Positions 1 to 64,000 of a DNA stretch of 64,000 nucleotides are shown here, piece after piece. Numbering within the stretch: position 1 is the stretch's first letter; each line of letters starts with the position of its first letter. The stretch spans positions 62,001 through 126,000 of the forward strand of contig NZ_JAFIDN010000002.1 of the NCBI RefSeq assembly GCF_017921895.1, written 5' to 3'. Made by a program: the position numbers and the translations under genes. The stretch is from Natronogracilivirga saccharolytica (GTDB lineage: Bacteria; Bacteroidota; Rhodothermia; Balneolales; Natronogracilivirgulaceae). The notes beneath the pieces were generated by a model. It worked only from the letters and a program-made list of their open reading frames with translations, did no database searches and was not told where the DNA came from.

Positions 1-273
1 CTGGATGAGGGAGACTACTTCATGGTTCTTGCCGACTTTGAGTCGTACACAAAGCAGCAGCAGGAGGTGGAGAAGCTGTACAAGGATCAGGCAAAATGGA
101 TTAAAAAAGCCATTCACAATGTCGCCCGGGTAGGCAAGTTTTCCTCGGACCGGACCATTCTTGAGTACAGCAAGCAAATATGGGATTGTGAGCAGATCTC
201 CCTTCCCAAAGACCGGACTTCCCAAAAAAACGGGAACAACAAGAAACGAAAGGTTAGCAAGCAGAAAGCCTGA
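1..273 (+). CDS. glgP: Glycogen phosphorylase, C-terminal end (partial)
   Basis: The reading frame is open from the first base of the window and ends at a TGA at 271-273, so only about the last 90 residues are present. The stretch has the family's C-terminal signature: an acidic DEGDYF start, a DF..Y...Q segment, and NVARVGKFSSDRTILEY followed by an IW. Glycogen/starch phosphorylase releases glucose-1-phosphate from alpha-1,4-glucan in the cytoplasm. The end is a lysine-rich tail (KKRKVSKQKA) beyond the conserved fold. The catalytic and pyridoxal-phosphate parts lie outside the window. The stop abuts the stop of the convergent TonB gene (TGATCA at 271-276), leaving no intergenic space. Confidence 0.88.
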   Translation: MDEGDYFMVLADFESYTKQQQEVEKLYKDQAKWIKKAIHNVARVGKFSSDRTILEYSKQIWDCEQISLPKDRTSQKNGNNKKRKVSKQKA

Positions 274-1095
274 TCAGTCGAGAACGAAGCGGAACGTTAT
301 GGTTCCGTACTGAGACTCTTGCGGGACATTGGAGGGAAGTCGTGAGAACCTCCATTCCCGCAGGGTTCGGAACACTTCACGTTCAAGGTCTGGATCTCCC
401 CTTCTCCGGGGTATGAGTTGCCCTACCGTCCCGTCCGGACGTACTTCAAACCGGACAGAAATAACCGTTTCTGTTTCTGAAACATATCTTGGAAGTGGTT
501 GGTTTTGCGGCTCACGACTAAAGTCGCCCTCCCACTCCAGTTGGTAAGGAGCGGAACGGATCTGGTCCGTTTCGGTACCCTGGTCTGCATCAGCCCTGCC
601 GCGAATACCCCTGATGTCCCCCGCTTCCTCTTCGCCTTCCATCTCTTCTTCATCCTGCTGAGCCGGATCCGGAGCGGTCTGTTCTTCGGTCTCCTCGGTT
701 TGCTCCGCCATTTGCTCAGGATCGATCTCTTCGGTGTCGGGCGTTGTAACCACTTCGTCAGATTCTACCTCCTCTTCCTGATCGGGCAGGTCGACATCCC
801 TGGCCGGTTCCTCAGGCTCAGGTTCCGGCTGAGGCGTTTCTTCCGGTTCGGGCTCCGGCACTTCCGGTTCTGCCTCCACCGGATCGGGTCTTGTCTCCGG
901 CTGCTCTTCCTCTTCCCTTGAAAACTCGGCAATTGTGCCATCCTGAAACTCACCAAGAGTCACTTCGATGAAGGCGGTCCGCTCCTGCTGGTCTGGTTTG
1001 ATGACCATGTAAAGAGCAAACAGCAGCATGATCAGGTGCATGACTACCGTGATCAGCAAGCCGAATAATTCATCTGGGGTGAGTTTGCGTCGCAT
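274..1095 (-). CDS. TonB/TolA-type energy transducer
   Basis: This 273-residue protein has the TonB layout: a short cytoplasmic N-terminus, one membrane helix at about residues 12-32 (LLITVVMHLIMLLFALYMV), a long proline/glutamate-rich periplasmic spacer (about 60-160), and a C-terminal TonB-like domain (about 190-273) with SVRFEVRPDGTVG, LREWRFSRLP and ITFRFVLD. TonB-type proteins carry proton-motive energy from an ExbB/ExbD motor to the outer membrane. It follows exbD by 4 bp and closes a leftward cluster that also includes exbB, an HU/SPOR protein and a beta-barrel gene. The spacer is unusually acidic, with few lysines, unlike the Pro-Lys spacer of E. coli TonB. Whether it serves as TonB or as a TolA analogue cannot be decided from sequence. 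Confidence 0.8.
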   Translation of the reverse strand: MRRKLTPDELFGLLITVVMHLIMLLFALYMVIKPDQQERTAFIEVTLGEFQDGTIAEFSREEEEQPETRPDPVEAEPEVPEPEPEETPQPEPEPEEPARDVDLPDQEEEVESDEVVTTPDTEEIDPEQMAEQTEETEEQTAPDPAQQDEEEMEGEEEAGDIRGIRGRADADQGTETDQIRSAPYQLEWEGDFSREPQNQPLPRYVSETETVISVRFEVRPDGTVGQLIPRRRGDPDLEREVFRTLREWRFSRLPSNVPQESQYGTITFRFVLD

Positions 1096-1099
1096 AGTT

Positions 1100-1510
1100 T
1101 TATCTGCTGGCCCGTTCTGTAGCCATCATCATACTGAGGTTGAGCGCTTTTCCGACATTCATCACATGCACGGCATCGTCGACTATGGCGTTTTTATCAG
1201 CCCTCACTACAAGCGTGGCCTGCGGGTGCCTGCTGTGCTGTTCGCGAATGGCAGAAGCCACATTGGCCCGTGTGACCGGATCACCCATTACATAAAAACT
1301 GCCGTCATTTGTTATGGTGACGTTGATGAAATGCTGTTCGGTTACAGCTGCGGTTTCAGCTCTGGGAATATCAACCCTGATTCCGAAATTTGTCACAAAT
1401 GACGATGTCAGCAGGAAAAAAATCAGCAAGAGCAGAACGATATCTGTCAGTCCGGCTGCTGCAAAAAGCGTCATCGGCTTTTTTACTTCATTGTCTGCCC
1501 GAAAATTCAT
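1100..1510 (-). CDS. exbD: ExbD/TolR-family biopolymer transport protein
   Basis: A 136-residue protein with a single N-terminal membrane helix carrying the family's essential aspartate (GLTDIVLLLLIFFLLTSSFV, Asp at about residue 23), followed by a periplasmic domain with the typical RVDIPRAETA segment and an LVVRADKNAIVDD strand. ExbD/TolR forms the proton-driven stator with ExbB/TolQ in the inner membrane. The start ATG overlaps the exbB stop by 4 bp (1507-1510), which implies translational coupling, and the TonB-like gene follows 4 bp downstream. The family call is firm. ExbD versus TolR is left open because there is no tolB or pal nearby. Confidence 0.9.
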   Translation of the reverse strand: MNFRADNEVKKPMTLFAAAGLTDIVLLLLIFFLLTSSFVTNFGIRVDIPRAETAAVTEQHFINVTITNDGSFYVMGDPVTRANVASAIREQHSRHPQATLVVRADKNAIVDDAVHVMNVGKALNLSMMMATERASR

Positions 1511-2244
1511 TGCGGTATTCCCTGTTGCTCTTTTTTGTTGGCCGGTTTCTGCAGCAATTCAATAAACTCGGTGGAGGAGTCTTCCAGATCGAAGATCATC
1601 CGGTTCATGCGGCCCAAAAGATAATTATAGAAGCCGTAAGCAATGATTCCGACGGCAAGTCCGGAAGCGGTTGTTATCAATGCTTCCCATATTCCGCCAG
1701 CCAGAACACTTGGATTCACATTGCCCTCGAGCGTCTGAATCTGCATGAACGCCTGAATCATACCGGTGACGGTACCAAGAAAACCAAGCAGCGGTGCCAC
1801 ACCGGCGATCGTAGCAAGCCAGTCCATTTTTTTCTCAAGGAAATGGACTTCCCGTTTTCCGGCATTTTTTATCGCATCGTCAATATCCTGTATTGGTCTG
1901 CCGAGCCGCTTGATACCCTGCTTCATTATCCGGGAAAAGGGCTTGTCCATATCATCACAATACTGAAGCGCCTGCCTCATCTCACCTTTTTTCAGCATAT
2001 CCTCAAGACTGTCGAGAAACCTCTGATTATCCATTACGGAGTTGGAAAGTACGCGCCATCGCTCGGCAATGACATAAATAGCAAGCAGCGACAGCAAGGT
2101 GATGGGAATCATCACAAACCCGCCCTCCGAGAGCATCTGCAAATAGGAAATTTCTTCTGAGGTGGCAGTAAGGGCTTCTAATGTATCTTCGGCAATGCCA
2201 TTTTGGAAAAGTAATACCGACAGATAAAGGGATACCGATGTCAT
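1507..2244 (-). CDS. exbB: MotA/TolQ/ExbB proton channel protein
   Basis: A 245-residue inner-membrane protein. It has an N-terminal hydrophobic start, a first helix at about 40-60 (GGFVMIPITLLSLLAIYVIAE), a cytoplasmic loop with MRQALQYCDDMDKPFSRIMKQGI, and the conserved MotA/ExbB core at about 140-215 (LATIAGVAPLLGFLGTVTGM, then EALITTASGLAVGIIAYGFYNYL). It is the pentameric channel of the ExbB-ExbD motor. It is the first of the three motor genes and lies 39 bp downstream of the HU/SPOR gene, so the two are probably co-transcribed. Lengths and motifs are standard. Confidence 0.92.
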   Translation of the reverse strand: MTSVSLYLSVLLFQNGIAEDTLEALTATSEEISYLQMLSEGGFVMIPITLLSLLAIYVIAERWRVLSNSVMDNQRFLDSLEDMLKKGEMRQALQYCDDMDKPFSRIMKQGIKRLGRPIQDIDDAIKNAGKREVHFLEKKMDWLATIAGVAPLLGFLGTVTGMIQAFMQIQTLEGNVNPSVLAGGIWEALITTASGLAVGIIAYGFYNYLLGRMNRMIFDLEDSSTEFIELLQKPANKKEQQGIPQ

Positions 2245-2283
2245 GAAATACCGTTGTTGAGTTGGTGGGTTTTGTTGTTAGTA

Positions 2284-3678
2284 TTAACGAATTCTGATGA
2301 TAAAATTATTGCTCCGGTAGGGTTCGGGAAGTTCGGAGATGGCCTCCTCTGCTTCTGATACGGTTTCAAACTGTCCGATACCTACCCGCCAGCGCTGGTT
2401 GCCGTCCGGCAGTGTCGCCTGCCATAATGTTGCCTTGAAATCCCGTTCTGCAAGACGATCACGTTCAATCTGTGCCTTTTTCTCATTGTGAAGGGAGTGA
2501 ACCACGATCGTATATGCTCCGATAAGTACCTCTTCTTCCGGTCCGGTCAGACCAAATGGCAGTTGATCATCGAGATCCGCTTCGGCAGGCTCCGGTTCTT
2601 CAGGTACCGGCTCCGGCTCTTCTTCGGCAGGCTCCGGTTCGGGCTCCGGCACCATTTCTTCCGGTTCATCGGCTTCCTCTTCCTCATCCGGCAGGGGGCC
2701 AACCTGATGTTCTGACGGCTCATCCTGAAGTGCTGCAACATCTTCCTGTTCCCGGCGTTGCTCCTGCTCATCGCGGAACTGCCGGTCCAGCTGAAGTCCG
2801 TCAAAATGAAAATAGAGTAAAATTGCCGCAATGATCACCGCAGCAGCCGGTATGAACCAGATGGCATAGCTCTTTTTCTCTTTGGCATCTCCACCGGACT
2901 CCTTTTTGCCGGTTTTGGATTTTTTTCCTGAGGAAGCCGTTATTTTCGGGATATCTTCCCCTTCAGAAGCTTTCCCTGATTCTTCTCCGGACAGTTCAAA
3001 CGGATCCTCTTCGGATTCCTTTTCAAGTTCCTGCTCAAGTTCTTTCCCAATTTCCTCCTCCGTTTCCCTGACAGGATCTTGCTCCGGTTCTATGCCAGGC
3101 TCCTCCCCTGGATCCTCATCAGGCTCCGTTTCGGGCTCCTCCTGAAATTCTTTCGGGAGCTCTTCCTGGTGCTCTTCTCCGGATTCCTCCATTTTTTCTT
3201 TTTCCGGTTCCTCAGGGAATTCCTCCCGGGATTCCTCCGGATCTTCGGTTTCAGCCCCTGACGCCTCTTCCCCCGGGTCTTTGGAGCGTGGGGTAGTCAT
3301 TTCCTGCTCGTCTTTCGAAGTGGCTTTTTCCGGGGACTCCTCCTCTTCCGCAATACCGAACGGATCATCCTCTTGCCCGGCTTCTTCACCCTTATCTTTT
3401 TCCTGAATTTTCCGGAGAAAAGAGGGGGAAACCTCAATCGGATTCATTCCTGCGTATTTATGGTTTACTTCAATAGCAAGCTTTTCATCCGGCACAAACT
3501 CAATACCGGGCCCTTTTTTCCTGAACGTTCCCAATCCCGGTACATGGCTGGTTTCCTTCTCCCCTGTTTCTTTAATTATATTTTCTATCCATGCATCGAA
3601 AGCAGCTTCCGCATCTTTGGCCTCAACACCCAGGGATTTTGCAAGCTTGCTGATCAGCTCTTCATGTGATAGCTTCAT
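2284..3678 (-). CDS. HU-like domain / acidic linker / transmembrane / SPOR-domain protein
   Basis: A 464-residue mosaic. Residues 1-90 resemble an HU/IHF-like fold (MKLSHEELISKLAKSLGV, VPGLGTFRKK, MNPIEVSPSFLRKI). About 95-255 is a Glu/Pro/Asp-rich low-complexity linker. About 272-292 is one membrane helix (AIWFIPAAAVIIAAILLYF). A second Pro/Glu-rich spacer follows, and about 385-464 is a SPOR-type domain (YTIVVHSLHNEKKAQIERD, WRVGIGQFETVSEAEEAI). SPOR domains bind denuded peptidoglycan at division sites, so the C-terminus should be periplasmic and the HU-like part cytoplasmic. Such HU/SPOR fusions are known in Bacteroidota-like genomes without a settled role. It follows a second small HU-like gene by 7 bp and precedes exbB. 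A link between nucleoid, wall and envelope motor is inference. Confidence 0.75.
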   Translation of the reverse strand: MKLSHEELISKLAKSLGVEAKDAEAAFDAWIENIIKETGEKETSHVPGLGTFRKKGPGIEFVPDEKLAIEVNHKYAGMNPIEVSPSFLRKIQEKDKGEEAGQEDDPFGIAEEEESPEKATSKDEQEMTTPRSKDPGEEASGAETEDPEESREEFPEEPEKEKMEESGEEHQEELPKEFQEEPETEPDEDPGEEPGIEPEQDPVRETEEEIGKELEQELEKESEEDPFELSGEESGKASEGEDIPKITASSGKKSKTGKKESGGDAKEKKSYAIWFIPAAAVIIAAILLYFHFDGLQLDRQFRDEQEQRREQEDVAALQDEPSEHQVGPLPDEEEEADEPEEMVPEPEPEPAEEEPEPVPEEPEPAEADLDDQLPFGLTGPEEEVLIGAYTIVVHSLHNEKKAQIERDRLAERDFKATLWQATLPDGNQRWRVGIGQFETVSEAEEAISELPEPYRSNNFIIRIR

Positions 3679-3685
3679 AATTCCC

Positions 3686-3880
3686 TCACTTTTCAGGTAA
3701 AAACGTAATTATATCAGCCGGAGGAGTCAGAAAGACCCGGCCACTTTTATCCTGTTCCTGCTGCTGGTTTCTGTGCTGAACCTTTATTGTCCCCAGCTTT
3801 TTTATCTGAACTTCCTGATGATTCTTCAAAGCAGAGGCTATGATGGATGAAATTTTATTTTCTGCTTTTTTTTGATCCAT
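3686..3880 (-). CDS. Small HU-like protein
   Basis: A 64-residue protein beginning MDQKKAENKISSIIASAL and containing VQIKKLGTIKVQHRNQ, then FLTPPADIITFLP, a pattern like the beta-arm and C-terminal strand of HU-family domains. The start at 3880 was chosen because GAGGAG lies 7 bp upstream of that ATG on the coding strand; an upstream in-frame start at 3952 would overlap the barrel gene and lacks this site. It sits 7 bp before the HU/SPOR gene and 11 bp after the barrel gene, so the three are probably one transcript. DNA binding is inferred from weak similarity only. Confidence 0.6.
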   Translation of the reverse strand: MDQKKAENKISSIIASALKNHQEVQIKKLGTIKVQHRNQQQEQDKSGRVFLTPPADIITFLPEK

Positions 3881-3891
3881 AGTTGCTCCTC

Positions 3892-5613
3892 TCATAAGTG
3901 TAAAGTAATCCCCCCGTAGAACTGAAACGGCTGTTCCTGATAACGGTGCCACACCTCGTAGTCCTGATCCAGAATATTCAGTGATTTAAAATAAACCCCG
4001 ACCCGTTCGTGCAGGCGAATATCTGAACGCATACCGAGCTGGAAAAACCCGTCGGCCTCTGTATCTTCTGCCGCCGTTTTTCTCTTGCCTGAAAAATCAA
4101 GCCAGGTTGACAGATTCAGCCAGGAAAGAGGTTGGGACATGATTTGCGCAGATCCGCGTACAAGTGGAACATATGGAATATAACCGGAAGGCACCACCTC
4201 TTCATCCATGGATGTAAAGTTAAAGCCAAGTTCAAATGTTGCCTTGGTTCTGAGTTCCGGAATCCGGTGTGTCAGGCCACTGTACCACTCGACATGGATG
4301 GCTTCTTCTGCAAACTGATATGAGTAAAACGGGTTGGCAGGATCCTGTGATCTGAGGTAATAGCCTTTATTGTAGTATTGACGATAATCAAGACCGGAAA
4401 AAACCCGGGTATCGGTCAGAAGATCAAACCCTGCATTCAGATGGATTTGCAGGCCACGTTCATGCTGGAGTTCATTGTCACTTTGAATCATGAATCTGTT
4501 TTCGGCATGAAGTTTCTGCAGTCCGGGATTCTCTACAAAGCCTCTCAGCCGCAATGAAGCCTGTACTCTTCCTGTTCCTTCAAACCGGTAAAAAATATCA
4601 GGATAGAGAAAAAGGTCAAATTCATTGACCGGATCATAAAGCTGATAGAAACGCAACCATGCCTCTACCTGATGAGCGTAGCCAAACTGATGTCTGTACC
4701 TTGCACCGGCAGCGTTGGTCAGCCAGTATTGGGTTTCATCGTCAATAGTATCGTATAAAGAGCCGGCAGCCCGCAAATCAAAACCGAAAACCTGCTCCTG
4801 ATGACGTCCGTCACGGAAGTGGTTCAGATAAAGATTATAATTTGTCTCGTTAAACGATTTTTCGTCATCACCGGTTGTTCCTTTCCCTGTAAAATGAGTC
4901 AGGTCAAACCGTGACTGCCATCCCCTGTATGCGTGCTCAAGGTGCTGCCACTTGCCATGCATTCCGAAAGTGGTATTTGAAATCCGGGACGGGTCCGGAA
5001 GCACTTCGTCTTCATTATTGTCTGCAGGACCCGGAAGTGCAGAATAGTTAAACGATGAGGCACCATTAACGCCTAAAGCCCAGCGGGTTGGCCCATCCTG
5101 TCTCATCCACTGCAAATCAGTGTTGAAGTCTCCGAACGAACTGAAGTCCCGGTCACCCGCAGAAGAACGATGGTTGAAATCCAGTGAAATGTGTTCGTTT
5201 TCACGAACGGGAGCTTCTGCTATAATGGAAACTTCAGGACTTTGATATGTTCCGTATCCGGCACGGGCAAAAAGGTTTCTGCGTTCGGAAAAGGAAAAAA
5301 AGTGGTGGTCCGGTCTTAAAGCCGGTTCAAGCTGGCTGATGGGTACAGAAGTTACAATTTCATCATCAGATTCCAGAAACGGCATTCTGTCGGGATCGAC
5401 ACGATATATTGGTTGTCTCGGGCTGAATCCCAGGATGGGTTGTCTGGACAGGCCGGGAAACGTGACATCAAATTCTCCGCGAATTTCAATATCCTGCGGA
5501 TCGATATCCGGCAACATTGATGTGGTTCCTCCCTCTTGCTGAGCATTAACTGCACTGGGCAGGGAAAACACAGTAAATAATAAAGCAGTCAGGAGAAAAT
5601 TACGTGGATTCAT
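3892..5613 (-). CDS. Outer-membrane beta-barrel protein (TonB-dependent-receptor-like barrel without a plug)
   Basis: A 573-residue protein with a signal peptide (MNPRNFLLTALLFTVFSLPSAVNA, cleavage after about residue 24) and a body of alternating aromatic/polar beta strands ending LHERVGVYFKSLNILDQDYE and FYGGITLHL, typical of the last strands of a TonB-dependent receptor barrel. The usual N-terminal plug with its TonB box is not recognisable; instead there is a Pro-rich stretch of about 80 residues before the first strand. It heads the leftward run HU, HU/SPOR, ExbB, ExbD, TonB, which suggests, but does not prove, an energised outer-membrane role. The substrate is unknown. A gap of about 120 bp separates it from the upstream flippase-like gene, so it may have its own promoter. 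Confidence 0.7.
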   Translation of the reverse strand: MNPRNFLLTALLFTVFSLPSAVNAQQEGGTTSMLPDIDPQDIEIRGEFDVTFPGLSRQPILGFSPRQPIYRVDPDRMPFLESDDEIVTSVPISQLEPALRPDHHFFSFSERRNLFARAGYGTYQSPEVSIIAEAPVRENEHISLDFNHRSSAGDRDFSSFGDFNTDLQWMRQDGPTRWALGVNGASSFNYSALPGPADNNEDEVLPDPSRISNTTFGMHGKWQHLEHAYRGWQSRFDLTHFTGKGTTGDDEKSFNETNYNLYLNHFRDGRHQEQVFGFDLRAAGSLYDTIDDETQYWLTNAAGARYRHQFGYAHQVEAWLRFYQLYDPVNEFDLFLYPDIFYRFEGTGRVQASLRLRGFVENPGLQKLHAENRFMIQSDNELQHERGLQIHLNAGFDLLTDTRVFSGLDYRQYYNKGYYLRSQDPANPFYSYQFAEEAIHVEWYSGLTHRIPELRTKATFELGFNFTSMDEEVVPSGYIPYVPLVRGSAQIMSQPLSWLNLSTWLDFSGKRKTAAEDTEADGFFQLGMRSDIRLHERVGVYFKSLNILDQDYEVWHRYQEQPFQFYGGITLHL

Positions 5614-5736
5614 TCCTTGGATCCATTCAGTTGATAAGCGTAGTGTCCAAATAGTGAAAATAAGCTATTTTCCGCAATAATTTGATAAACGAGTTTGGCC
5701 CTGAAAAGGTATTTTTTTACTAACCTCTGAAAGGTT

Positions 5737-6771
5737 TTATTTCTGCACCCTTACAAACTTTTCCTTCCAGTTGACTTTGTTAACGGCAAGCAGCATCGGT
5801 GTAACTGCCAGAATTATGATCATCATCACCAGGTGGGTTACAATTGCATAAGCTACTCCGATTGTTTCCGGGACGGCAAACAGGATCAGCATGGTGCGGC
5901 TTACCAGCCAGTGATAGGTTCCGATACCGCCCGGAGACGGAAGTATTATGCCAAGTGCCGAGACGACGGTGATCACCAGCGCATCCTGCATTCCGAGACC
6001 ATAGGTGGTGTGCAGGTCAAAGGCTGTGAACGGAATGTATGTCATGAGCACATAGCAGAACCAAATGCCACCAGTCAGCAGAATGAACACAGGCCAGTTC
6101 CGTACTTTTCTGATGCTCATCATCCCCTGTGCGAACTTTTTGGATTTGTCAGCGGCAAACCTGAAGAAACCGGCAAGGGATGGTATCCAGTTGCTTACAT
6201 AGGACAGCAGGCGATAGCCAAGGTAGACAGCCAGAACACCGAATATCAGTATAATCAGAAGCACCGCCAGGCCTTCCGGACTGAAAATCACATCAAGCAC
6301 ATTTATGGTGCTGTCGCCGATAATGGGTACTATATCACGATAATCTGAAAACAGATAGATTATGACAAAAACAGTCAGGAGCACCGTGATAAGCAGGTCA
6401 AGTGCCCGCTCGATCACAACAGTGCCAAGAAGGTTGGAGCGGCTCAGCTGTTCCCGGTTGCCGACATAAACACACCGTGAAATTTCGCCAAGACGGGGAA
6501 CGGCATAATTGACCAGATAGCCAAGCATAACACCACTGAACAGGTTCATTCTGCTTGTCCTGGCATCTTGCTGTTCAATGAGCTGTTTCCATCGCTCGGC
6601 ACGAAGATAATGGCTCAGCAGCGATATAACGATGTAGGGAACAAGCCAGTAATACGTGAGCTTGTTCATTGTCAACCGAAGTTCACTTAAAGACACATCA
6701 CGAAGTGCCAGCCACAAAAACAGCAGAGCAATCAGAATACTGACCACAAACCGTAATGAAGATTTCCACAT
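5737..6771 (-). CDS. Lysylphosphatidylglycerol-synthase-like / UPF0104 flippase-fold membrane protein
   Basis: A 344-residue polytopic inner-membrane protein with about eight hydrophobic helices. Family signatures are an early SHYLRAERWKQLIE segment, VNYAVPRLGEISRCV, and near the C-terminus LPSPGGIGTYHWLV. These mark the LPG_synthase_TM/UPF0104 family, which includes the flippase part of MprF and many stand-alone proteins of unknown lipid or glycolipid substrate. No C-terminal aminoacyl-transferase domain is fused, so lipid lysinylation itself is not predicted. It starts 6 bp after the LolA-like gene and is probably in the ftsK transcript. Confidence 0.82.
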   Translation of the reverse strand: MWKSSLRFVVSILIALLFLWLALRDVSLSELRLTMNKLTYYWLVPYIVISLLSHYLRAERWKQLIEQQDARTSRMNLFSGVMLGYLVNYAVPRLGEISRCVYVGNREQLSRSNLLGTVVIERALDLLITVLLTVFVIIYLFSDYRDIVPIIGDSTINVLDVIFSPEGLAVLLIILIFGVLAVYLGYRLLSYVSNWIPSLAGFFRFAADKSKKFAQGMMSIRKVRNWPVFILLTGGIWFCYVLMTYIPFTAFDLHTTYGLGMQDALVITVVSALGIILPSPGGIGTYHWLVSRTMLILFAVPETIGVAYAIVTHLVMMIIILAVTPMLLAVNKVNWKEKFVRVQK

Positions 6772-6777
6772 GCCGCC

Positions 6778-7482
6778 CTACTTTCTTAAATCGATAATTT
6801 CGGCATCATCGGGATAGTCAAGCGTAAAAACCGCATCTGAGTCTTCCAGAAATTCTGCATCTTTGAATGTTGTACTCATGTTGTTATCCATCTGATCAAC
6901 AGCGCTGATCTCAAGCGGAACACGGTCCGGTCCAAGGACTATGGTAACCCGCGTAAATATTTCAAAAGGATCATCCGGCTTGAGGGTAAAGGCAGTGTTG
7001 CCGTTCTGGGGAGAGGTGTCAGATACGGAGAACACTTCATCTTTTCCCGAGAAGAAGCGGGAAGGCGCAAAATCATCCTCCTCCGGCTCATATCTGCTTA
7101 TCAGGACTTTGTTTTGCGATTCATTGTATACAACCGAAGTCTCCCCGTCAACAAGAATGGTCTGGTATTCCGCCCTGATCAGATACTTGTCTTGTGATAT
7201 CCAGATCTCCCCTTCGGTCACATCTTCTTCACCAGTATATGAGTCCGTAAAAGTATGGGTCATAACGGCGTGAAACACCCGGCCCTCCTGAAATGTCTGA
7301 ATCACACGGTCCAGATCCGATTGCTCAATATCATACGCTTTAACCAAGCTGCCCGATGCCATCATCACTATCATCCAGGCTGTCAGCAACACCGTTTTCT
7401 TCCATCCCGGAACCGGCACGTTACCCGCACCGTCCGTTAACCGCCATCCGCCATTTCGTTTTTTTTCAGTTGTCCAGATCAT
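6778..7482 (-). CDS. LolA-like outer-membrane lipoprotein carrier
   Basis: A 234-residue exported protein. The N-terminus has a long hydrophilic lead and then a hydrophobic core (TVLLTAWMIVMMASGSLVKA), followed by the LolA-type half barrel: FHAVMTHTFTDSYTGE, GEIWISQDKYLIRAEYQTILVDG, SVVYNESQNKVLISRYEPEEDDFAPSRF (given here as separate strands), and TLKPDDPFEIFTRVTIVLG. LolA carries lipoproteins across the periplasm. The start overlaps the ftsK stop by 17 bp; the N-terminal lead of about 27 residues before the hydrophobic core makes the exact start uncertain. Gene order ftsK-lolA is common in Bacteroidota, which supports the call. Confidence 0.8.
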   Translation of the reverse strand: MIWTTEKKRNGGWRLTDGAGNVPVPGWKKTVLLTAWMIVMMASGSLVKAYDIEQSDLDRVIQTFQEGRVFHAVMTHTFTDSYTGEEDVTEGEIWISQDKYLIRAEYQTILVDGETSVVYNESQNKVLISRYEPEEDDFAPSRFFSGKDEVFSVSDTSPQNGNTAFTLKPDDPFEIFTRVTIVLGPDRVPLEISAVDQMDNNMSTTFKDAEFLEDSDAVFTLDYPDDAEIIDLRK

Positions 7483-10009
7483 TCAATAATTCCTGCAGTT
7501 CATCTTCATTTTCTACAAGGACTTCCCTTGCTGTGCTTCCCTGGTAAGGTCCGACGATTCCGGCCGTAAAAAGTTGGTCAATAAGCCGGCCGGCCCGGTT
7601 ATAACCCAGTTTGAGCTTGCGCTGCAGCAGTGATACCGAACCTTGCTGATGCAATACCAGCACTTTTGCGGCTTCCTCAAACAGCTCATCCCTTTCCCCC
7701 TTCTCAAGTGAGCCACCCTGGTCATTGGGATCCTCAGTTTCGGGGAGATAATAGGGGCGATCATAACCTGTCTGGTTTCCAATGAATTCATTTATCCGGT
7801 CCACTTCCTCTGTGGAAACGAAAGCATTTTGCAGACGGACCATGCTGACGCCACCGCTGTTGTAGAGCATATCACCTCTTCCAACGAGCTGATCAGCCCC
7901 CATGGTATCAAGAATGGTCCTTGAATCAATTTTGGAGGCCACTCTGTATGCAACTCTTGCAGGGAAGTTCGCCTTGATAGTCCCGGTTATGACATTTACG
8001 GATGGCCGCTGAGTCGCAATGACAAGATGTATTCCAACAGCCCGGGCAAGCTGTGCCAGCCTGGCAATCGGCTCCTCTATCTGCTTGCCTGCAGTCATCA
8101 TCAGATCTGCAAGCTCATCGATTATAACTACAATATAGGGTAAATGCCTGTGCCCGAGCTCATTATCCAGGGATCCCTCCTTGAACTTTTCATTGTAGGA
8201 AGTGATATCCCTGACCGTGGCCATCTTGAGCAGATCATACCGTTCATCCATTTCTTTGCAGACACTGTTAAGCGTTTGCAACACTTCGGCAGTATCCGTT
8301 ATGATAGGTTCTGTCGCATTCGGAAGAGTTGCCAGGAAATGATTCTGAATATTGCGGAAAAGTGACAGCTCGATTTTTTTCGGATCCACCATTACAAATT
8401 TCAGATCATCCGGATGGCATTTGTAAAGAAGACAGGTGATTATCGTATTAATGCCCACTGTTTTTCCTGATCCTGTCGCACCTGCCATCAACAGGTGGGG
8501 CAGCCGCGCCAGATCCACCATAAACACTTCATTTTCGATGGTTCTTCCGAAAGCAACGGGCAACTTCATGGATGTTTCTGCAAATTTCCGGGTATTGATC
8601 AGCGAGCGGATATAAACGGTCTCTTTTTTCCGGTTGGGCACCTCAATTCCTACGGCCGATTTACCAGGGATGGGGGCGATTATGCGCAACCCTTTGGTAG
8701 CCATCGCCATTTTAAGATCATTGGCATAACTTTCTATTTTACTGATTTTCACATCCGGGGCGGGTTGCAGCTCATACAGGGTGACGGTCGGTCCAACGAT
8801 AGCCTCTATAGCTGTGATATCTATTCCGTGCCGGTTAAGTTTATCGAGGATTATCATTTTGTTGCGATTGATCTCCTCATAATCGACCTCGTTGTCCTCT
8901 TCAGGAGCTTTATCCAGCAGGTCAAGAGCAGGAAAACGATATGTAATCTGGGGTTTTTCGAGCTGCTTCTTTCGTTCCTTTTCCAGCTTTCTTTTCCCGG
9001 CCTCTTCTTCCGGAGTCCCCTTGTAAATACGAATGTCAACGTCCTGCTCACCGGCTTCCGCCGTGCCGTCCGCACCTTGATCATCTCCGGGTTCATTTTT
9101 CCCGGAACTTCCTCTTTCGGCGCCGTCGTCACCTCTGTTTTCACGGGACAAAATGGCTCTTGGGGGGCGGGTTTCCCCGGTTTCCTTCTGCTCCTTTAGT
9201 TTCCTCGCCTGCTCTCTTTCACTTGAGGAAGAAACAAGCTCTTCCCATCGTTTTCGCCTGCTGTCCTCATCCTCCTCTGTTCCATTCTTCTGGTTTCTGC
9301 TGCCGTCAGAACCTTTTTCCTGAGCAGAGTCACGGACTTGCTTTACACTGGCCGCATCCCGTTCTTCCGGATCTTCATTAGCAGAAGCACTACTTGAGAA
9401 AATACTTCCGAACCATACTCCGGCCTGTCTGATTCGGTCAAAAGCAGACTGAACATCTTTATTGAACAGCAAAATGAGTGCAATTAAACTCATGCTTCCA
9501 AGAATGATGACGGGTCCGTACTGTCCGGTCAGGCCTCTGAGAAGGTAGGCAATGGCAACTCCCGAAGATCCGGCCCAGTCGGCCGAAACAGCATCAAATT
9601 CATTATGCACCCAACCCATGATTGATGCCGACAGAATCATCACAAAAACAGCATACAACGACTTGAGATGCACTATGGCAAGTGCATTGTGCCTGAAAAT
9701 ATTCCAGCCGTATGACAGCATGATGACAACAAGGATCATGGAAATATATCCAAAAAGGATATGCACAAAGAAGTGTGACATGTACGCACCCAAAGGACCA
9801 AGGCCGTTCTGGATGCGCAATGCCGGGCCCTGCCCTAAATCCATCAGTGTCCGGAAGCTCACACTTTGTATGATGGCGAAATCCTCGCTCCGGTAGGTTA
9901 TGATACTGATCGCAATGGATGCAGCTATGGCAATGATGATGATGCCAAGCATTTCCATTTTCCTTTCATAGCTGATAAGAGGGGTACTATTATTCTTTTT
10001 TTTACTCAT
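7466..10009 (-). CDS. ftsK: DNA translocase FtsK/SpoIIIE
   Basis: An 847-residue protein that pumps chromosome termini through the division septum. The first about 190 residues hold four membrane helices. About 200-350 is a charged low-complexity linker. About 360-740 is the motor, with Walker A GATGSGKT at about residue 510 and Walker B PYIVVIIDELADLMM. The C-terminus is a winged-helix gamma domain (FEEAAKVLVLHQQGSVSLLQRKL, given in part) that would read KOPS-like polar sequences. The gene starts one base before the comB stop region (10009/10010), so it is co-transcribed with gcvT-comB. Length is typical. Confidence 0.96.
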   Translation of the reverse strand: MSKKKNNSTPLISYERKMEMLGIIIIAIAASIAISIITYRSEDFAIIQSVSFRTLMDLGQGPALRIQNGLGPLGAYMSHFFVHILFGYISMILVVIMLSYGWNIFRHNALAIVHLKSLYAVFVMILSASIMGWVHNEFDAVSADWAGSSGVAIAYLLRGLTGQYGPVIILGSMSLIALILLFNKDVQSAFDRIRQAGVWFGSIFSSSASANEDPEERDAASVKQVRDSAQEKGSDGSRNQKNGTEEDEDSRRKRWEELVSSSSEREQARKLKEQKETGETRPPRAILSRENRGDDGAERGSSGKNEPGDDQGADGTAEAGEQDVDIRIYKGTPEEEAGKRKLEKERKKQLEKPQITYRFPALDLLDKAPEEDNEVDYEEINRNKMIILDKLNRHGIDITAIEAIVGPTVTLYELQPAPDVKISKIESYANDLKMAMATKGLRIIAPIPGKSAVGIEVPNRKKETVYIRSLINTRKFAETSMKLPVAFGRTIENEVFMVDLARLPHLLMAGATGSGKTVGINTIITCLLYKCHPDDLKFVMVDPKKIELSLFRNIQNHFLATLPNATEPIITDTAEVLQTLNSVCKEMDERYDLLKMATVRDITSYNEKFKEGSLDNELGHRHLPYIVVIIDELADLMMTAGKQIEEPIARLAQLARAVGIHLVIATQRPSVNVITGTIKANFPARVAYRVASKIDSRTILDTMGADQLVGRGDMLYNSGGVSMVRLQNAFVSTEEVDRINEFIGNQTGYDRPYYLPETEDPNDQGGSLEKGERDELFEEAAKVLVLHQQGSVSLLQRKLKLGYNRAGRLIDQLFTAGIVGPYQGSTAREVLVENEDELQELLNDLDN

Positions 10010-10738
10010 TTAATTCAATCTGATCATTCCCTGATACAATACCGGCACAGAGGAATAAAGGTCAACCTGACTGCAAAAATCAATATCCTTTTCGTAGCCA
10101 ATGGCTTTAAGTCTTTTTGCATGATTGGATGAATCAATCAGCTTTGAAATATTTTCCCCGAATTTCTGATAAAGGGAAAAAGCGACCTTGGTTCCGTCTG
10201 TTGCATCTGCAGGCAGTTTTCCGTCAAACAGCCGGTATGTGAGGGTACCCGCGCACAACATGTCTTCTATTGAAAGACGATTATTCCACCCGGAACATAT
10301 CAGCAGAACATCCCTCGTGTTTTGCTTTTTGAGATAATCAACTACAGCAGTCAGGTTGAGAAAACTTGCGATAAGCACTTCTTTTGCATTGCTGCTTCTT
10401 GTGACAGCCCTTGTACCGTTGGTTGTTTTCAGTATTATGATTTTAGCGTTTACTATATCATATACATATTCGAGCGGCGAGTTGCCCAGCCGGTACCCTT
10501 CAATTTTTTTTCCTCCTTTTTCTCCGCAAAGTAAAATTCGCGATGCATCAAGGCTGCGGGTGTATTTGCCCGCATCATCGTTTTCTGCGACGGGGATTAC
10601 CCCGGCGGCTCCGTTTTCCAGTGCCGCCTGTATGGTTGAACAGGCCCGGAGCACATCAATTACCACAACCGTCTTGTCCCTTACGTCATCTTCGGTAAAA
10701 GCAACCGATGATGAATAAACATCTATGTTATTATTCAT
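10010..10738 (-). CDS. comB: 2-phosphosulfolactate phosphatase family protein (ComB-like)
   Basis: A 242-residue protein with the ComB family pattern: VVVIDVLRACSTIQAALENG near the N-terminus, CGEKGGKKIEGYRLGNSPLE in the middle and KTTNGTRAVTRS followed by LLICSGWNNRLSIEDMLCAG. ComB hydrolyses 2-phosphosulfolactate to sulfolactate in coenzyme M synthesis. The family is also found in bacteria without an evident CoM pathway, and no comA or comC relative is present here, so the true substrate is uncertain. It overlaps gcvT by 4 bp (ATGA at 10735-10738) and abuts ftsK. Confidence 0.88.
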   Translation of the reverse strand: MNNNIDVYSSSVAFTEDDVRDKTVVVIDVLRACSTIQAALENGAAGVIPVAENDDAGKYTRSLDASRILLCGEKGGKKIEGYRLGNSPLEYVYDIVNAKIIILKTTNGTRAVTRSSNAKEVLIASFLNLTAVVDYLKKQNTRDVLLICSGWNNRLSIEDMLCAGTLTYRLFDGKLPADATDGTKVAFSLYQKFGENISKLIDSSNHAKRLKAIGYEKDIDFCSQVDLYSSVPVLYQGMIRLN

Positions 10739-11838
10739 TTGCTGTTACTGTAGAATGGTGGTTTAACCGTCTCGCATGGACAGTGCCGGTTTCTGATGGT
10801 TATTCCAATTTCGTGACCGGGTCCTGCATAAGAAGCGGGCACATATCCCATTGCGATACCTTTATCCAGCATGACGGACAATCCTCCGCTGGTTACTTCT
10901 CCAATTTCATTGTCATTCTCGTCAATAATCGGAGATCCGATTCTTGGTATTCTTTTGGGCTCCTTCATCACCATGCCGTAAAGCTTCCTGCTGACCCCTT
11001 CTTGTTTTTGCTTCAGAAGAGCTTCTTTGCCCACAAAATCACCTTTATCCCATTTGACTAGCCAACCAAGCCGAGCCTCGAGAGGTGTGGTGTCTTGCGT
11101 CAGGTCATTTCCATACAAGGGCAGTCCGGCTTCCATGCGCAGGGTGTCACGCGCACCGAGTCCGCATGGAACCAGTCCGAGAGCATCACCGGCAACCATA
11201 ATGTTCTGCCATAAATCACAGGCATTCACATGCCGGATGTTGAAATACAGTTCGAAGCCTTTTTCTCCGGTATAGCCGGTTGCTGATACCAGGATATTCT
11301 CATAGTCGGAAATCTGCATTGACCGGAATTCGAACTGCGGTATGGTATCCGGCCTGTCCGTGGTAAGTGATTTCAGGACTTTTGCTGATTCAGGTCCCTG
11401 GACCGCAATCAGCCCTATCTCATCTGAGATATTGCTAACCTCCGCCCTTCCGGCATTTACTTCGAGTATCCAGTTAAAATCTTTTTCAATATTGCTGCCG
11501 TTGATGACCATCATGTATTCCACATCCGACAGGCAATACACCAGCAGATCATCCACGATTCCGCCATGCTCCCAGCACATGACCGAATACTGCGCCTTGC
11601 CGGGTTTCAGCTTTGAGGCATCATTTACAGTCAGATCCTGAACCACTTCCAGCGCTCTCTCTCCGCGAACCAGAATCTCTCCCATGTGTGATACATCAAA
11701 CATACCGGCCTTTTTTCTGACCGCGATGTGCTCTTCTTTAATACTCTTGTACTGCACCGGCATTTCAAAACCGTAAAAATCCACCAGACGGGCATTAAAA
11801 GACCGATGCACTTCAAACAAGGGTGTTCTCTTAAGCAT
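10735..11838 (-). CDS. gcvT: Aminomethyltransferase (glycine cleavage T protein)
   Basis: About 367 residues starting [11 protein letters not shown]. This start was preferred over an upstream in-frame one at 11871 because GcvT proteins normally begin a few residues before RTPL. Signatures include [27 protein letters not shown], the folate region [13 protein letters not shown], and [19 protein letters not shown]. GcvT transfers the methylene of aminomethyl-lipoyl H protein to tetrahydrofolate. The gcvH and gcvP partners are not in the window. It is the first gene of gcvT-comB-ftsK and lies back-to-back with mrp across a 190-bp AT-rich gap. Confidence 0.95.
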
Positions 11839-11955
11839 AATTGTTTTTTTAGGTTCCCAGTCAAGATACAAATATCGTAATCCATTTGGGGGGATTGAAA
11901 TATTTAAGCTAACTGATTTTCAGTTTCTGTTGGAATATTTTTTATTTCTTTTATG

Positions 11956-11984
11956 TTGCAAGCATAAGAAATCAGATATATTTA
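11956..11984 (+). promoter_or_regulatory. Candidate Bacteroidota-type promoter of mrp
   Basis: TTG (11956-11958), an 18-bp spacer and TATATTTA (11977-11984) fit the Bacteroidota pattern (TTTG or TTG, about 19-21 bp, TAnnTTTG), 44 bp upstream of the mrp ATG. Similar elements precede rpmB, metH, fabI and the tRNA in this window. Confidence 0.45.
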
Positions 11985-12027
11985 TTAGCTCTGAGTTTTT
12001 TTACGTTTAACCAAATGCTGATCTGTT

Positions 12028-13125
12028 ATGGCTATTACACATGAAGATGTTCTGGATGCGCTCCGGAATGTCATTGACCCGGACCTTGGAAAGGACCTGG
12101 TCTCTCTTAATATGATTGAAGACATTAAAATTGACGGGAAGAATGTATCCTTTACGGTTAATCTTACTACTCCTGCCTGCCCGATGAAGGCGGAAATTGA
12201 ACGTGCGTGCATCAATGCCGTAAAACATCTGGTCGATGAAGAAGCTGTTGTCACTCCCAACATGAGTTCAAAGGTTACAAAAAGCAGGGCGGAAGGACAA
12301 GGCGATCAGAATCTGCTCAAGGACGTCAAGAATGTGATAGCCGTTGCATCAGGAAAGGGCGGCGTTGGCAAGTCGACCGTATCGGTTAACCTGGCCGTCG
12401 CACTGGCTCAAACCGGCGCCAAAGTCGGCCTCGTGGATACTGATATTTACGGCCCGAGTATCCCTACGATGTTTGATATACACGAACGGCCCAATATCAA
12501 CACGCAACGCAAACTGGTGCCTCTGGAAAAATACGGCGTCAAGCTTCTGTCGATGGGATTTCTTGTGAAGCAGGATGAGGCTGTTGTCTGGCGCGGCCCG
12601 ATGGTTTCCAGCGCTGTGAAACAGTTTCTCAGTGAAACAGACTGGGGAGAACTGGATTACCTCATCCTTGACCTGCCTCCCGGCACAGGTGACATTCAGC
12701 TCACTATTGTTCAGTCTGTTCCGCTTACCGCCGCAGTCATTGTTTCCACCCCGCAGACCGTAGCACTTGATGATGCCAGAAAGGGTGTCGCCATGTTCGG
12801 CAAGGTCAACGTGCCGGTTCTTGGGATCATTGAAAACATGGCATATTTCACTCCTCCGGATCTTCCGGACAAGAAGTATCATATATTCGGAAAGGACGGG
12901 GCCAAGAACCTGGCTGAAAAGATGGGTGTTCCTTTTCTCGGAGAGGTGCCTATTGAACAACAGCTCCGTGAAGGCGGAGACTCCGGCAAGCCGATCGTTG
13001 TGGAGGATTCAACCGCTCTTTCATCTAAGGCATTTACAGAACTCTCACAGAGAGTTGCACAACAGGTTGCCATTCGTAATGCTACCGCCGAGCCAACGGA
13101 AAAAGTGGAGATACAGTACCGCTGA
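12028..13125 (+). CDS. mrp: Mrp/NBP35-family Fe-S cluster carrier ATPase
   Basis: A 365-residue protein with two parts. An N-terminal MIP18/DUF59 domain (about 1-85: VLDALRNVIDPDLGKDLVSL, LTTPACPMKAEIE) is followed by a ParA-like P-loop ATPase (about 105-340) with the deviant Walker A SGKGGVGKSTVSVNLA and downstream DTDIYGPSIPTM and LDLPPGTGD. ApbC/Mrp proteins bind and transfer [4Fe-4S] clusters in the cytoplasm. The usual CxxC cluster site near residue 280 of NBP35 relatives is not seen; the matching region reads ENMAYFTPPDLPDKKYHIFG, so cluster binding may rely on other residues. The gene stands alone and faces the rplS operon. Confidence 0.93.
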   Translation: MAITHEDVLDALRNVIDPDLGKDLVSLNMIEDIKIDGKNVSFTVNLTTPACPMKAEIERACINAVKHLVDEEAVVTPNMSSKVTKSRAEGQGDQNLLKDVKNVIAVASGKGGVGKSTVSVNLAVALAQTGAKVGLVDTDIYGPSIPTMFDIHERPNINTQRKLVPLEKYGVKLLSMGFLVKQDEAVVWRGPMVSSAVKQFLSETDWGELDYLILDLPPGTGDIQLTIVQSVPLTAAVIVSTPQTVALDDARKGVAMFGKVNVPVLGIIENMAYFTPPDLPDKKYHIFGKDGAKNLAEKMGVPFLGEVPIEQQLREGGDSGKPIVVEDSTALSSKAFTELSQRVAQQVAIRNATAEPTEKVEIQYR

Positions 13126-13162
13126 CAAACAACATTATAATCGATCTGAACTATCAGAGTAA

Positions 13163-13200
13163 CGGGTGCTGGTCAATGAAAGGTCCGGCACCCGTTTTTT
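13163..13200 (+). terminator. Rho-independent terminator after mrp
   Basis: CGGGTGC (13163-13169) pairs with GCACCCG (13188-13194), extended inward by a T-G and two G-C pairs, with a loop of about 12 nt and a TTTTTT run at 13195-13200. It sits 38 bp past the mrp stop, between convergent mrp and rplS. On the other strand the T-run is weak. Confidence 0.8.
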
Positions 13201-13209
13201 AGCTGCAAT

Positions 13210-13548
13210 CTATTTTTCACGAAGCCTTGCCGCACGGCCACGCAGGGACCGCAGATAGAAAAGTTTGGCTCTGCGCACTTTTCCTCTTTTCTTCACTTCA
13301 ATCTTGGCTATGGCCGGTGAATTCATCGGGAAAATCCTCTCAACTCCAACGTTGCTGGAAATTTTCCTGACGATAAATGTTTTGTTGGCACCGCTGCCTC
13401 TTTTGCCGATTACGACGCCCTGGTACTGCTGAATTCGTTCTTTTTCGCCTTCTCTTACCCTGTAATGAACGTTTACAGTATCTCCTGCATCGAACTCCGG
13501 GTGATCATCACGGATCTGTGTCTGTTCAATAAGACTGAGCTTTTCCAT
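13210..13548 (-). CDS. rplS: 50S ribosomal protein L19
   Basis: A 112-residue protein with the L19 pattern: [55 protein letters not shown] (given in parts), and a basic end [24 protein letters not shown]19 sits at the 30S-50S interface. It is the last gene of ffh-rpsP-rimM-trmD-rplS, 15 bp after trmD, the usual bacterial order. Confidence 0.97.
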
Positions 13549-13563
13549 TGTTTTGCCTATTGA

Positions 13564-14256
13564 TTAGGATTTGTTGATAAATTTGTTGTACAAGTCCGGC
13601 CGGACTTTTTTGCTTAATTCTATAGCTTTCTGTTCCCGCCATTTTCTTATTTCGTTATGATTTCCGGAAGTCAGAACTTCCGGAATCGTATTGCCACGAA
13701 AGTTGGCCGGACGCGTATAAACCGGTGGTGACAGTAATCCATCCTGAAAAGAATCATCCAATGCACTTTCTGCATCGCCGAGAACACCGGGCAAGAGCCG
13801 GACTATACCGTCAACCAGGACCATCGCCGGCAATTCACCGCCAGACAATACATAATCGCCAATGCTGACTTCAAGAGTGACAAGTTCATCGCGAACTCTT
13901 TGATCAACCCCCTTATAGTGTCCGCAAAGGAGAATGATATTGTTTAAAAGAGTGAGTTCATTAACTTTTTGCTGTTCAATCACGGGAGCATCCGGTGTCG
14001 GAAAAATAACTTCATCGTATGCCCTTTGCTTCTGCAGTGACTGAATGCAGTCAAAAATCGGCTGGGGTGTCATTACCAGACCTGCTCCGCCGCCGTACGG
14101 ATAGTCATCAACCTTACCGTGTTTGTCCGTTGTGTACGATCTCAGATCATGGATGACGACTTCAACATGTCCGGCTTTGCGGGCCCGGCCGACAATGCTG
14201 TAGTCCAGCGGACCAGACAACAGCTCCGGAACAGCAGAAATGATATCAATTCTCAT
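13564..14256 (-). CDS. trmD: tRNA (guanine-N1)-methyltransferase TrmD
   Basis: A 230-residue SPOUT-fold enzyme that makes m1G37 in tRNAs reading Pro, Leu and Arg codons. Recognisable motifs are HDLRSYTTDKHGKVDDYPYG and GGGAGLVMTPQPIF, the knot region LLCGHYKGVDQRVRDELV, SIGDYVLSGGELPAMVLVD, and ALDDSFQDGLLSPPVYTRP. It lies 3 bp after rimM and 15 bp before rplS. The order and length are standard. Confidence 0.97.
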   Translation of the reverse strand: MRIDIISAVPELLSGPLDYSIVGRARKAGHVEVVIHDLRSYTTDKHGKVDDYPYGGGAGLVMTPQPIFDCIQSLQKQRAYDEVIFPTPDAPVIEQQKVNELTLLNNIILLCGHYKGVDQRVRDELVTLEVSIGDYVLSGGELPAMVLVDGIVRLLPGVLGDAESALDDSFQDGLLSPPVYTRPANFRGNTIPEVLTSGNHNEIRKWREQKAIELSKKVRPDLYNKFINKS

Positions 14257-14259
14257 TTT

Positions 14260-14787
14260 TTAAGCCAGTGATTCAAGATCCAGGGTATTTTTGGTCATGA
14301 CTTGTTCCTCTGTGTGATCGCAATCCGTGACATACTGATCAACCCAGGGTATCAGGACTTGTTTTTCCCCGGCCTGAATAACAAGAATGTCATAGGCGGG
14401 TGTTTCCAGTATATCGGAAACTACGCCAATGTGACTTCCGTCGCTGCGCAGGACATTATAACCGGCAACTGATGACTCTTCGTCTTCAATTGCAGACACG
14501 GGCTGGTCCGTCATCAGCGTAAGATCCCGGAGTGATTCGGCTTCCGTTCGCGAGCTAATTCCTTCCAGTATAACAAAGAACAAGTTCCGGCTCCTGGATT
14601 TGTGCTCCCTTACATCCGAAAGTCTGTAAGGTACCCACTGCTTGTCAGGATACCGGATATATACCAGTTCCGGCAACTCATTTACTGAGGCCGGATTAAA
14701 AACTTCAATCAATAAACCACCTCTGGTGCCCTGGGCTTTCACCACTTTTCCCAATTCACTAAGACCCGGAGGTGTTTTTTTAATCAT
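14260..14787 (-). CDS. rimM: 16S rRNA processing protein RimM
   Basis: A 175-residue protein with an N-terminal RimM barrel (LGKVVKAQGTRGGLLIEVFN, FVILEGISSRTEAESLRDL) and a C-terminal PRC-type barrel (VAGYNVLRSDGSHIGVVSDI, VLIPWVDQYVTDCD). RimM assists 30S head maturation and binds S19. It lies between rpsP and trmD in the standard operon order. Similarity is typical for this fast-evolving family. Confidence 0.93.
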   Translation of the reverse strand: MIKKTPPGLSELGKVVKAQGTRGGLLIEVFNPASVNELPELVYIRYPDKQWVPYRLSDVREHKSRSRNLFFVILEGISSRTEAESLRDLTLMTDQPVSAIEDEESSVAGYNVLRSDGSHIGVVSDILETPAYDILVIQAGEKQVLIPWVDQYVTDCDHTEEQVMTKNTLDLESLA

Positions 14788-14826
14788 GTCAGGAGCTGGC
14801 CCTGAGACTGACCGTTACTGCCCAGC

Positions 14827-15702
14827 CTACTTTTCTTCTTTATCTGAAGAGCTTTCCGCTGCAGAGTCATCCTTGTCCTTGGGCTCTTCTTCAGCCTTTT
14901 TTTCTGAGTCTGCCTTCTTCTCTTCATTGCCGGAAGCATCCTTTTCTGCTTTTTTCTCAGCCTCTTTCGGCTTTTCTTCCTTCTTAGCTTCCGCTTCAGC
15001 TTCCTTGCTGTCAGCTTTCTCTTCCTTTGCTTCTTCAGCTTTGCCGACATCAGCTTCTTTCTTCTCAGCAGGAGCTTCTGCTTTTTTCTCGGCTTTTTCC
15101 TTCTTTTCTTCCTTCTTTTCTTCCGCTTCAGCTTCCTTGCTGTCAGCTTGCTCTTCCTTTACTTCTTCGGCTTTACCGGCATCAGCTTCTTCTTTCTTTT
15201 CTGCAGCAACTTCTTCACCCTTCTCTGCGGCAGCCTCTTCTGCTTTTTTGGCTTCGGCAGCGGCTTTAGCTTTTTCAGCCTCTTCCTTAGCCCTTGCTTC
15301 CTGTTCTTTTTTGAACTTCTCTTCTTCCGCTTTCAGCTGCTGCTTCATACGCTCAGCCTTGGTGACTGCTTTCTTTTCACCTTTCTGGCGTTCTTCTTTC
15401 CACTGAGAGATAGTCTGTTCGATTTCATCTTCAGACTTTCCCCATCTTTCCAGATGAAGACGATAGAAGATACCTTCCTTTTTGAGGATGGACCGAACGG
15501 TATCTGTGGGCTGCGCACCGTTTTTGAGCCAGTATATGACTCTGTCGGTTTCAAGTTTTTTCAGTGACGGTTCCTGAGTCGGGTTAAATCTTCCCAGGTC
15601 CTCAATTATCCTTCCGTCGCGCTTGGTTCTCATGTCAGCTGCGACGATATGATAATAAGGCAACCGTTTTCTGCCGTGTCGTTGTAATCTTAGTCTAACC
15701 AA
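14827..15702 (-). CDS. rpsP: 30S ribosomal protein S16 with a very long charged C-terminal extension
   Basis: Residues 1-85 are ordinary S16 (MVRLRLQRHGRKRLPYYHIV, DMRTKRDGRIIEDLGRFNP, RVIYWLKNGAQPTDTVRSIL). After that comes a tail of about 200 residues made almost wholly of Lys, Glu and Ala. It contains a tandem duplication of about 32 residues (blocks with GKAEEVKEEQADSKEAEAE and GKAEEAKEEKADSKEAEAE) and should form long charged helices. Bacteroidota-like S16 proteins often carry a short extension, but the E. coli protein is only 82 residues and 291 is exceptional. The gene sits between ffh and rimM. The tail's function is unknown. Confidence 0.95.
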   Translation of the reverse strand: MVRLRLQRHGRKRLPYYHIVAADMRTKRDGRIIEDLGRFNPTQEPSLKKLETDRVIYWLKNGAQPTDTVRSILKKEGIFYRLHLERWGKSEDEIEQTISQWKEERQKGEKKAVTKAERMKQQLKAEEEKFKKEQEARAKEEAEKAKAAAEAKKAEEAAAEKGEEVAAEKKEEADAGKAEEVKEEQADSKEAEAEEKKEEKKEKAEKKAEAPAEKKEADVGKAEEAKEEKADSKEAEAEAKKEEKPKEAEKKAEKDASGNEEKKADSEKKAEEEPKDKDDSAAESSSDKEEK

Positions 15703-15735
15703 TGTTTTAGCTCCTAAGCAGGTTTGTCTTTATTG

Positions 15736-17082
15736 CTAATGAAATTTTCGTTTTCCGGTTAAATTCTTCAATCCCTCCATGGCGCGGCCGGCTTTGTTCA
15801 TCTTGGTCATGGTCTTCATCATTTTCTTCATCTGACCGAACTGCTTCAGAAGATCATTGACCTCCCGAACAGTGGTACCCGAGCCTTGTGCAATTCTTTT
15901 TCTGCGACTGCCTTTGATGATCTGGGGATTTCGTCTTTCTTCTATCGTCATTGAATTGATGATGGCCTCAACGGGTTTCATGGTATCATCATCAATTTCT
16001 GCGTCTCCCAGCTGCTTGCTCATGCCGGGGATCATTCCAACAAGATCCTTCATGGATCCCATTTTTTTTATCTGCTGCAACTGACCATAAAAATCTTCGA
16101 GGTTAAAGCTGTTGCTGGCCAGTTTGGACTGCAGTTTCCGCGCCTGAACTTCATCGTACTGTTCCTGCGCTTTTTCCACAAGTGTCACAACGTCTCCCAT
16201 ACCGAGAATACGCTGTGCCATCCTGTCAGGATAAAACGGTGAAATCGTATCCATCTTTTCACCGGTGCTGACAAACTTGATGGGCTTGTCAACTACGTTA
16301 CGAATGGATATTGCTGCGCCACCCCTGGTGTCTCCATCCAGCTTGGTCAGCACAACACCATCAAAATCAATCTGCTTGTTGAACTGCCTGGCAGTATTTA
16401 CAGCATCCTGTCCGGTCATGGCGTCTACCACAAAAAGAACCTCTGTGGCATTGACAGTTTGTCTGATGCGCGACACCTCATCCATCATGTGCTCATCAAC
16501 GTGCATTCTGCCGGCAGTATCAATGATCAGTACGTCACGGGCAGCTTTTTTTGCTTCCGATACTGCTTCTTTGGCAACGCGAAGGGCATCTTTTTCAGCA
16601 ATGGAATGCACCGGCACATCGATATCGGATGCAAGGGTCCGCAGCTGATCAACGGCGGCCGGCCTGTAAACATCTGCTGCGGCAAGCATTGGGTTCTTGC
16701 CCTGGTCTTTCAGCCATTTAGCCAGTTTGGCCGAAAAAGTTGTTTTACCCGAACCCTGAAGGCCGGCTATCAAAATTACGGTTGGCGGTACCTGGCTGAA
16801 TGTAATCTCTTCCTGCTCCTGACCAAGAGCGCTGACCAGCTCGTCATACACAATTTTCGTAAATTGCTGCCCCGGCGTTACACTTGCCAGCCCCCCCTGT
16901 CCCAGAGCTTTTTCTTTTACCGCCGATGTCAAAGAACGGGCCACCTCATAGTTGACATCCGCATCCAGAAGCGCACGGCGTATCTCCCTTACCGTCTCAG
17001 CGACATTGATATCGCTCAGACGCGCTTGTCCTGAAACCGACTTGAACGCGGATTCTAATTTGGTTGACAGATCTTCAAACAT
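15736..17082 (-). CDS. ffh: Signal recognition particle protein Ffh
   Basis: A 448-residue SRP54 GTPase. The N-domain is at about 1-90. The G-domain has GLQGSGKTTFSAKLA at about 107-121, DTAGRMHVDE and TKLDGDTRGGAAI. The methionine-rich M-domain occupies about 300-448 (YGQLQQIKKMGSMKDLVGMI, KGSRRKRIAQGSGTTVREV), which binds 4.5S RNA and signal peptides. It begins the leftward ffh-rpsP-rimM-trmD-rplS group, 33 bp before rpsP. Its receptor ftsY is at 56485-57456. The SRP RNA gene is not found here. Confidence 0.97.
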   Translation of the reverse strand: MFEDLSTKLESAFKSVSGQARLSDINVAETVREIRRALLDADVNYEVARSLTSAVKEKALGQGGLASVTPGQQFTKIVYDELVSALGQEQEEITFSQVPPTVILIAGLQGSGKTTFSAKLAKWLKDQGKNPMLAAADVYRPAAVDQLRTLASDIDVPVHSIAEKDALRVAKEAVSEAKKAARDVLIIDTAGRMHVDEHMMDEVSRIRQTVNATEVLFVVDAMTGQDAVNTARQFNKQIDFDGVVLTKLDGDTRGGAAISIRNVVDKPIKFVSTGEKMDTISPFYPDRMAQRILGMGDVVTLVEKAQEQYDEVQARKLQSKLASNSFNLEDFYGQLQQIKKMGSMKDLVGMIPGMSKQLGDAEIDDDTMKPVEAIINSMTIEERRNPQIIKGSRRKRIAQGSGTTVREVNDLLKQFGQMKKMMKTMTKMNKAGRAMEGLKNLTGKRKFH

Positions 17083-17255
17083 AAAACGGGCTGTTGACAG
17101 CTGACCCAGTGTGAAATTTGCAGACTGGGTGACATTAAAATAATGAAAACATCATTTATGATTCGCAAAGTCAGGAAAAATATGCAAAACATCATCTTTA
17201 ATCAAGATATTATTTCACTATTGACATGCAGATGGATTTTTTGTCTCAGGTGTTG

Positions 17256-17287
17256 TTTGTTACAGGATCTCATTTTAGCTACTTTTA
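17256..17287 (+). promoter_or_regulatory. Candidate promoter of fabI-ruvC-ruvA
   Basis: TTTG (17256-17259), a 20-bp spacer and TACTTTTA (17280-17287) fit the TTTG-N19-21-TAnnTTTR pattern, 56 bp before the chosen fabI ATG. It lies in the 260-bp gap between the divergent ffh and fabI genes. Confidence 0.4.
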
Positions 17288-17343
17288 CAGGAACACTGCC
17301 GAGGAGGTTTAAATTTTATCAGACATTTAACTATCGTTATCAA

Positions 17344-18183
17344 ATGAATCAGGAAAACAGTCATAACCTGCTTAAAGGAAAAAAAGGTCTCATATTCGGA
17401 GCACTGGATGATCGCAGCATTGCCTGGCGGGTTGCCATTGCCTGCAAGCGCGAAGGTGCTGATTTCACTTTGACCAATGCACCTATCGCACTGCGGTTCG
17501 GTGCACTGGACAAACTTAGTGAGGAAACAGGCGCCGAAGTCATACCGTGTGATGTCACCGATTATGATCAGGTTAAGGAGTTAATCGAAGCCGCAAAAAA
17601 ACAGCACGGCGGGTTGGACTTCATCCTGCATGCCGTTGGCATGTCGCCCAATATCCGGAAGAAAAATGACTACACCAGTATCAATTACAGACTGATGCAG
17701 CAAACGCTTGAAATCTCTGCCATATCCCTCCACCGGGTTTTACAGGCCTGTGTTGAAAAAGAGGCTTTAAACGACGGTGCCAGCGTTGTGGCTTTATCAT
17801 ATATCGGTGCCCAGCGGGTGTTTTCAAAATACTCCGACATGAACGACGCTAAAGCACTCTTGGAAAGTATCGCAAGAAACTTTGGCAGCCGGCTCGCTGA
17901 CAAGGAAATACGCGTCAATACCATCTCCCAGGGCCCTACAAAAACCTCTGCCGGATCGGGTATTAAAGGATTTGATGCCATGTATGATTTTGCCGAGCTG
18001 CTGGCCCCCCTTGGAAACCCGTCAGCCGATGAGTGTGCCGATTACTGCATCACGCTGTTTTCTGACCTGACCCGAAAAGTGACCATGCAGAACCTGTTTC
18101 ACGACGGTGGCTTTTCTACCAACGGAATCAGTGAACAGCTGATATATGAACTTGCAGAACTGAATAAATCTAAAGAATCATAA
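17344..18183 (+). CDS. fabI: Enoyl-[acyl-carrier-protein] reductase (NADH)
   Basis: A 279-residue short-chain dehydrogenase. The start at 17344 (MNQENSHNLLKGKK) was chosen because the longer in-frame start at 17143 adds 67 residues unlike FabI and would cover the candidate promoter. The FabI-type nucleotide motif GALDDRSIAWRVA is near residue 19. The catalytic pair is Y-x6-K in SKYSDMNDAKALLES, preceded by SYIGAQ. The C-terminal part has DLTRKVTMQNLFHDGGFSTN. It reduces enoyl-ACP in fatty-acid elongation. ruvC and ruvA follow closely on the same strand. Confidence 0.94.
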   Translation: MNQENSHNLLKGKKGLIFGALDDRSIAWRVAIACKREGADFTLTNAPIALRFGALDKLSEETGAEVIPCDVTDYDQVKELIEAAKKQHGGLDFILHAVGMSPNIRKKNDYTSINYRLMQQTLEISAISLHRVLQACVEKEALNDGASVVALSYIGAQRVFSKYSDMNDAKALLESIARNFGSRLADKEIRVNTISQGPTKTSAGSGIKGFDAMYDFAELLAPLGNPSADECADYCITLFSDLTRKVTMQNLFHDGGFSTNGISEQLIYELAELNKSKES

Positions 18184-18187
18184 ATGT

Positions 18188-18775
18188 ATGATTACACGGA
18201 TTCTGGGTGTTGATCCGGGTTCCCGCAGTACCGGTTATGCCGTCCTGGAAAAGAAAGGACAGGTTTACCGCTCCGTCTGCTGCGATACCATACGACTTTC
18301 CGGCACACCGGATCCTCATGAACGGCTCAAAGTTCTGTACGCTGACATTACACATGTTATACGCACTTATGAGGCAGAAATTTGTGCCATTGAAACCCCC
18401 GTTTACGGCAAGGATCCTGCAGCTATGCTGAAACTGGGACGAGCCCAGGCCGCATTGATCATGGGCGTGCTTCACTGCGGCATACCTCTTTTCGAATACT
18501 ATCCCAAGGCTGTAAAAAAGGCGATAACTGGTACCGGAAATGCCACAAAGGGTCAGGTTGCATATATGCTGCACAAAATGATATCCATTCCTGATGAAGC
18601 TCTTTCGGATGACGCTACCGATGCTCTCGCTGTGGCCTGGTGTCATTTTCAGAAACTGCGCGACCCGCAGGGTGTCACCGAATCTGCAGACACTTCAACA
18701 GGATTCAGACACAGACGAAAAAACTCCTGGGATGACTTTGTTGAGAACAACCCGGACAGGGTCAGAAACCCATAA
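18188..18775 (+). CDS. ruvC: Crossover junction endodeoxyribonuclease RuvC
   Basis: A 195-residue RNase H-fold nuclease that cuts Holliday junctions as a dimer. The acidic residues are in ILGVDPGSRSTGYAVLE, CAIETPVYGKDPAAMLKLGRA (Glu) and DDATDALAVAWCH. Residues after about 165 form a hydrophilic extension beyond the usual about 170-residue protein. It starts 4 bp after fabI and is followed 24 bp later by ruvA. ruvB is not in the window. Confidence 0.95.
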   Translation: MITRILGVDPGSRSTGYAVLEKKGQVYRSVCCDTIRLSGTPDPHERLKVLYADITHVIRTYEAEICAIETPVYGKDPAAMLKLGRAQAALIMGVLHCGIPLFEYYPKAVKKAITGTGNATKGQVAYMLHKMISIPDEALSDDATDALAVAWCHFQKLRDPQGVTESADTSTGFRHRRKNSWDDFVENNPDRVRNP

Positions 18776-18799
18776 ACCCGTTCAGGCAACGATATTATT

Positions 18800-19387
18800 A
18801 TGATCGCTCTGTTAAATGGCTCTATCATCAATAGTGAAGGCGGAAAGGTACTGGTCGACACCGGCGGCGTAGGATATGCTGTCCGCATTTCCAATCACAC
18901 ACTGGACCGGCTGCCGTCACCCGGCTCCAAATGCACACTATTCATTTACCATCATATTTCAGAAAACGACCAGCAGCTCTACGGATTTGCTGATTTGGAA
19001 GAAAAAAATCTTTTTGAATTATTGATTTCAGTAAAAAGTATTGGTCCGCGGCTGGCACTTGCCCTTCTTTCTGCCATGCCTCCGAAAAACCTGGTACAGG
19101 CTATCATTCATCAACAGGCCGGATTGATCGCAAAAAGTCCGGGAATAGGCAAAAAGTCAGCTGAACGTATTGTGCTGGAACTGAAAGACAAACTCGGTGA
19201 AATTTCTGAGCATGAAACCCCGGGCGAGGTCACAGATTCACTGCAGCAGGAAACAGTTTCTGCTCTTGAGTCCCTGGGTTATCACCATAATGCCGCACTA
19301 AAGGCAGTCCGGACCGCTGCCGACCAGACGAAAGAATCCGAAACCGTCTCGGATTTACTGAAAAAAGCATTGAAACACCTGCAATAG
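18800..19387 (+). CDS. ruvA: Holliday junction branch migration protein RuvA
   Basis: A 195-residue protein with the three RuvA parts: an OB fold (MIALLNGSIINSEGGKVLVD, YGFADLEEKNLFELLISVK), tandem helix-hairpin-helix motifs (SIGPRLALALLSAMPPKNL, SPGIGKKSAERIVLELKDKL) and a C-terminal RuvB-binding domain (SALESLGYHHNAALKAVRTA). It tetramerises on four-way junctions and recruits the RuvB motor. It is downstream of ruvC on the same strand. Confidence 0.95.
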   Translation: MIALLNGSIINSEGGKVLVDTGGVGYAVRISNHTLDRLPSPGSKCTLFIYHHISENDQQLYGFADLEEKNLFELLISVKSIGPRLALALLSAMPPKNLVQAIIHQQAGLIAKSPGIGKKSAERIVLELKDKLGEISEHETPGEVTDSLQQETVSALESLGYHHNAALKAVRTAADQTKESETVSDLLKKALKHLQ

Positions 19388-19478
19388 TAACAATTTAATA
19401 ACACCTGTTATCTTTTTATTACCATCATTGCTGAGTAAATTGAGGTGATTACAATACCGTTCAATTCAATTCTTCGTC

Positions 19479-20162
19479 TTGCCTAATACACGTATACTCG
19501 TTGTTGATGACGAGCATGACATCCTGGAACTTCTTGAGTATAATCTCAAAAAGCTTGGGTTTGAAGTATTTATGGCTGATAATGGTGCCGATGGTATCAA
19601 ACTGGCCCGTGAACACAAGCCTGATCTTATCCTTCTGGATATAATGATGCCTAAAATGGACGGGCACGAGGTATGTGCACGGATCAAAGAGGACAGCGCC
19701 CTTAAAAACACTCCGGTCATTTTCCTCACTGCCCGGGAGGATGAAAAAACGGAAATCCGCAATCTGGATGAAGGTGCCGATGACTTCCTTACCAAACCTA
19801 TCAGTATTTCCAAACTTATATCCAGAATCAAAGCGGTGCTGAGGCGCTTTCAGGGATATTCTGATGATGAAAACAAACTTTCCATTCGCATTCATGACCT
19901 GAACATTGATCGTGAACGGTATGTTGTGATGAAAGGTGAAAAAGAGTACCGTTTACCCCGGAAAGAGTTTGAGGTGCTTTTCAAACTTGCTGAACACCCC
20001 GGTATTGTGTTAAAAAGAGAAGTCCTGCTTAATGAAATTTGGGGTAGCAATGTATTTGTTGTAGACCGGACGGTTGATGTTCACATCAGGAAAATCAGGG
20101 ACAAGATCGGAAGCGAATATATTGAAACCGTTAAAGGTGTCGGGTACCGGTTCAGAAAATGA
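19479..20162 (+). CDS. OmpR/PhoB-family response regulator
   Basis: A 227-residue two-domain regulator read from a TTG start. The receiver (about 1-120) has the acidic pair VVDDEHDI, the phospho-acceptor Asp in PDLILLDIMMPKMDG, the switch Thr in VIFLTAREDE and the Lys in DDFLTKPI. The DNA-binding winged helix (about 130-227) has LPRKEFEVLFKLAEHPGIVL and VDVHIRKIRDKIGSEYIETV, ending KGVGYRFRK. Its stop overlaps the kinase start by 4 bp (ATGA). The layout and similarity are PhoB-like, but the stimulus is not shown by sequence. Confidence 0.93.
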   Translation: MPNTRILVVDDEHDILELLEYNLKKLGFEVFMADNGADGIKLAREHKPDLILLDIMMPKMDGHEVCARIKEDSALKNTPVIFLTAREDEKTEIRNLDEGADDFLTKPISISKLISRIKAVLRRFQGYSDDENKLSIRIHDLNIDRERYVVMKGEKEYRLPRKEFEVLFKLAEHPGIVLKREVLLNEIWGSNVFVVDRTVDVHIRKIRDKIGSEYIETVKGVGYRFRK

Positions 20163-21241
20163 GCACTGTTTCACGATACGTATTCAGGCTTGGTCTGCGG
20201 CTGGCTGTTTTATCAGCATCTGCGCTTTTTCTGATCTCTGCCCCGTTGTATTACGTATTTTCCAATGATGTCGGAGTTTCTCTACTGTTCGGTATTTCCA
20301 TCGGTTTAATCAGCTTTATCGCCGTTTATTTTTGTTCTTATTATCTCATGTTCAGTAGGCTTTCCGGTATTCAAAAAGTGGTTGCTGCTACACCCCGCAC
20401 ATCTATAAGCTTCAGTGACAGCAAATCTTCGGGATCAAATGATGAACTTGACCGGATCCTTGAACTCAGCAAAGAATCAAAAAAGCTCGTCCGGGATCAC
20501 TTCCGCAATATGGACGAAACCGACCATTACAGGAAAGAGTTTATCGGTGATATCTCGCACGAATTGAAAACCCCCATTTTCTCTGTTCAGGGATATCTTG
20601 AAACGCTTAGTCAGGGAGCACTGGATGATCCCAAAGTCAACAAGCTTTTCCTGACAAAAGCCATGAACAATGTTGACAGGCTAATATCGCTTACAAATGA
20701 TTTGATGGAAATTACCAAAATTGAGACCGGCGAACTTAAACCGGAACTGCAAATCATCGCACTTAACAACATTATCAATGATGTCATTGATTCGCTTAAT
20801 TACAAGGCCGAACAGGCTCAAATAACTATCCGGTTTCAGCCAAAAGAAGTTAACTCATTTGCTTTTGCAGATCGCAATCAAATACGTCAGGTGCTGATTA
20901 ACCTTGTCGAAAATGCGATCAAATACAATAAACCTGAGGGACGGATATATATTGGGACAACAATTGAAAAAAGCGATCCTGAGCATGTACTGGTTTCTGT
21001 AAAAGACACGGGTATCGGCATAGAACCTGAAAACTTAAAAAGGGTCACTGAACGCTTTTATCGGGTTGATAAATCCCGGTCGCGGGATCAAGGCGGCACG
21101 GGCCTTGGTCTTGCCATCGTAAAACATATACTTGAATCACACAACTCACAACTCCAAATTAAAAGCAAACCGGGAAGCGGCTCTCAGTTTTCTTTCAAAC
21201 TCAAACTTGCCGATCACTATTCAGATCACATTTCTGCTTGA
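20159..21241 (+). CDS. PhoR-like sensor histidine kinase
   Basis: A 360-residue membrane kinase with two N-terminal helices (about 10-62) and almost no periplasmic loop between them. A HAMP-like/linker stretch is followed by the dimerisation domain with the phospho-acceptor His in FIGDISHELKTPIFSVQGYL (about residue 133). The HATPase domain shows NLVENAIKYNKPEG, VKDTGIGIEPENL, ERFYRVDKSRSR and GGTGLGLAIVKHI. It is coupled to the response regulator by an ATGA overlap. The missing periplasmic sensor suggests sensing within the membrane or through a partner such as a PstSCAB/PhoU system, which is not in the window. Confidence 0.93.
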   Translation: MSTVSRYVFRLGLRLAVLSASALFLISAPLYYVFSNDVGVSLLFGISIGLISFIAVYFCSYYLMFSRLSGIQKVVAATPRTSISFSDSKSSGSNDELDRILELSKESKKLVRDHFRNMDETDHYRKEFIGDISHELKTPIFSVQGYLETLSQGALDDPKVNKLFLTKAMNNVDRLISLTNDLMEITKIETGELKPELQIIALNNIINDVIDSLNYKAEQAQITIRFQPKEVNSFAFADRNQIRQVLINLVENAIKYNKPEGRIYIGTTIEKSDPEHVLVSVKDTGIGIEPENLKRVTERFYRVDKSRSRDQGGTGLGLAIVKHILESHNSQLQIKSKPGSGSQFSFKLKLADHYSDHISA

Positions 21242-21298
21242 TTCCGGATTTTGGTAACTTTGCCTTACCAAATTTCCACCAAATATCAGGAGAATTTC

Positions 21299-22396
21299 AT
21301 GAACTACGCTCTGATCATGGCCGGCGGGATCGGCTCCCGCTTCTGGCCCAAAAGCCGGATAGATGCGCCAAAGCAATTTCTTTCTTTTTTTGAGGATAAA
21401 ACCCTGCTGCAAAATACTATTGACAGAATCCGGCCGATCATCCCGGTGGAGCGCATCATTGTGAGCACAAATGCCGATTATGTTGATATTGTCAAAGAAC
21501 AGATACCTGATATTCCGCTTGAAAACATAGTTGGTGAGCCTGTAGCTAAAAACACAGCCCCATGTATCGCTTTTGCCGCCAGTTTTATACACTACAGGGA
21601 TCCGGAAGCCACCATGGTTGTGCTGCCTTCGGATCACTTTATCCAAAATGAAGATGCTTTTCTGAAAGATCTCGAGCTTTCAGCCCGAATTGCTGAAGAA
21701 AAAAACCGGCTTGTCACTATCGGAATTACTCCGACCCGACCGGAAACGGGATACGGCTACATTCAGTATAATGACGAAAACACTATTTCCTTTAATGGTG
21801 ACACTGCGTATCCCGTTAAAACATTTGCCGAGAAGCCCGATGTTCAGACTGCTTTGAAATTCCTCCAGTCCGGAGATTTTTTGTGGAACAGCGGTATGTT
21901 TATCTGGAGGACAGAAAGAGTACTTGAAGAAATAAAAAAACACCTTCCTGTACTTCATCATCAAGTTGAAATATTACATCAGCACCTGTCTGACAATGAC
22001 GGAAATATCAGCCGGGATGTCCTTCACTCCGTGTATCACTCTTGTTTTTCCGTTTCCATCGACTACGGCATTATGGAAAAATCTGAAGATGTTGTCGTTG
22101 TTCCGTCTCATTTTCACTGGAGCGACCTGGGCAGCTGGATGGCCATTTATGAACTTCAAAAAGACCAGGGGGATGAGGATGGCAATATTCTGAATTCACA
22201 GAATATTCTGACCGTCAAGTCACAAAATTGCTACGTCTCTTCCGCCAACAGGAAGCTGATCGCATTGGTTGGCTTGCAGGGTATTGGTCTGATTGAAACG
22301 GATGATGCCATGTTGATCTGCAAGCTTGACAGCTCCCAGAATGTAAAAGAAGTATATGACAAGCTGGAAGAACGGGACCTGAGAGAGTATCGGTAA
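21299..22396 (+). CDS. manC: Mannose-1-phosphate guanylyltransferase
   Basis: A 365-residue nucleotidyltransferase starting MNYALIMAGGIGSRFWPKSR, which includes the nucleotide-binding signature; the start at 21299 has CAGGAG just upstream and was preferred over 21251. Further motifs are VVLPSDHFIQNEDAF, TRPETGYGYIQY, FAEKPDVQTA, FLWNSGMFIWRTE and the metal-binding SIDYGIMEKSEDV. It makes GDP-mannose for polysaccharides and glycoconjugates. No C-terminal phosphomannose isomerase domain is fused. It is convergent with the MBL hydrolase, with only 13 bp between the stops. Confidence 0.92.
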   Translation: MNYALIMAGGIGSRFWPKSRIDAPKQFLSFFEDKTLLQNTIDRIRPIIPVERIIVSTNADYVDIVKEQIPDIPLENIVGEPVAKNTAPCIAFAASFIHYRDPEATMVVLPSDHFIQNEDAFLKDLELSARIAEEKNRLVTIGITPTRPETGYGYIQYNDENTISFNGDTAYPVKTFAEKPDVQTALKFLQSGDFLWNSGMFIWRTERVLEEIKKHLPVLHHQVEILHQHLSDNDGNISRDVLHSVYHSCFSVSIDYGIMEKSEDVVVVPSHFHWSDLGSWMAIYELQKDQGDEDGNILNSQNILTVKSQNCYVSSANRKLIALVGLQGIGLIETDDAMLICKLDSSQNVKEVYDKLEERDLREYR

Positions 22397-22409
22397 TTAT
22401 CACTCCGGG

Positions 22410-23168
22410 CTAAATAACCACCTCAAGCTGATCAAATGCAAGCTGTACATTACCGGGCAGCCGTCCGGATATTTCCTCATGGCGGACAAAGGGCGATATA
22501 TGTATCAGATATGTGCGCCCGACATTCAGTTTGTTCGCAACTTCGCAGGCTTCCGGAATGGTAAAATGCGTAGGATGGGACGGCTGCCAGCGCAATCCGC
22601 TCATTACAAGTATTTTTGATCCGTTGATTTTTTCGGCCGTTTCAGGAGGGATATAGCTGACATCGGTAATGTAAGAAATATCATTTATGCGAAAACCCAG
22701 CACATCCATATTCCCGTGTTTAACAGGCAGTGGTGTAATAACACAGTCACCGTCAATTATTTCATCGCTCCATTTTCTAAATACAATATCAACCGACCCG
22801 GGGGTTTTGTCTGGTGGAAACATGTAAGAGTATCGTTTCCGGATAGCCGTTTCCGTCCTGTTGTCGGTATAAACGGGTATTGGCTGCTTTTGAGCGTAAT
22901 TATAGGCCCTCAGATCATCCAGTCCGCCGATATGGTCTGTATGTTCATGAGTAATGAATAGTGCGTCAATACGTCTGATTCCGGCTCTGAGTGTCTGAAG
23001 CCTGAACTCGGGACCAATATCGATTACAAAGGATCTTTTGCCGGATTGAATCCATGCAGAACATCTGTACCTGTTATCCCTGGGATCTGATCCTCCGTTT
23101 TCTGTTCCAAAGCCCCCGGCCACAGGCACACCCATTGAAGTCCCGGTTCCTAAAAATGTCAACTTCAT
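22410..23168 (-). CDS. MBL-fold metallo-hydrolase (PhnP-like)
   Basis: A 252-residue metallo-beta-lactamase-fold protein. Metal-binding motifs are FITHEHTDHIGGLDDLRAYN (HxHxDH), PVKHGNMDVLGF, SYITDVSYIP and a late His in YLIHISPFVRHEE. The start MKLTFLGTGTSMGVPVAGG and the RCSAW segment resemble PhnP and related cyclic phosphodiesterases of the RNase Z class. The substrate is unknown and no C-P lyase genes are near. It overlaps the upstream small gene by 4 bp. Confidence 0.85.
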   Translation of the reverse strand: MKLTFLGTGTSMGVPVAGGFGTENGGSDPRDNRYRCSAWIQSGKRSFVIDIGPEFRLQTLRAGIRRIDALFITHEHTDHIGGLDDLRAYNYAQKQPIPVYTDNRTETAIRKRYSYMFPPDKTPGSVDIVFRKWSDEIIDGDCVITPLPVKHGNMDVLGFRINDISYITDVSYIPPETAEKINGSKILVMSGLRWQPSHPTHFTIPEACEVANKLNVGRTYLIHISPFVRHEEISGRLPGNVQLAFDQLEVVI

Positions 23169-23446
23169 GAATTGGCCTTCTCTTTTTTAAATATGCGCTC
23201 CATCCATTTGTCCAGTTCCTTTCTGACTGCCGGCTTGATATAGATGTCGTTGATATCTCTTTCAGATAAAAACCGCACCATTTGTCCGATATGGAATTCT
23301 GCTGGGTAATTCTTATTTATCATTACAATTTTGTCACCATCCAGCACACAAAAGTCCCCCTGGAAACTTCCCTTCTCCTTTCGGAGCTGATATCCCAGAT
23401 CCTCTATGATTTTTTCCAGTTCAGATTGGAATCTCTCTGTTTTCAT
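23165..23446 (-). CDS. Conserved small hypothetical protein
   Basis: A 93-residue cytoplasmic protein (MKTERFQSELEKIIEDLGYQ to a Lys-rich end) with a central GDFCVLDGDKIVMINKNYPA and HIGQMVRFLSERDINDIYIK. It has no membrane segment and I do not recognise a family of known function. The start at 23446 was taken because the repeat units upstream each end at a similar ATGAA. A second in-frame start at 23503 (ATGATTAAA) would add 19 residues encoded by the repeat and cannot be excluded, because it overlaps the stop of a micro-ORF by ATGA. It overlaps the MBL gene by 4 bp. Confidence 0.72.
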   Translation of the reverse strand: MKTERFQSELEKIIEDLGYQLRKEKGSFQGDFCVLDGDKIVMINKNYPAEFHIGQMVRFLSERDINDIYIKPAVRKELDKWMERIFKKEKANS

Positions 23447-23546
23447 GTGTTTAAAATTTTTGGTTAAGTGGACACATGCAATTCTAGGACCGGTTTTAAT
23501 CATGCGCCTGTGTGTCCTGACGCCCGTCCGGTCATGCTCATTTCAT
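23447..23546 (-). repeat. Leader repeat unit 1 (100 bp), adjoining the small gene
   Basis: Read toward the gene, the unit starts at a relic ATGAAATG (ATG at 23546) and ends at the true ATG at 23446. It contains GCATGACC, a hairpin (CCGGAC with GTCAGG, one mismatch), ACACAGGCGCATGATTAAA, and an AT-rich end AAATTTTAAACAC. A micro-ORF (23500-23535, MTGRASGHTGA) ends in a TGA that overlaps the ATG of a second frame running into the gene. Unit 2 follows directly with the same plan. Confidence 0.75.
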
Positions 23547-23660
23547 GTGTTTATAATTTGTGATTCTGACGTCACATGTAGTACCCATGTTGGCTATAAT
23601 CATGCTCCTGTGTGACGGTAAGCCGCCATGGGCATTTCATCTGTTTAAAATTTTTCCGGA
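23547..23660 (-). repeat. Leader repeat unit 2 (94 bp) plus the start of a third copy
   Basis: Unit 2 spans 23547-23640. On the plus strand both units begin TTTCATGTGTTTA, share TAATCATG.(G/T)CCTGTGTG in the middle, and end CATG..CA. The hairpin of unit 2 is GACGG/CCGCC with a four-base loop, different in sequence from unit 1. Its micro-ORF (23600-23629) reads MAAYRHTGA, two codons shorter than in unit 1, exactly the 6-bp length difference between units. A partial third copy (TTTCATCTGTTTAAAATTTT) starts at 23636. Confidence 0.72.
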
Positions 23661-23768
23661 AAAATATATCAGCCAGGTACTGAGTAAATTGCGTCTGCAA
23701 ACATGCTGATCATTTACCCTTGTCCATTTTAATATAGATATCTGACATTCGGGGTGCAGTGGAAATAG

Positions 23769-24533
23769 TCAAAATGTGATTCCCACACTCACGTTGTGTG
23801 AAGAAATATCATATTCAAATCGCTCTTCAATTCCTGAGTATCTTCTCCAGGAGTAGTTATAGCCGAAAGCCATTCCGATGCTCCCGAATACATGATCGAT
23901 ATGCAGCCTTGCTCTGGCATTTAACTTGGTAACCTGGCCCGAATCGGTCCCCAGAGAAGAAACAGTAAATCCTATCTGAGGTACAGATTCGGCACGAAAC
24001 CGGATATTGCTTGACATACGATAATAAAACCCTGCTCCAATTCCGACAGCAATAAGGCTTTGCCGGAATTCATCTGATTCTGAGAGTCCCCCATCTGTGG
24101 AGCGGATTCGCGTAAAATCAGTTGACAACCTTACCGGTAGTGCAACGCCGACGCTTCTGGACTCTGCCAGTGGCAGTCTGCCTGAAACATTCGCACCAAA
24201 GTTCAAATAACTCAACGTATCACTGCCTTCATCCGAATTACCCAGCCCCCCGCGATAACCTGCATATGCTTCTATTCCGGGTAATTCCAGATACGCCCTG
24301 AATACCGGATCTGAAATATTGTAAACCACATCATGCTCATCTGCATCCGGGCGGAAATCAGTCTCAATGAAACCCAAACCCAGGGTGAAAGAGCTGGTAG
24401 CCGGACGCGTTCTTCGTTCCGGCTCCTCGACGGAAAACATCTGCGCAACAAGATGGCCCGGAACCATCAGGATCATAAAGACAAAGAGAAATGTAATGGC
24501 ATTAATTCTACAGAATGGGGATATATCAGACAT
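23769..24533 (-). CDS. Outer-membrane beta-barrel protein, function unknown
   Basis: A 254-residue exported protein with a signal peptide (hydrophobic core ITFLFVFMILMVPGHLVA, cleavage near residue 30). The mature part is alternating beta strands with many Gly and aromatic residues: SFTLGLGFIETDF, IEAYAGYRGGLG, YLNFGANVSGRLP, VGIGAGFYYRMSS and a last strand HNVSVGITF that ends in Phe, as the final strand of outer-membrane barrels usually does. About ten strands are expected. No substrate or family name is recognised. It stands alone between the repeat block and a gap of about 380 bp before tRNA-Asp. Confidence 0.65.
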   Translation of the reverse strand: MSDISPFCRINAITFLFVFMILMVPGHLVAQMFSVEEPERRTRPATSSFTLGLGFIETDFRPDADEHDVVYNISDPVFRAYLELPGIEAYAGYRGGLGNSDEGSDTLSYLNFGANVSGRLPLAESRSVGVALPVRLSTDFTRIRSTDGGLSESDEFRQSLIAVGIGAGFYYRMSSNIRFRAESVPQIGFTVSSLGTDSGQVTKLNARARLHIDHVFGSIGMAFGYNYSWRRYSGIEERFEYDISSHNVSVGITF

Positions 24534-24875
24534 GGCGATGCGCAGTATTAAAAGAGAATTTCAGCAGGCTTAATTATAGCAAAACTAATCTCAAGATTCA
24601 CCTATGGTAAAGCCAGAACAACAACCGATCTGATTTCATTCTGGATGATGGTCCTTGTCGTATAAATTAACGGACAAAACTCTGTTATATGCTTCGGATT
24701 ATCATTTCATAAGATATCTTCACGGTCATCAACCACAGGGTGATATCCCGGCATCTGAGTTTTTATCTATTCACCCAAATCAGAAACAAAATAGAGCGTT
24801 CGGTTATTTCGTTACGAGTATGGAAATGATCAAAACAAAACAAGAGCAGTCTTTTTAGAAAGTTGCAAATTGATC
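24534..24875. other. Intergenic region without a supported gene
   Basis: AT-rich DNA upstream of the outer-membrane protein gene and of tRNA-Asp. A 67-codon open frame (24655-24858, TTG start) has no recognisable family and no ribosome binding site, so I do not call it a gene. The 5' part should hold the leftward promoter of the barrel gene, but I cannot place it. Confidence 0.5.
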
Positions 24876-24907
24876 TTGACTATATGATCAGAACGTTATT
24901 ATATTTG
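24876..24907 (+). promoter_or_regulatory. Promoter of tRNA-Asp
   Basis: TTGAC begins at 24876 and TATATTTG lies at 24900-24907, an exact fit to the Bacteroidota TAnnTTTG element, with 21 bp after the TTG. It also reads as a sigma70-like TTGACT-N18-TATATT. The tRNA begins 9 bp later. Confidence 0.6.
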
Positions 24908-24915
24908 ATGTCCTT

Positions 24916-24989
24916 GGTCCGGTAGTTCAGTTGGTTAGAACGCCTGCCTGTCACGCAGGAGGTCGTGGGTTCGAGTCCCATCCGGATCG
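24916..24989 (+). tRNA. tRNA-Asp (anticodon GTC)
   Basis: A 74-nt cloverleaf. The acceptor GGTCCGG pairs with CCGGATC (one G-T pair), with discriminator G as expected for Asp. The D arm is GTTCAGTTGGTTAGAAC, the anticodon stem CCTGC/GCAGG holds loop CTGTCAC with GTC at 24950-24952, and the T arm is GTGGG-TTCGAGT-CCCAT. The 3' CCA is not encoded. A strong terminator follows, so it is a single-gene transcript. Confidence 0.97.
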
Positions 24990-24991
24990 CT

Positions 24992-25033
24992 AAAGCGCAA
25001 GCAGTTGCCTCATAACTGTTTGCGCTTTTTTTA
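24992..25033 (+). terminator. Terminator of tRNA-Asp
   Basis: AAAGCGCAAGCAGTT (24992-25006) pairs with AACTGTTTGCGCTTT (from 25014) with one G-T pair, around a short loop, followed by a run of T. It starts 3 bp after the tRNA. Confidence 0.88.
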
Positions 25034-25190
25034 TTTGTAACGCGCTCATAAACACCTGACCTGAACGTTACCTATGGCATCTCTGGTTGTCACTGTATAA
25101 ATCGACCAGCACCGGGTACTACTTTTGCAATCTGAGCCAGGGCCTGTAAAACCCGGATTAATTAGAATATAAATCGAAACTCTTTAACAC

Positions 25191-25310
25191 ATGAAATGTC
25201 CATGACCGGGCCGACGCCCGGACACACAGGCGTATGATTAAATACTGTCATGGCATTTCACTTCGTGACCTTCGGTTCATCTGACTGTATAAATCCAAAA
25301 TTCTAAACTG
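25191..25310 (+). repeat. Leader repeat unit in front of mnmG (120 bp)
   Basis: It begins at a relic ATGAAATG (25191) and ends just before the mnmG ATG (25311). It shares with the 23.5-kb units CCATGACC, a perfect hairpin (CCGGGC-CGAC-GCCCGG), GACACACAGGCGTATGATTAAA and an AT-rich AAATC-AAA-TTCTAAAC lead into the start. The micro-ORF at 25202-25237 reads MTGPTPGHTGV, and its TGA overlaps the ATG of a second one (25234-25284, 16 codons). ACTGTATAAATC occurs at about 25091 and again at about 25283, so older duplication is possible. The orientation relative to the downstream gene matches the other copies. Confidence 0.72.
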
Positions 25311-27200
25311 ATGAAAAGCAGTATGCTACACCCTCAATACGATGTCATTGTAGTTGGAGGAGGACATGCCGGTGCTGAAGCAGCGGCTGCTTCCGGAAGA
25401 ATGGGGTGCAGCACATTGCTGATTTCTCTGAATCTGAATGCAATAGCACAAATGTCCTGCAATCCTGCGATAGGAGGCGTGGCCAAGGGTCAGCTTGTCA
25501 GAGAAATCGATGCCCTTGGAGGCATCATGGGTGCTGTTGCTGATTCTTCCGGTGTTCAGTTCAGGATGCTTAACAGAAGCAAAGGGCCCGCCATGTGGAG
25601 TCCGCGTGCCCAAAGTGACCGAATGCTCTATGCACAGCATATCAGAGAGAAACTTGAAGAAATACCAACCCTGCACATGAGACAGGACAGTGTTGTCGGG
25701 TTGCTGACTGATTCCGGCTCAGTAAATGGAGTGGTCACCCAAAGCGGACAACACATACCCGGCAAAGCTGTAATTCTGACCAACGGTACTTTTCTGAACG
25801 GCCTTATACATATTGGCGAAAAGAACTTTGGCGGAGGCCGTTCCGGAGAACGGGCTTCCGTTGGCATTACTGAAAATCTCGAGCAGCTTGGTTTTGAATC
25901 GGGCCGCCTTAAGACCGGCACCCCGCCGCGACTGGACGGCCGCACCATCGACTTCGAAAAACTTGAGATTCAATACGGGGATGATGAGCCCACGCCTTTT
26001 TCTTATCTGACAAAATCAATCCCTGACAAAGACAAGCAGTTGACTTGCTGGATTGCCTATACCACCCCTGCCGTTCATGAAGTTTTAAAAAGTGGTTTTG
26101 ATCGCAGCCCCATGTTCAACGGACGCATCACCTCCACGGGCCCCAGGTACTGCCCCTCTATTGAAGACAAAATCAATCGTTTTGCTGAAAGGGACAGACA
26201 TCAGCTTTTTGTTGAGCCGGAAGGCTGGAATACTTATGAAATATACCTTAACGGATTTTCTACCAGCCTTCCCGAGGATACACAGTACCAGGCGCTTCGA
26301 ACCATCCCCGGATTTGAAGAAGTTGTTATGATCCGGCCCGGATATGCTATTGAATACGATTACTTTCCGCCCCACCAGATCAACAGAAGCATGGAAACCA
26401 AGCTGCTAAGCAGTCTTTATTTTGCCGGTCAAATAAACGGCACTACAGGATACGAAGAAGCGGCAAGTCAGGGTTTAATGGCCGGCATCAACGCAGCCAG
26501 AAAAATTCAGGGTAAGGAGGAGATTGTTCTCAAGCGATCAGAAGCCTATATCGGTGTACTGATTGATGATTTGGTAAACAAGGGTACGGAAGAACCCTAC
26601 CGCATGTTCACTTCAAGAGCAGAACACCGCATTCTCTTACGGCAAGATAATGCTGATTTAAGACTCACTCCATTATCCCGTGATATAGGACTTGCCACTG
26701 AAACCCGTATAAATGATTTTGCAAGAAAGGAAACTGAAATCTCAAAGCTGAAAGAGTTTCTTTCTGATTACAGTGTCCGTCCTGAAAAATTCAATTTACT
26801 GCTTGAACACAAACAACAGGCTCCTTTAAAGCAGAGCCAAAAGCTGCCCAAGCTTATCACCAGGCCGCACCTTGGCCTTAATGAGCTTTTTGATCATGAC
26901 CCCGAACTCACAGAGGGCGTTTTTTCTATTACTAAAAACCCACTGGTTATTGAACAGGTTGAAATACAGTTCAAGTATGAAGGCTATATCCAAAAAGAGC
27001 ACGAGATGGTCCGTCAAATTTCTGAAAAAGAAAATATGTCCATTCCGGAATCTATTGATTACTCCAAAATTCAAAGCCTTTCCAGTGAAGGCCGCCAGAA
27101 ACTGCAGAAAGTACTACCAGAAACCATTGGCCAGGCCGGACGAATTAGCGGTGTTTCAGCTAGTGACATTGCGGTCCTCATGGTATACCTTAACCACTAA
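25311..27200 (+). CDS. mnmG: tRNA uridine-5-carboxymethylaminomethyl modification enzyme MnmG
   Basis: A 629-residue FAD protein that, with MnmE, modifies U34 of certain tRNAs. The Rossmann motif is YDVIVVGGGHAGAEAAAASG near the N-terminus. Further GidA signatures are MSCNPAIGGVAKGQLVREID, NGTFLNGLIHIGEKNFGGGR, LKTGTPPRLDGRTIDF and GPRYCPSIEDKI, then YDYFPPHQINRSMETK and GTTGYEEAASQGLMAGINAA. Length is standard. It is followed by rsmG, as in many bacteria, and its stop is immediately before a parS site. Its leader contains a copy of the repeat family described at 25191-25310. Confidence 0.97.
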   Translation: MKSSMLHPQYDVIVVGGGHAGAEAAAASGRMGCSTLLISLNLNAIAQMSCNPAIGGVAKGQLVREIDALGGIMGAVADSSGVQFRMLNRSKGPAMWSPRAQSDRMLYAQHIREKLEEIPTLHMRQDSVVGLLTDSGSVNGVVTQSGQHIPGKAVILTNGTFLNGLIHIGEKNFGGGRSGERASVGITENLEQLGFESGRLKTGTPPRLDGRTIDFEKLEIQYGDDEPTPFSYLTKSIPDKDKQLTCWIAYTTPAVHEVLKSGFDRSPMFNGRITSTGPRYCPSIEDKINRFAERDRHQLFVEPEGWNTYEIYLNGFSTSLPEDTQYQALRTIPGFEEVVMIRPGYAIEYDYFPPHQINRSMETKLLSSLYFAGQINGTTGYEEAASQGLMAGINAARKIQGKEEIVLKRSEAYIGVLIDDLVNKGTEEPYRMFTSRAEHRILLRQDNADLRLTPLSRDIGLATETRINDFARKETEISKLKEFLSDYSVRPEKFNLLLEHKQQAPLKQSQKLPKLITRPHLGLNELFDHDPELTEGVFSITKNPLVIEQVEIQFKYEGYIQKEHEMVRQISEKENMSIPESIDYSKIQSLSSEGRQKLQKVLPETIGQAGRISGVSASDIAVLMVYLNH

Positions 27201-27202
27201 GA

Positions 27203-27218
27203 TGTTTCACGTGAAACA
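27203..27218. promoter_or_regulatory. parS site 1 (ParB binding)
   Basis: TGTTTCACGTGAAACA is an exact match to the widely conserved chromosomal parS consensus. It lies within a 20-bp perfect palindrome (27201-27220), directly after the mnmG stop. Confidence 0.9.
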
Positions 27219-27244
27219 TCTTTGACTCTTAAAGTGCCAGCGCA

Positions 27245-27925
27245 ATGACCATTCCAAAAAGTCCCCCAGATTGTTCCATTGTTTCACGTGAAACAATGGA
27301 GGAGGCTCGTTCACTTATTGATGAAAACAGGGATATATTTTCCCGTTTACAAGATCTTTGGCTTTGGTGGAATAAGTCCGTGAATCTTTTTAGCAGGAAA
27401 TGCGGCAATACTGAGTTGTATTACCATATCTGGCACAGTCTTCTGCTATCTTGCCATAACCCCTCCGGCTTTATAGATGATTCGAATATTATCGTTGATG
27501 CAGGAACAGGCGGGGGTTTGCCTGGTATACCCATGGCAGTTGCTTGTCCTGACAAACAATTCCTGCTCGTTGACAAGGTCAGGAAAAAGCAACGGGTTAT
27601 AAAAGACATTTCAACGAAGCTTGGTCTCAGTAATATCACTGCTGTACATGATAAAATTGAGAATGTCCGTCCGAATAATAAATTCCGGGTTGTATCAAAG
27701 CATGCATTTGATGCAGCCGATTTGCTTAGCAGCCTGGGCATTGCTCCGGAATCAGTAATGATGCTGAAAGGAAAAGATGTGTTTGAAGAACTTGATAAAG
27801 TTGACGAAGAGCAGGTTTCAGCTATAAGAATCGATGAAATTGATGCTTCATTCGGATCTTTTTTTAAGGACAAGTATATTGTGACCTTTCAATTAATAAT
27901 GCCACAATCCGCTCATGGGAAGTAA
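27245..27925 (+). CDS. rsmG: 16S rRNA (guanine-N7)-methyltransferase RsmG
   Basis: A 226-residue AdoMet methyltransferase that makes m7G527 in 16S rRNA. The N-terminus has WLWWNKSVNLFSRK, the AdoMet motif is DAGTGGGLPGIPMAVACPDK, then LLVDKVRKKQRVIKDI and a late MMLKGKDVFEELDK. The start at 27245 makes the second parS site coding (it reads VSRET), a pattern I recall from rsmG genes in other bacteria; the ATG at 27296, just past parS, is the alternative and gives 209 residues. The end overlaps the WYL regulator by 11 bp. Confidence 0.93.
   Translation: MTIPKSPPDCSIVSRETMEEARSLIDENRDIFSRLQDLWLWWNKSVNLFSRKCGNTELYYHIWHSLLLSCHNPSGFIDDSNIIVDAGTGGGLPGIPMAVACPDKQFLLVDKVRKKQRVIKDISTKLGLSNITAVHDKIENVRPNNKFRVVSKHAFDAADLLSSLGIAPESVMMLKGKDVFEELDKVDEEQVSAIRIDEIDASFGSFFKDKYIVTFQLIMPQSAHGK
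27280..27295. promoter_or_regulatory. parS site 2 (ParB binding), inside rsmG
   Basis: A second exact TGTTTCACGTGAAACA, within a perfect 24-bp palindrome at 27276-27299. Centre-to-centre distance to site 1 is 77 bp. It overlaps the 5' end of rsmG. Confidence 0.9.
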
Positions 27926-28868
27926 TGAGAGGCGTTTGAAAATCATTTACATGCTGCAGTCCGGCAAGAGGATAACCGTTGATGTGCTTGCCGGGATGTT
28001 TGATGTCAGCCGCAGAACCATATTTCGTGACATGCGAATTATTCAGGACCTGGGGGTGCCGGTCACGCATGAAAGTGAAATGGGATATGGTGTGATGAGG
28101 GAGGCTACCATTCCGCCCATTATGTTTTCTTTCAGAGAATTGTCCGTAGTAATGATGGGTCTTTCATTCGTCGGTTCTCAGATAGATCCTGATATGGTAG
28201 AAGATGCAAAAAATGTCTCATTGAAAATTCGCAATGCCATCCCTCATTCCCTGCAGGAAAGAATGAACAGCCTTGAGTCAGGAACAATTGTTTCTCCATA
28301 TATCCATAACATAGAAAAAAGAAAGAAAGGTGGTGACTGGTACCTGATATGTACATCTTTTGCTGAAAAACGGGCGGTTCGTTTCTTATACAGTGACAGA
28401 AAGGGGAAAACGAGCACCCGATTGATAGATCCCCACACTCTTATCCATTACACAGACCACTGGAATGTGATCGGTTTTTGTCACGACCGGAAAGCGCTCA
28501 GAAATTTTGTGCTGGACAGAATGACAGATGTAACACTCACTGATGAACCATTCATTTCAGATACGAACTATTCCAGGGACGAACTATTATATGGGAGATT
28601 GGAAAAGGAGTACACGGTTACAGTAGAGATCGCCCGCGAAAAAGCCTTTTCGTTTCTTTCTACCCTGCCCGGAAAAATCACGGAAAGAAAAGACCTTTCC
28701 CGTGTGATCAGGCTGTCATTCCTGATAGATAACCTGGACTACATAAACGAGTGGATGCTCGGATTCGGCCTGCATTTGCATATCATCTCTCCGGCTTCTC
28801 TTAAGAAAAAAAGAGCCGTACTGTTGGAAAAGATGCTTGGATCTGAGCTGCAGCCCCCGGCCGGTTAA
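27915..28868 (+). CDS. WYL-domain transcriptional regulator with N-terminal helix-turn-helix
   Basis: A 317-residue protein. The N-terminal DeoR/HTH_11-type domain (about 5-60) reads RLKIIYMLQSGKRITVDVLA and DVSRRTIFRDMRIIQDLGVP. A central and C-terminal WYL region follows, with VRFLYSDRKGKTSTRLIDPH and DHWNVIGFCHDRKALRNFVL, then DRMTDVTLTDEPF. WYL proteins bind nucleic acids or nucleotides and control varied genes, some related to DNA damage or defence. Overlap with rsmG by 11 bp suggests co-expression with the parS/rsmG locus. No adjacent defence genes are present and the target is unknown. Confidence 0.87.
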   Translation: MGSNERRLKIIYMLQSGKRITVDVLAGMFDVSRRTIFRDMRIIQDLGVPVTHESEMGYGVMREATIPPIMFSFRELSVVMMGLSFVGSQIDPDMVEDAKNVSLKIRNAIPHSLQERMNSLESGTIVSPYIHNIEKRKKGGDWYLICTSFAEKRAVRFLYSDRKGKTSTRLIDPHTLIHYTDHWNVIGFCHDRKALRNFVLDRMTDVTLTDEPFISDTNYSRDELLYGRLEKEYTVTVEIAREKAFSFLSTLPGKITERKDLSRVIRLSFLIDNLDYINEWMLGFGLHLHIISPASLKKKRAVLLEKMLGSELQPPAG

Positions 28869-28878
28869 TCACGGCCGG
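28857..28878. other. GC-rich palindromic hairpin between convergent genes
   Basis: CCGGCCG (28857-28863) and CGGCCGG (28872-28878) form a perfect stem over an 8-nt loop that includes the WYL-gene stop; gyrA ends 12 bp later. There is no T-run, so it is at best a weak terminator or transcript-end stabiliser. Confidence 0.45.
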
Positions 28879-28889
28879 CCGGAACACCA

Positions 28890-31484
28890 CTATCGCTCAT
28901 CAGAATCATCAAATCCCAGCTGACCCGTACCGGAATCACTATTTTCGTCATCCCCATTATTTCCGGAAATATTATTAGCATCAGCCGTACCCTTGGTAAG
29001 ATCAACGTCCTCCTGGTCCCCCACCTTTTTTACGCTGTCTGTATCATCTTCACTGACAACACGGGTTATGCCGGATATGGTATCCTCACTGCCCAGTTTC
29101 ATCATTCTGACTCCCTGGGTGTTTCTTCCCATAGACCGGATATCCTTGCTGTGCATTCTGATGATTTTTCCTTTTTCAGTAATAATCATTAAATCATCAT
29201 TATCACTAACTTCCTTAAGAGCAATAAGGCTTCCGGTTTTCGGCGTAATTTTCAATGTAATGACTCCTTTCCCGCCGCGAGTCTGTTCTCTATAATCTTC
29301 TACAAGACTCCGTTTACCATAACCGTGCTCTGATAAGGCAAGAACGGAAGCATCTCTTGTATTTTTAATGACAACCATATCCACCACTTTATCATCTTTG
29401 CCTGTGAGGCTGATGCCTCTGACTCCGCGGGTATTTCTCCCCATCAGCCGGACATCCGTCTCTTTGAATCTGATAGCTCTGCCATTTTTTGCTCCAAGCA
29501 AAATGGTACTGTTGCCATCCGTCAGGCTCGCACTAAGGAGTCTGTCATCATCATCTACTTTAATAGCCATGATGCCATTTTTCCTGGGCCGGCTGTAGGC
29601 GTCCAGGCTGGTCTTTTTAACCACTCCCTTATCGGTTGCCATGATAATATTATGAGCCTGAGTATAATTTTCGTCGTCAAGGGTTTTGACAGGTACAAAT
29701 GCCTGAACTTTGTCATCTTTCTCAATTTCGATGAGATTGACAATTGCCCGGCCCCTGCTCAGCCTTGATCCCTCGGGTATTTCATATACCTTGAGCCAGT
29801 AACACTTTCCGTTTTTGGTGAAAAAGAGTATGTAATTGTGGTTGGTTGCAACAAACAGGTGTTCGACGTACTCATCATCCTTGGTTGTTGCTCCTTTCAT
29901 ACCTGATCCGCCGCGTTTCTGTCTGCGATATCCGCTGACCGGCGTTCTCTTGATGAATCCGGTATTGGAAATGGTTACTACTACATCCTCATCGGCAATC
30001 ATATCCTCGATGTTGAAATCATCTGCTGAGTGTATGATCTGTGTGCGGCGCTCATCACCATATTTCTTTTCGAGCTCATCCAGTTCTTCTACGATGATTT
30101 CTTTTTGTGCATCTCTGCTGGACAGAATTCTACGGTATTCACGGATCTGATCGAGAATCTCTTTGTATTCAAGGTCTATTTTGTCTCTTTCAAGTGCAGT
30201 CAGCTTCTGAAGTCTCATGTCGAGAATCGCCTTGGCCTGCAAATCCGAGAGACCGAACCTTCTCCGGAGCCGTTCATTGGCAACAGGTACATTCTTTGAA
30301 GAGCGAATCGTCTCAATAACCTCATCCAGATTATCAACACCAATTTTTAGTCCTTCAAGAATATGAGCCCGGGCTTCCGCCTGATCCATGTCGTACAGCG
30401 TACGGCGTATAATAACTTCTATGCGATGCTCAACGAAATGTTTTATTATATCCTTGAGCGTCAACACCTTAGGCCTGCCCTTGACCAGTGCGAGATTGTT
30501 AATGCCGAATGTGTGCTGCATTTGCGTGTACTTATACAGCTGATTAAGAACGACACTCGGCACGGCTCCGCGTTTAAGCATGATTACAATTCTCATGCCT
30601 TCACGATCCGATTCATCCCTTACATCAGTAATATCGGTGATTTTCTCAATCTGAACCAGGTAGGCGATCTTTTCAATCAGAGCCGCTTTATTTACCTGGT
30701 AGGGAATTTCGGTTACGACAATTTGTTCTCTGTTGCCGCGGAGCTCTTCTACAGATGCAAGCGCCCTCAGTACCACACGGCCCCTTCCTGTTTCGTACGC
30801 CTGTTTCACTCCGTCATAACCGTAAATAATACCTCCGGTAGGGAAGTCAGGAGCCGAAATATGCTTCATCAGTTCAGCAGTTTCAATCTCTGAATCCTGT
30901 ATATAAGCCTTGATTCCGTTCACAACCTCCGTCATATTATGAGGCGGCATGTTGGTTGCCATCCCTACGGCTATACCCGACGCTCCGTTGATCAGAAGAT
31001 TCGGAACTTTCGACGGCATGACAGATGGTTCTGTCAGGGTATCATCAAAGTTCGGCTGGAAATCTACGGTATTCTTGTTGATATCAGACAGGATCTCCTC
31101 AGACAGCCGCTCCATCCTCACTTCGGTATAGCGCATCGCTGCAGCAGAGTCACCATCAACCGATCCGAAATTTCCCTGTCCGTCTACAAGTGTGTAGCGC
31201 ATCGAGAAATCCTGCGCCATTCTGACGATGGTATCGTAGACAGCGGAGTCGCCGTGCGGATGATACTTACCAAGAACTTCACCGACAATTCGCGCACTCT
31301 TTTTATATGCCCGATTGTGGAGCATTCCAAGCTCACTCATTCCATAGAGCGCTCTTCTGTGTACCGGCTTAAGTCCATCGCGGACATCAGGTAGTGCCCG
31401 TGCAACAATTACCGACATCGAATAATCGATGTAGGAGGACTTCATCTCATCTTCGAGATTGATTTTTATGATCTTGTCTGACAT
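28890..31484 (-). CDS. gyrA: DNA gyrase subunit A
   Basis: An 864-residue subunit that cleaves and rejoins DNA. The N-terminal winged-helix/tower part shows [37 protein letters not shown] and the active-site Tyr in [10 protein letters not shown]. The quinolone-determining Ser and Asp (GDSAVYD) are both present, the usual sensitive state. The C-terminal half is a six-bladed pinwheel with repeated blades such as [20 protein letters not shown] and [20 protein letters not shown], and a GyrA box QKRGGSGM. It ends in an acidic disordered tail ([20 protein letters not shown]). It is 19 bp downstream of gyrB. Confidence 0.97.
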
Positions 31485-31503
31485 CTGTTGTGCGTTTTAG
31501 ACT

Positions 31504-33624
<2,121 letters not shown>

Positions 33625-33644
33625 TTATTTATCACTGATAATTG

Positions 33645-33676
33645 TTTGTGATTTTTAGATAATAGAATTATATTTA
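33645..33676 (+). promoter_or_regulatory. Candidate promoter of rpmB-rpmG-DUF4295
   Basis: TTTG (33645-33648), a 20-bp spacer and TATATTTA (33669-33676), 39 bp before the rpmB ATG, match the Bacteroidota-type promoter pattern. Confidence 0.5.
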
Positions 33677-33715
33677 GTGTCTGTCTACAAATTTCCACCT
33701 GAATGATAGTGAATC

Positions 33716-33961
33716 ATGTCTTTGCGAGATGACATCTACGGTACAAGAGCCCTGAACGGCTACCGTTCTTCCAAGTCCAATAACAAGACCAAGCATCGCT
33801 TCAAGTTAAACTTGCAGAAGCGCCGGTTTTATATTCCTGAGGAAGACCGCTGGATTACATTGCGGGTAACCGCCAAAACGGTACGTACGATAAACCGTAA
33901 AGGTATTTCTGCCGTACTTAAGGAAGCCCGAGAGAAAGGCACTCTAAAACAAAATATTTAA
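33716..33961 (+). CDS. rpmB: 50S ribosomal protein L28
   Basis: An 81-residue basic protein with the L28 core SNNKTKHRFKLNLQKRRFYI, then RWITLRVTAKTVRTINRKGI. The N-terminus (MSLRDDIYGTRALNGYRSSK) has no Cys, so this is the zinc-free form. It is the first of three small genes (rpmB, rpmG, DUF4295) transcribed together, an order common in the Bacteroidota group. Confidence 0.93.
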   Translation: MSLRDDIYGTRALNGYRSSKSNNKTKHRFKLNLQKRRFYIPEEDRWITLRVTAKTVRTINRKGISAVLKEAREKGTLKQNI

Positions 33962-33967
33962 ACCGTT

Positions 33968-34138
33968 ATGGCCAAGGCTAAAGGAAATCGCGTACAGGTT
34001 ATTCTTGAATGTACGGAAGCACCAGGAACTTCACGGTATGTGACTACCAAGAATCGAAGAACGACAACAAACCGGCTTGAATTAAAGAAATTCAACGCCA
34101 AACTCAGAAAACACACTTTGCATAAAGAGATTAAATAA
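33968..34138 (+). CDS. rpmG: 50S ribosomal protein L33
   Basis: A 56-residue protein, [17 protein letters not shown] and [20 protein letters not shown], with a basic end. Only one Cys remains where zinc-binding L33 has two CxxC pairs, so this is the zinc-free form. It starts 6 bp after rpmB and is followed 11 bp later by the DUF4295-type gene. Confidence 0.93.
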
Positions 34139-34149
34139 GGAACGTAATC

Positions 34150-34320
34150 ATGGCCAAGAAACAGGTTTTCGGTGAACAGGTTTTGGCTGCAAAGGCAGCC
34201 CAGAGAAAAATGGCCAAAGTCATTGTTTCTAAAAAAACCTCCAAAGGAAAAATAGCTTTTCATGAATCAACCGTGGATCAGGAAAATGTAAAGGACTTCA
34301 TTTCCAGACAAAAATCCTGA
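34150..34320 (+). CDS. DUF4295-type small basic protein
   Basis: A 56-residue protein (MAKKQVFGEQVLAAKAAQRK, VIVSKKTSKGKIAFHESTVD, ending ISRQKS) that matches my memory of the DUF4295 family, which sits directly after rpmG in Bacteroidota and relatives. It is probably ribosome-associated, judged from position and charge only. A terminator follows 23 bp downstream, so the three-gene unit ends here. Confidence 0.8.
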   Translation: MAKKQVFGEQVLAAKAAQRKMAKVIVSKKTSKGKIAFHESTVDQENVKDFISRQKS

Positions 34321-34342
34321 CCATGTTGTTTTGAAGTTTATT

Positions 34343-34377
34343 AAAAGGTTGCACATGTACTTGTGTGACCTTTTTTT
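34343..34377 (+). terminator. Terminator after the rpmB-rpmG-DUF4295 unit
   Basis: AAAAGGTTGCACA (34343-34355) pairs with TGTGTGACC plus T's (34362-34374) including two G-T pairs, around a 6-nt loop and followed by a run of seven T. Confidence 0.8.
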
Positions 34378-34453
34378 GTTTGGTCAATCTGCCTAATTTC
34401 CTTTGGCGGCAATTTCACCCGCCACAACAGGTTCATTGTTATTATCACATACT

Positions 34454-34912
34454 ATGAGTGCCATATACGAAAAAATTCTCGCTGATTTAAAGGATGCAAT
34501 GCGTAATAAAGACACGCAGAGGCTGCAGGTTTTACGTTCTCTGAAATCCAAGATTCTGGAACGTGAGATCAGTGAAAGAAAAGGCGGCGATGTTACCCTG
34601 TCGGATGAGCAGGTTCAGCAAGTCTTGATGAAATCCGCCAAACAGCGCAAAGAGTCAATATCCCAGTATAAGGATGCCGGAAGAACCGACCTTGCACAAA
34701 CCGAAGAATATGAGCTTGGTATCATTGAAGCTTATTTGCCGGAAATGCTTTCGGAAGATGAAATAAGAGATATAGTAAAAAATGTCATTGACAAAATCGG
34801 GGCCAGTTCCAAATCTGACATGGGAAAGGTTATGGGCACACTTATGCCCCGGGTTAAAGGCAAGGCTGACGGTTCTGTTGTAAACAGAATTGTTCGGGAA
34901 TTACTGGACTGA
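34454..34912 (+). CDS. GatB/YqeY-domain protein
   Basis: A 152-residue protein starting MSAIYEKILADLKDAMRNKD, with LRSLKSKILEREISERKGG, KQRKESISQYKDAGRTDLAQ and a C-terminal YLPEMLSEDEI to GKVMGTLMPRVKGKADGSVV. This is the stand-alone YqeY fold that resembles the tail of GatB and may bind tRNA; its cellular role is not established. The start at 34454 was preferred over 34403 because the extra 17 residues are unlike the family. cvpA starts 2 bp after its stop. Confidence 0.9.
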   Translation: MSAIYEKILADLKDAMRNKDTQRLQVLRSLKSKILEREISERKGGDVTLSDEQVQQVLMKSAKQRKESISQYKDAGRTDLAQTEEYELGIIEAYLPEMLSEDEIRDIVKNVIDKIGASSKSDMGKVMGTLMPRVKGKADGSVVNRIVRELLD

Positions 34913-34914
34913 AT

Positions 34915-35442
34915 ATGAGCCTACTGGACGGCATAATTCTTATCATCCTGCTTGTCTTTGCATGGAAAGGCTTTCGCAATGGACTTGTAAAAGAAGTCTT
35001 CCGAATTGCCGGACTGGTACTTGCGGGCTTTGTTTCTTTTCAATATGCCGACCTCGTGTCTCAACTTTTAAAACCTTTTCTGGGTGTCCCTGATGAGTTC
35101 CTACCCTACATCGGGTTTGCGTTTCTTTTCATATTTGCCCTGCTGGCAGTGCATATAGCCATTTTTTTTATCGATTCACTGATTCAGCTCCTGCTGCTCA
35201 GCATACCAAACAAACTGCTTGGTTCCTTTTTCGGACTGTTAAAAAGCAGCCTGTTCATCAGCATACTGCTGATTTTTTTCTCCGGTTTTGGATTTCCTGA
35301 TAACGGAATCAAACAGAACTCTCTTCTGTATAAGCCAATCCTGAAGGTAGCACCTGCATCTTATGATATTGTGGCGCGTGTATTGCCCGGAGTGAAACCC
35401 TACAAAGATTCTGTTGAACGTTACATATCCGTTCCTGACTAG
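34915..35442 (+). CDS. cvpA: CvpA-family inner-membrane protein
   Basis: A 175-residue protein with four predicted membrane helices: LDGIILIILLVFAWKGFRNG with the family's KGFRNGLVKEVFRIAGLV, then AGFVSFQYADLV, ALLAVHIAIFFIDSLIQLLL and SSLFISILLIFFSGFGFP. CvpA proteins were first linked to colicin V export and are needed for envelope robustness in some bacteria. It follows the YqeY-like gene by 2 bp and precedes tyrS by 27 bp. Confidence 0.87.
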   Translation: MSLLDGIILIILLVFAWKGFRNGLVKEVFRIAGLVLAGFVSFQYADLVSQLLKPFLGVPDEFLPYIGFAFLFIFALLAVHIAIFFIDSLIQLLLLSIPNKLLGSFFGLLKSSLFISILLIFFSGFGFPDNGIKQNSLLYKPILKVAPASYDIVARVLPGVKPYKDSVERYISVPD

Positions 35443-35469
35443 ACTACTTACCAGAACTTGTTTTTATAA

Positions 35470-36684
35470 ATGACCATGCTTTCTGTAGAAAAACAACTCG
35501 AAATTATTGAAAGGGGGACCGTGGAAATTATCCCCCGGGATGAACTGACTGAAAAACTGGAAACTTCCGCAAAGACCGGCAATCCGCTGCGAATAAAGCT
35601 GGGGTGTGACCCAACCAGGCCCGATCTCCATCTGGGACATTCTGTCATTTTGAGAAAAATGAGACAGTTTCAGGATCTTGGACATCATGCTATTCTGATT
35701 ATCGGTGATTTTACGGCAATGATCGGGGATCCCTCCGGAACCAACAAGACCCGTCCGGCACTGACCAGGGAAGAGGTTGTCGAAAACGGCAAGTCTTACT
35801 TTGAGCAGGCATCCCGGATACTGGATCCGGATAAAACGGAAATCGTTTACAACTCTGACTGGCTTTCACCGATGTCATTTGAAGATGTCATTCGCCTGGC
35901 ATCGCATTATACCGTGGCAAGAATGATCGAACGGGACGATTTCACAAAACGATACCAAAACAACGACACGATTTCACTTCACGAATTTCTGTATCCGCTT
36001 GCCCAGGGTCAGGATTCAGTCCATCTGAAATCAGATGTTGAGCTTGGGGGTATTGATCAGAAATTTAATCTTCTTGTGGGGCGCCATCTTCAGAAGGAAT
36101 TTGGCCAGTCTCAGCAAATTTGTCTGATGATGCCATTGCTTGTCGGAACTGACGGTACCCAAAAAATGTCAAAGTCGTACGACAATTATATCGGTATAGA
36201 CGAGAAGCCTGAGGATATGTACGGCAAGGCTTTGTCCATTCCTGACTCCCTGATTTATCCCTACTTTGAACTGGTAACCGATGTTCCGCACGACCAGCTT
36301 CCGGAGTATAAATATAAAGCAGAGAAGGATCCGAGAAACACAAAACATGAACTTGCCTGGATTATTACCAGAATGTACCATGGTGAGGACAGGGCGAATC
36401 AGGCAAAAGAGCATTTTGAAAAAACCGTTATCAAGAAGGATGTCCCTGACGATATTCCGGAGTTCTCTTTTGATTCGGATAGATCCCACCGCCTGATTGA
36501 TATCATTAAAACTGCGGGATTCTCACCCAGCAACAGCGAAGCCAGAAGACTTGTCTCACAGGGGGGCGTATCTCTTGACGGTGAGAAGGTTACCAATCCA
36601 AACCACGAGCTTCAGCTATCAAATGATGATGAAGTCATTCTGAAGGTTGGCAAGAGAAAGTACGGTTTGATCAAAGGTTCCTGA
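35470..36684 (+). CDS. tyrS: Tyrosyl-tRNA synthetase
   Basis: A 404-residue class I synthetase of the shorter TyrZ-like kind. The ATP-binding HIGH-like motif is HLGHSVI in LGCDPTRPDLHLGHSVILRK, substrate-binding residues appear in QDSVHLKSDVELGGIDQKFN, and the KMSKS loop is TDGTQKMSKSYDNYIGI (about residue 235). The C-terminus is an S4-like RNA-binding domain (SNSEARRLVSQGGVSLDGEK). It charges tRNA-Tyr. It is convergent with the methyltransferase gene, 15 bp apart. Confidence 0.95.
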   Translation: MTMLSVEKQLEIIERGTVEIIPRDELTEKLETSAKTGNPLRIKLGCDPTRPDLHLGHSVILRKMRQFQDLGHHAILIIGDFTAMIGDPSGTNKTRPALTREEVVENGKSYFEQASRILDPDKTEIVYNSDWLSPMSFEDVIRLASHYTVARMIERDDFTKRYQNNDTISLHEFLYPLAQGQDSVHLKSDVELGGIDQKFNLLVGRHLQKEFGQSQQICLMMPLLVGTDGTQKMSKSYDNYIGIDEKPEDMYGKALSIPDSLIYPYFELVTDVPHDQLPEYKYKAEKDPRNTKHELAWIITRMYHGEDRANQAKEHFEKTVIKKDVPDDIPEFSFDSDRSHRLIDIIKTAGFSPSNSEARRLVSQGGVSLDGEKVTNPNHELQLSNDDEVILKVGKRKYGLIKGS

Positions 36685-36699
36685 CGCTGCAGAAGCTGC

Positions 36700-37248
36700 T
36701 TATTTCCTGGCGATATAAATGCACATGGGCGGAATATTCCTGTACTCCATCTCCGTAGTGACTTTTGGGAAATGCTGCTTCAGATAGGGCTTAAGATGCC
36801 CTGAAGTCTGATAGCCAAGAAAAGCACCGCCCTTTTTAAGTATAGTGGAAGACTGCTCCAGTATATCATGCTTTACATCGTCGTCAAGAAATGAAAAAGG
36901 GATTCCTGATACGATGTAGTCCACTTCCTGCCAGTCAAGATGTGAGGCAATCTCCCCCGCTTTCTCAGCACTTTCCATGAACACCTTCAATCTGATATCA
37001 TCGAGTTTATTAAGAGCATTTACAAAGTCACCATTTGTTTCAATTGCAGCCACTTCGGAATCATCTGTCATTTTTTCAAGAAAGAACCTTGTATATACTC
37101 CATCTGCAGGACCAAACTCCAGTATCCTTATCTTCTCCCGAAAGTCGATATACTGACTCAGTTTCTGAACCGTAAATCTGGATGAAGGCGTAATGGATGC
37201 GACTTTTGGATCTTTTAAAAAATTTTTGATATATGAAAGCGTGCTCAT
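36700..37248 (-). CDS. PmtA-like phospholipid N-methyltransferase family protein
   Basis: A 182-residue AdoMet methyltransferase-like protein. The N-terminus SYIKNFLKDPKVASITPSSR resembles the start of bacterial phosphatidylethanolamine N-methyltransferases (PmtA), motif I is ILEFGPADGVYTRFFLEKM, and YIVSGIPFSFLDDDVKHDIL is a motif IV-like region. If it is a true PmtA it would methylate phosphatidylethanolamine; related proteins with other substrates share this shape. It follows uvrB on the same strand after 88 bp. Confidence 0.65.
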   Translation of the reverse strand: MSTLSYIKNFLKDPKVASITPSSRFTVQKLSQYIDFREKIRILEFGPADGVYTRFFLEKMTDDSEVAAIETNGDFVNALNKLDDIRLKVFMESAEKAGEIASHLDWQEVDYIVSGIPFSFLDDDVKHDILEQSSTILKKGGAFLGYQTSGHLKPYLKQHFPKVTTEMEYRNIPPMCIYIARK

Positions 37249-37336
37249 TCTCGGCTGACCGGTTCGTTACATAAACATTATCTTTATTGAAGGTACTAAG
37301 AAAATGAAAAAAAGGAATACCGGATGGCAAACATGA

Positions 37337-39388
37337 TTATCCGTCCAAATTTTTTTCAACCTGTGCTATCTGGTCCCTGATTCTTGCAGCTTCTTCAAAT
37401 TCCATATTCTTTGCCGCAGTACGCATAGATTCCTTCAAATGAGTTATAAACTTGTCTTTATCTTCAAAGACAACCTCTTTCATAGCCGGAGCCGGTTTGT
37501 AGTGAATACCGTCATCAGCCACTTTTATTTGCTCCAGAAACTCTGTCTGCTGTTCATCCTCTTCCATTTCAAAAGATTTTGCACCAATAAGCGCGGGATC
37601 TACAAGGGGTTTCAGGTCTTTGGCAACAGTGGCCGGCACAATGCCGTTTTCTTCATTGTACTTCTTCTGGATCTCCCTCCTCCTCTGTGTTTCATCAATA
37701 ACTTTCTTCATACTATCCGTGACCTTGTCAGCATACATAATCACCCTGCCGTCAACATTTCGGGCAGCCCGTCCCGAAATCTGAAAAAGCGATGTTTCTG
37801 ATCTAAGAAAGCCCTCTTTGTCGGCATCCAAAATGGCCACAAGTCCAAGTTCAGGTATATCGATTCCCTCCCTGAGCAGATTGATTCCCACCAGAACGTC
37901 ATAATCTCCCCGCCGGTAACGGTACAGCACCTCAACCCGTTCAAGCGCATCAAGTTCACTGTGCATGTAAGCAGCTTTTATTCCCAGATCTTTTAAATAC
38001 TGCGAAAGTTCTTCACTCATTCTCTTTGTAAGAGTCAGGCACAGCACCCTTTGTTTTTTGTCCACAGCTTTTTGCACCTCTCCGACAATATCATCTATTT
38101 GATATTTAAGCGGCCGGACTTCGATTTCCGGTTCCATCAGTCCCGTTGGTCTGATAATCTGTTCCACGTAGGTGCCCTGGCTTTTTTCCAACTCATAATC
38201 TGATGGGGTCGCACTGACAAAAATGCACTGATTAACCATCGACTCCCATTCCTCAAAGGTCAGCGGACGATTATCAAGTGCCGAGGGCAAGCGGAATCCG
38301 TGTTCAACAAGATTGACTTTTCTGGAGCGGTCTCCCCCGTACATGGCTCCTATCTGAGGCACAGTTTGATGTGATTCATCCACAAACAGCAGAAAGTCTT
38401 CCGGAAAATAATCGAACAGGCAGTATGGTCGCTCATCTGGTTTGCGGCCGGCGAGATAACGGGAATAGTTTTCAATGCCGGGACAAAACCCGATCTCCTG
38501 CATCATTTCGATATCAAACATGGTGCGTTGTTCCAGACGCTGGGCTTCGATATACTTTTCTTCCGCTCGAAGAATGTCCAGTCTGATTTCAAGCTCATCC
38601 CTGATTTGATCGATGGCTTGTTTAAGCCTTGCTTTGGTCGTGACATAGTGGGATGCCGGATAAATAAAAAACTGATCAACTTCCTCCAGAAGCTCGCCGG
38701 TTTCGGGGTCGAACAGGGTCAGTGACTCTATCTCATCTCCCCAGAATGAAATACGAAGCGCATGTTCTGAGTAGGCAGGAAACAGATCCACGACATCGCC
38801 ACGCACCCTGAACCTTGCTCTTTCAAACTGATGATCATTGCGGCTGTAGTGAAGCTCAACCAGGTCATACAACAGCTTGTTTCTGGGAATTTCATTTCCC
38901 GTCTTCAGGTTGATAATAAGCTTTTCATATTCGCTGGGTGATCCGATTCCGTATATGCAGCTGACAGATGAGACAATAATAACATCGCGCCTGCCGGACA
39001 AAAGCGAACTGGTAGCACGGAGGCGGAGTCGCTGAATTTCATCATTTATAGATAAATCCTTTTCAATGTACTTATCCTGGGATGCAATATAGGCTTCAGG
39101 CTGATAGTAGTCGTAGTAGGAGATAAAAAATTCAACGCAGTTATCCGGGAAAAAGTCACTGAGCTCGCGGTATAGCTGGGCTGCCAGGGTTTTGTTGTGG
39201 CTCATCACCAGTGTCGGCTTGCCCGTACTTTCAATAACCGAAGCCATCGTTCTGGTTTTTCCGGAACCGGTTATCCCCAGAAGCGTTTGAAACTTCTCGT
39301 TCTCGTTTATACCATCAACCAGTTCGGCTATTGCCTGGGGCTGATCGCCTGCAGGTTTAAAAGGGGAAGCAAGTTTGAAATCAGACAT
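37337..39388 (-). CDS. uvrB: UvrABC excinuclease subunit UvrB
   Basis: A 683-residue helicase-like damage-verifying subunit. Walker A is LLGITGSGKTRTMASVI at about residue 36, the beta-hairpin region contains YYDYYQPEAYIASQDKYIEK, the helicase motifs include VDESHQTVPQIGAMYGGDRS and FVSATPSDYEL, then GINLLREGIDIPELGLVAIL and the C-terminal UVR motif MRTAAKNMEFEEAARIRDQI. It nicks damaged DNA together with UvrA and UvrC, which are not in the window. Confidence 0.97.
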   Translation of the reverse strand: MSDFKLASPFKPAGDQPQAIAELVDGINENEKFQTLLGITGSGKTRTMASVIESTGKPTLVMSHNKTLAAQLYRELSDFFPDNCVEFFISYYDYYQPEAYIASQDKYIEKDLSINDEIQRLRLRATSSLLSGRRDVIIVSSVSCIYGIGSPSEYEKLIINLKTGNEIPRNKLLYDLVELHYSRNDHQFERARFRVRGDVVDLFPAYSEHALRISFWGDEIESLTLFDPETGELLEEVDQFFIYPASHYVTTKARLKQAIDQIRDELEIRLDILRAEEKYIEAQRLEQRTMFDIEMMQEIGFCPGIENYSRYLAGRKPDERPYCLFDYFPEDFLLFVDESHQTVPQIGAMYGGDRSRKVNLVEHGFRLPSALDNRPLTFEEWESMVNQCIFVSATPSDYELEKSQGTYVEQIIRPTGLMEPEIEVRPLKYQIDDIVGEVQKAVDKKQRVLCLTLTKRMSEELSQYLKDLGIKAAYMHSELDALERVEVLYRYRRGDYDVLVGINLLREGIDIPELGLVAILDADKEGFLRSETSLFQISGRAARNVDGRVIMYADKVTDSMKKVIDETQRRREIQKKYNEENGIVPATVAKDLKPLVDPALIGAKSFEMEEDEQQTEFLEQIKVADDGIHYKPAPAMKEVVFEDKDKFITHLKESMRTAAKNMEFEEAARIRDQIAQVEKNLDG

Positions 39389-39525
39389 TCGTTCTATTTG
39401 TATTTAATAAATGATTACATTTAACAGCCGCGTCCGGTTAATAGTATAGACCACAATAACGACAGATCATTACATCTATTTAGCACCAGCAATTAATAAA
39501 CGCAAAGAAGGCCGTATCCATACAA

Positions 39526-40659
39526 ATGAGTGAAAAACAAAAAAGTCTCGAATCGTTTCGCAACCGCATCGATGAAATTGACGACCACATCCTCAAGTTG
39601 CTGCAGGAGAGAAATGAAACCGTAAAAAAGGTAATTGATACAAAAATTGAAAATAATCTTCCCATTTTTGTAGCTGACAGAGAGGAGGAAAAAATCGCTG
39701 CTTTCAGAAACAAAGCGGCAAAGCTTGGACTGGATGTTGACTGGGCGGAAGATTTTCTCAGAATGATTATGAGCTCGTCCAGAGCCTACCAGTCCGGCAA
39801 CAATTTTCCTGTTACCCGTGCCGGCAAAAAAAGTATTCTGCTGGTCGGTGGCCGCGGCGGTATGGGCCGGTTGTATGCCAATATAGCCGAAGCGACCGGA
39901 CACGAAGTCCGCATTCTGGATCGGGATGACTGGGATCAAGCTGAGGAGTTAACCCGGAATCTGGATTTGGTGATTATTACGGTGCCCATCAAGATCACCG
40001 AAGAAACCATTGCCCGTATCGGTCCCTTTCTTTCAGAGGAAACCATACTTGCTGATTTTACCAGCAATAAATCCCACGTCATTGATGCCATGCTTCATGC
40101 ACACAGCGGCCCGGTCGTTGCTCTTCACCCCATGCACGGCCCTGATGTCATGAATGTATCAAAGCAGCTTATGATGGTTTGTCACGGCAGGGGTGAAAGT
40201 GAATATGAGTGGCTGATCGAACAGTTCAAATTGTGGGGGTTGCGCATCAAGTATGTTGATCCGGAGCAGCATGACCGTGCCATGCATCTCATTCAGGGCC
40301 TGCGCCACTTTGTTGCGCTGCTGCACGGATCCTTCATGAAAGAATTTGAATTAAAACCGGAAGACATGGCTGACTTTTCCAGCCCGATATATCGGGCAGA
40401 ACTGATGATGACCGGTCGGATTTTCGCCCAGGATGCCGAACTCTATGCCGATATTGTGTTCTCCAATTTTGAACGAAGGACGCTTTTGATTGAGTTTCTG
40501 GAACACCATCACTTATTGGCAGATCTCGTTAAAAACAACGACCGGGATGGCTTTATCAGGGAGTTCAGGCAGATTTCTGAATTCTTCGGCAACTTTGCTG
40601 ACCAGGCGCTTGAGGAAAGCAGCTACATGATCAACAGGCTGGCAGACCGTTTCGGTTAA
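39526..40659 (+). CDS. tyrA: Bifunctional chorismate mutase / prephenate dehydrogenase
   Basis: A 377-residue T-protein-like enzyme. Residues about 1-85 are an AroQ-type chorismate mutase (LESFRNRIDEIDDHILKLLQ, KVIDTKIENNLPIFVADREE). From about 100 there is a Rossmann dehydrogenase (ILLVGGRGGMGRLYANIAEA, DLVIITVPIKITEETI, LHPMHGPDV) and a dimerising helical end with IQGLRHFVALLHGSFMKEFE. It turns chorismate via prephenate into 4-hydroxyphenylpyruvate for tyrosine. The gene stands alone, 137 bp from divergent uvrB. Confidence 0.93.
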   Translation: MSEKQKSLESFRNRIDEIDDHILKLLQERNETVKKVIDTKIENNLPIFVADREEEKIAAFRNKAAKLGLDVDWAEDFLRMIMSSSRAYQSGNNFPVTRAGKKSILLVGGRGGMGRLYANIAEATGHEVRILDRDDWDQAEELTRNLDLVIITVPIKITEETIARIGPFLSEETILADFTSNKSHVIDAMLHAHSGPVVALHPMHGPDVMNVSKQLMMVCHGRGESEYEWLIEQFKLWGLRIKYVDPEQHDRAMHLIQGLRHFVALLHGSFMKEFELKPEDMADFSSPIYRAELMMTGRIFAQDAELYADIVFSNFERRTLLIEFLEHHHLLADLVKNNDRDGFIREFRQISEFFGNFADQALEESSYMINRLADRFG

Positions 40660-40768
40660 TCCGGATTTTTATAATTTTACTCCGTGCCGATGTTGCATTT
40701 TCAGTACCTCTGTTTTTTTAAATACGGAAAAAGGTAGTGAGTGCTTAATAGCAGCGCATTCCGGCACT

Positions 40769-40808
40769 TTGAAATATGCATCAACCTTTAGATGCGCTGA
40801 TATTTCAA
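40769..40808 (+). other. Long imperfect stem-loop upstream of the S9 peptidase
   Basis: TTGAAATAT (40769-40777) and ATATTTCAA (40800-40808) pair perfectly; inside, GCATC pairs with GATGC across an 8-nt loop, with a 4-nt bulge on the 3' side. It lies just before the degenerate leader repeat. It has no T-run, so it is not a classical terminator of tyrA. Confidence 0.55.
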
Positions 40809-40819
40809 CCCATTAACCC

Positions 40820-40918
40820 ATGAGATTCCCATGACAAAGTAAAAAAACCGACACCCGGCAAATAAATAGAACTGTCATGCTCTCAGATCCGTCATAACAA
40901 ATCCAAAACTTGAAACAG
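40820..40918 (+). repeat. Degenerate leader repeat unit in front of the S9 peptidase
   Basis: From a relic ATGAGATTCCCATGAC (40820) to just before the ATG at 40919 this 99-bp stretch keeps the order seen before mnmG: start-like ATG, CCATGAC, CCGACaCCCGG, AACTGTCATG, then AAATCCAAAACTTGAAAC before the start. The HTG micro-ORF is lost (the ATGACA frame stops after three codons). Identity is patchy and best seen next to the mnmG copy. Confidence 0.5.
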
Positions 40919-43018
40919 ATGAATTTTCTACAAAACAGTATTTCAGATATTCGATTGTCCGTTTTCCTGCTGAGCCTGATTCTTGTGGCTTCAGCCGTAA
41001 CGAAGTCAACAGCTTCCGGTTATGATGATAAGAAGCCGATTACAGCAGAAGATCTTTGGAATTTAAAGCGAGTTACTACCGGCGACGCCTCACCAAATGG
41101 CGACCAAATCATTTATCAGGTGACCGGATATGATATCGAAACCAATGAGTCCAGCACGAATTTATATGTCCGAAGCCTTGAGAACGGAAAGGAAAAGCAA
41201 TTTACCAGCCAGAATGCGGACCGGCAGCCCGCCTGGAGCCCTGACGGCACACAGATCGCATTTGTTTCCGGCAGAGATGACGGGCCGGCACAGCTGTACC
41301 TGATTCCTGCAGACGGCGGTGAGGCCATTAAAAAAACAGATCTCCCCGTAGCTGTTTCCGCTCCGAAATGGTTTCCCGACGGAAAACATATCGCGTTTTC
41401 TGCCAATGTCCTTCCGGGATATGATGGAGACTTTGAAAAACTCGAGGAAATGATCAAAGAGCAGGACGATTCCAAGGTCAGTGCTAAAGTGACAGAAAAC
41501 CGGATCTACAGACACTGGGATCGATGGCTGACGGACGGACGCTACCCGCGGATTTTCAAACTCAATACAGAGACAGGTGAAATTACTGATCTGATGCCGG
41601 GTTCAAAGCGATATTTTGCCATGATGGGATCACCGCAATACGACATCTCACCCGATGGCAGTGAAATTGCCGTATCTGCAAACAGCAATCCGCCGCCCTA
41701 CGAGTATCTGAATTATGACATTTTTCTCGTTCCGACCGACGGCAGCGGCGAACTGGAAAACATCACCGAGCACAATCCGGCCAACGATGTTAGTCCGGTA
41801 TACAGTCCGGACGGCAACACTCTGCTTTACGGCAAACAACGCCGCACTGATTTTTATGCCGATCGCACCCGGCTGGTATTCTATGACCGGAGTACCGGAG
41901 ACCGGGAAGTAATTGAAAAAGTAGTGCATGAGGGCATTGATCTTTCCCCTTCCAACTTCATCTGGTCCAAAGACAACCGGGAGATCCACTTTACTGCTCA
42001 GGACCGTGGAAAAACGTCCCTTTTCTCCTATGAAATAAGAAATGACCGGGTCCGGGAGATTTACCGCGGTGGTACAAACACCGGAGCCATCCTGACGGGA
42101 GATCAGCTCGTATTTGTACACCGGTCCCTGAAACAGGCGCCCGAGCTCTTCCGCATTCAAACAAACGGACGTCGCCTTTCACAGCTCACGACACTGAATG
42201 ATTCCATCATGGATAATATCGCGCTTGGCCGGGTGGAAAATGTTACTTACAAAGGTGCCAACGACGAAGATATCCAGATGTATGTGGTGTATCCGCCGGA
42301 TTTTGACGAAGACAAAGAATGGCCTCTGCTCGTACAGATCCACGGCGGTCCGCACGGAATTTTTGGTGATGACTTTCATTTCAGGTGGAATGCCCAGCTT
42401 TTTGCATCGCCGGGATATGTCGTTGCCATGCCCAACTTCCACGGTTCAAGCAGTTTTGGCCAGGAGTTTACGGAATCCATTCACGGAGCACATTCCGAAC
42501 TGCCCTACCGGGACATCATGAAAGCAACGGATTATCTGGAGGAAAGAGATTACATTGACCCTGAGCGAACCGCAGCGGCCGGAGGCAGCTATGGCGGATA
42601 TATGGTAAGCTGGATTGCAGGGCACACCGATCGCTATCAGGCGCTTATAAATCACGCCGGGGTCTACAATATCATGACCCAGTTTGCGGCAGATGTGACT
42701 TATCACCGAAAGGCTGCTTACAGCGGATCACCCTGGGAGGACCCCGACAGCATGCAGCAATGGAATCCCGCTCTGTATGCTGAAAATTTTGAAACACCGA
42801 TGCTTATTCTTCACGGGGAGCTGGACTACCGCGTCCCGCTGACCCATGCACTTGAAGTTTACGGGGTATACAAAGGCATGGGACTTGATGCGCGCCTGGT
42901 CTACTATCCTGATGAAAATCACTGGATTCTGTCTCCGCAGAATTCAATCCACTGGTTTGGGGAATTCCACAGCTGGTTAGAACGTTATCTTGGTGCAGGA
43001 CCTGATAAAACGGATTAA
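40919..43018 (+). CDS. S9 family serine peptidase (prolyl oligopeptidase type), exported
   Basis: A 699-residue protein. The N-terminus has a signal-like core (RLSVFLLSLILVASAVTKST). Residues about 40-420 form a WD40-like/TolB-type propeller with repeated SPDG motifs (WSPDGTQIAFVSGRDDG, ISPDGSEIAVSANS, YSPDGNTLLYGKQRRTD). The C-terminal alpha/beta hydrolase has the nucleophile Ser in GGSYGGYMVSWIAGH, Asp in HGELDYRVPLTHALE and His in DENHWILSPQN. Such enzymes hydrolyse short peptides, often as dipeptidyl- or acylaminoacyl-peptidases, in the periplasm. The start at 40919 is ATG; a TTG three codons upstream is less likely. Confidence 0.92.
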   Translation: MNFLQNSISDIRLSVFLLSLILVASAVTKSTASGYDDKKPITAEDLWNLKRVTTGDASPNGDQIIYQVTGYDIETNESSTNLYVRSLENGKEKQFTSQNADRQPAWSPDGTQIAFVSGRDDGPAQLYLIPADGGEAIKKTDLPVAVSAPKWFPDGKHIAFSANVLPGYDGDFEKLEEMIKEQDDSKVSAKVTENRIYRHWDRWLTDGRYPRIFKLNTETGEITDLMPGSKRYFAMMGSPQYDISPDGSEIAVSANSNPPPYEYLNYDIFLVPTDGSGELENITEHNPANDVSPVYSPDGNTLLYGKQRRTDFYADRTRLVFYDRSTGDREVIEKVVHEGIDLSPSNFIWSKDNREIHFTAQDRGKTSLFSYEIRNDRVREIYRGGTNTGAILTGDQLVFVHRSLKQAPELFRIQTNGRRLSQLTTLNDSIMDNIALGRVENVTYKGANDEDIQMYVVYPPDFDEDKEWPLLVQIHGGPHGIFGDDFHFRWNAQLFASPGYVVAMPNFHGSSSFGQEFTESIHGAHSELPYRDIMKATDYLEERDYIDPERTAAAGGSYGGYMVSWIAGHTDRYQALINHAGVYNIMTQFAADVTYHRKAAYSGSPWEDPDSMQQWNPALYAENFETPMLILHGELDYRVPLTHALEVYGVYKGMGLDARLVYYPDENHWILSPQNSIHWFGEFHSWLERYLGAGPDKTD

Positions 43019-43134
43019 ATATAAAATATATACCAATGCGTAAAATATTGTTAATTATCACATAAAATGCTGACGTGATGTACAATATTTTGCCATCGTA
43101 GTTGTTATAGAAACCATACCATACCCTCCCCTCA

Positions 43135-43171
43135 AAAGCTCGTCCTTGACCGGACGGGCTTTGCTTTTTTT
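43135..43171 (+). terminator. Terminator between the S9 peptidase and CotH genes
   Basis: AAAGC-T-CGTCC (43135-43145) pairs with GGACG-G-GCTTT (43152-43162) with one T-G pair over a 6-nt loop, followed by GC and TTTTTTT. On the other strand the stem is preceded by A's and followed by few T's, so it acts mainly rightward. Confidence 0.72.
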
Positions 43172-43255
43172 CGGGGGCTGCTTATAACGTTCTGCCATTA
43201 ATATACACCTTGTTTAAACCCGAAACCACTGCGGATTACAGGCAATTCCGGATTT

Positions 43256-45997
43256 TTATCTGATAAGCGTAACCGGTATCGTTTCTCTTAAGCCGCCGCC
43301 TTCAATTACGGCTATGTAGATACCACTTGCCCAGTTTGAGGCATCAATCCGGAGATCATGATACCCCGCACGAAGCAATCCGTCATGCATGCGCCCGGCG
43401 ACTCTTCCGTCAAGACTGTATACCGTACAGCGAATATGGGTATCGTGGGAAAGGGCAATCCGAATTGTCGATTTGCTGTTAAACGGATTGGGTCGCGCCG
43501 GTTCAATCCGGAATTCAGATGGCTTGTCCTCATCTTCTCCGGTATAACTACCTGATACATCAGTGGCTTCAAAGCGGGCTTTAAGCGACATTTCACTTTC
43601 AAAAGTACGTATTGTTATCTCTTCACTGCCACTGTCGGCACCATCCCATCCTGCAAAACGGTATCCCTCATTCGGACGGGCAGTTATGGTCAGAGGTACA
43701 TCCCGGAAATATATCCCGGTCCAGGGCCAGGGATCATCCGGAATTCCCGGCACATCTTTGTCAATATCTATGGTGTGGACAGTAATATACCCTCCGTCCG
43801 GATCATTCACGTCCAGTGTCACATTCATTTCTCCGGGTAAATTAAAGTAGGAAGCGATGTGCCTGCGCTGGGTATCGGGCCTGTTTCTTGCAAAACGCCG
43901 CATTGACTCCACCTCCTCTTCCCAGAACGCCCTGGTTTCAGGACCTCTCCAGCGGCGAATGTGCTCATCGATATGAGGATCCAGAACCGCTTTCATTTTG
44001 TCAATTTCACCGACTACGTGATCCGCGTCAAATGCCGTATTCAACAGATCCGCAAACCGGTGAATAAAATCGTGCCGGAATGCCGTGTTTCTGAGCGCTC
44101 CCCGAAGCATGGCAACTGACCATTGCGGATTGGGCCAGGAGTTGCCGCTTCCGTCTATGGCAAATGCAAGCGTATTGTGTTCTGCTTCCACTTGATAGCC
44201 CTGAACATAATCGTAATCAAGATTGAATCCGAAATCGGTATCGTATAGCAGCCAGCGCCAGCGTCCGTCATGGCCCTCCGGGGCACCATCAACCGCACCG
44301 TTGGTCCTCTTTCTCCAGAAGTCGATATTATTTCCGGGCCAGTCGGTATTCCTGAAATAAATATTCGCAATATTGTAATCCCTCAGGTTGTCGAAGTCGA
44401 TCTGCTCAACGAAATTTCGCCAGATAACGGGATTGTTCACATCTTCCTGCTCCAGCCGATCACGCAGCTGCAAATATGCATTGCGGTCGCTCTCGTTGCC
44501 TTCCTTGATCCCGGCATCGCCCTCCAGCAGAACCAGATCATCCCGGTTCATATCGTACATGGTTTCAAAATAGCGGTGATCGTACCGCATCCGGATATTA
44601 TGGATCCCCCAGTACTCCCCGTTGATAAAAACGATGGACGGACGGTAATACTGGGTCTCAACCGTGGTGTGTTCGACGAGTTTCTGCATCAGTGCGTCTC
44701 GGAAAAGGGTGCGCCGCCAGTCGTTGCCGGAGTTGCGCAGCAGAAACCGTTTGTATTTTTCCACAGGTGCATCCGGAATAAACGGATATTCAAACCAGGT
44801 TTCACCATAGGAGCGCCGGGCATACAAGCGCAGTGATTTCAGCGGTCGTCCGCGCGAGGTGCCTCCGTGGATTCTCACACCGGCATCCTGCGACAAGACG
44901 GGCCGGCCTCCGGTTTCGAAAAAAGAAACATGAACCGGGCGCTCCCAGTCAGCCCCCCTGTTCCAGAAATTATCATTTACATAGATACCGCTGTCAGGTG
45001 AAAAGAAATTGTCACGATCAGTAGCAAGCGAAAACACCGGAAGCTGATATCTCTCCTCCAGCTGATCTCCGACAAAAAACGTATGCGTGGCTGTTTCGAT
45101 GGACTTCGAATCCGGTGCCCAGCTCACAGCCCTTACAACCGTACCCTTGAACACCTGCCCGGAAGGCTCTTCCCAGTTCTCATTGTATTGATGATCGGGA
45201 GAATATCTGTTTGTCGGAATCATCGAAATGTCATTGGGCTCCTGCGTCCTGTCATCGATTCTCACCGGTTCGTGATATTCGGTGCCGTTATCAGGGCCGG
45301 GCTTGCTTCCGTCGGTTGTATAGAAAATCCGGACTCCCTCGTACCCATCCGGAGCCTCAAGCTTTAGATCGAATGGTTCGGAATAGAATCCGCCCTCATG
45401 GGAAAAGGAAGGCGGTTCAAGCAGTAAACTAACTCCCTCCGAGGTATTGGATTCCCCCGGAGTAGGTTCTGTGAAGTAGACCCACTGGTCAGAACCATCC
45501 GGCTTTCTACCATACGAAAAATCAGTAGGCAGAAAGACGGGGGGAACAGTATCAATCAGGTTGCCGTTAAAATCGCTCAGTCTGAGCGGTTCACCTGCGC
45601 TGGCGATTCTGAAACTGGTATGAAGGGGCTTTCCGGGGGTGCTTCGGTCCTTGCCGGAGGCCCACACAATCATGAATTCACCGGGCATGATGGTTGTATC
45701 CGGGAAAACCCACCGGAAAAAATCGCCCTCCCTGTCCGTTAAACCAAACCAATTCAAATCGACTGGTTCATTGCCGGTGTTCAGAATTTCGATCCAGTCC
45801 TCATTATCTCCGTCTTCATCTGCAATATTTTCATTGTTAGACGCCAGAAACTCATTTATGACCAACGCCGCTCCGGAAGTCGTGTTACCGGAAATACGGT
45901 TTTCTGCAGATTTGGTGCTGGAATATCCGGTAATAATAATGATGAAGAACGCACAAAAGAAAAAGCAGGTGGTCCGGCAGTAACAGTATTTCCCCAT
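43256..45997 (-). CDS. Secreted CotH-kinase-like protein with lamin-tail domain and T9SS sorting domain
   Basis: A 913-residue secreted protein. After a hydrophobic export signal (TCFFFCAFFIIIITGYSS) come a lamin-tail domain (about 45-160: ALVINEFLASNNENIADEDG, DWIEILNTGNEPVDLNWFGL), a chitobiase-like strand region (IFYTTDGSKPGPDNGTEYHE), a CotH-type kinase core (about 370-640: GVRIHGGTSRGRPLKSLRLY, FLLRNSGNDWRRTLFRDALM, YWGIHNIRMRYDHRYFE, LLYDTDFGFNLDYDYVQGY) and a C-terminal sorting domain (ARPNPFNSKSTIRIALSHDT to the final TLIR). CotH of Bacillus spores is a protein kinase; activity here is untested. It is probably exported by a type IX system. A 238-bp gap separates it from the S9 gene. 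Confidence 0.87.
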   Translation of the reverse strand: MGKYCYCRTTCFFFCAFFIIIITGYSSTKSAENRISGNTTSGAALVINEFLASNNENIADEDGDNEDWIEILNTGNEPVDLNWFGLTDREGDFFRWVFPDTTIMPGEFMIVWASGKDRSTPGKPLHTSFRIASAGEPLRLSDFNGNLIDTVPPVFLPTDFSYGRKPDGSDQWVYFTEPTPGESNTSEGVSLLLEPPSFSHEGGFYSEPFDLKLEAPDGYEGVRIFYTTDGSKPGPDNGTEYHEPVRIDDRTQEPNDISMIPTNRYSPDHQYNENWEEPSGQVFKGTVVRAVSWAPDSKSIETATHTFFVGDQLEERYQLPVFSLATDRDNFFSPDSGIYVNDNFWNRGADWERPVHVSFFETGGRPVLSQDAGVRIHGGTSRGRPLKSLRLYARRSYGETWFEYPFIPDAPVEKYKRFLLRNSGNDWRRTLFRDALMQKLVEHTTVETQYYRPSIVFINGEYWGIHNIRMRYDHRYFETMYDMNRDDLVLLEGDAGIKEGNESDRNAYLQLRDRLEQEDVNNPVIWRNFVEQIDFDNLRDYNIANIYFRNTDWPGNNIDFWRKRTNGAVDGAPEGHDGRWRWLLYDTDFGFNLDYDYVQGYQVEAEHNTLAFAIDGSGNSWPNPQWSVAMLRGALRNTAFRHDFIHRFADLLNTAFDADHVVGEIDKMKAVLDPHIDEHIRRWRGPETRAFWEEEVESMRRFARNRPDTQRRHIASYFNLPGEMNVTLDVNDPDGGYITVHTIDIDKDVPGIPDDPWPWTGIYFRDVPLTITARPNEGYRFAGWDGADSGSEEITIRTFESEMSLKARFEATDVSGSYTGEDEDKPSEFRIEPARPNPFNSKSTIRIALSHDTHIRCTVYSLDGRVAGRMHDGLLRAGYHDLRIDASNWASGIYIAVIEGGGLRETIPVTLIR

Positions 45998-46079
45998 ATT
46001 GTTCTAAAAATAACAGGTGGCGTACAGTGAATGGAGTCAGCATAATACGGTGCTCATGAAACAAGAGTATCAAATTTCG

Positions 46080-46087
46080 TATATTTG
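46080..46087 (+). promoter_or_regulatory. Candidate -7 element of metH
   Basis: TATATTTG exactly fits the Bacteroidota TAnnTTTG element, 56 bp before the metH ATG. No clear TTTG is found at the expected upstream distance. No cobalamin riboswitch is seen in the 146-bp gap. Confidence 0.35.
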
Positions 46088-46143
46088 CCGTTTAAACAAA
46101 ACGTTTATTTATCTGCAAACGTATCATTACAACCAGTATCCGG

Positions 46144-49100
46144 ATGCACCCCATACAAAAAGAGCTCAGGCACCGAATTTTAGTCATTGACGGCGCCATG
46201 GGTACTATGATTCAGAAGCACAATCTTTCTGAAGATGATTTTCGCGGTACCAGATTCAAAAACCACTCCTGCGACCTGAAAGGCAATAATGACCTTCTCA
46301 GTATCACCCGGCCGGATCTCATTTTTTCCATTCATGAGGAGTTCCTTGAAGCGGGAGCGGATATCATTGAAACCAATACGTTCAGTTCCAACCCGGTTTC
46401 CCAGAAAGATTACGATCTGGAAGATCTGGTCTATGAAATCAATTTTGAGTCGGCCAAACTGGCCCGCCGCGCTGCCGATAAGGCTGCAGAGAAAACTCCG
46501 GACAAACCGCGTTTTGTTGCCGGTGCGATAGGCCCAACCAACCGGACACTTTCTCTCTCTCCTGATGTCAACGATCCCGGCTACCGGGCAGTCACCTTTG
46601 ATGAAATGACGGCCTGCTACGGTGCCCAGATACCCGGCCTTATGGATGGCGGGGCCGATGTGCTCCTTATTGAAACGGTATTTGATACTTTAAACTGTAA
46701 AGCTGCGCTTTTTGCCGTCCAGGAATACCGGCGGCAAACCGGCAATCCGGTCCCGGTCATGATTTCCGGAACCGTTGTGGACCAAAGCGGACGCACCCTT
46801 TCCGGCCAGACAACCGAGGCGTTCTGGATTTCCGTTTCCCACATACCGGGTCTTCTGAGCGTCGGTCTGAACTGCGCTCTCGGCTCAAAACAGATGCGAC
46901 CCTTCATCCGGGAATTATCACAAATCGCCACCGTGCCGGTCACACTGTATCCCAATGCCGGACTTCCCAACGAGTTCGGTGAATATGACGAATCGGCCGG
47001 ATTCATGGCGAAGCAGCTCCGGTCGTATGCCGAAGAGGGATGGGTAAATATGATCGGCGGATGCTGCGGCACCACTCCGGATCACATATCCGCCTTTGCG
47101 GATGCCGCTTTGCAGTTCAAACCACGCGAAGTGCATCAGGCCGAACCCTATCTCCGCCTGAGCGGCCTCGAGCCCCTTGTCGTGCGGCCTGAAACCAATT
47201 TCGTCAATGTCGGCGAGCGCACCAACGTGACCGGATCCAAAAAATTCGCCAGACTCATCAGGGAAGAGCAGTATGAGGAGGCCTTGTCTGTTGCACGCGA
47301 ACAGATTGAAAACGGTGCCCAGATCATCGATGTCAACATGGATGAAGGCATGCTTGATTCCGAAAAAGTGATGACAACCTTTCTGAACCTGATCATGGCG
47401 GAACCGGATATTGCAAAGGTGCCGGTTATGGTGGATTCCTCAAAATGGTCCGTGATCGAGGCCGGACTCAAGTGCCTGCAGGGTAAAGCGATAGTAAACT
47501 CACTAAGCCTCAAGGAGGGCGAAGATGCATTCCTTGAACAGGCTCATAAAGTCAGGGATTATGGTGCCGCCGTCATCATAATGGCATTTGATGAAAAAGG
47601 CCAGGCAGACTCCTATGAAAGGCGAATTGAAATTTGCAAGCGCGCCTACGACCTGCTTACCGGCAAAATTAACTTCCCCCCGCAGGATATCATTTTCGAC
47701 CCCAACATTCTCACGGTCGCGACAGGAATTGAGGAACATAACAACTATGCGGTTGATTTTCTCCGTGCCACTGAGTGGATCAAGAAAAACCTGCCCCATG
47801 CCAAAGTGAGCGGCGGGGTCAGCAACATTTCATTTTCATTTCGGGGAAACAATCCGGTGCGCGAAGCGATGCATGCCTCGTTTCTGTATCACGCCATCCG
47901 GGCAGGAATGGATATGGGTATTGTCAATGCCGGTCAGCTCGAAGTATACGAAGAAATTCCCAGGGAGCTGCTGGAACGCGTCGAGGATGTCCTCTTCAAC
48001 CGCAGGGATGATGCCACGGAACGACTGGTTGATTTTGCAGAGACCATAAAAGAGAAAAAGGGTTCGGTTGAAAGCAAGCAGGACGAATGGCGGTCCCGGC
48101 CAGTCGGAAAAAGACTGGAACACGCGCTTCTGAAGGGAATTGTAGATTATATTGATGAGGATACCGAAGAGGCCAGAAAAGAATATGACCAGGCGCTGGA
48201 TGTCATAGAAGGTCCTCTTATGGACGGAATGAACGTGGTCGGCGACCTTTTCGGCAAAGGCAAGATGTTTCTGCCCCAGGTGGTCAAAAGTGCACGGGTG
48301 ATGAAAAAAGCCGTGGCATGGCTGATCCCCTATATTGAAGAGGAGAAAAAGCAGCTTCAGGATGACCGTCCAAAAGGAAAAGTTTTGCTTGCCACGGTGA
48401 AGGGTGATGTTCACGACATCGGGAAAAATATCGTTGCCGTTGTGCTGGGATGCAACAATTACGATGTCATCGATCTTGGTGTGATGGTGCCTGCGCAGAA
48501 AATTCTGGATGAAGCCTTGGAAAGTAAAGCTGATGTGATCGGACTGAGCGGACTGATTACACCTTCGCTGGATGAGATGGTCGGCATCGCCAAAGAGATG
48601 GAGGCCAGGGAGATGAAAACGCCTCTGCTCATTGGCGGCGCCACGACATCCAGAATTCACACCGCTGTTAAAATCGCCCCCCAGTACTCCGGGCCGGTTA
48701 TTCATGTGCTCGACGCATCGAAAAGCGTGCCCGTTGTAAGCAACCTTCTGTCCGATTCACAGAAAGATCCTTTTGTTGAGGAGGTCCGGAATACGTATCA
48801 GAGCCTGAGAGACCGTCACAGCCAAAGAACACAGAAAAAGAACAAGGTATCCATCGAAGCAGCCAGGTATAACAAGACTCCGGTCAACTGGCGCAGCGAG
48901 GATATCACAGCGCCGAATCATACGGGTTTGATTGATGTGCCGGTACCCGCGCTGGATGAACTGCGCCGGTATATCGACTGGACCCCGTTCTTTATCACCT
49001 GGCAGCTGTCGGGAAAGTATCCCGCTATATTGGAAGACAGCACCTATGGCGAGCAGGCCCGCAAGCTATTCGATGATGCTCAGCAGATGCTGGATCAGAT

Positions 49101-49890
49101 CACAAATGAAAACTGGCTCAAACCTGCTGTGGTATGCGGTATATTCCCTGCAAACAGCATTGGGGATGATATCGCTATTTATGAGGATGAATCGCGGTCA
49201 GAGATCCGCGCCACGCTCAGAATGCTCAGGCAGCAGACACAAAAAAGAAAGGGGCAGCCCAACCGTTGTCTGGCTGATTATATCGCACCGGAGGAGAGCG
49301 GGCTGGCCGACTACATCGGTGCGTTTGCCGTAACGGCCGGACATGGAATAGAGCTCCCGCTGAAACATTTTGAGGAACAGCACGACGACTACAGCGCCAT
49401 AATGCTTAAGGCTCTTGCCGACCGTCTGGCAGAAGCAGCGGCAGAATGGCTTCATGAAAAAGTCCGGAAGGAGTACTGGGGCTATGCCCCCGGTGAGCAG
49501 CTGAGCAATGACGATCTGATTCGGGAAAATTATCGCGGAATCCGGCCGGCTCCGGGATATCCCGCCAATCCGGATCATACGGAAAAGCCGTTATTGTTCG
49601 ATCTAATCGATGCCCAAAAGAAAACAGGCATCACATTGACGGAAAGCTATGCCATGAATCCCGCGGCTTCTGTCTGCGGGTGGTACTTTGCACATCCGGA
49701 GTCTGAGTATTTTTCTGTCGGAAACATCTTCAGGGATCAGGTCGCCGATTATGCGTGCAGAAAAAGCATGAGTCTGGAAGAAGCAGAAAAATGGCTGGCT
49801 CCTGTCCTTGGCTATGAACCGGAAGATTACTCCGGAAGTGATGAGGAAAACGGCGTGTCCAGCAATGTCTCCGATGCATCGGAAGTCTGA
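46144..49890 (+). CDS. metH: Cobalamin-dependent methionine synthase
   Basis: A full-length 1248-residue enzyme with all four modules in order. The homocysteine module (about 1-330) holds the zinc Cys in [14 protein letters not shown] and [13 protein letters not shown]. The folate module (about 345-630) has [20 protein letters not shown] and [17 protein letters not shown]. The B12 module (about 650-890) has [20 protein letters not shown], whose His is the lower cobalt ligand, and [16 protein letters not shown]. The reactivation module (about 920-1230) has [18 protein letters not shown] and the AdoMet region [19 protein letters not shown]. It methylates homocysteine from 5-methyl-THF. Its last 64 bp overlap the convergent membrane-peptidase gene. 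Confidence 0.97.
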
Positions 49891-52112
49891 CGACCGGTGG
49901 TGCTGAATTCATAAAACCGAACTGCTTCCTGCAGGCGCTTTTTCTGAACCGGCCTCCAGTCATGCGCCTGGAATAGCTCCCCGTAAGAGATCTGTATGCC
50001 CTTTTCACCTGCCAGATAAATCATATTTCGATAGGTTTCAGAAAAATGTGGGTTGACGGGCGATCTGAACACTTTGCTGATCAAAGCTTTAAAATATTCA
50101 GTCTGATTATCCTCGCCGGCAATGTGGTTTTCCCAACCGGACGGAAACGAATGGCGCCTGAACAGTTCTGAAAAAAATGCCAGAATCAGATCCGCTTCTG
50201 CTATTGATTCACGTGGTCCGAGCCTGCTCAATACACCGTCCAGAATTTCAAAATCCGGGTGTTCCATATAAAGGATCTCTGCCAGTTTTTTCCAGAAAAT
50301 GCCATCTCCTCTCAAATCCCATGCATTTCTCACGCGCAGCGGCAAATCTTCAACCTGCATCGCCTTTTCCCTGATTTCAAAAGCATCGTCCTTTTTCCCG
50401 GACAGTACCCTGGCATCCGTCAGAAGCAACGATATGGCTGCATGTTCCGGCATTTCTTTTTCCTTCCGGAGGATGTCCGCTATCGATGATTCATCATCCT
50501 GGTTCCTTGTTTCAAGCTTCAGCCGGATCCATTCTGTCCACCCTCTGTTCCAGTCGGACTCATAATAGAGGGCCTTTTCAAGGTGATGCATGGCAGTAGC
50601 AGTATCTTTTTCCGACATGGAAAGTCTCCAGCCATCCCTGTGCTTGTCAAATCCGCTATACACTCTGGGACATGAAGCTTCAAATATGGATGGTATGGAA
50701 AAAATCGCCTTTGCCAGCTCCTTCTCGTCCGGATCCACGCTCACCTGTTCCAGTTTCTCGTGCCAGGCCCTTACAGCCTCATCCATTACATCCCCATAGG
50801 CAAGCTCAAGTGAAGATGCGCCATAGGCCTCCTTGAACCAATCTACAGGATACTTTTCGAGCAGCACTGCAGTAAACGAGCCGGACACGGAGTACGCAAC
50901 TGATGACTGTTCCCGGTAAAAACCGGTCATCGAAAAAAGTCGATTGATCTGTTCTTTGTCAAGAAAAGCATCATTGGCCACCACCAGCTGGTCTGATGTC
51001 AGTCTTGTGGATGTCGCTGGTGCCAGTGCCACCGCCAGGCCTTCGACGAGTCCGATAATCCAGGAGGCATTCAGTGTCCGGTTGCCGAATTCGCGTGCCA
51101 GGACATGCACCAGTTCATGACGAAGCGTCTGGTCCACGCTCTCTTTCCGCATATGCAGCTGCGGTGTCCGCTGCCAAACCGGCACAAAACTGACCCCTCT
51201 CGCACCGGTATTTCGTTGCATTTGTCTTTCATTACCGTACAAATAGCTTGAAATGCGCTTGTTTGCAGGCCATAAGACGCTCAGAGTGTCTTTCAGTTCT
51301 GAGAAATGAAACTCGTGAAGCCGGGAAACAAAGGCGATCTCTTTTTTTTCAAAGTGGTTCTCTGAATAATAAAGATCGAAATGTTCACTTTGATGGTGTC
51401 CTCCCAGGGATTTCCGGATGGATGTTTCTGGCGAGACCAGATTGTTCTGCGGCATCATGGTGTAACTGATGATGAGGCTGATCAGCAGCAATCCGAAGAT
51501 CCCCTTTATCACGCGGTCCGATCCTTTCAGGTGGGGTATCATCCAGAAAATGCCGATCCATGTCAGCGAAATGATCCGGAAGAGAATCAGTCGGCCGGGG
51601 AAAGTGACACTTTCATCATAAATGGCTCCGGGCCAGTATCCGAATATGTGGTTGTAAAAAAAGAGCTGCGGAAAAAGGAAAAACGGAACAACTGCTCCGA
51701 GGATCAGAAACATCAGAAACAGAGTTACGGAAACAATCCGGCCGCTAACGGGGAACAGATACCGGCCCGCCCTGCCCAGTCCGTATCCGAAAAAAATGCT
51801 GAAGGAAGGGATGAATATCCAGAATGCAAGGCCATCGGCATCAATACATCCGGTTGCGAGATCACGGATTATGAGGGGAATGGCTGCCAGGTAAACAGCC
51901 GATATTATCCACAAGACATTGCGGTCACGTGCGTTTCGGCCGGATCCAAGCCATACTGCGATAGATCCGCCCAGGACACCGCCAATAATGGCTGAATCGA
52001 GGTGGAAAGACCGTATCAGTGGAAACGCCAGCAGCAAACATCCTGCCAGAATGGAAAGCGCCGGAAGCCAGACGGTTCGTTTCCGGATGATCGTTTTTTT
52101 GAATAATTCCAA
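49827..52112 (-). CDS. Membrane protein with C-terminal gluzincin (HExxH) peptidase-like domain
   Basis: A 761-residue protein. The N-terminal third has about seven hydrophobic helices (for example [55 protein letters not shown]). The rest is soluble: an HELVH zinc motif in [20 protein letters not shown] followed 24-30 residues later by Glu in [14 protein letters not shown], the HExxH...E spacing of MA-clan peptidases; then helical, TPR-like stretches. The substrate is unknown. The 3' end overlaps metH by 64 bp antisense, which is unusual, and the C-terminal Ser/Thr-rich tail is encoded by that shared DNA. Confidence 0.7.
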
Positions 52113-52186
52113 TATCTTGTCGTTAGAACTGACAAAACTGTTAGTTAATCTGTATAACAGATCAAATTACGTCATAATGAAGAAAT

Positions 52187-53131
52187 ATGAAGTATAAATC
52201 CATCCGAATGGCTGCCGGAGCATCCGTTGCGCTTTTTTTGGTGTCAACTGCCCTGGTGCATCCCGCCGTTGCGTTAAAACAGAAAACAGAGTCCCTGTCT
52301 GTCCGTGCCGTCCATACAGGAAAGGCCGAAGTTGTGGATGAGCAGCACGTTTCGGTAACTTTGATTCCTGAAGTTTCAAAAATGACGGATTCAGATACTG
52401 TGATGGTTGGTGTTCATATGAAGATCAGGGAGGGCTGGCACGTTTACTGGAGAAATCCGGGTGATTCCGGACTACCTACGCGGATTTCCTGGGATGATCA
52501 TCCGTTACTGGAGCCCGGAGAAATAAAATGGCCTCAACCAGCCCGCTTTGATGAGGATGGTGTCACAACCTACGGATATTCGAATCACGTAACCCTGCTG
52601 GTTCCAATGCATGTCAAAGAACGTGACCGAAGCGGCGAAACTCATTATGAACATCTGGAAGCCGATATGAACTGGTTGGTATGCAAGGATATTTGCATTT
52701 CTGAATCGGACCGAATTACACTTGAAATTGACGGCAGCGGAAATTTTTCCGGATTTGATGATGATGCCCGGAAGTACATCCGTAAGGCAGAGGAGTCACT
52801 CCCGTCATTATCAAAAGCCTGGAGCGCAAAAACACGGTTTGATGGCGCGGAATTTGTTATCACACTTTCACCGGAACAAAATGACGCCCGCTTTCCGGAT
52901 ACTGACGAGTTATACTTCTTCCCTTATGAGCAGGGCCGGATCGATCATTCCAGTCCTCAGGATATCTCAAGAGAAGGTGATAAGTTGAAAATCAGGATGA
53001 AGGCCTCCCGCTATCTGAGCTCAGCACCTGATACCATCCGGGGTGTCGTATCCGGAATGCAGAGCTGGGTCAGGGATGCTGATATCAAATCCATGGAAAT
53101 TCAATCCGATGTCATTGAATCCTTAGATTAA
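52187..53131 (+). CDS. DsbD N-terminal-domain protein (stand-alone)
   Basis: A 314-residue exported protein with a signal peptide (ASVALFLVSTALVHPAVA). The body matches the DsbD/ScsB alpha-like domain: HMKIREGWHVYWRNPGDSGL, PTRISWDDHPLLEPG, TTYGYSNHVTLLVPMHV and a CxxxC pair in DMNWLVCKDICISESD. In DsbD this domain passes electrons to periplasmic partners; here the eight-helix membrane core and the thioredoxin domain are absent, so it needs another electron source or has a different job. The thiol-redox gene at 53245 follows on the same strand after 113 bp. Confidence 0.78.
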   Translation: MKYKSIRMAAGASVALFLVSTALVHPAVALKQKTESLSVRAVHTGKAEVVDEQHVSVTLIPEVSKMTDSDTVMVGVHMKIREGWHVYWRNPGDSGLPTRISWDDHPLLEPGEIKWPQPARFDEDGVTTYGYSNHVTLLVPMHVKERDRSGETHYEHLEADMNWLVCKDICISESDRITLEIDGSGNFSGFDDDARKYIRKAEESLPSLSKAWSAKTRFDGAEFVITLSPEQNDARFPDTDELYFFPYEQGRIDHSSPQDISREGDKLKIRMKASRYLSSAPDTIRGVVSGMQSWVRDADIKSMEIQSDVIESLD

Positions 53132-53244
53132 ATGTCTGTTCCTGCATATATTATATGTCGTATTGTTTTTTGTATGTTTCGGTTAATCTGGCAGCGGCAC
53201 TCACTGACACCAACATCTTTTTTACTTACTAAAAGGAGAAAATC

Positions 53245-53865
53245 ATGAAATTAATTGGAAGCAGCTTAACTATTCTATTGATAGCGTTTTCCTTCATTGG
53301 CACGGCAATATCCGCCGGCAGTGACACGCCTTCGGTTGGTGATACGGCACCTGATTTCACTCTGAAAGATGCCTATGGTGAAGCCCACTCACTGTCTGAT
53401 TATGAAGGTGAGTACATCGTGCTGGAGTGGCTGAATCATGAGTGTCCTTTCGTCATAAAGCACTATGACTCCGGAAACATGCAGATGCTTCAGGAGTATT
53501 ATGGCGATAAGGGAGTCGTCTGGTTCTCCATCATTTCATCAGCACCGGGAAAGCAGGGATACCTTGAACCTGATGAAGCTTCAGAGATCACAAAGCAAAA
53601 AGAGGCCAGTCCGAAAGGAGTACTTCTGGATCCCGACGGAGTGGTTGGCCGGGCGTATGATGCCAAGGTCACGCCCCACATGTATATTATCAATCCGGAA
53701 GGCGAACTGGTCTACATGGGAGCAATAGACGATAACCCAAGTGCAAATCCGGATGATATTGAGGGAGCCAGAAACTTTGTCAGTGAGGCTCTGGACAATC
53801 TCCTTGACGGTCAACCCGTTGAAGTTCAATCACATCAGCCATACGGCTGTACTGTAAAATACTGA
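53245..53865 (+). CDS. Thioredoxin-fold redoxin (AhpC/TSA-like), exported
   Basis: A 206-residue protein with a signal peptide (LTILLIAFSFIGTAISAGSD) and a redoxin fold: VGDTAPDFTLKDAYGEAHSL, VLEWLNHECPFVIKHYDSGN, GVLLDPDGVVGRAYDAKVTP and HMYIINPEGELVYMGAIDDN. The first-position Cys of the motif (ECPF) is present but the second Cys of CxxC is replaced, so it is a one-Cys active site; a further Cys (PYGCTVKY) lies at the extreme C-terminus. AAGGAG lies 8 bp before the ATG. It is probably periplasmic and may act with the DsbD-like protein. Confidence 0.82.
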   Translation: MKLIGSSLTILLIAFSFIGTAISAGSDTPSVGDTAPDFTLKDAYGEAHSLSDYEGEYIVLEWLNHECPFVIKHYDSGNMQMLQEYYGDKGVVWFSIISSAPGKQGYLEPDEASEITKQKEASPKGVLLDPDGVVGRAYDAKVTPHMYIINPEGELVYMGAIDDNPSANPDDIEGARNFVSEALDNLLDGQPVEVQSHQPYGCTVKY

Positions 53866-53927
53866 AAGGGCAGCTTTAATTACGTTGTCATTACCGCTTG
53901 ATGTAATACAGCACCCTGCATTTGTGC

Positions 53928-53950
53928 GTTTAAACATTAAATGTTTAAAC
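53928..53950. promoter_or_regulatory. Candidate operator of the MarR-family gene
   Basis: GTTTAAACATT, one A, then AATGTTTAAAC make a perfect 11-bp inverted repeat at 53928-53950, and the downstream bases continue ATTG so that the half-site is repeated directly at 53943. It lies about 80 bp before the MarR-gene start. TTG (53958-53960) and TATATTGC (53981-53988) could be its promoter. Confidence 0.6.
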
Positions 53951-54030
53951 ATTGTTGTTGCAACATGCATTTTCTGTGGTTATATTGCCTGACAAACCAA
54001 AAAGACAACGAAGGCTAAACCGTATCAGCT

Positions 54031-54483
54031 TTGGAAACTCAAACAGTAAATACACGATACCGCAACGAAAGACACAGGGCAGTCGCCAATTTGCTGTTTA
54101 CCTACAACAATATCGCATCGCGGCTTCAAAAGATACTGCAGCCGCACAATCTCACTCTTCAACAGTTTAATGTCCTGCGTATCCTGGAACGGTTTCATCC
54201 TGAGCCTGTCTGCAACTTTGCCATTCGGGAGCAACTGCTGGATTCACGTTCCGATATCACACGTATTGTTGACCGTCTGATAAAGGAAGATCTTGCCATC
54301 CGCAAAATATGCGGTGAGGACCGGCGGAAAGTAAGCATAACAATCACCTCAAAAGGCCTTGAATTACTTGATGAATTGAAACCACTCCATCAGGATATGG
54401 ATGGTATTATGGACATGCTGGATGGCAACGAGCTGGAGGAGCTGAACAGACTCCTGGAAAAGATCCGCAGCCAACTCACTTGA
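54031..54483 (+). CDS. MarR-family transcriptional regulator
   Basis: A 150-residue winged-helix dimer read from a TTG start (METQTVNTRYRNERHRAVAN). The DNA-binding region has LTLQQFNVLRILERFHPEPV, REQLLDSRSDITRIVDRLIK and the wing CGEDRRKVSITITSKGLELL. The family senses phenolics, oxidants or other small molecules and often represses its own gene. A palindrome of MarR-like size lies upstream. The ECF sigma gene follows after 36 bp and may share the transcript. Confidence 0.9.
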   Translation: METQTVNTRYRNERHRAVANLLFTYNNIASRLQKILQPHNLTLQQFNVLRILERFHPEPVCNFAIREQLLDSRSDITRIVDRLIKEDLAIRKICGEDRRKVSITITSKGLELLDELKPLHQDMDGIMDMLDGNELEELNRLLEKIRSQLT

Positions 54484-54519
54484 TTTGACCATTTCCGTAC
54501 AACGTTTTTCGGAGAAAAC

Positions 54520-55098
54520 ATGAGCAACAGACTGACAGAAGAGGAAATTAAGAAGCAAGAGGACTTCAATGCGGAAATTATGCCGCATATTGATGCTACA
54601 TACAATTATGCGCTGCGCCTGACGACGGATCCGAACGATGCTGAAGATCTCCTTCAGGACAGTATTGTAAAGGCATTCCGCTTTTTCAACAGTTTCCAAA
54701 AAGGCACCAATGCCCGCGCCTGGCTATATCGCATTGTCAAAAATTCCTACATCAACAACTACCGGAAGGCTTCACGTCAGCCGCCGAAGGTTGATTATGA
54801 CGAAGTTGCCACTTATTACGAGACCATCCGCAGTGAACAGAGTGATACGACCGACCTCCAGGCCAGGTTTTACCGCAGTGAATATGACGATGATTTTAAA
54901 AAAGCACTGGACGAGCTTCCGGAAGATTTCAGAACCCCCCTGCTGCTTTGTGATGTAGAAGATTTCACCTACGAAGAAATTGCAAACATGCTTGATGTCC
55001 CCATTGGCACAGTGCGGTCCCGACTCCACCGCGGTCGCAGCCTGTTGAAGGAAAAAATCAAGGATATCGCAAAGAAAAGAGGGTACCTCAAGAATTAG
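54520..55098 (+). CDS. ECF-type RNA polymerase sigma factor
   Basis: A 192-residue two-domain sigma factor. Region 2 has ATYNYALRLTTDPNDAEDLL, QDSIVKAFRFFNSFQKGTNA and WLYRIVKNSYINNYRKASRQ; region 4 has LPEDFRTPLLLCDVEDFTYE and EIANMLDVPIGTVRSRLHRG. A GGAG lies just before the ATG. No anti-sigma gene is next to it. The length is slightly greater than most ECF factors because of an acidic insert between the domains. Its last 4 bp overlap the convergent NUDIX gene. Confidence 0.92.
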   Translation: MSNRLTEEEIKKQEDFNAEIMPHIDATYNYALRLTTDPNDAEDLLQDSIVKAFRFFNSFQKGTNARAWLYRIVKNSYINNYRKASRQPPKVDYDEVATYYETIRSEQSDTTDLQARFYRSEYDDDFKKALDELPEDFRTPLLLCDVEDFTYEEIANMLDVPIGTVRSRLHRGRSLLKEKIKDIAKKRGYLKN

Positions 55099-55679
55099 GA
55101 AGCACTGATCTTGAATGGTGCATTCTGCTGCCACCATTTCTCCGCTTTGAGCAGCAAAGCTATGCTTTTTCCGTCAGTGATATCACCGGCGTGAACCGCA
55201 TTGACAGCCTGGTAAAAAGGTACACGCACCGGCGCAAGAAATTCATCGGCATCAACGTGATTTGCCGAAAGCTCCAGGTCCCATGCCAGATAGAGATAAA
55301 TCACTTCATTGGTATAACCGATACAGGGATGAAATGCTCCCAGCGAAACCCATTGCCCTGCAGAAACGCCGGACTCCTCGTGCAGCTCTCTTCTGGCAGT
55401 TACAAACGGATCTTCCCCGCTGTCAATCTTTCCGGCCGGTACCTCCAGAAAATCCTGCTTCAAAGGATAACGGTACTGCCGCACCAGCTGCACATCCCCA
55501 TTTTGAAAAACTGGTAAAATGGCCGCCGCACCGGGATGATCGATCCACTCCCTGCCAGACTGTTTGCCGTCCGGCAGAAGAACCTGATCCTTGTAGACAT
55601 GCAGCAACGTTCCGGAAAAAATCTTATCTGACTTGATGGTTTTCTCAAAAAGCGAATTGTCACTTTCTTTCGCGTTCAT
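55095..55679 (-). CDS. NUDIX hydrolase (ADP-ribose pyrophosphatase-like)
   Basis: A 194-residue protein with a clear Nudix box: G-x5-E-x7-REL-x-EE-x-G in AGKIDSGEDPFVTARRELHE with ESGV following. The preceding strand QYRYPLKQDFLEVPAGK and the later CIGYTNEVIYLYLAWDLE resemble ADP-ribose pyrophosphatases, which hydrolyse ADP-ribose to AMP and ribose-5-phosphate. The substrate is inferred from similarity. It is convergent with the sigma factor gene, overlapping by 4 bp. Confidence 0.88.
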   Translation of the reverse strand: MNAKESDNSLFEKTIKSDKIFSGTLLHVYKDQVLLPDGKQSGREWIDHPGAAAILPVFQNGDVQLVRQYRYPLKQDFLEVPAGKIDSGEDPFVTARRELHEESGVSAGQWVSLGAFHPCIGYTNEVIYLYLAWDLELSANHVDADEFLAPVRVPFYQAVNAVHAGDITDGKSIALLLKAEKWWQQNAPFKISAS

Positions 55680-55820
55680 GCTTTAAATTTATATTTTAGG
55701 TTCACGGGTATGTTCGGGGTCAATTAAAGTACGACGATACACCCGATTAAGTAAAGTTTTATTAACTATGTCCTCGATGACGGGATATGCAACGAGCACA
55801 GTGAGAAATCCGGAGACAGC

Positions 55821-56414
55821 GTGACTGAGACCAGAAACATTGACGGGAAAATCATCCCGGTAAAAGATGAAGTTTTTACCATAGCCAACGCTATCTCACT
55901 GTCGCGGGCGCTGATCGCCATACCCATACTGTTTCTTCACCATGCCTCCGGTAAAGAAGCAAACTGGCTTATCGTGGCGATTATCGCCTATGCCTTCATT
56001 TCGGACTATCTGGACGGTTACTTTGCTCGCAAATTCAACCAGGTGACCGAGTTTGGCAAGGTCGCTGATCCTCTTGCTGACAAGATATGCGGCATCATCC
56101 TCTTTTTATACGGTGTGATCATCGATATAATCCCTGTTTTTTTTGTTGTCATTCTTCTTCTACGAGACGGGCTCATCCTGGTCGGGTCACTCATGATCAA
56201 GCGAAAAAGAGGCAAGTATGCGATGTCGGTGATGTCTGGAAAGGTGGCCGTCAATGTCCTGGCCATATACTGGATTGTAGCCTTCTTTTTTCCTGAAAGA
56301 GAAGAAACCATAGCATTTTTAATGTGGCTGAGTGTTATTTTGCTTATCTACTCTCTGGGCTCCTACGTTCATCGATATGTCATGATTCAGAAAAAAGGAG
56401 CCGAGTTTAACTGA
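55821..56414 (+). CDS. CDP-alcohol phosphatidyltransferase (PgsA-like)
   Basis: A 197-residue membrane enzyme read from a GTG. The CDP-alcohol motif is DYLDGYFARKFNQVTEFGKV followed by ADPLADK, fitting D-G-x2-A-R-x8-G-x3-D-x3-D. Six hydrophobic helices follow and precede it (FTIANAISLSRALIAIPILF, LFLYGVIIDIIPVFFVVILL). The closest well-known function is phosphatidylglycerophosphate synthase, but the class also makes phosphatidylserine and cardiolipin. It is 70 bp upstream of ftsY. Confidence 0.85.
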   Translation: MTETRNIDGKIIPVKDEVFTIANAISLSRALIAIPILFLHHASGKEANWLIVAIIAYAFISDYLDGYFARKFNQVTEFGKVADPLADKICGIILFLYGVIIDIIPVFFVVILLLRDGLILVGSLMIKRKRGKYAMSVMSGKVAVNVLAIYWIVAFFFPEREETIAFLMWLSVILLIYSLGSYVHRYVMIQKKGAEFN

Positions 56415-56484
56415 TTACCGAACAGATTCGGTTCTCCTTCATTTTCACAATTATTCTGATTCAAAATTAATTTACTGATTGACT

Positions 56485-57456
56485 ATGGGCCTGTTTGACA
56501 AACTGGGTTTTGGAAAAAAAGAAGAAAAGCTTCAGGAAGGACTGGAAAAAACACGCAGTGGATTCCTTGACAAAATCAGCAAAACACTTGTCGGAAAGGA
56601 CAAGGTGGATGATGAGGTGCTTGATGATCTTGAAGAGGTTCTGATCACATCTGATGTAGGTGTTAAAACAACTCTTGAGGTAATCCGCCGCATCGAAGAA
56701 AGAGTTGCAAGAGACAAATATGTAAGCAGTTCGGAACTCCAGAATATCCTTCGGGAAGAAATAACCGACCTTCTGATTGAAAATGAACCCGGCCGCCCGG
56801 CTGAATTTGATGCCGATCTTTCCAATAAACCCCACGTAATTATGGTCGTGGGAGTTAACGGGGTCGGAAAAACGACGACCATCGGAAAGTTGTCACACAT
56901 GTACAAAGAGGCGGGTAAAAACGTCATGCTCGGTGCAGGTGACACCTTCCGTGCAGGTGCAGTTGAGCAACTGAAGATCTGGAGTGAACGCGCCGGAGTT
57001 ACCTTGATTCAGCAGGGGCAGGGAGCCGATCCGGCCGCAGTTGCCTTTGACACCGTTGCCTCAGCAAAATCGAAAGGAGCCGATGTTGTTTTGGTGGACA
57101 CTGCCGGGAGACTCCACAACCGCAAGGCGCTTATGTCCGAACTTGGAAAAATAAAGCGGGTTATGGGCAAGGTGGTGGAAGGTGCTCCGCATGAAGTCCT
57201 GCTGGTACTGGATGCATCAACCGGACAAAACGCAATGCAGCAGGCAAAAGCATTTACCGAGGTGGTTGATGTTACCGGACTGGCATTGACAAAACTTGAC
57301 GGCACGGCAAAAGGCGGAATCGTCATCGGCATTTCCCACGAAATGTCTGTGCCCGTCAAGTATATCGGAGTTGGTGAGAAAATTGAAGACTTGCAGGTTT
57401 TTGAGCGTGCCGGTTTCGTCAATGCACTCTTTAGCAGGCAGTCTAAAGATAACTGA
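56485..57456 (+). CDS. ftsY: Signal recognition particle receptor FtsY
   Basis: A 323-residue SRP GTPase. The start at 56485 (MGLFDKLGFGKKEEKLQEGL) is the ATG two codons inside a TTG frame. It has a short N-region without the long acidic A domain of E. coli, then the NG domain: HVIMVVGVNGVGKTTTIGKL, GDTFRAGAVEQLKIWSE, VLVDTAGRLHNRKALM and TKLDGTAKGGIVIGISHEM, with IGVGEKIEDLQVF near the end. It docks the Ffh-ribosome complex at the membrane. The convergent M28 gene ends 4 bp away. Confidence 0.96.
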   Translation: MGLFDKLGFGKKEEKLQEGLEKTRSGFLDKISKTLVGKDKVDDEVLDDLEEVLITSDVGVKTTLEVIRRIEERVARDKYVSSSELQNILREEITDLLIENEPGRPAEFDADLSNKPHVIMVVGVNGVGKTTTIGKLSHMYKEAGKNVMLGAGDTFRAGAVEQLKIWSERAGVTLIQQGQGADPAAVAFDTVASAKSKGADVVLVDTAGRLHNRKALMSELGKIKRVMGKVVEGAPHEVLLVLDASTGQNAMQQAKAFTEVVDVTGLALTKLDGTAKGGIVIGISHEMSVPVKYIGVGEKIEDLQVFERAGFVNALFSRQSKDN

Positions 57457-57460
57457 TGAA

Positions 57461-59191
57461 TCAGCGTGACCTCATGGAAGGTATATCCGGCCTTTCATTT
57501 TTCATTCTCGGTATGTCACCGTCTTGTGCCATATTCCGCACAAATTCGTAAATAAATCCCGCCCGTTCATTTAACTGCGTCCAGCTGATCCGTTCAGCAG
57601 TATCAGACGGTCTGTGATAATGGTCGTGAAGTCCGGAGAAAAAGAACACAAACGGAATCCCTCTTTCACCAAAAGCCCACTGATCACTTCTTCTGTAAAG
57701 CATTTTGGGATGTGAAGGATCATTGTAATGTTCATCCAGTTTGATTTGTTGCTGATCTCCTGACTGATTGGTCTCTTCAAGCATTCTTTGAAGTTCCCGG
57801 GATACCATTCCCCCGCCTATAACATAGACATAGGGCTCGTCCGGATTGCCGGCATGGCGCTCATCGACAGCTCCAACCATGTCCACATTAATGCTGGTTA
57901 TGGTATTATCAAGATCATAAATCGGATTTTCGGCATAATAACGGGCTCCGAACAGCCCCCACTCCTCAGCCGCGGCATGAAGAAAGATCAATGTGCGGTC
58001 ATGCGGATTGCCTGCGTGTGAAGAAGCCGCTAATGTTCTTGCCAGCTCCATGATTACCGCAGTTCCGCTGGCATTGTCATCTGCGCCGCTGTAAACGATA
58101 TCATTTCGGTCATCAGGCTCCCCAAGACCGAGATGGTCGTAATGTGCTGAAATAATTACGGCATCATCACTCGCATCCTCATCATGCCCAGGCAGTACAG
58201 CAATGATATTCTCCTCTTCGATTTCTCTTCTGTTTATTTCAGGATGATTTCTGAAAATGTGTCCGGTCATCTCAGCTTCGGCGGTTGTTTCTGGTTCTTT
58301 CCAGTAAGCTCGGAGACTGTCAAGCTGCTGCCTGTTATCCAGACCGAGAATATCTTTTGCCACCCCCGGGTGTACAGAAACAGCCGTGCCGGCCGGACGC
58401 TCTGCATGACGAAATCTTTGCTCCGGTTTTCTGATGGCCAGCGGTCTGGGAAGCTGCTGTTTCATGGTTTCATACAAAACTTCCCATTTTTCAATGCTTT
58501 TTTCGGATATAAACATGACACCGGCAGCACCATGACGATTTACCATTTTTGAGACCATATCGGAACGGGACATGAACTCATCAGAGTCATTACGTTTAAG
58601 GCCTGACCCGGACGGCTCAAACATCAAAACCCATTTATCCCTGAAACCGGCATCTGAATCATCCGCGATACGATAGGAGTGATCACCGGGACCGAATCCT
58701 GCAAATACAACCGGTGATTTTACATTCTCAGAGCCGCCATGCAGCGGGAAAAAAAGCCCCGGTTCATTATTCGATGAGACGCTTTCAGCAATTCGCGATT
58801 GATACACAGCCGGAGTGTCCGGGTCTTCATTGATATACAGTGAATATTTCACATCCTCCCACATTTTACTTTCAAGAGTAAACGTTTGGCGGTGAAGCTC
58901 AAATCCTTCAAGTCCGGAAAACGTGTCCCTGCTATAGAAGTCAACCAGGTACCGGGATGCCAGTCTGGCGCCTTCCTGAGCTGTACCTCTCCCCTTTAGA
59001 GAATCCTGGGCCAGCACATTCAGATGATACTTTAATTGTGAAAGCGAGATGCTATCTTCTGACGATGCGGGTTCGTTGCCGTGCTCCTGCAAGGTGGAAA
59101 AAGCCGGATTTTGCAAAAAAAGCAAAAGCAGAATGGATAATAATCCGGTACAGAATCTGCTGCCTGCAGCTGGGTTTACATATGGAAGCAT
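57461..59191 (-). CDS. M28-family zinc peptidase, exported
   Basis: A 576-residue protein with an N-terminal export signal (SILLLLFLQNPAFSTLQEHG) and, at about 140-240, a PA-like insert (VKSPVVFAGFGPGDHSYRIA). The M28 zinc ligands are visible: His-Asp in AVIISAHYDHLGLG, Asp in YSGADDNASGTAVIMELA, Glu-Glu in HAAAEEWGLFGARYYAENP, Asp in SINVDMVGA and a late His in FSGLHDHYHRPSDTAERI. Such enzymes are aminopeptidases or glutamate carboxypeptidase-like. The substrate is not known. It is convergent with ftsY. Confidence 0.92.
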   Translation of the reverse strand: MLPYVNPAAGSRFCTGLLSILLLLFLQNPAFSTLQEHGNEPASSEDSISLSQLKYHLNVLAQDSLKGRGTAQEGARLASRYLVDFYSRDTFSGLEGFELHRQTFTLESKMWEDVKYSLYINEDPDTPAVYQSRIAESVSSNNEPGLFFPLHGGSENVKSPVVFAGFGPGDHSYRIADDSDAGFRDKWVLMFEPSGSGLKRNDSDEFMSRSDMVSKMVNRHGAAGVMFISEKSIEKWEVLYETMKQQLPRPLAIRKPEQRFRHAERPAGTAVSVHPGVAKDILGLDNRQQLDSLRAYWKEPETTAEAEMTGHIFRNHPEINRREIEEENIIAVLPGHDEDASDDAVIISAHYDHLGLGEPDDRNDIVYSGADDNASGTAVIMELARTLAASSHAGNPHDRTLIFLHAAAEEWGLFGARYYAENPIYDLDNTITSINVDMVGAVDERHAGNPDEPYVYVIGGGMVSRELQRMLEETNQSGDQQQIKLDEHYNDPSHPKMLYRRSDQWAFGERGIPFVFFFSGLHDHYHRPSDTAERISWTQLNERAGFIYEFVRNMAQDGDIPRMKNERPDIPSMRSR

Positions 59192-59295
59192 AGCCGTTAC
59201 ACGGTGAAATGAAGGTGACAGGTAATTTTTTCTGTAACTATGAGATTTATAAATGCGAAAAGAGTTTATTTCAGAAACAGAGGAAATTCCAATTG

Positions 59296-60045
59296 TTATG
59301 CGGACCTGGCAGGCCCCTGCAGCTCGTCGGGTGAAGGGAGCTCAAGATAAAACTCCGTCAGGGACTCTGTTATATAAAGCTTAAGCTGGCTTTCCTTAAG
59401 GAGTTCAAGTATCGCCAGAAAGGTAACAACAACATAAATCCTGGAAGTCATTCCGGCGCAAAGTTGTTTAAAAGACGATTTCCCATGTTTGCGCAGTTGT
59501 GAGATCACATAATCAGATTGTGTTTCAATATCGGTCTCGAACCGCTGTACATCATGATAATGCTCTGTGGTTACCGATTTCATGACGTTTTTAAACGCAG
59601 CCATGATGTCAATAAGGGAAACATCACGCAGAGCCTCGCCCTTTTGTTCGGCCTCAACATGGTCAGGTTCCGTAAAGCCGCGGTTATATGAGAATCTGGC
59701 TTTTTTGTCCAGATCATACATGTCCTCTGCAACTTCCTTGTAGCGCTTGTATTCGAGAAGTGCCTGGACAAGTTCATAACGTGGATCCTCCTCGCCGAAT
59801 TCGTCTTCCTCTCCCTCCGGTTCGGGAAGCATCATTTTGGCTTTGATAGCCATCAGTGTACTGGCCATGTATATAAACTCACTTGCGACACCAAGGTCCA
59901 GCTCATCAAGAAACCTGATGTAGTCCAGAAACTGCTCGGTAATATAGGATATGGGGATGTCGTATATGTCCAGCTCATCCCGCTTTATAAAAAAAAGAAG
60001 CAGATCGAGCGGCCCTTCAAAATTTTGCAGCTGCACACGGTACAT
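59296..60045 (-). CDS. scpA: Segregation and condensation protein A (ScpA)
   Basis: A 249-residue kleisin. Its N-terminus MYRVQLQNFEGPLDLLLFFI and DIYDIPISYITEQFLDYIRF are the typical ScpA start, followed by EFIYMASTLMAIKAKMMLPE. The middle is acidic, and the C-terminal winged helix has GMTSRIYVVVTFLAILELLK. ScpA bridges the SMC heads with ScpB in chromosome condensation. scpB and smc are not in the window. The gene is preceded by a 104-bp gap from M28 and faces the sigma factor gene. Confidence 0.92.
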   Translation of the reverse strand: MYRVQLQNFEGPLDLLLFFIKRDELDIYDIPISYITEQFLDYIRFLDELDLGVASEFIYMASTLMAIKAKMMLPEPEGEEDEFGEEDPRYELVQALLEYKRYKEVAEDMYDLDKKARFSYNRGFTEPDHVEAEQKGEALRDVSLIDIMAAFKNVMKSVTTEHYHDVQRFETDIETQSDYVISQLRKHGKSSFKQLCAGMTSRIYVVVTFLAILELLKESQLKLYITESLTEFYLELPSPDELQGPARSA

Positions 60046-60225
60046 AGATACAGGTTTAAATCATCTGATTTTACGGAAAAATGTGCGAAAATTATCCAAA
60101 ACGTGCTGTCATATTGAATATATTCAGGTATTGATGTTTATTGAATCAGCAGCATCAGAATATCATACTATCGGACGGCCTGATGTTTTCGATGGATTTA
60201 CAAACGCAGCTATCGGTTATAATTT

Positions 60226-60777
60226 ATGGATTACACAAAACTAGTGACAGCAATAAAAAAAGGATCCGGGGACGAGTTCCGGGTGCTTTATACCGATACG
60301 TTCAAAATACTCTGCTCCTACCTCCGAAGCACCATGAGGGCAGATCATCAGGATGCCGAAGACTGTGCACAGCATGCCATAATGAATGCCGTTGAACGCA
60401 TACAAAGTAACGCCATAAGAGAACCTGACAGTATATACTCTTATATGCTGCAGAGTGCAAGAAACCGATACCTGCGGATTCAATATGAAAACAAGCGCAG
60501 TAATTACCAGGATAATATGGAACCATATGTGCCAATTGAAGAACAAATAGACTCCCTTGTGGACAAGGAAGAACAAAAAGCATTGAGCGAATGCCTTGAA
60601 AATCTTTCTGAAGAGTCACGCAGCTTTATTGATTACTGGCTTTCCTATCCGGATATCCATGCCGGAGACATAGCTGAAGAAATGGGCATCTCAGTCAATA
60701 ATGTATGGATCCGAAAACACCGCATCGTGAAGAAGCTTGCCGAATGCGTCAAAAAAAAGATTGGAAAAAAAGTGTAA
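60226..60777 (+). CDS. RNA polymerase sigma factor, sigma-70/ECF type
   Basis: A 183-residue sigma factor with region 2 (DEFRVLYTDTFKILCSYLRS, DHQDAEDCAQHAIMNAVERI, IYSYMLQSARNRYLRIQYEN) and region 4 (LSECLENLSEESRSFIDYWL, HAGDIAEEMGISVNNVWIRK). It is unlike the other sigma factor (54520-55098) in sequence and in having a long linker. The membrane protein with TPR-like repeats follows after 51 bp on the same strand, an arrangement typical of a sigma/anti-sigma pair. The signal is unknown. Confidence 0.88.
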   Translation: MDYTKLVTAIKKGSGDEFRVLYTDTFKILCSYLRSTMRADHQDAEDCAQHAIMNAVERIQSNAIREPDSIYSYMLQSARNRYLRIQYENKRSNYQDNMEPYVPIEEQIDSLVDKEEQKALSECLENLSEESRSFIDYWLSYPDIHAGDIAEEMGISVNNVWIRKHRIVKKLAECVKKKIGKKV

Positions 60778-60828
60778 GGATTTACCGGCTGCGTTGTCTA
60801 CAGGTAAAATGATTAAGAATAAACTATT

Positions 60829-61587
60829 ATGAATAAAATCCCTCCAGGCGATATTGTTAAACAAATCGACGAATATCTGAAAGGACGTCTTGATAAAAAA
60901 GAGACGGACGAACTGTGGGAGTACATGCTTGAAAACCCGGAATTTTACAAATATCTCAAAATTCAGGCCGGTTTGCGGAAAAAACAGATGGACGATAAGA
61001 ATGATCCCGGTAACAAACCCGGAAAAATGGTCAAAGAAGACAAAAAGCCATGGCTTGTCGCACTGGCTGCGGTAATACTGATTACATTGATGTTTAACTT
61101 TTTCCGCAGTGGCAATGATGCTGAAATCAATCCCGTTACGGACAGCATCCCGCTTGCCTACCTGATAACTCCGGAAGTCGAACGTTCTTCCGACGAGGCA
61201 TTATCAGTTCTGGAGAGCCGGTTAATGGATATCTATTTTGATGCCGTTTCCGGATCTGCCGAACATGCAATTGCCCAATATAAAGAATTGTTACCGCAGG
61301 CAGACGATACAGAAAAGCAAACTATTTACTACAATCTTGGTGTCCTGAATTTTAACGCGGGCAATTACACCGCTTCAGCCCATGCTCTGGAAAATGTTGG
61401 CTGTGAAGCATCTTTTAATAATGTTCGTGCAGACAGGTGTCTTTGGATAAAGATGAACAGTTTCCTGGCTGTTGATGATCGTAATGAAGCAACGGTTTAT
61501 GCCCAAAAACTGGCTGAAATCAGCAGCTCATATCAGGAAGATGCGATAAATCTTCTGGGGCAGATCAACAGCCAGACAGAAGAATAG
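60829..61587 (+). CDS. Putative anti-sigma/TPR membrane protein
   Basis: A 252-residue protein. The cytoplasmic N-terminus (IVKQIDEYLKGRLDKKETDE, LENPEFYKYLKI) resembles the short helical start of Bacteroidota anti-sigma factors, then comes one membrane helix at about 80-99 (WLVALAAVILITLMFNFFR), and a periplasmic part with TPR-like helices (AEHAIAQYKELLPQADDTEK, YYNLGVLNFNAGNYTASAHA, ATVYAQKLAEISSSYQEDAI). No zinc-finger Cys motif is present. Position right after a sigma factor gene suggests it restrains that factor. It is not a named family and the assignment is inference. Confidence 0.6.
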   Translation: MNKIPPGDIVKQIDEYLKGRLDKKETDELWEYMLENPEFYKYLKIQAGLRKKQMDDKNDPGNKPGKMVKEDKKPWLVALAAVILITLMFNFFRSGNDAEINPVTDSIPLAYLITPEVERSSDEALSVLESRLMDIYFDAVSGSAEHAIAQYKELLPQADDTEKQTIYYNLGVLNFNAGNYTASAHALENVGCEASFNNVRADRCLWIKMNSFLAVDDRNEATVYAQKLAEISSSYQEDAINLLGQINSQTEE

Positions 61588-61616
61588 GCAAACGGAAAAC
61601 GATTGTCAGTAATGAT

Positions 61617-63809
61617 TCAGCTTTGAGAGTGTGCTGCGCTTTGTAACCGGGCATTTTCCATAAAAGTATGCTGAACGCCTTGATCCGCTTGCTCTTCCGG
61701 GGGTGCGGCCGGTTTATATTCACCGTTCGGTTTTAGCAGCCATCGTTGCCTTTTGTCATCTAAATAGGTCTGCAGCATTCGCCAAAGATAGTTTTTGATT
61801 TTTCCATCGGTAACCGGCAGCAAGACCTCGACTCTGGAATCAAGATTTCTTTTCATCCAGTCGGCAGAACCAATATAGTACAGGGCGTCTCCGCCATTGC
61901 TGAAATAGTACACTCTTGAATGCTCCAGAAACCGTCCAATCACCGAATGTACTCTGATATTGTTTCCTGTTCCCTTGATTCCGGTTTTCAGCCGGCAAAC
62001 ACCTCTGACTACCAGGTCAATTTTCACACCGTTTTCTGCAGCTGCATACAATTCTTCAATAATACCCGGGTCTTCCAGGCTGTTCATTTTTGCAATAATT
62101 TGGGCCTTAAATCCTTTGGCTGCCAAATTTCTTTCATGTCTGATGCGCTTTGTCATTTCCATCCGCAAATAGTGAGGTGCCACCAGCATCGTGCTGTATG
62201 TCTGGCCCGGGGAATAGCCTGTCAGAAAATTGAACAGATTGGTCGCATCTTTACCGACCTGATCATCAGCGGTGAAAAGGCCCAGATCTTCATAAAGCTG
62301 AGCTGTTTTGGGGTGATAATTACCCGTTCCAACATGCACATATCTGCGGATAACATCCGCCTCCCGTCTGACAATTACTGTCAGCTTTGAGTGTATTTTC
62401 AGCCCGGCAAGTCCATAGGCAACATGAGCACCGGCCTTTTCAAGCTTATGTACCCATTCAATGTTTCTCTGTTCATCAAAACTTGCCTTCAACTCAACCA
62501 GAACGGCAACCTGCTTGCCGTTTTCTGCAGCACGTATAAGCGCATGCATGTGTGGTGAATCATCGGATGTCCGGTACAGTGTCTGCTTTATCGACAGTAC
62601 CTCAGAGTCATCTGCCGCTTCATGGACAAACCGCTCCACCGAGGTTGCAAAGCTATGATAGGGGTGATGTACGAGGATGTCTGACTCTCTTATGGAATCA
62701 AAAAATGACGAAGTATCGTTTTCCGCTTCACGGCTGAAAGCAGGATGGGTAACCGGTGTCCAGGGTTCATACCTGAGGTGATCAAATCCTTCGATATCAG
62801 CAAGTTCCGTAAACTCCGAAAGCCCTACAAGTCCGTCTGCCTCAAAAATATCATCATCCGAAATATTAAGATTATCAGTGAGCAGGTTTTTTATATGATC
62901 CGGTGTCTTTCGCTCAACTTCCAGGCGTACGGGTTGTGCAAACCGCCGTTCCCGCAACTCCTCCTCAATCATTTCAAGGAGATCTTCAGCATCTTCCTTG
63001 TTTTTTTCAATATCTGAGTTCCGTGTAACTCTGATTACATGCGATGAAATGATTTCAGCTCCTGTAAAAACTTCCTGAAGGCGGCAGCGTATCAGATCTT
63101 CCAAAGGCAAAAGCACCGCCTCTCCTTCCCGGTCCTCTGTTTCCCGTCTCATATTGCCAGGTATACGAATCCAGCGGGAAATATTGTCGGGCACCTTTAC
63201 TCTTGCAAACAATTGTTCATTTGTAGCCGGGTTTTGAAGCTCAACAATCAAAGAACGGCTTTTGCTGGAAATAAACGGAAACGGGTGAGACTCATCAATA
63301 GCCAGCGGCGTCAGCACCGGATAGACTTGCCGGTAAAAAAAATCGTCGGCATACTTTTTTTGTCCGTCATCCAGATCATCAAAAGAAACAATGAAAACAC
63401 CATTGTCCTGCAGTTTGGGGAGCAACTCTTTTTCGAAAGTTTTTCTTATAACCTTATCCAGGCCCTTAACCTGTTTGCTGATCATCTTCAGCTGACTGGC
63501 CGGAGTTTTTCCATCCAGGGATCGTTTATAAACCCCTGCCATCACCTGGCGTTTCAGTCCCCCCACACGCTTCTGATAAAATTCATCCAGATTACTGGAA
63601 ACAATACCTATAAAGCGAACCCTTTCAAGCAGCGGGTTTCTGCTGTCAAGTGCTTCATTCAAGACCCTTTTGTTAAACTGAAGCAAGCTGAATTCGTAAT
63701 TATGAAAAAGGTCGGGGTCTCTTTTCAGTCTTTTTTTATTCTTGCCCTTGCCATTTTTTTTAATGACAACTGACTGGCTGCTTTCCGGCAAATTCGTGTC
63801 TTCGGCCAT
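61617..63809 (-). CDS. ppk1: Polyphosphate kinase 1
   Basis: A 730-residue enzyme that polymerises the gamma-phosphate of ATP into polyphosphate. The N-terminal domain has NYEFSLLQFNKRVLNEALDS and RVRFIGIVSSNLDEFYQKRV, the middle TPLAIDESHPFPFISSKSRS, and the catalytic half has the phospho-accepting region GLAGLKIHSKLTVIVRREAD and HVGTGNYHPKTAQLYEDLGL. A second phospholipase D-like domain has VYYFSNGGDALYYIGSADWM and KRNLDSRVEVLLPV. It starts with a short Lys-rich lead. A tandem direct repeat lies about 40 bp upstream of its start. Confidence 0.96.
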   Translation of the reverse strand: MAEDTNLPESSQSVVIKKNGKGKNKKRLKRDPDLFHNYEFSLLQFNKRVLNEALDSRNPLLERVRFIGIVSSNLDEFYQKRVGGLKRQVMAGVYKRSLDGKTPASQLKMISKQVKGLDKVIRKTFEKELLPKLQDNGVFIVSFDDLDDGQKKYADDFFYRQVYPVLTPLAIDESHPFPFISSKSRSLIVELQNPATNEQLFARVKVPDNISRWIRIPGNMRRETEDREGEAVLLPLEDLIRCRLQEVFTGAEIISSHVIRVTRNSDIEKNKEDAEDLLEMIEEELRERRFAQPVRLEVERKTPDHIKNLLTDNLNISDDDIFEADGLVGLSEFTELADIEGFDHLRYEPWTPVTHPAFSREAENDTSSFFDSIRESDILVHHPYHSFATSVERFVHEAADDSEVLSIKQTLYRTSDDSPHMHALIRAAENGKQVAVLVELKASFDEQRNIEWVHKLEKAGAHVAYGLAGLKIHSKLTVIVRREADVIRRYVHVGTGNYHPKTAQLYEDLGLFTADDQVGKDATNLFNFLTGYSPGQTYSTMLVAPHYLRMEMTKRIRHERNLAAKGFKAQIIAKMNSLEDPGIIEELYAAAENGVKIDLVVRGVCRLKTGIKGTGNNIRVHSVIGRFLEHSRVYYFSNGGDALYYIGSADWMKRNLDSRVEVLLPVTDGKIKNYLWRMLQTYLDDKRQRWLLKPNGEYKPAAPPEEQADQGVQHTFMENARLQSAAHSQS

Positions 63810-63847
63810 ATTCCTTCAATACATTTCAGTTTCTTAATTGCAAATTA

Positions 63848-63869
63848 CAATATACCAACAGTATACCAA
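63848..63869 (-). promoter_or_regulatory. 11-bp direct repeat upstream of ppk1
   Basis: Read toward ppk1 (leftward), TTGGTATACTG is followed directly by TTGGTATATTG, an exact 11-bp period. Tandem 11-bp spacing is typical of PhoB/PhoP-type binding sites, and ppk genes are often in the phosphate regulon. The sequence itself does not match the E. coli or Bacillus consensus. The remaining DNA to the window end (63870-64000) shows nothing recognisable. Confidence 0.4.
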
Positions 63870-64000
63870 TGGGTGTATCTTTTCGTAATACTGCCCGGCA
63901 AACTTGCAGACAGACATTAAACGTTAGTCATAAAAACGAATTATGGCAATTGTACCCCTGCGCTAGTTATTTTACGACCGTCAATCAATAACACCGAAAA

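What the first reader, a model, noticed from the sequence alone, without database searches (positions are those of the whole stretch)
23447..23660. Tandem leader repeat: two full units and a partial third upstream of a small unknown gene
Units of 100 and 94 bp are repeated head to tail directly before the ATG at 23446. Each begins with a relic start-like ATGAAATG and ends at a start codon. Between these are a hairpin, TAATCATG-CCTGTGTG (plus strand) and an AT-rich tail. The hairpins have different bases but both pair (CCGGAC/GTCAGG, one mismatch; GACGG/CCGCC). The third copy is only its first about 24 bp. This is not a REP, CRISPR or known IS end, and I know of no description of it.
Basis: seen in the sequence. 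Interest (0 to 1): 0.75.

Follow-up and report, generated by a model that had tools for sequence, protein, structure and literature searches.

The report
Tiny jumping DNA targeting start codons
The repeat is one of at least a hundred copies of a roughly 100-letter jumping DNA that lands exactly at gene start codons in soda-lake bacteria, and it appears to borrow the machinery of a known RNA-guided transposon family (IS110).

Summary
Two head-to-tail units (23547-23640 and 23447-23546, minus strand) end exactly at the ATG of a small gene, and a third unit sits before mnmG (25191-25310, +). They belong to a dispersed family: at least 96 copies in this genome, 113 in a relative, and most genera of its Balneolales family. 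Two nested stems covary.

It is mobile. Species 88-90% identical show the same loci empty, with both flanks intact, or holding different units. The only target signal is ATGAAA, immediately 3' of the insertion. Target sites are gene starts more often than noncoding ATGAAA supply predicts (32/37 arrays; expected 44%). Downstream genes are unrelated housekeeping genes, so this is not a regulon.

The likely parent is an IS110-family transposon. The one full copy in this genome, and a 77%-identical relative in another genus, each begin with the unit's first ~53 bases (up to 39 bits, 5e-12). Unit size fits published IS110/IS1111 mini-elements moved in trans. Weak points: that transposase was not found in most unit-bearing draft genomes, and the units' right end is not clearly shared with the IS.

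Verdict: a start-codon-targeting, tandemly stacking, non-autonomous IS110-type element; a new variant of a known kind. A regulatory role is unproven.

The parts
23547..23640 (-). upstream unit, 94 bp (type A: outer stem TGCCCATG/CATGGGTA, inner hairpin GGCGG-CTTA-CCGTC, loop ACACAGGAGCATGATTATAG, AT-rich tail AATTATAAACAC)
   Evidence: 86 bits; 100% identical copies at two other loci of this genome
23447..23546 (-). downstream unit, 100 bp (type B: CATGACCGG... outer stem, degraded by ATG>CTA on the 3' side; inner hairpin CCGGAC..GTCAGG; tail AAAATTTTAAACAC)
   Evidence: 86 bits
23641..23655 (-). right-end remnant (AAAAATTTTAAACAG) of a further, decayed unit or look-alike native leader
   Evidence: exact pattern match at G000:C2:85636-85654
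23168..23446 (-). host gene whose start codon is the insertion target: 93-aa protein MKTERFQSELEK..., no Pfam or NCBIfam match
25191..25310 (+). third unit in the window, 120 bp (with the extra ~19-nt segment TTTCACTTCGTGACCTTCGGTT), directly before the start of mnmG
   Evidence: 102.5 bits; absent at the mnmG start of the 15 relatives whose upstream region was read
25166..25190 (+). right-end-like remnant (..AATATAAATCGAAACTCTTTAACAC) of an older, decayed unit before the mnmG unit
   Evidence: seen output; by eye only
25311..27200 (+). mnmG, second host gene in the window

Best explanation
The units are copies of a ~95-120-bp non-autonomous transposable element that inserts, in one orientation, immediately 5' of the hexamer ATGAAA, preferentially where that hexamer is a gene's start. 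Most likely it is a miniature derivative of an IS110-family element: it keeps the ~53-nt left end (outer-stem 5' arm, inner hairpin, ACACAGG-ATGATTA) plus a short right part ending in TTTTAAACA(C/G). It would be moved in trans, through a circle, by the IS110 transposase and its guide RNA. Each insertion leaves the host ATGAAA intact on the right and places an ATG at the new left boundary, so the site is regenerated and further units stack head to tail. The host gene keeps its ATG and receives the unit's A/T-rich tail as new translation-initiation context. The captured upstream ATG opens only a tiny closed frame. Shown: mobility, target, orientation, family size, structure covariation, shared left end with two IS110 copies. 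Inferred: movement in trans by IS110, the circle intermediate, RNA guidance, harmlessness to the host gene.
For: Mobility: filled versus empty orthologous sites with both flanks intact (L228/L246, L231/L250/L259, L225/L256, L203/L258, L223/L242); at other loci the sister species carries different units at the same ATG (L213/L248, L204/L252, L209/L254); identical units at unrelated loci. Target: 124 of 134 distinct right flanks start ATGAAA and no other flanking position carries clear information, against 32 of 324 genes whose first ATG is followed by AAA. Start preference: 103/137 arrays precede an ORF of 60 aa or more, own genome 32/37, against 44% expected from noncoding ATGAAA supply. Parent: the full IS110 element in L308 (416 aa, PF01548 + PF02371, NF033542 279 bits) starts at an ATGAAA in an array behind a unit, with a left end matching the unit model (26.6 bits, 5e-8); the G002 homologue (77% aa identity) does too (39.3 bits, 5e-12). 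Controls: no unit-free left-end hit above 10.5 bits in 400 kb, none in other IS110 loci. Published: mini-IS with ends of 29+16 or 50+46 bp move in trans with Tnp and seekRNA, without target duplication (PMC11187229). Frame: 121/122 units close the captured reading frame before the next ATG.
Against: PF01548 was found in only 3 of 20 family genomes, none in G014 (at least 113 units) or in G007 (98% complete, 20 contigs); multi-copy IS are often lost from metagenome bins, but G007 is a good assembly. The right end is not clearly shared: the unit's 3' stem arm and tail have no match in the IS, and the IS right end may be ...CCCCGTAG or ...TATAAACAC. Only two parent copies are known. The alternative that units are older and IS110 adopted their end is not excluded.
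Confidence: 0.75

Rival explanations
1. A mobile element of the same kind moved by an unrelated, unidentified recombinase (single-strand Y1/HUH type or other); the IS110 copies only share or captured its left end.
For: Insertion 3' of a short fixed sequence (TTTCAT on the bottom strand) without duplication and a subterminal hairpin resemble IS200/IS605-type insertion (inference). IS110 is not found in most unit-bearing genomes.
Against: Y1 transposases are missing from nearly all unit-bearing genomes and are found mostly in the unit-free G005, G006 and G009; the single own copy has unrelated ends. Reverse transcriptases are absent from 15 of 20 family genomes. No longer element with unit ends and another ORF was seen in the loci read or among the isolated right ends.
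Confidence: 0.17
2. A cis-regulatory RNA leader (riboswitch-like or translational control) spread upstream of genes and kept for regulation.
For: Position directly before starts; two covarying stems and a near-invariant loop; carried on the coding strand of the gene.
Against: Presence differs between sister species at the same gene; downstream genes share no function; no Rfam match; several copies lie at ATGAAA that are not gene starts.
Confidence: 0.05
3. A local tandem duplication of the leader of this one gene, without wider meaning.
For: Two units differ and end at the gene's ATG.
Against: At least 96 copies in this genome and many in related genomes.
Confidence: 0.01

Closest known systems
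IS110/IS1111-family insertion sequences with bridge RNA / seekRNA (IS621, ISEc11, ISEc21)
   Same: Left end shared with two IS110-family elements of the same bacterial family; one orientation, short specific target, no target duplication beyond the shared ATG(AA); unit length close to experimental mini-IS (PMC11187229).
   Different: No transposase or long noncoding region; ~100 bp; over 100 copies; stacks in tandem; target is essentially only the hexamer ATGAAA on one side.
IS900 (IS110 family, Mycobacterium avium subsp. paratuberculosis)
   Same: Target motif CATGNNNNNNTCTCCTT (PMC8141618), whose reverse complement reads as ribosome-binding site, spacer, ATG: an IS110-family element aimed at translation starts.
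   Different: Full-size IS; the motif lies on the ribosome-binding-site side of the ATG, whereas here it is the first two codons (ATGAAA).
MITEs
   Same: Short, noncoding, high-copy, derived from a transposon's ends.
   Different: No terminal inverted repeats at both ends and no classical target-site duplication.
REP elements mobilised by RAYT (TnpA-REP)
   Same: Dispersed intergenic hairpins near genes.
   Different: No Y1/RAYT gene in most carriers; always one orientation; insertion exactly at ATGAAA.
Integron attC arrays
   Same: Head-to-tail arrays of folded units inserted one behind another.
   Different: No cassette genes, many separate loci, different target; integrase not tested.

Membership tests
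IS110-family derivative (non-autonomous) | left end homologous to a full IS110 element | tested here: met
   26.6 and 39.3 bits at the first base of two IS110 elements; controls negative
IS110-family derivative (non-autonomous) | right end homologous to the same IS110 element | tested here: inconclusive
   right-half model does not hit the IS; only TATAAACAC before ATGAAA is shared, and the IS boundary is ambiguous
IS110-family derivative (non-autonomous) | full element inserted at the same target | tested here: met
   L308: the element starts at ATGAAAT inside an array and is followed by ATGAAA at both candidate right boundaries
IS110-family derivative (non-autonomous) | DEDD transposase present in carriers | tested here: inconclusive
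   G000 and G002 yes; most other carriers no hit
IS110-family derivative (non-autonomous) | movement by IS110 transposase with guide RNA | not testable with these tools
   needs a transposition assay
MITE (DDE type) | terminal inverted repeats at both ends | tested here: not met
   the stem joins the left end with the middle of the unit, not with the right end
MITE (DDE type) | target-site duplication | tested here: inconclusive
   ATG(AA) on both sides, but left ends ATGAAC or ATGCCC at ATGAAA targets argue against duplication of the hexamer
IS200/IS605-type or REP/RAYT | Y1 transposase in carriers | tested here: not met
   PF01797 absent from most carriers
Retroelement / group II intron derivative | reverse transcriptase in carriers | tested here: not met
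   PF00078 absent from most carriers
IS91/Y2 type | Y2 transposase | tested here: inconclusive
   the search rang nowhere, also not in the controls
Known RNA family | Rfam match | tested here: not met
Integron attC | IntI integrase and GTTRRRY core | not tested
   no such core seen by eye; integrase not searched

The most novel reading that the evidence does not exclude
The ~100-nt unit is itself transcribed into a small structured guide RNA (outer stem, inner hairpin, conserved ACACAGG-ATGATTA loop) that recruits an IS110-type transposase in trans and aims it at ATGAAA: a self-guiding miniature RNA-guided transposon specialised on start codons. The covarying outer stem exists in the units but not in the full IS, which would fit a unit-specific RNA role.
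Probability: 0.2. Interest if true: 0.85.

Novelty: new variant of a known kind. Interest (0 to 1): 0.62.

Why it matters
It would be a high-copy non-autonomous parasite of the IS110 (bridge RNA) family with an unusually safe target: the first two codons of genes. Because the unit regenerates its own target, it stacks, so one start codon can collect several leaders in series. That makes it a natural record of target choice by an RNA-guided recombinase, a system for asking which minimal ends suffice, and a warning for annotation: in this bacterial family many 5' regions and start codons are transposon-made. Non-autonomous IS110 derivatives and start-codon hexamer targeting were not found described in the papers searched; IS900 is a partial precedent.

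Tried and rejected
Rfam: nothing. Y1/HUH transposase as mobiliser: rejected, the pattern is opposite to the units. Reverse transcriptase: rejected. Y2: uninformative. Consensus fold on the MAFFT alignment: failed because the unit types differ by a one-base bulge and a 6-nt gap; replaced by a covariance model and an alignment-free arm-swap test. Autonomous copy with a long insert in the loci first fetched: none; found later through isolated right ends. Regulon: rejected, genes diverse. Viral carriage: none by exact pattern. mnmG orthologues were too diverged for a clean empty site, so the 88-90% identical trio G014/G015/G018 was used. Of the other isolated right ends, L317 is a 201-nt piece of the IS end; the rest look like decayed units or ordinary starts.

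Full report
WHAT IS THERE. On the minus strand of the window, 23640-23547 (94 bp) and 23546-23447 (100 bp) are two related units, head to tail, ending exactly at the ATG of a 93-aa gene of unknown family. A third unit, 25191-25310 (+), ends exactly at the ATG of mnmG.

SIZE OF THE FAMILY. BLAST with the 241-bp stretch gives 51 places in the own 3.75-Mb genome. A covariance model gives 96 units (a minimum). At least 113, 55 and 49 units were found in G014, G015 and G018. Of 60 relatives, 19 had hits: G000 and 16 others of the same family (genera g1-g5, g8 and g9, but not g6 or g7), plus single hits in two other families. Named records are Balneolales/Balneolaceae metagenome bins (isolate labels CSSed and DLM2; I take these to be soda-lake samples) and one contig in a 'Ca. 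Nealsonbacteria' bin with the same CSSed label, probably misbinned. No viral contig has the exact core pattern.

ANATOMY. A unit reads ATGAAAT(G/A)NN-CATGACCG | inner hairpin (CCGGG..CCCGG, GGCGG..CCGTC, AGAGC..GCTCT) | (G)ACACACAGGNGCATGATTANAN | CGGTCATG-NNATT | AT-rich tail ending AAATTTTAAACA(C/G), then the next ATG. Outer stem arms from the same unit pair better than arms swapped between units (-13.98 against -12.05 kcal/mol, 0 of 1000 permutations); so do the inner arms (-7.08 against -5.79, 0 of 1000). Counting on the model alignment gives 80 cells with changes on both sides against 33 in shuffles, and all slid versions do worse. Relatedness of copies inflates such tests, but several stem types are fully exchanged (TACCCATG/CATGGGTA; CATGACCG/CGGTCATG; CATGACAG/CTGTCATG).

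IT MOVES. Orthologous loci of G014, G015 and G018 (88-90% identical in mnmG) show filled and empty sites. For example, G014 reads ...gtaacttctctgcc-[unit]-ATGAAAAATG and G018 reads ...gtaacttctctgcc-ATGAAAAATG (L228/L246). At four loci another species has a different unit at the same ATG; at three of these the third species is empty. Identical 94-bp units lie at three unrelated loci of the own genome, one of them in this window. The mnmG unit is absent at the mnmG start of the 15 relatives whose upstream region was read.

TARGET. Of 134 distinct right flanks, 124 begin ATGAAA. Neither the following bases nor the left flank carry clear information. In a 400-kb sample, noncoding ATGAAA occurs 39 times at possible gene starts and 49 times elsewhere, yet 32 of 37 well-preserved arrays of the own genome, and 103 of 137 in all, precede an ORF of 60 aa or more (P about 1e-7 and 2e-13). 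Gene calls were crude, so the size of this preference is approximate. It may come from target choice or from selection against other insertions. Left boundaries almost always begin ATG (149 of about 170 scored), mostly ATGAA, sometimes ATGAAC or ATGCCC, so the shared direct repeat is ATG or ATGAA rather than a duplicated hexamer.

CONSEQUENCE FOR THE HOST GENE (inference). The gene keeps its ATG and receives the A/T-rich tail. The ATG captured at the upstream boundary opens a frame that closes inside the unit in 121 of 122 distinct units, usually after 2 or 4 codons. Downstream genes are diverse (sucC, purQ, mnmG, pheT, flagellar genes and others; names from my reading of the sequences), so no regulon.

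THE LIKELY PARENT. An end-pattern search of the genome (93 matches, reversed control 0) led to L308 (G000:C16). A unit there (1793-1893) is followed directly by an element that starts ATGAAATATTCATG..CGACACACAGGGGTATGATTATAA and carries a 416-aa ORF (1977-3227). The ORF matches DEDD_Tnp_IS110 and Transposase_20, NCBIfam IS110 RNA-guided transposase with 279 bits, and the IS621 and ISCro4 structures. A 3' noncoding region follows, up to an ATGAAA gene start. The unit's left-half model hits the first base of this element (26.6 bits, 5e-8) and of a 77%-identical IS110 in G002 (39.3 bits, 5e-12). In 400 kb no unit-free hit exceeds 10.5 bits, and other IS110 loci give none. A 201-nt, 99%-identical copy of the IS right part alone lies before another ATGAAA gene start (L317). 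Related IS110 elements of Bacillota have a vaguely similar left end, a hairpin followed by ACCACAGAANATGAAAAT; this is resemblance only.

WHY TRANS-MOBILISATION IS PLAUSIBLE. For IS110/IS1111 elements, mini-IS with ends of 29+16 bp or 50+46 bp move when the transposase and an NCR-derived seekRNA of about 60-150 nt are supplied separately, in one orientation and without target duplication (PMC11187229). A unit of ~57+40 bp is of that size. IS900, another IS110-family element, has the target motif CATGNNNNNNTCTCCTT (PMC8141618), i.e. a ribosome-binding site and start codon in reverse complement, so translation-start targeting has a precedent in the family.

WEAK POINTS. The transposase family was found in only three of 20 family genomes. 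The units' right end is not clearly that of the IS, whose own boundary is uncertain (CCCCG(T/C)AG or TATAAACAC). The direction of descent (IS to unit or unit to IS) is not proven. Y1 and RT alternatives were tested and fit worse; Y2 could not be judged.

VERDICT. A start-codon-targeting, self-stacking, non-autonomous transposable element family, most likely of IS110 type. It is new as a variant, not as a category.

Noticed in passing
L012:2001-2120, window 25191-25310 and others; L046, L231, L248: Some units carry an extra ~19-nt segment TTTCACTTCGTGACCTTCGGTTCA in the 3' part; its reverse complement ATGAACCGAAGGTCACGAAGTG occurs as an alternative 5' end of other units. A further alternative 5' end is ATGCCCAGTGAAACGCGTAAGCG (L204, L244).
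   Followed up: partly
L317:2992-3192 (-); L293 upstream of the IS110 left end: An 88-nt piece, ATGTTGCCTAAAGGTCG..CCCCG(T/C)AG (last codons plus 3' noncoding hairpin of the IS110 element, with a guide-like loop TTGAAATAT), occurs without the rest of the IS in two genomes, each time directly before ATGAAA.
   Followed up: partly
NZ_CP104065.1 (L328, L329): In an Alicyclobacillus dauci plasmid four copies of a related IS110 lie near each other, two of them adjacent, with a solitary copy of the ~100-nt right end behind one of them.
   Followed up: partly
L105; L060 (G026); L062 (G051): Units on single contigs of a 'Ca. Nealsonbacteria' bin and of two genomes from other Balneolales families; probably misbinned contigs.
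   Followed up: no
L039: Units look mosaic: the 5' half of one type joined to the 3' half of another, suggesting recombination between units.
   Followed up: no
window 14944-15191: A 132-bp tandem repeat (1.9 copies, 88% match), unrelated to the finding; possibly a repeat inside a coding sequence.
   Followed up: no
window 23168-23446 (-): 93-aa host gene without Pfam or NCBIfam match, overlapping the start of a metallo-beta-lactamase-fold gene (22410-23168).
   Followed up: no
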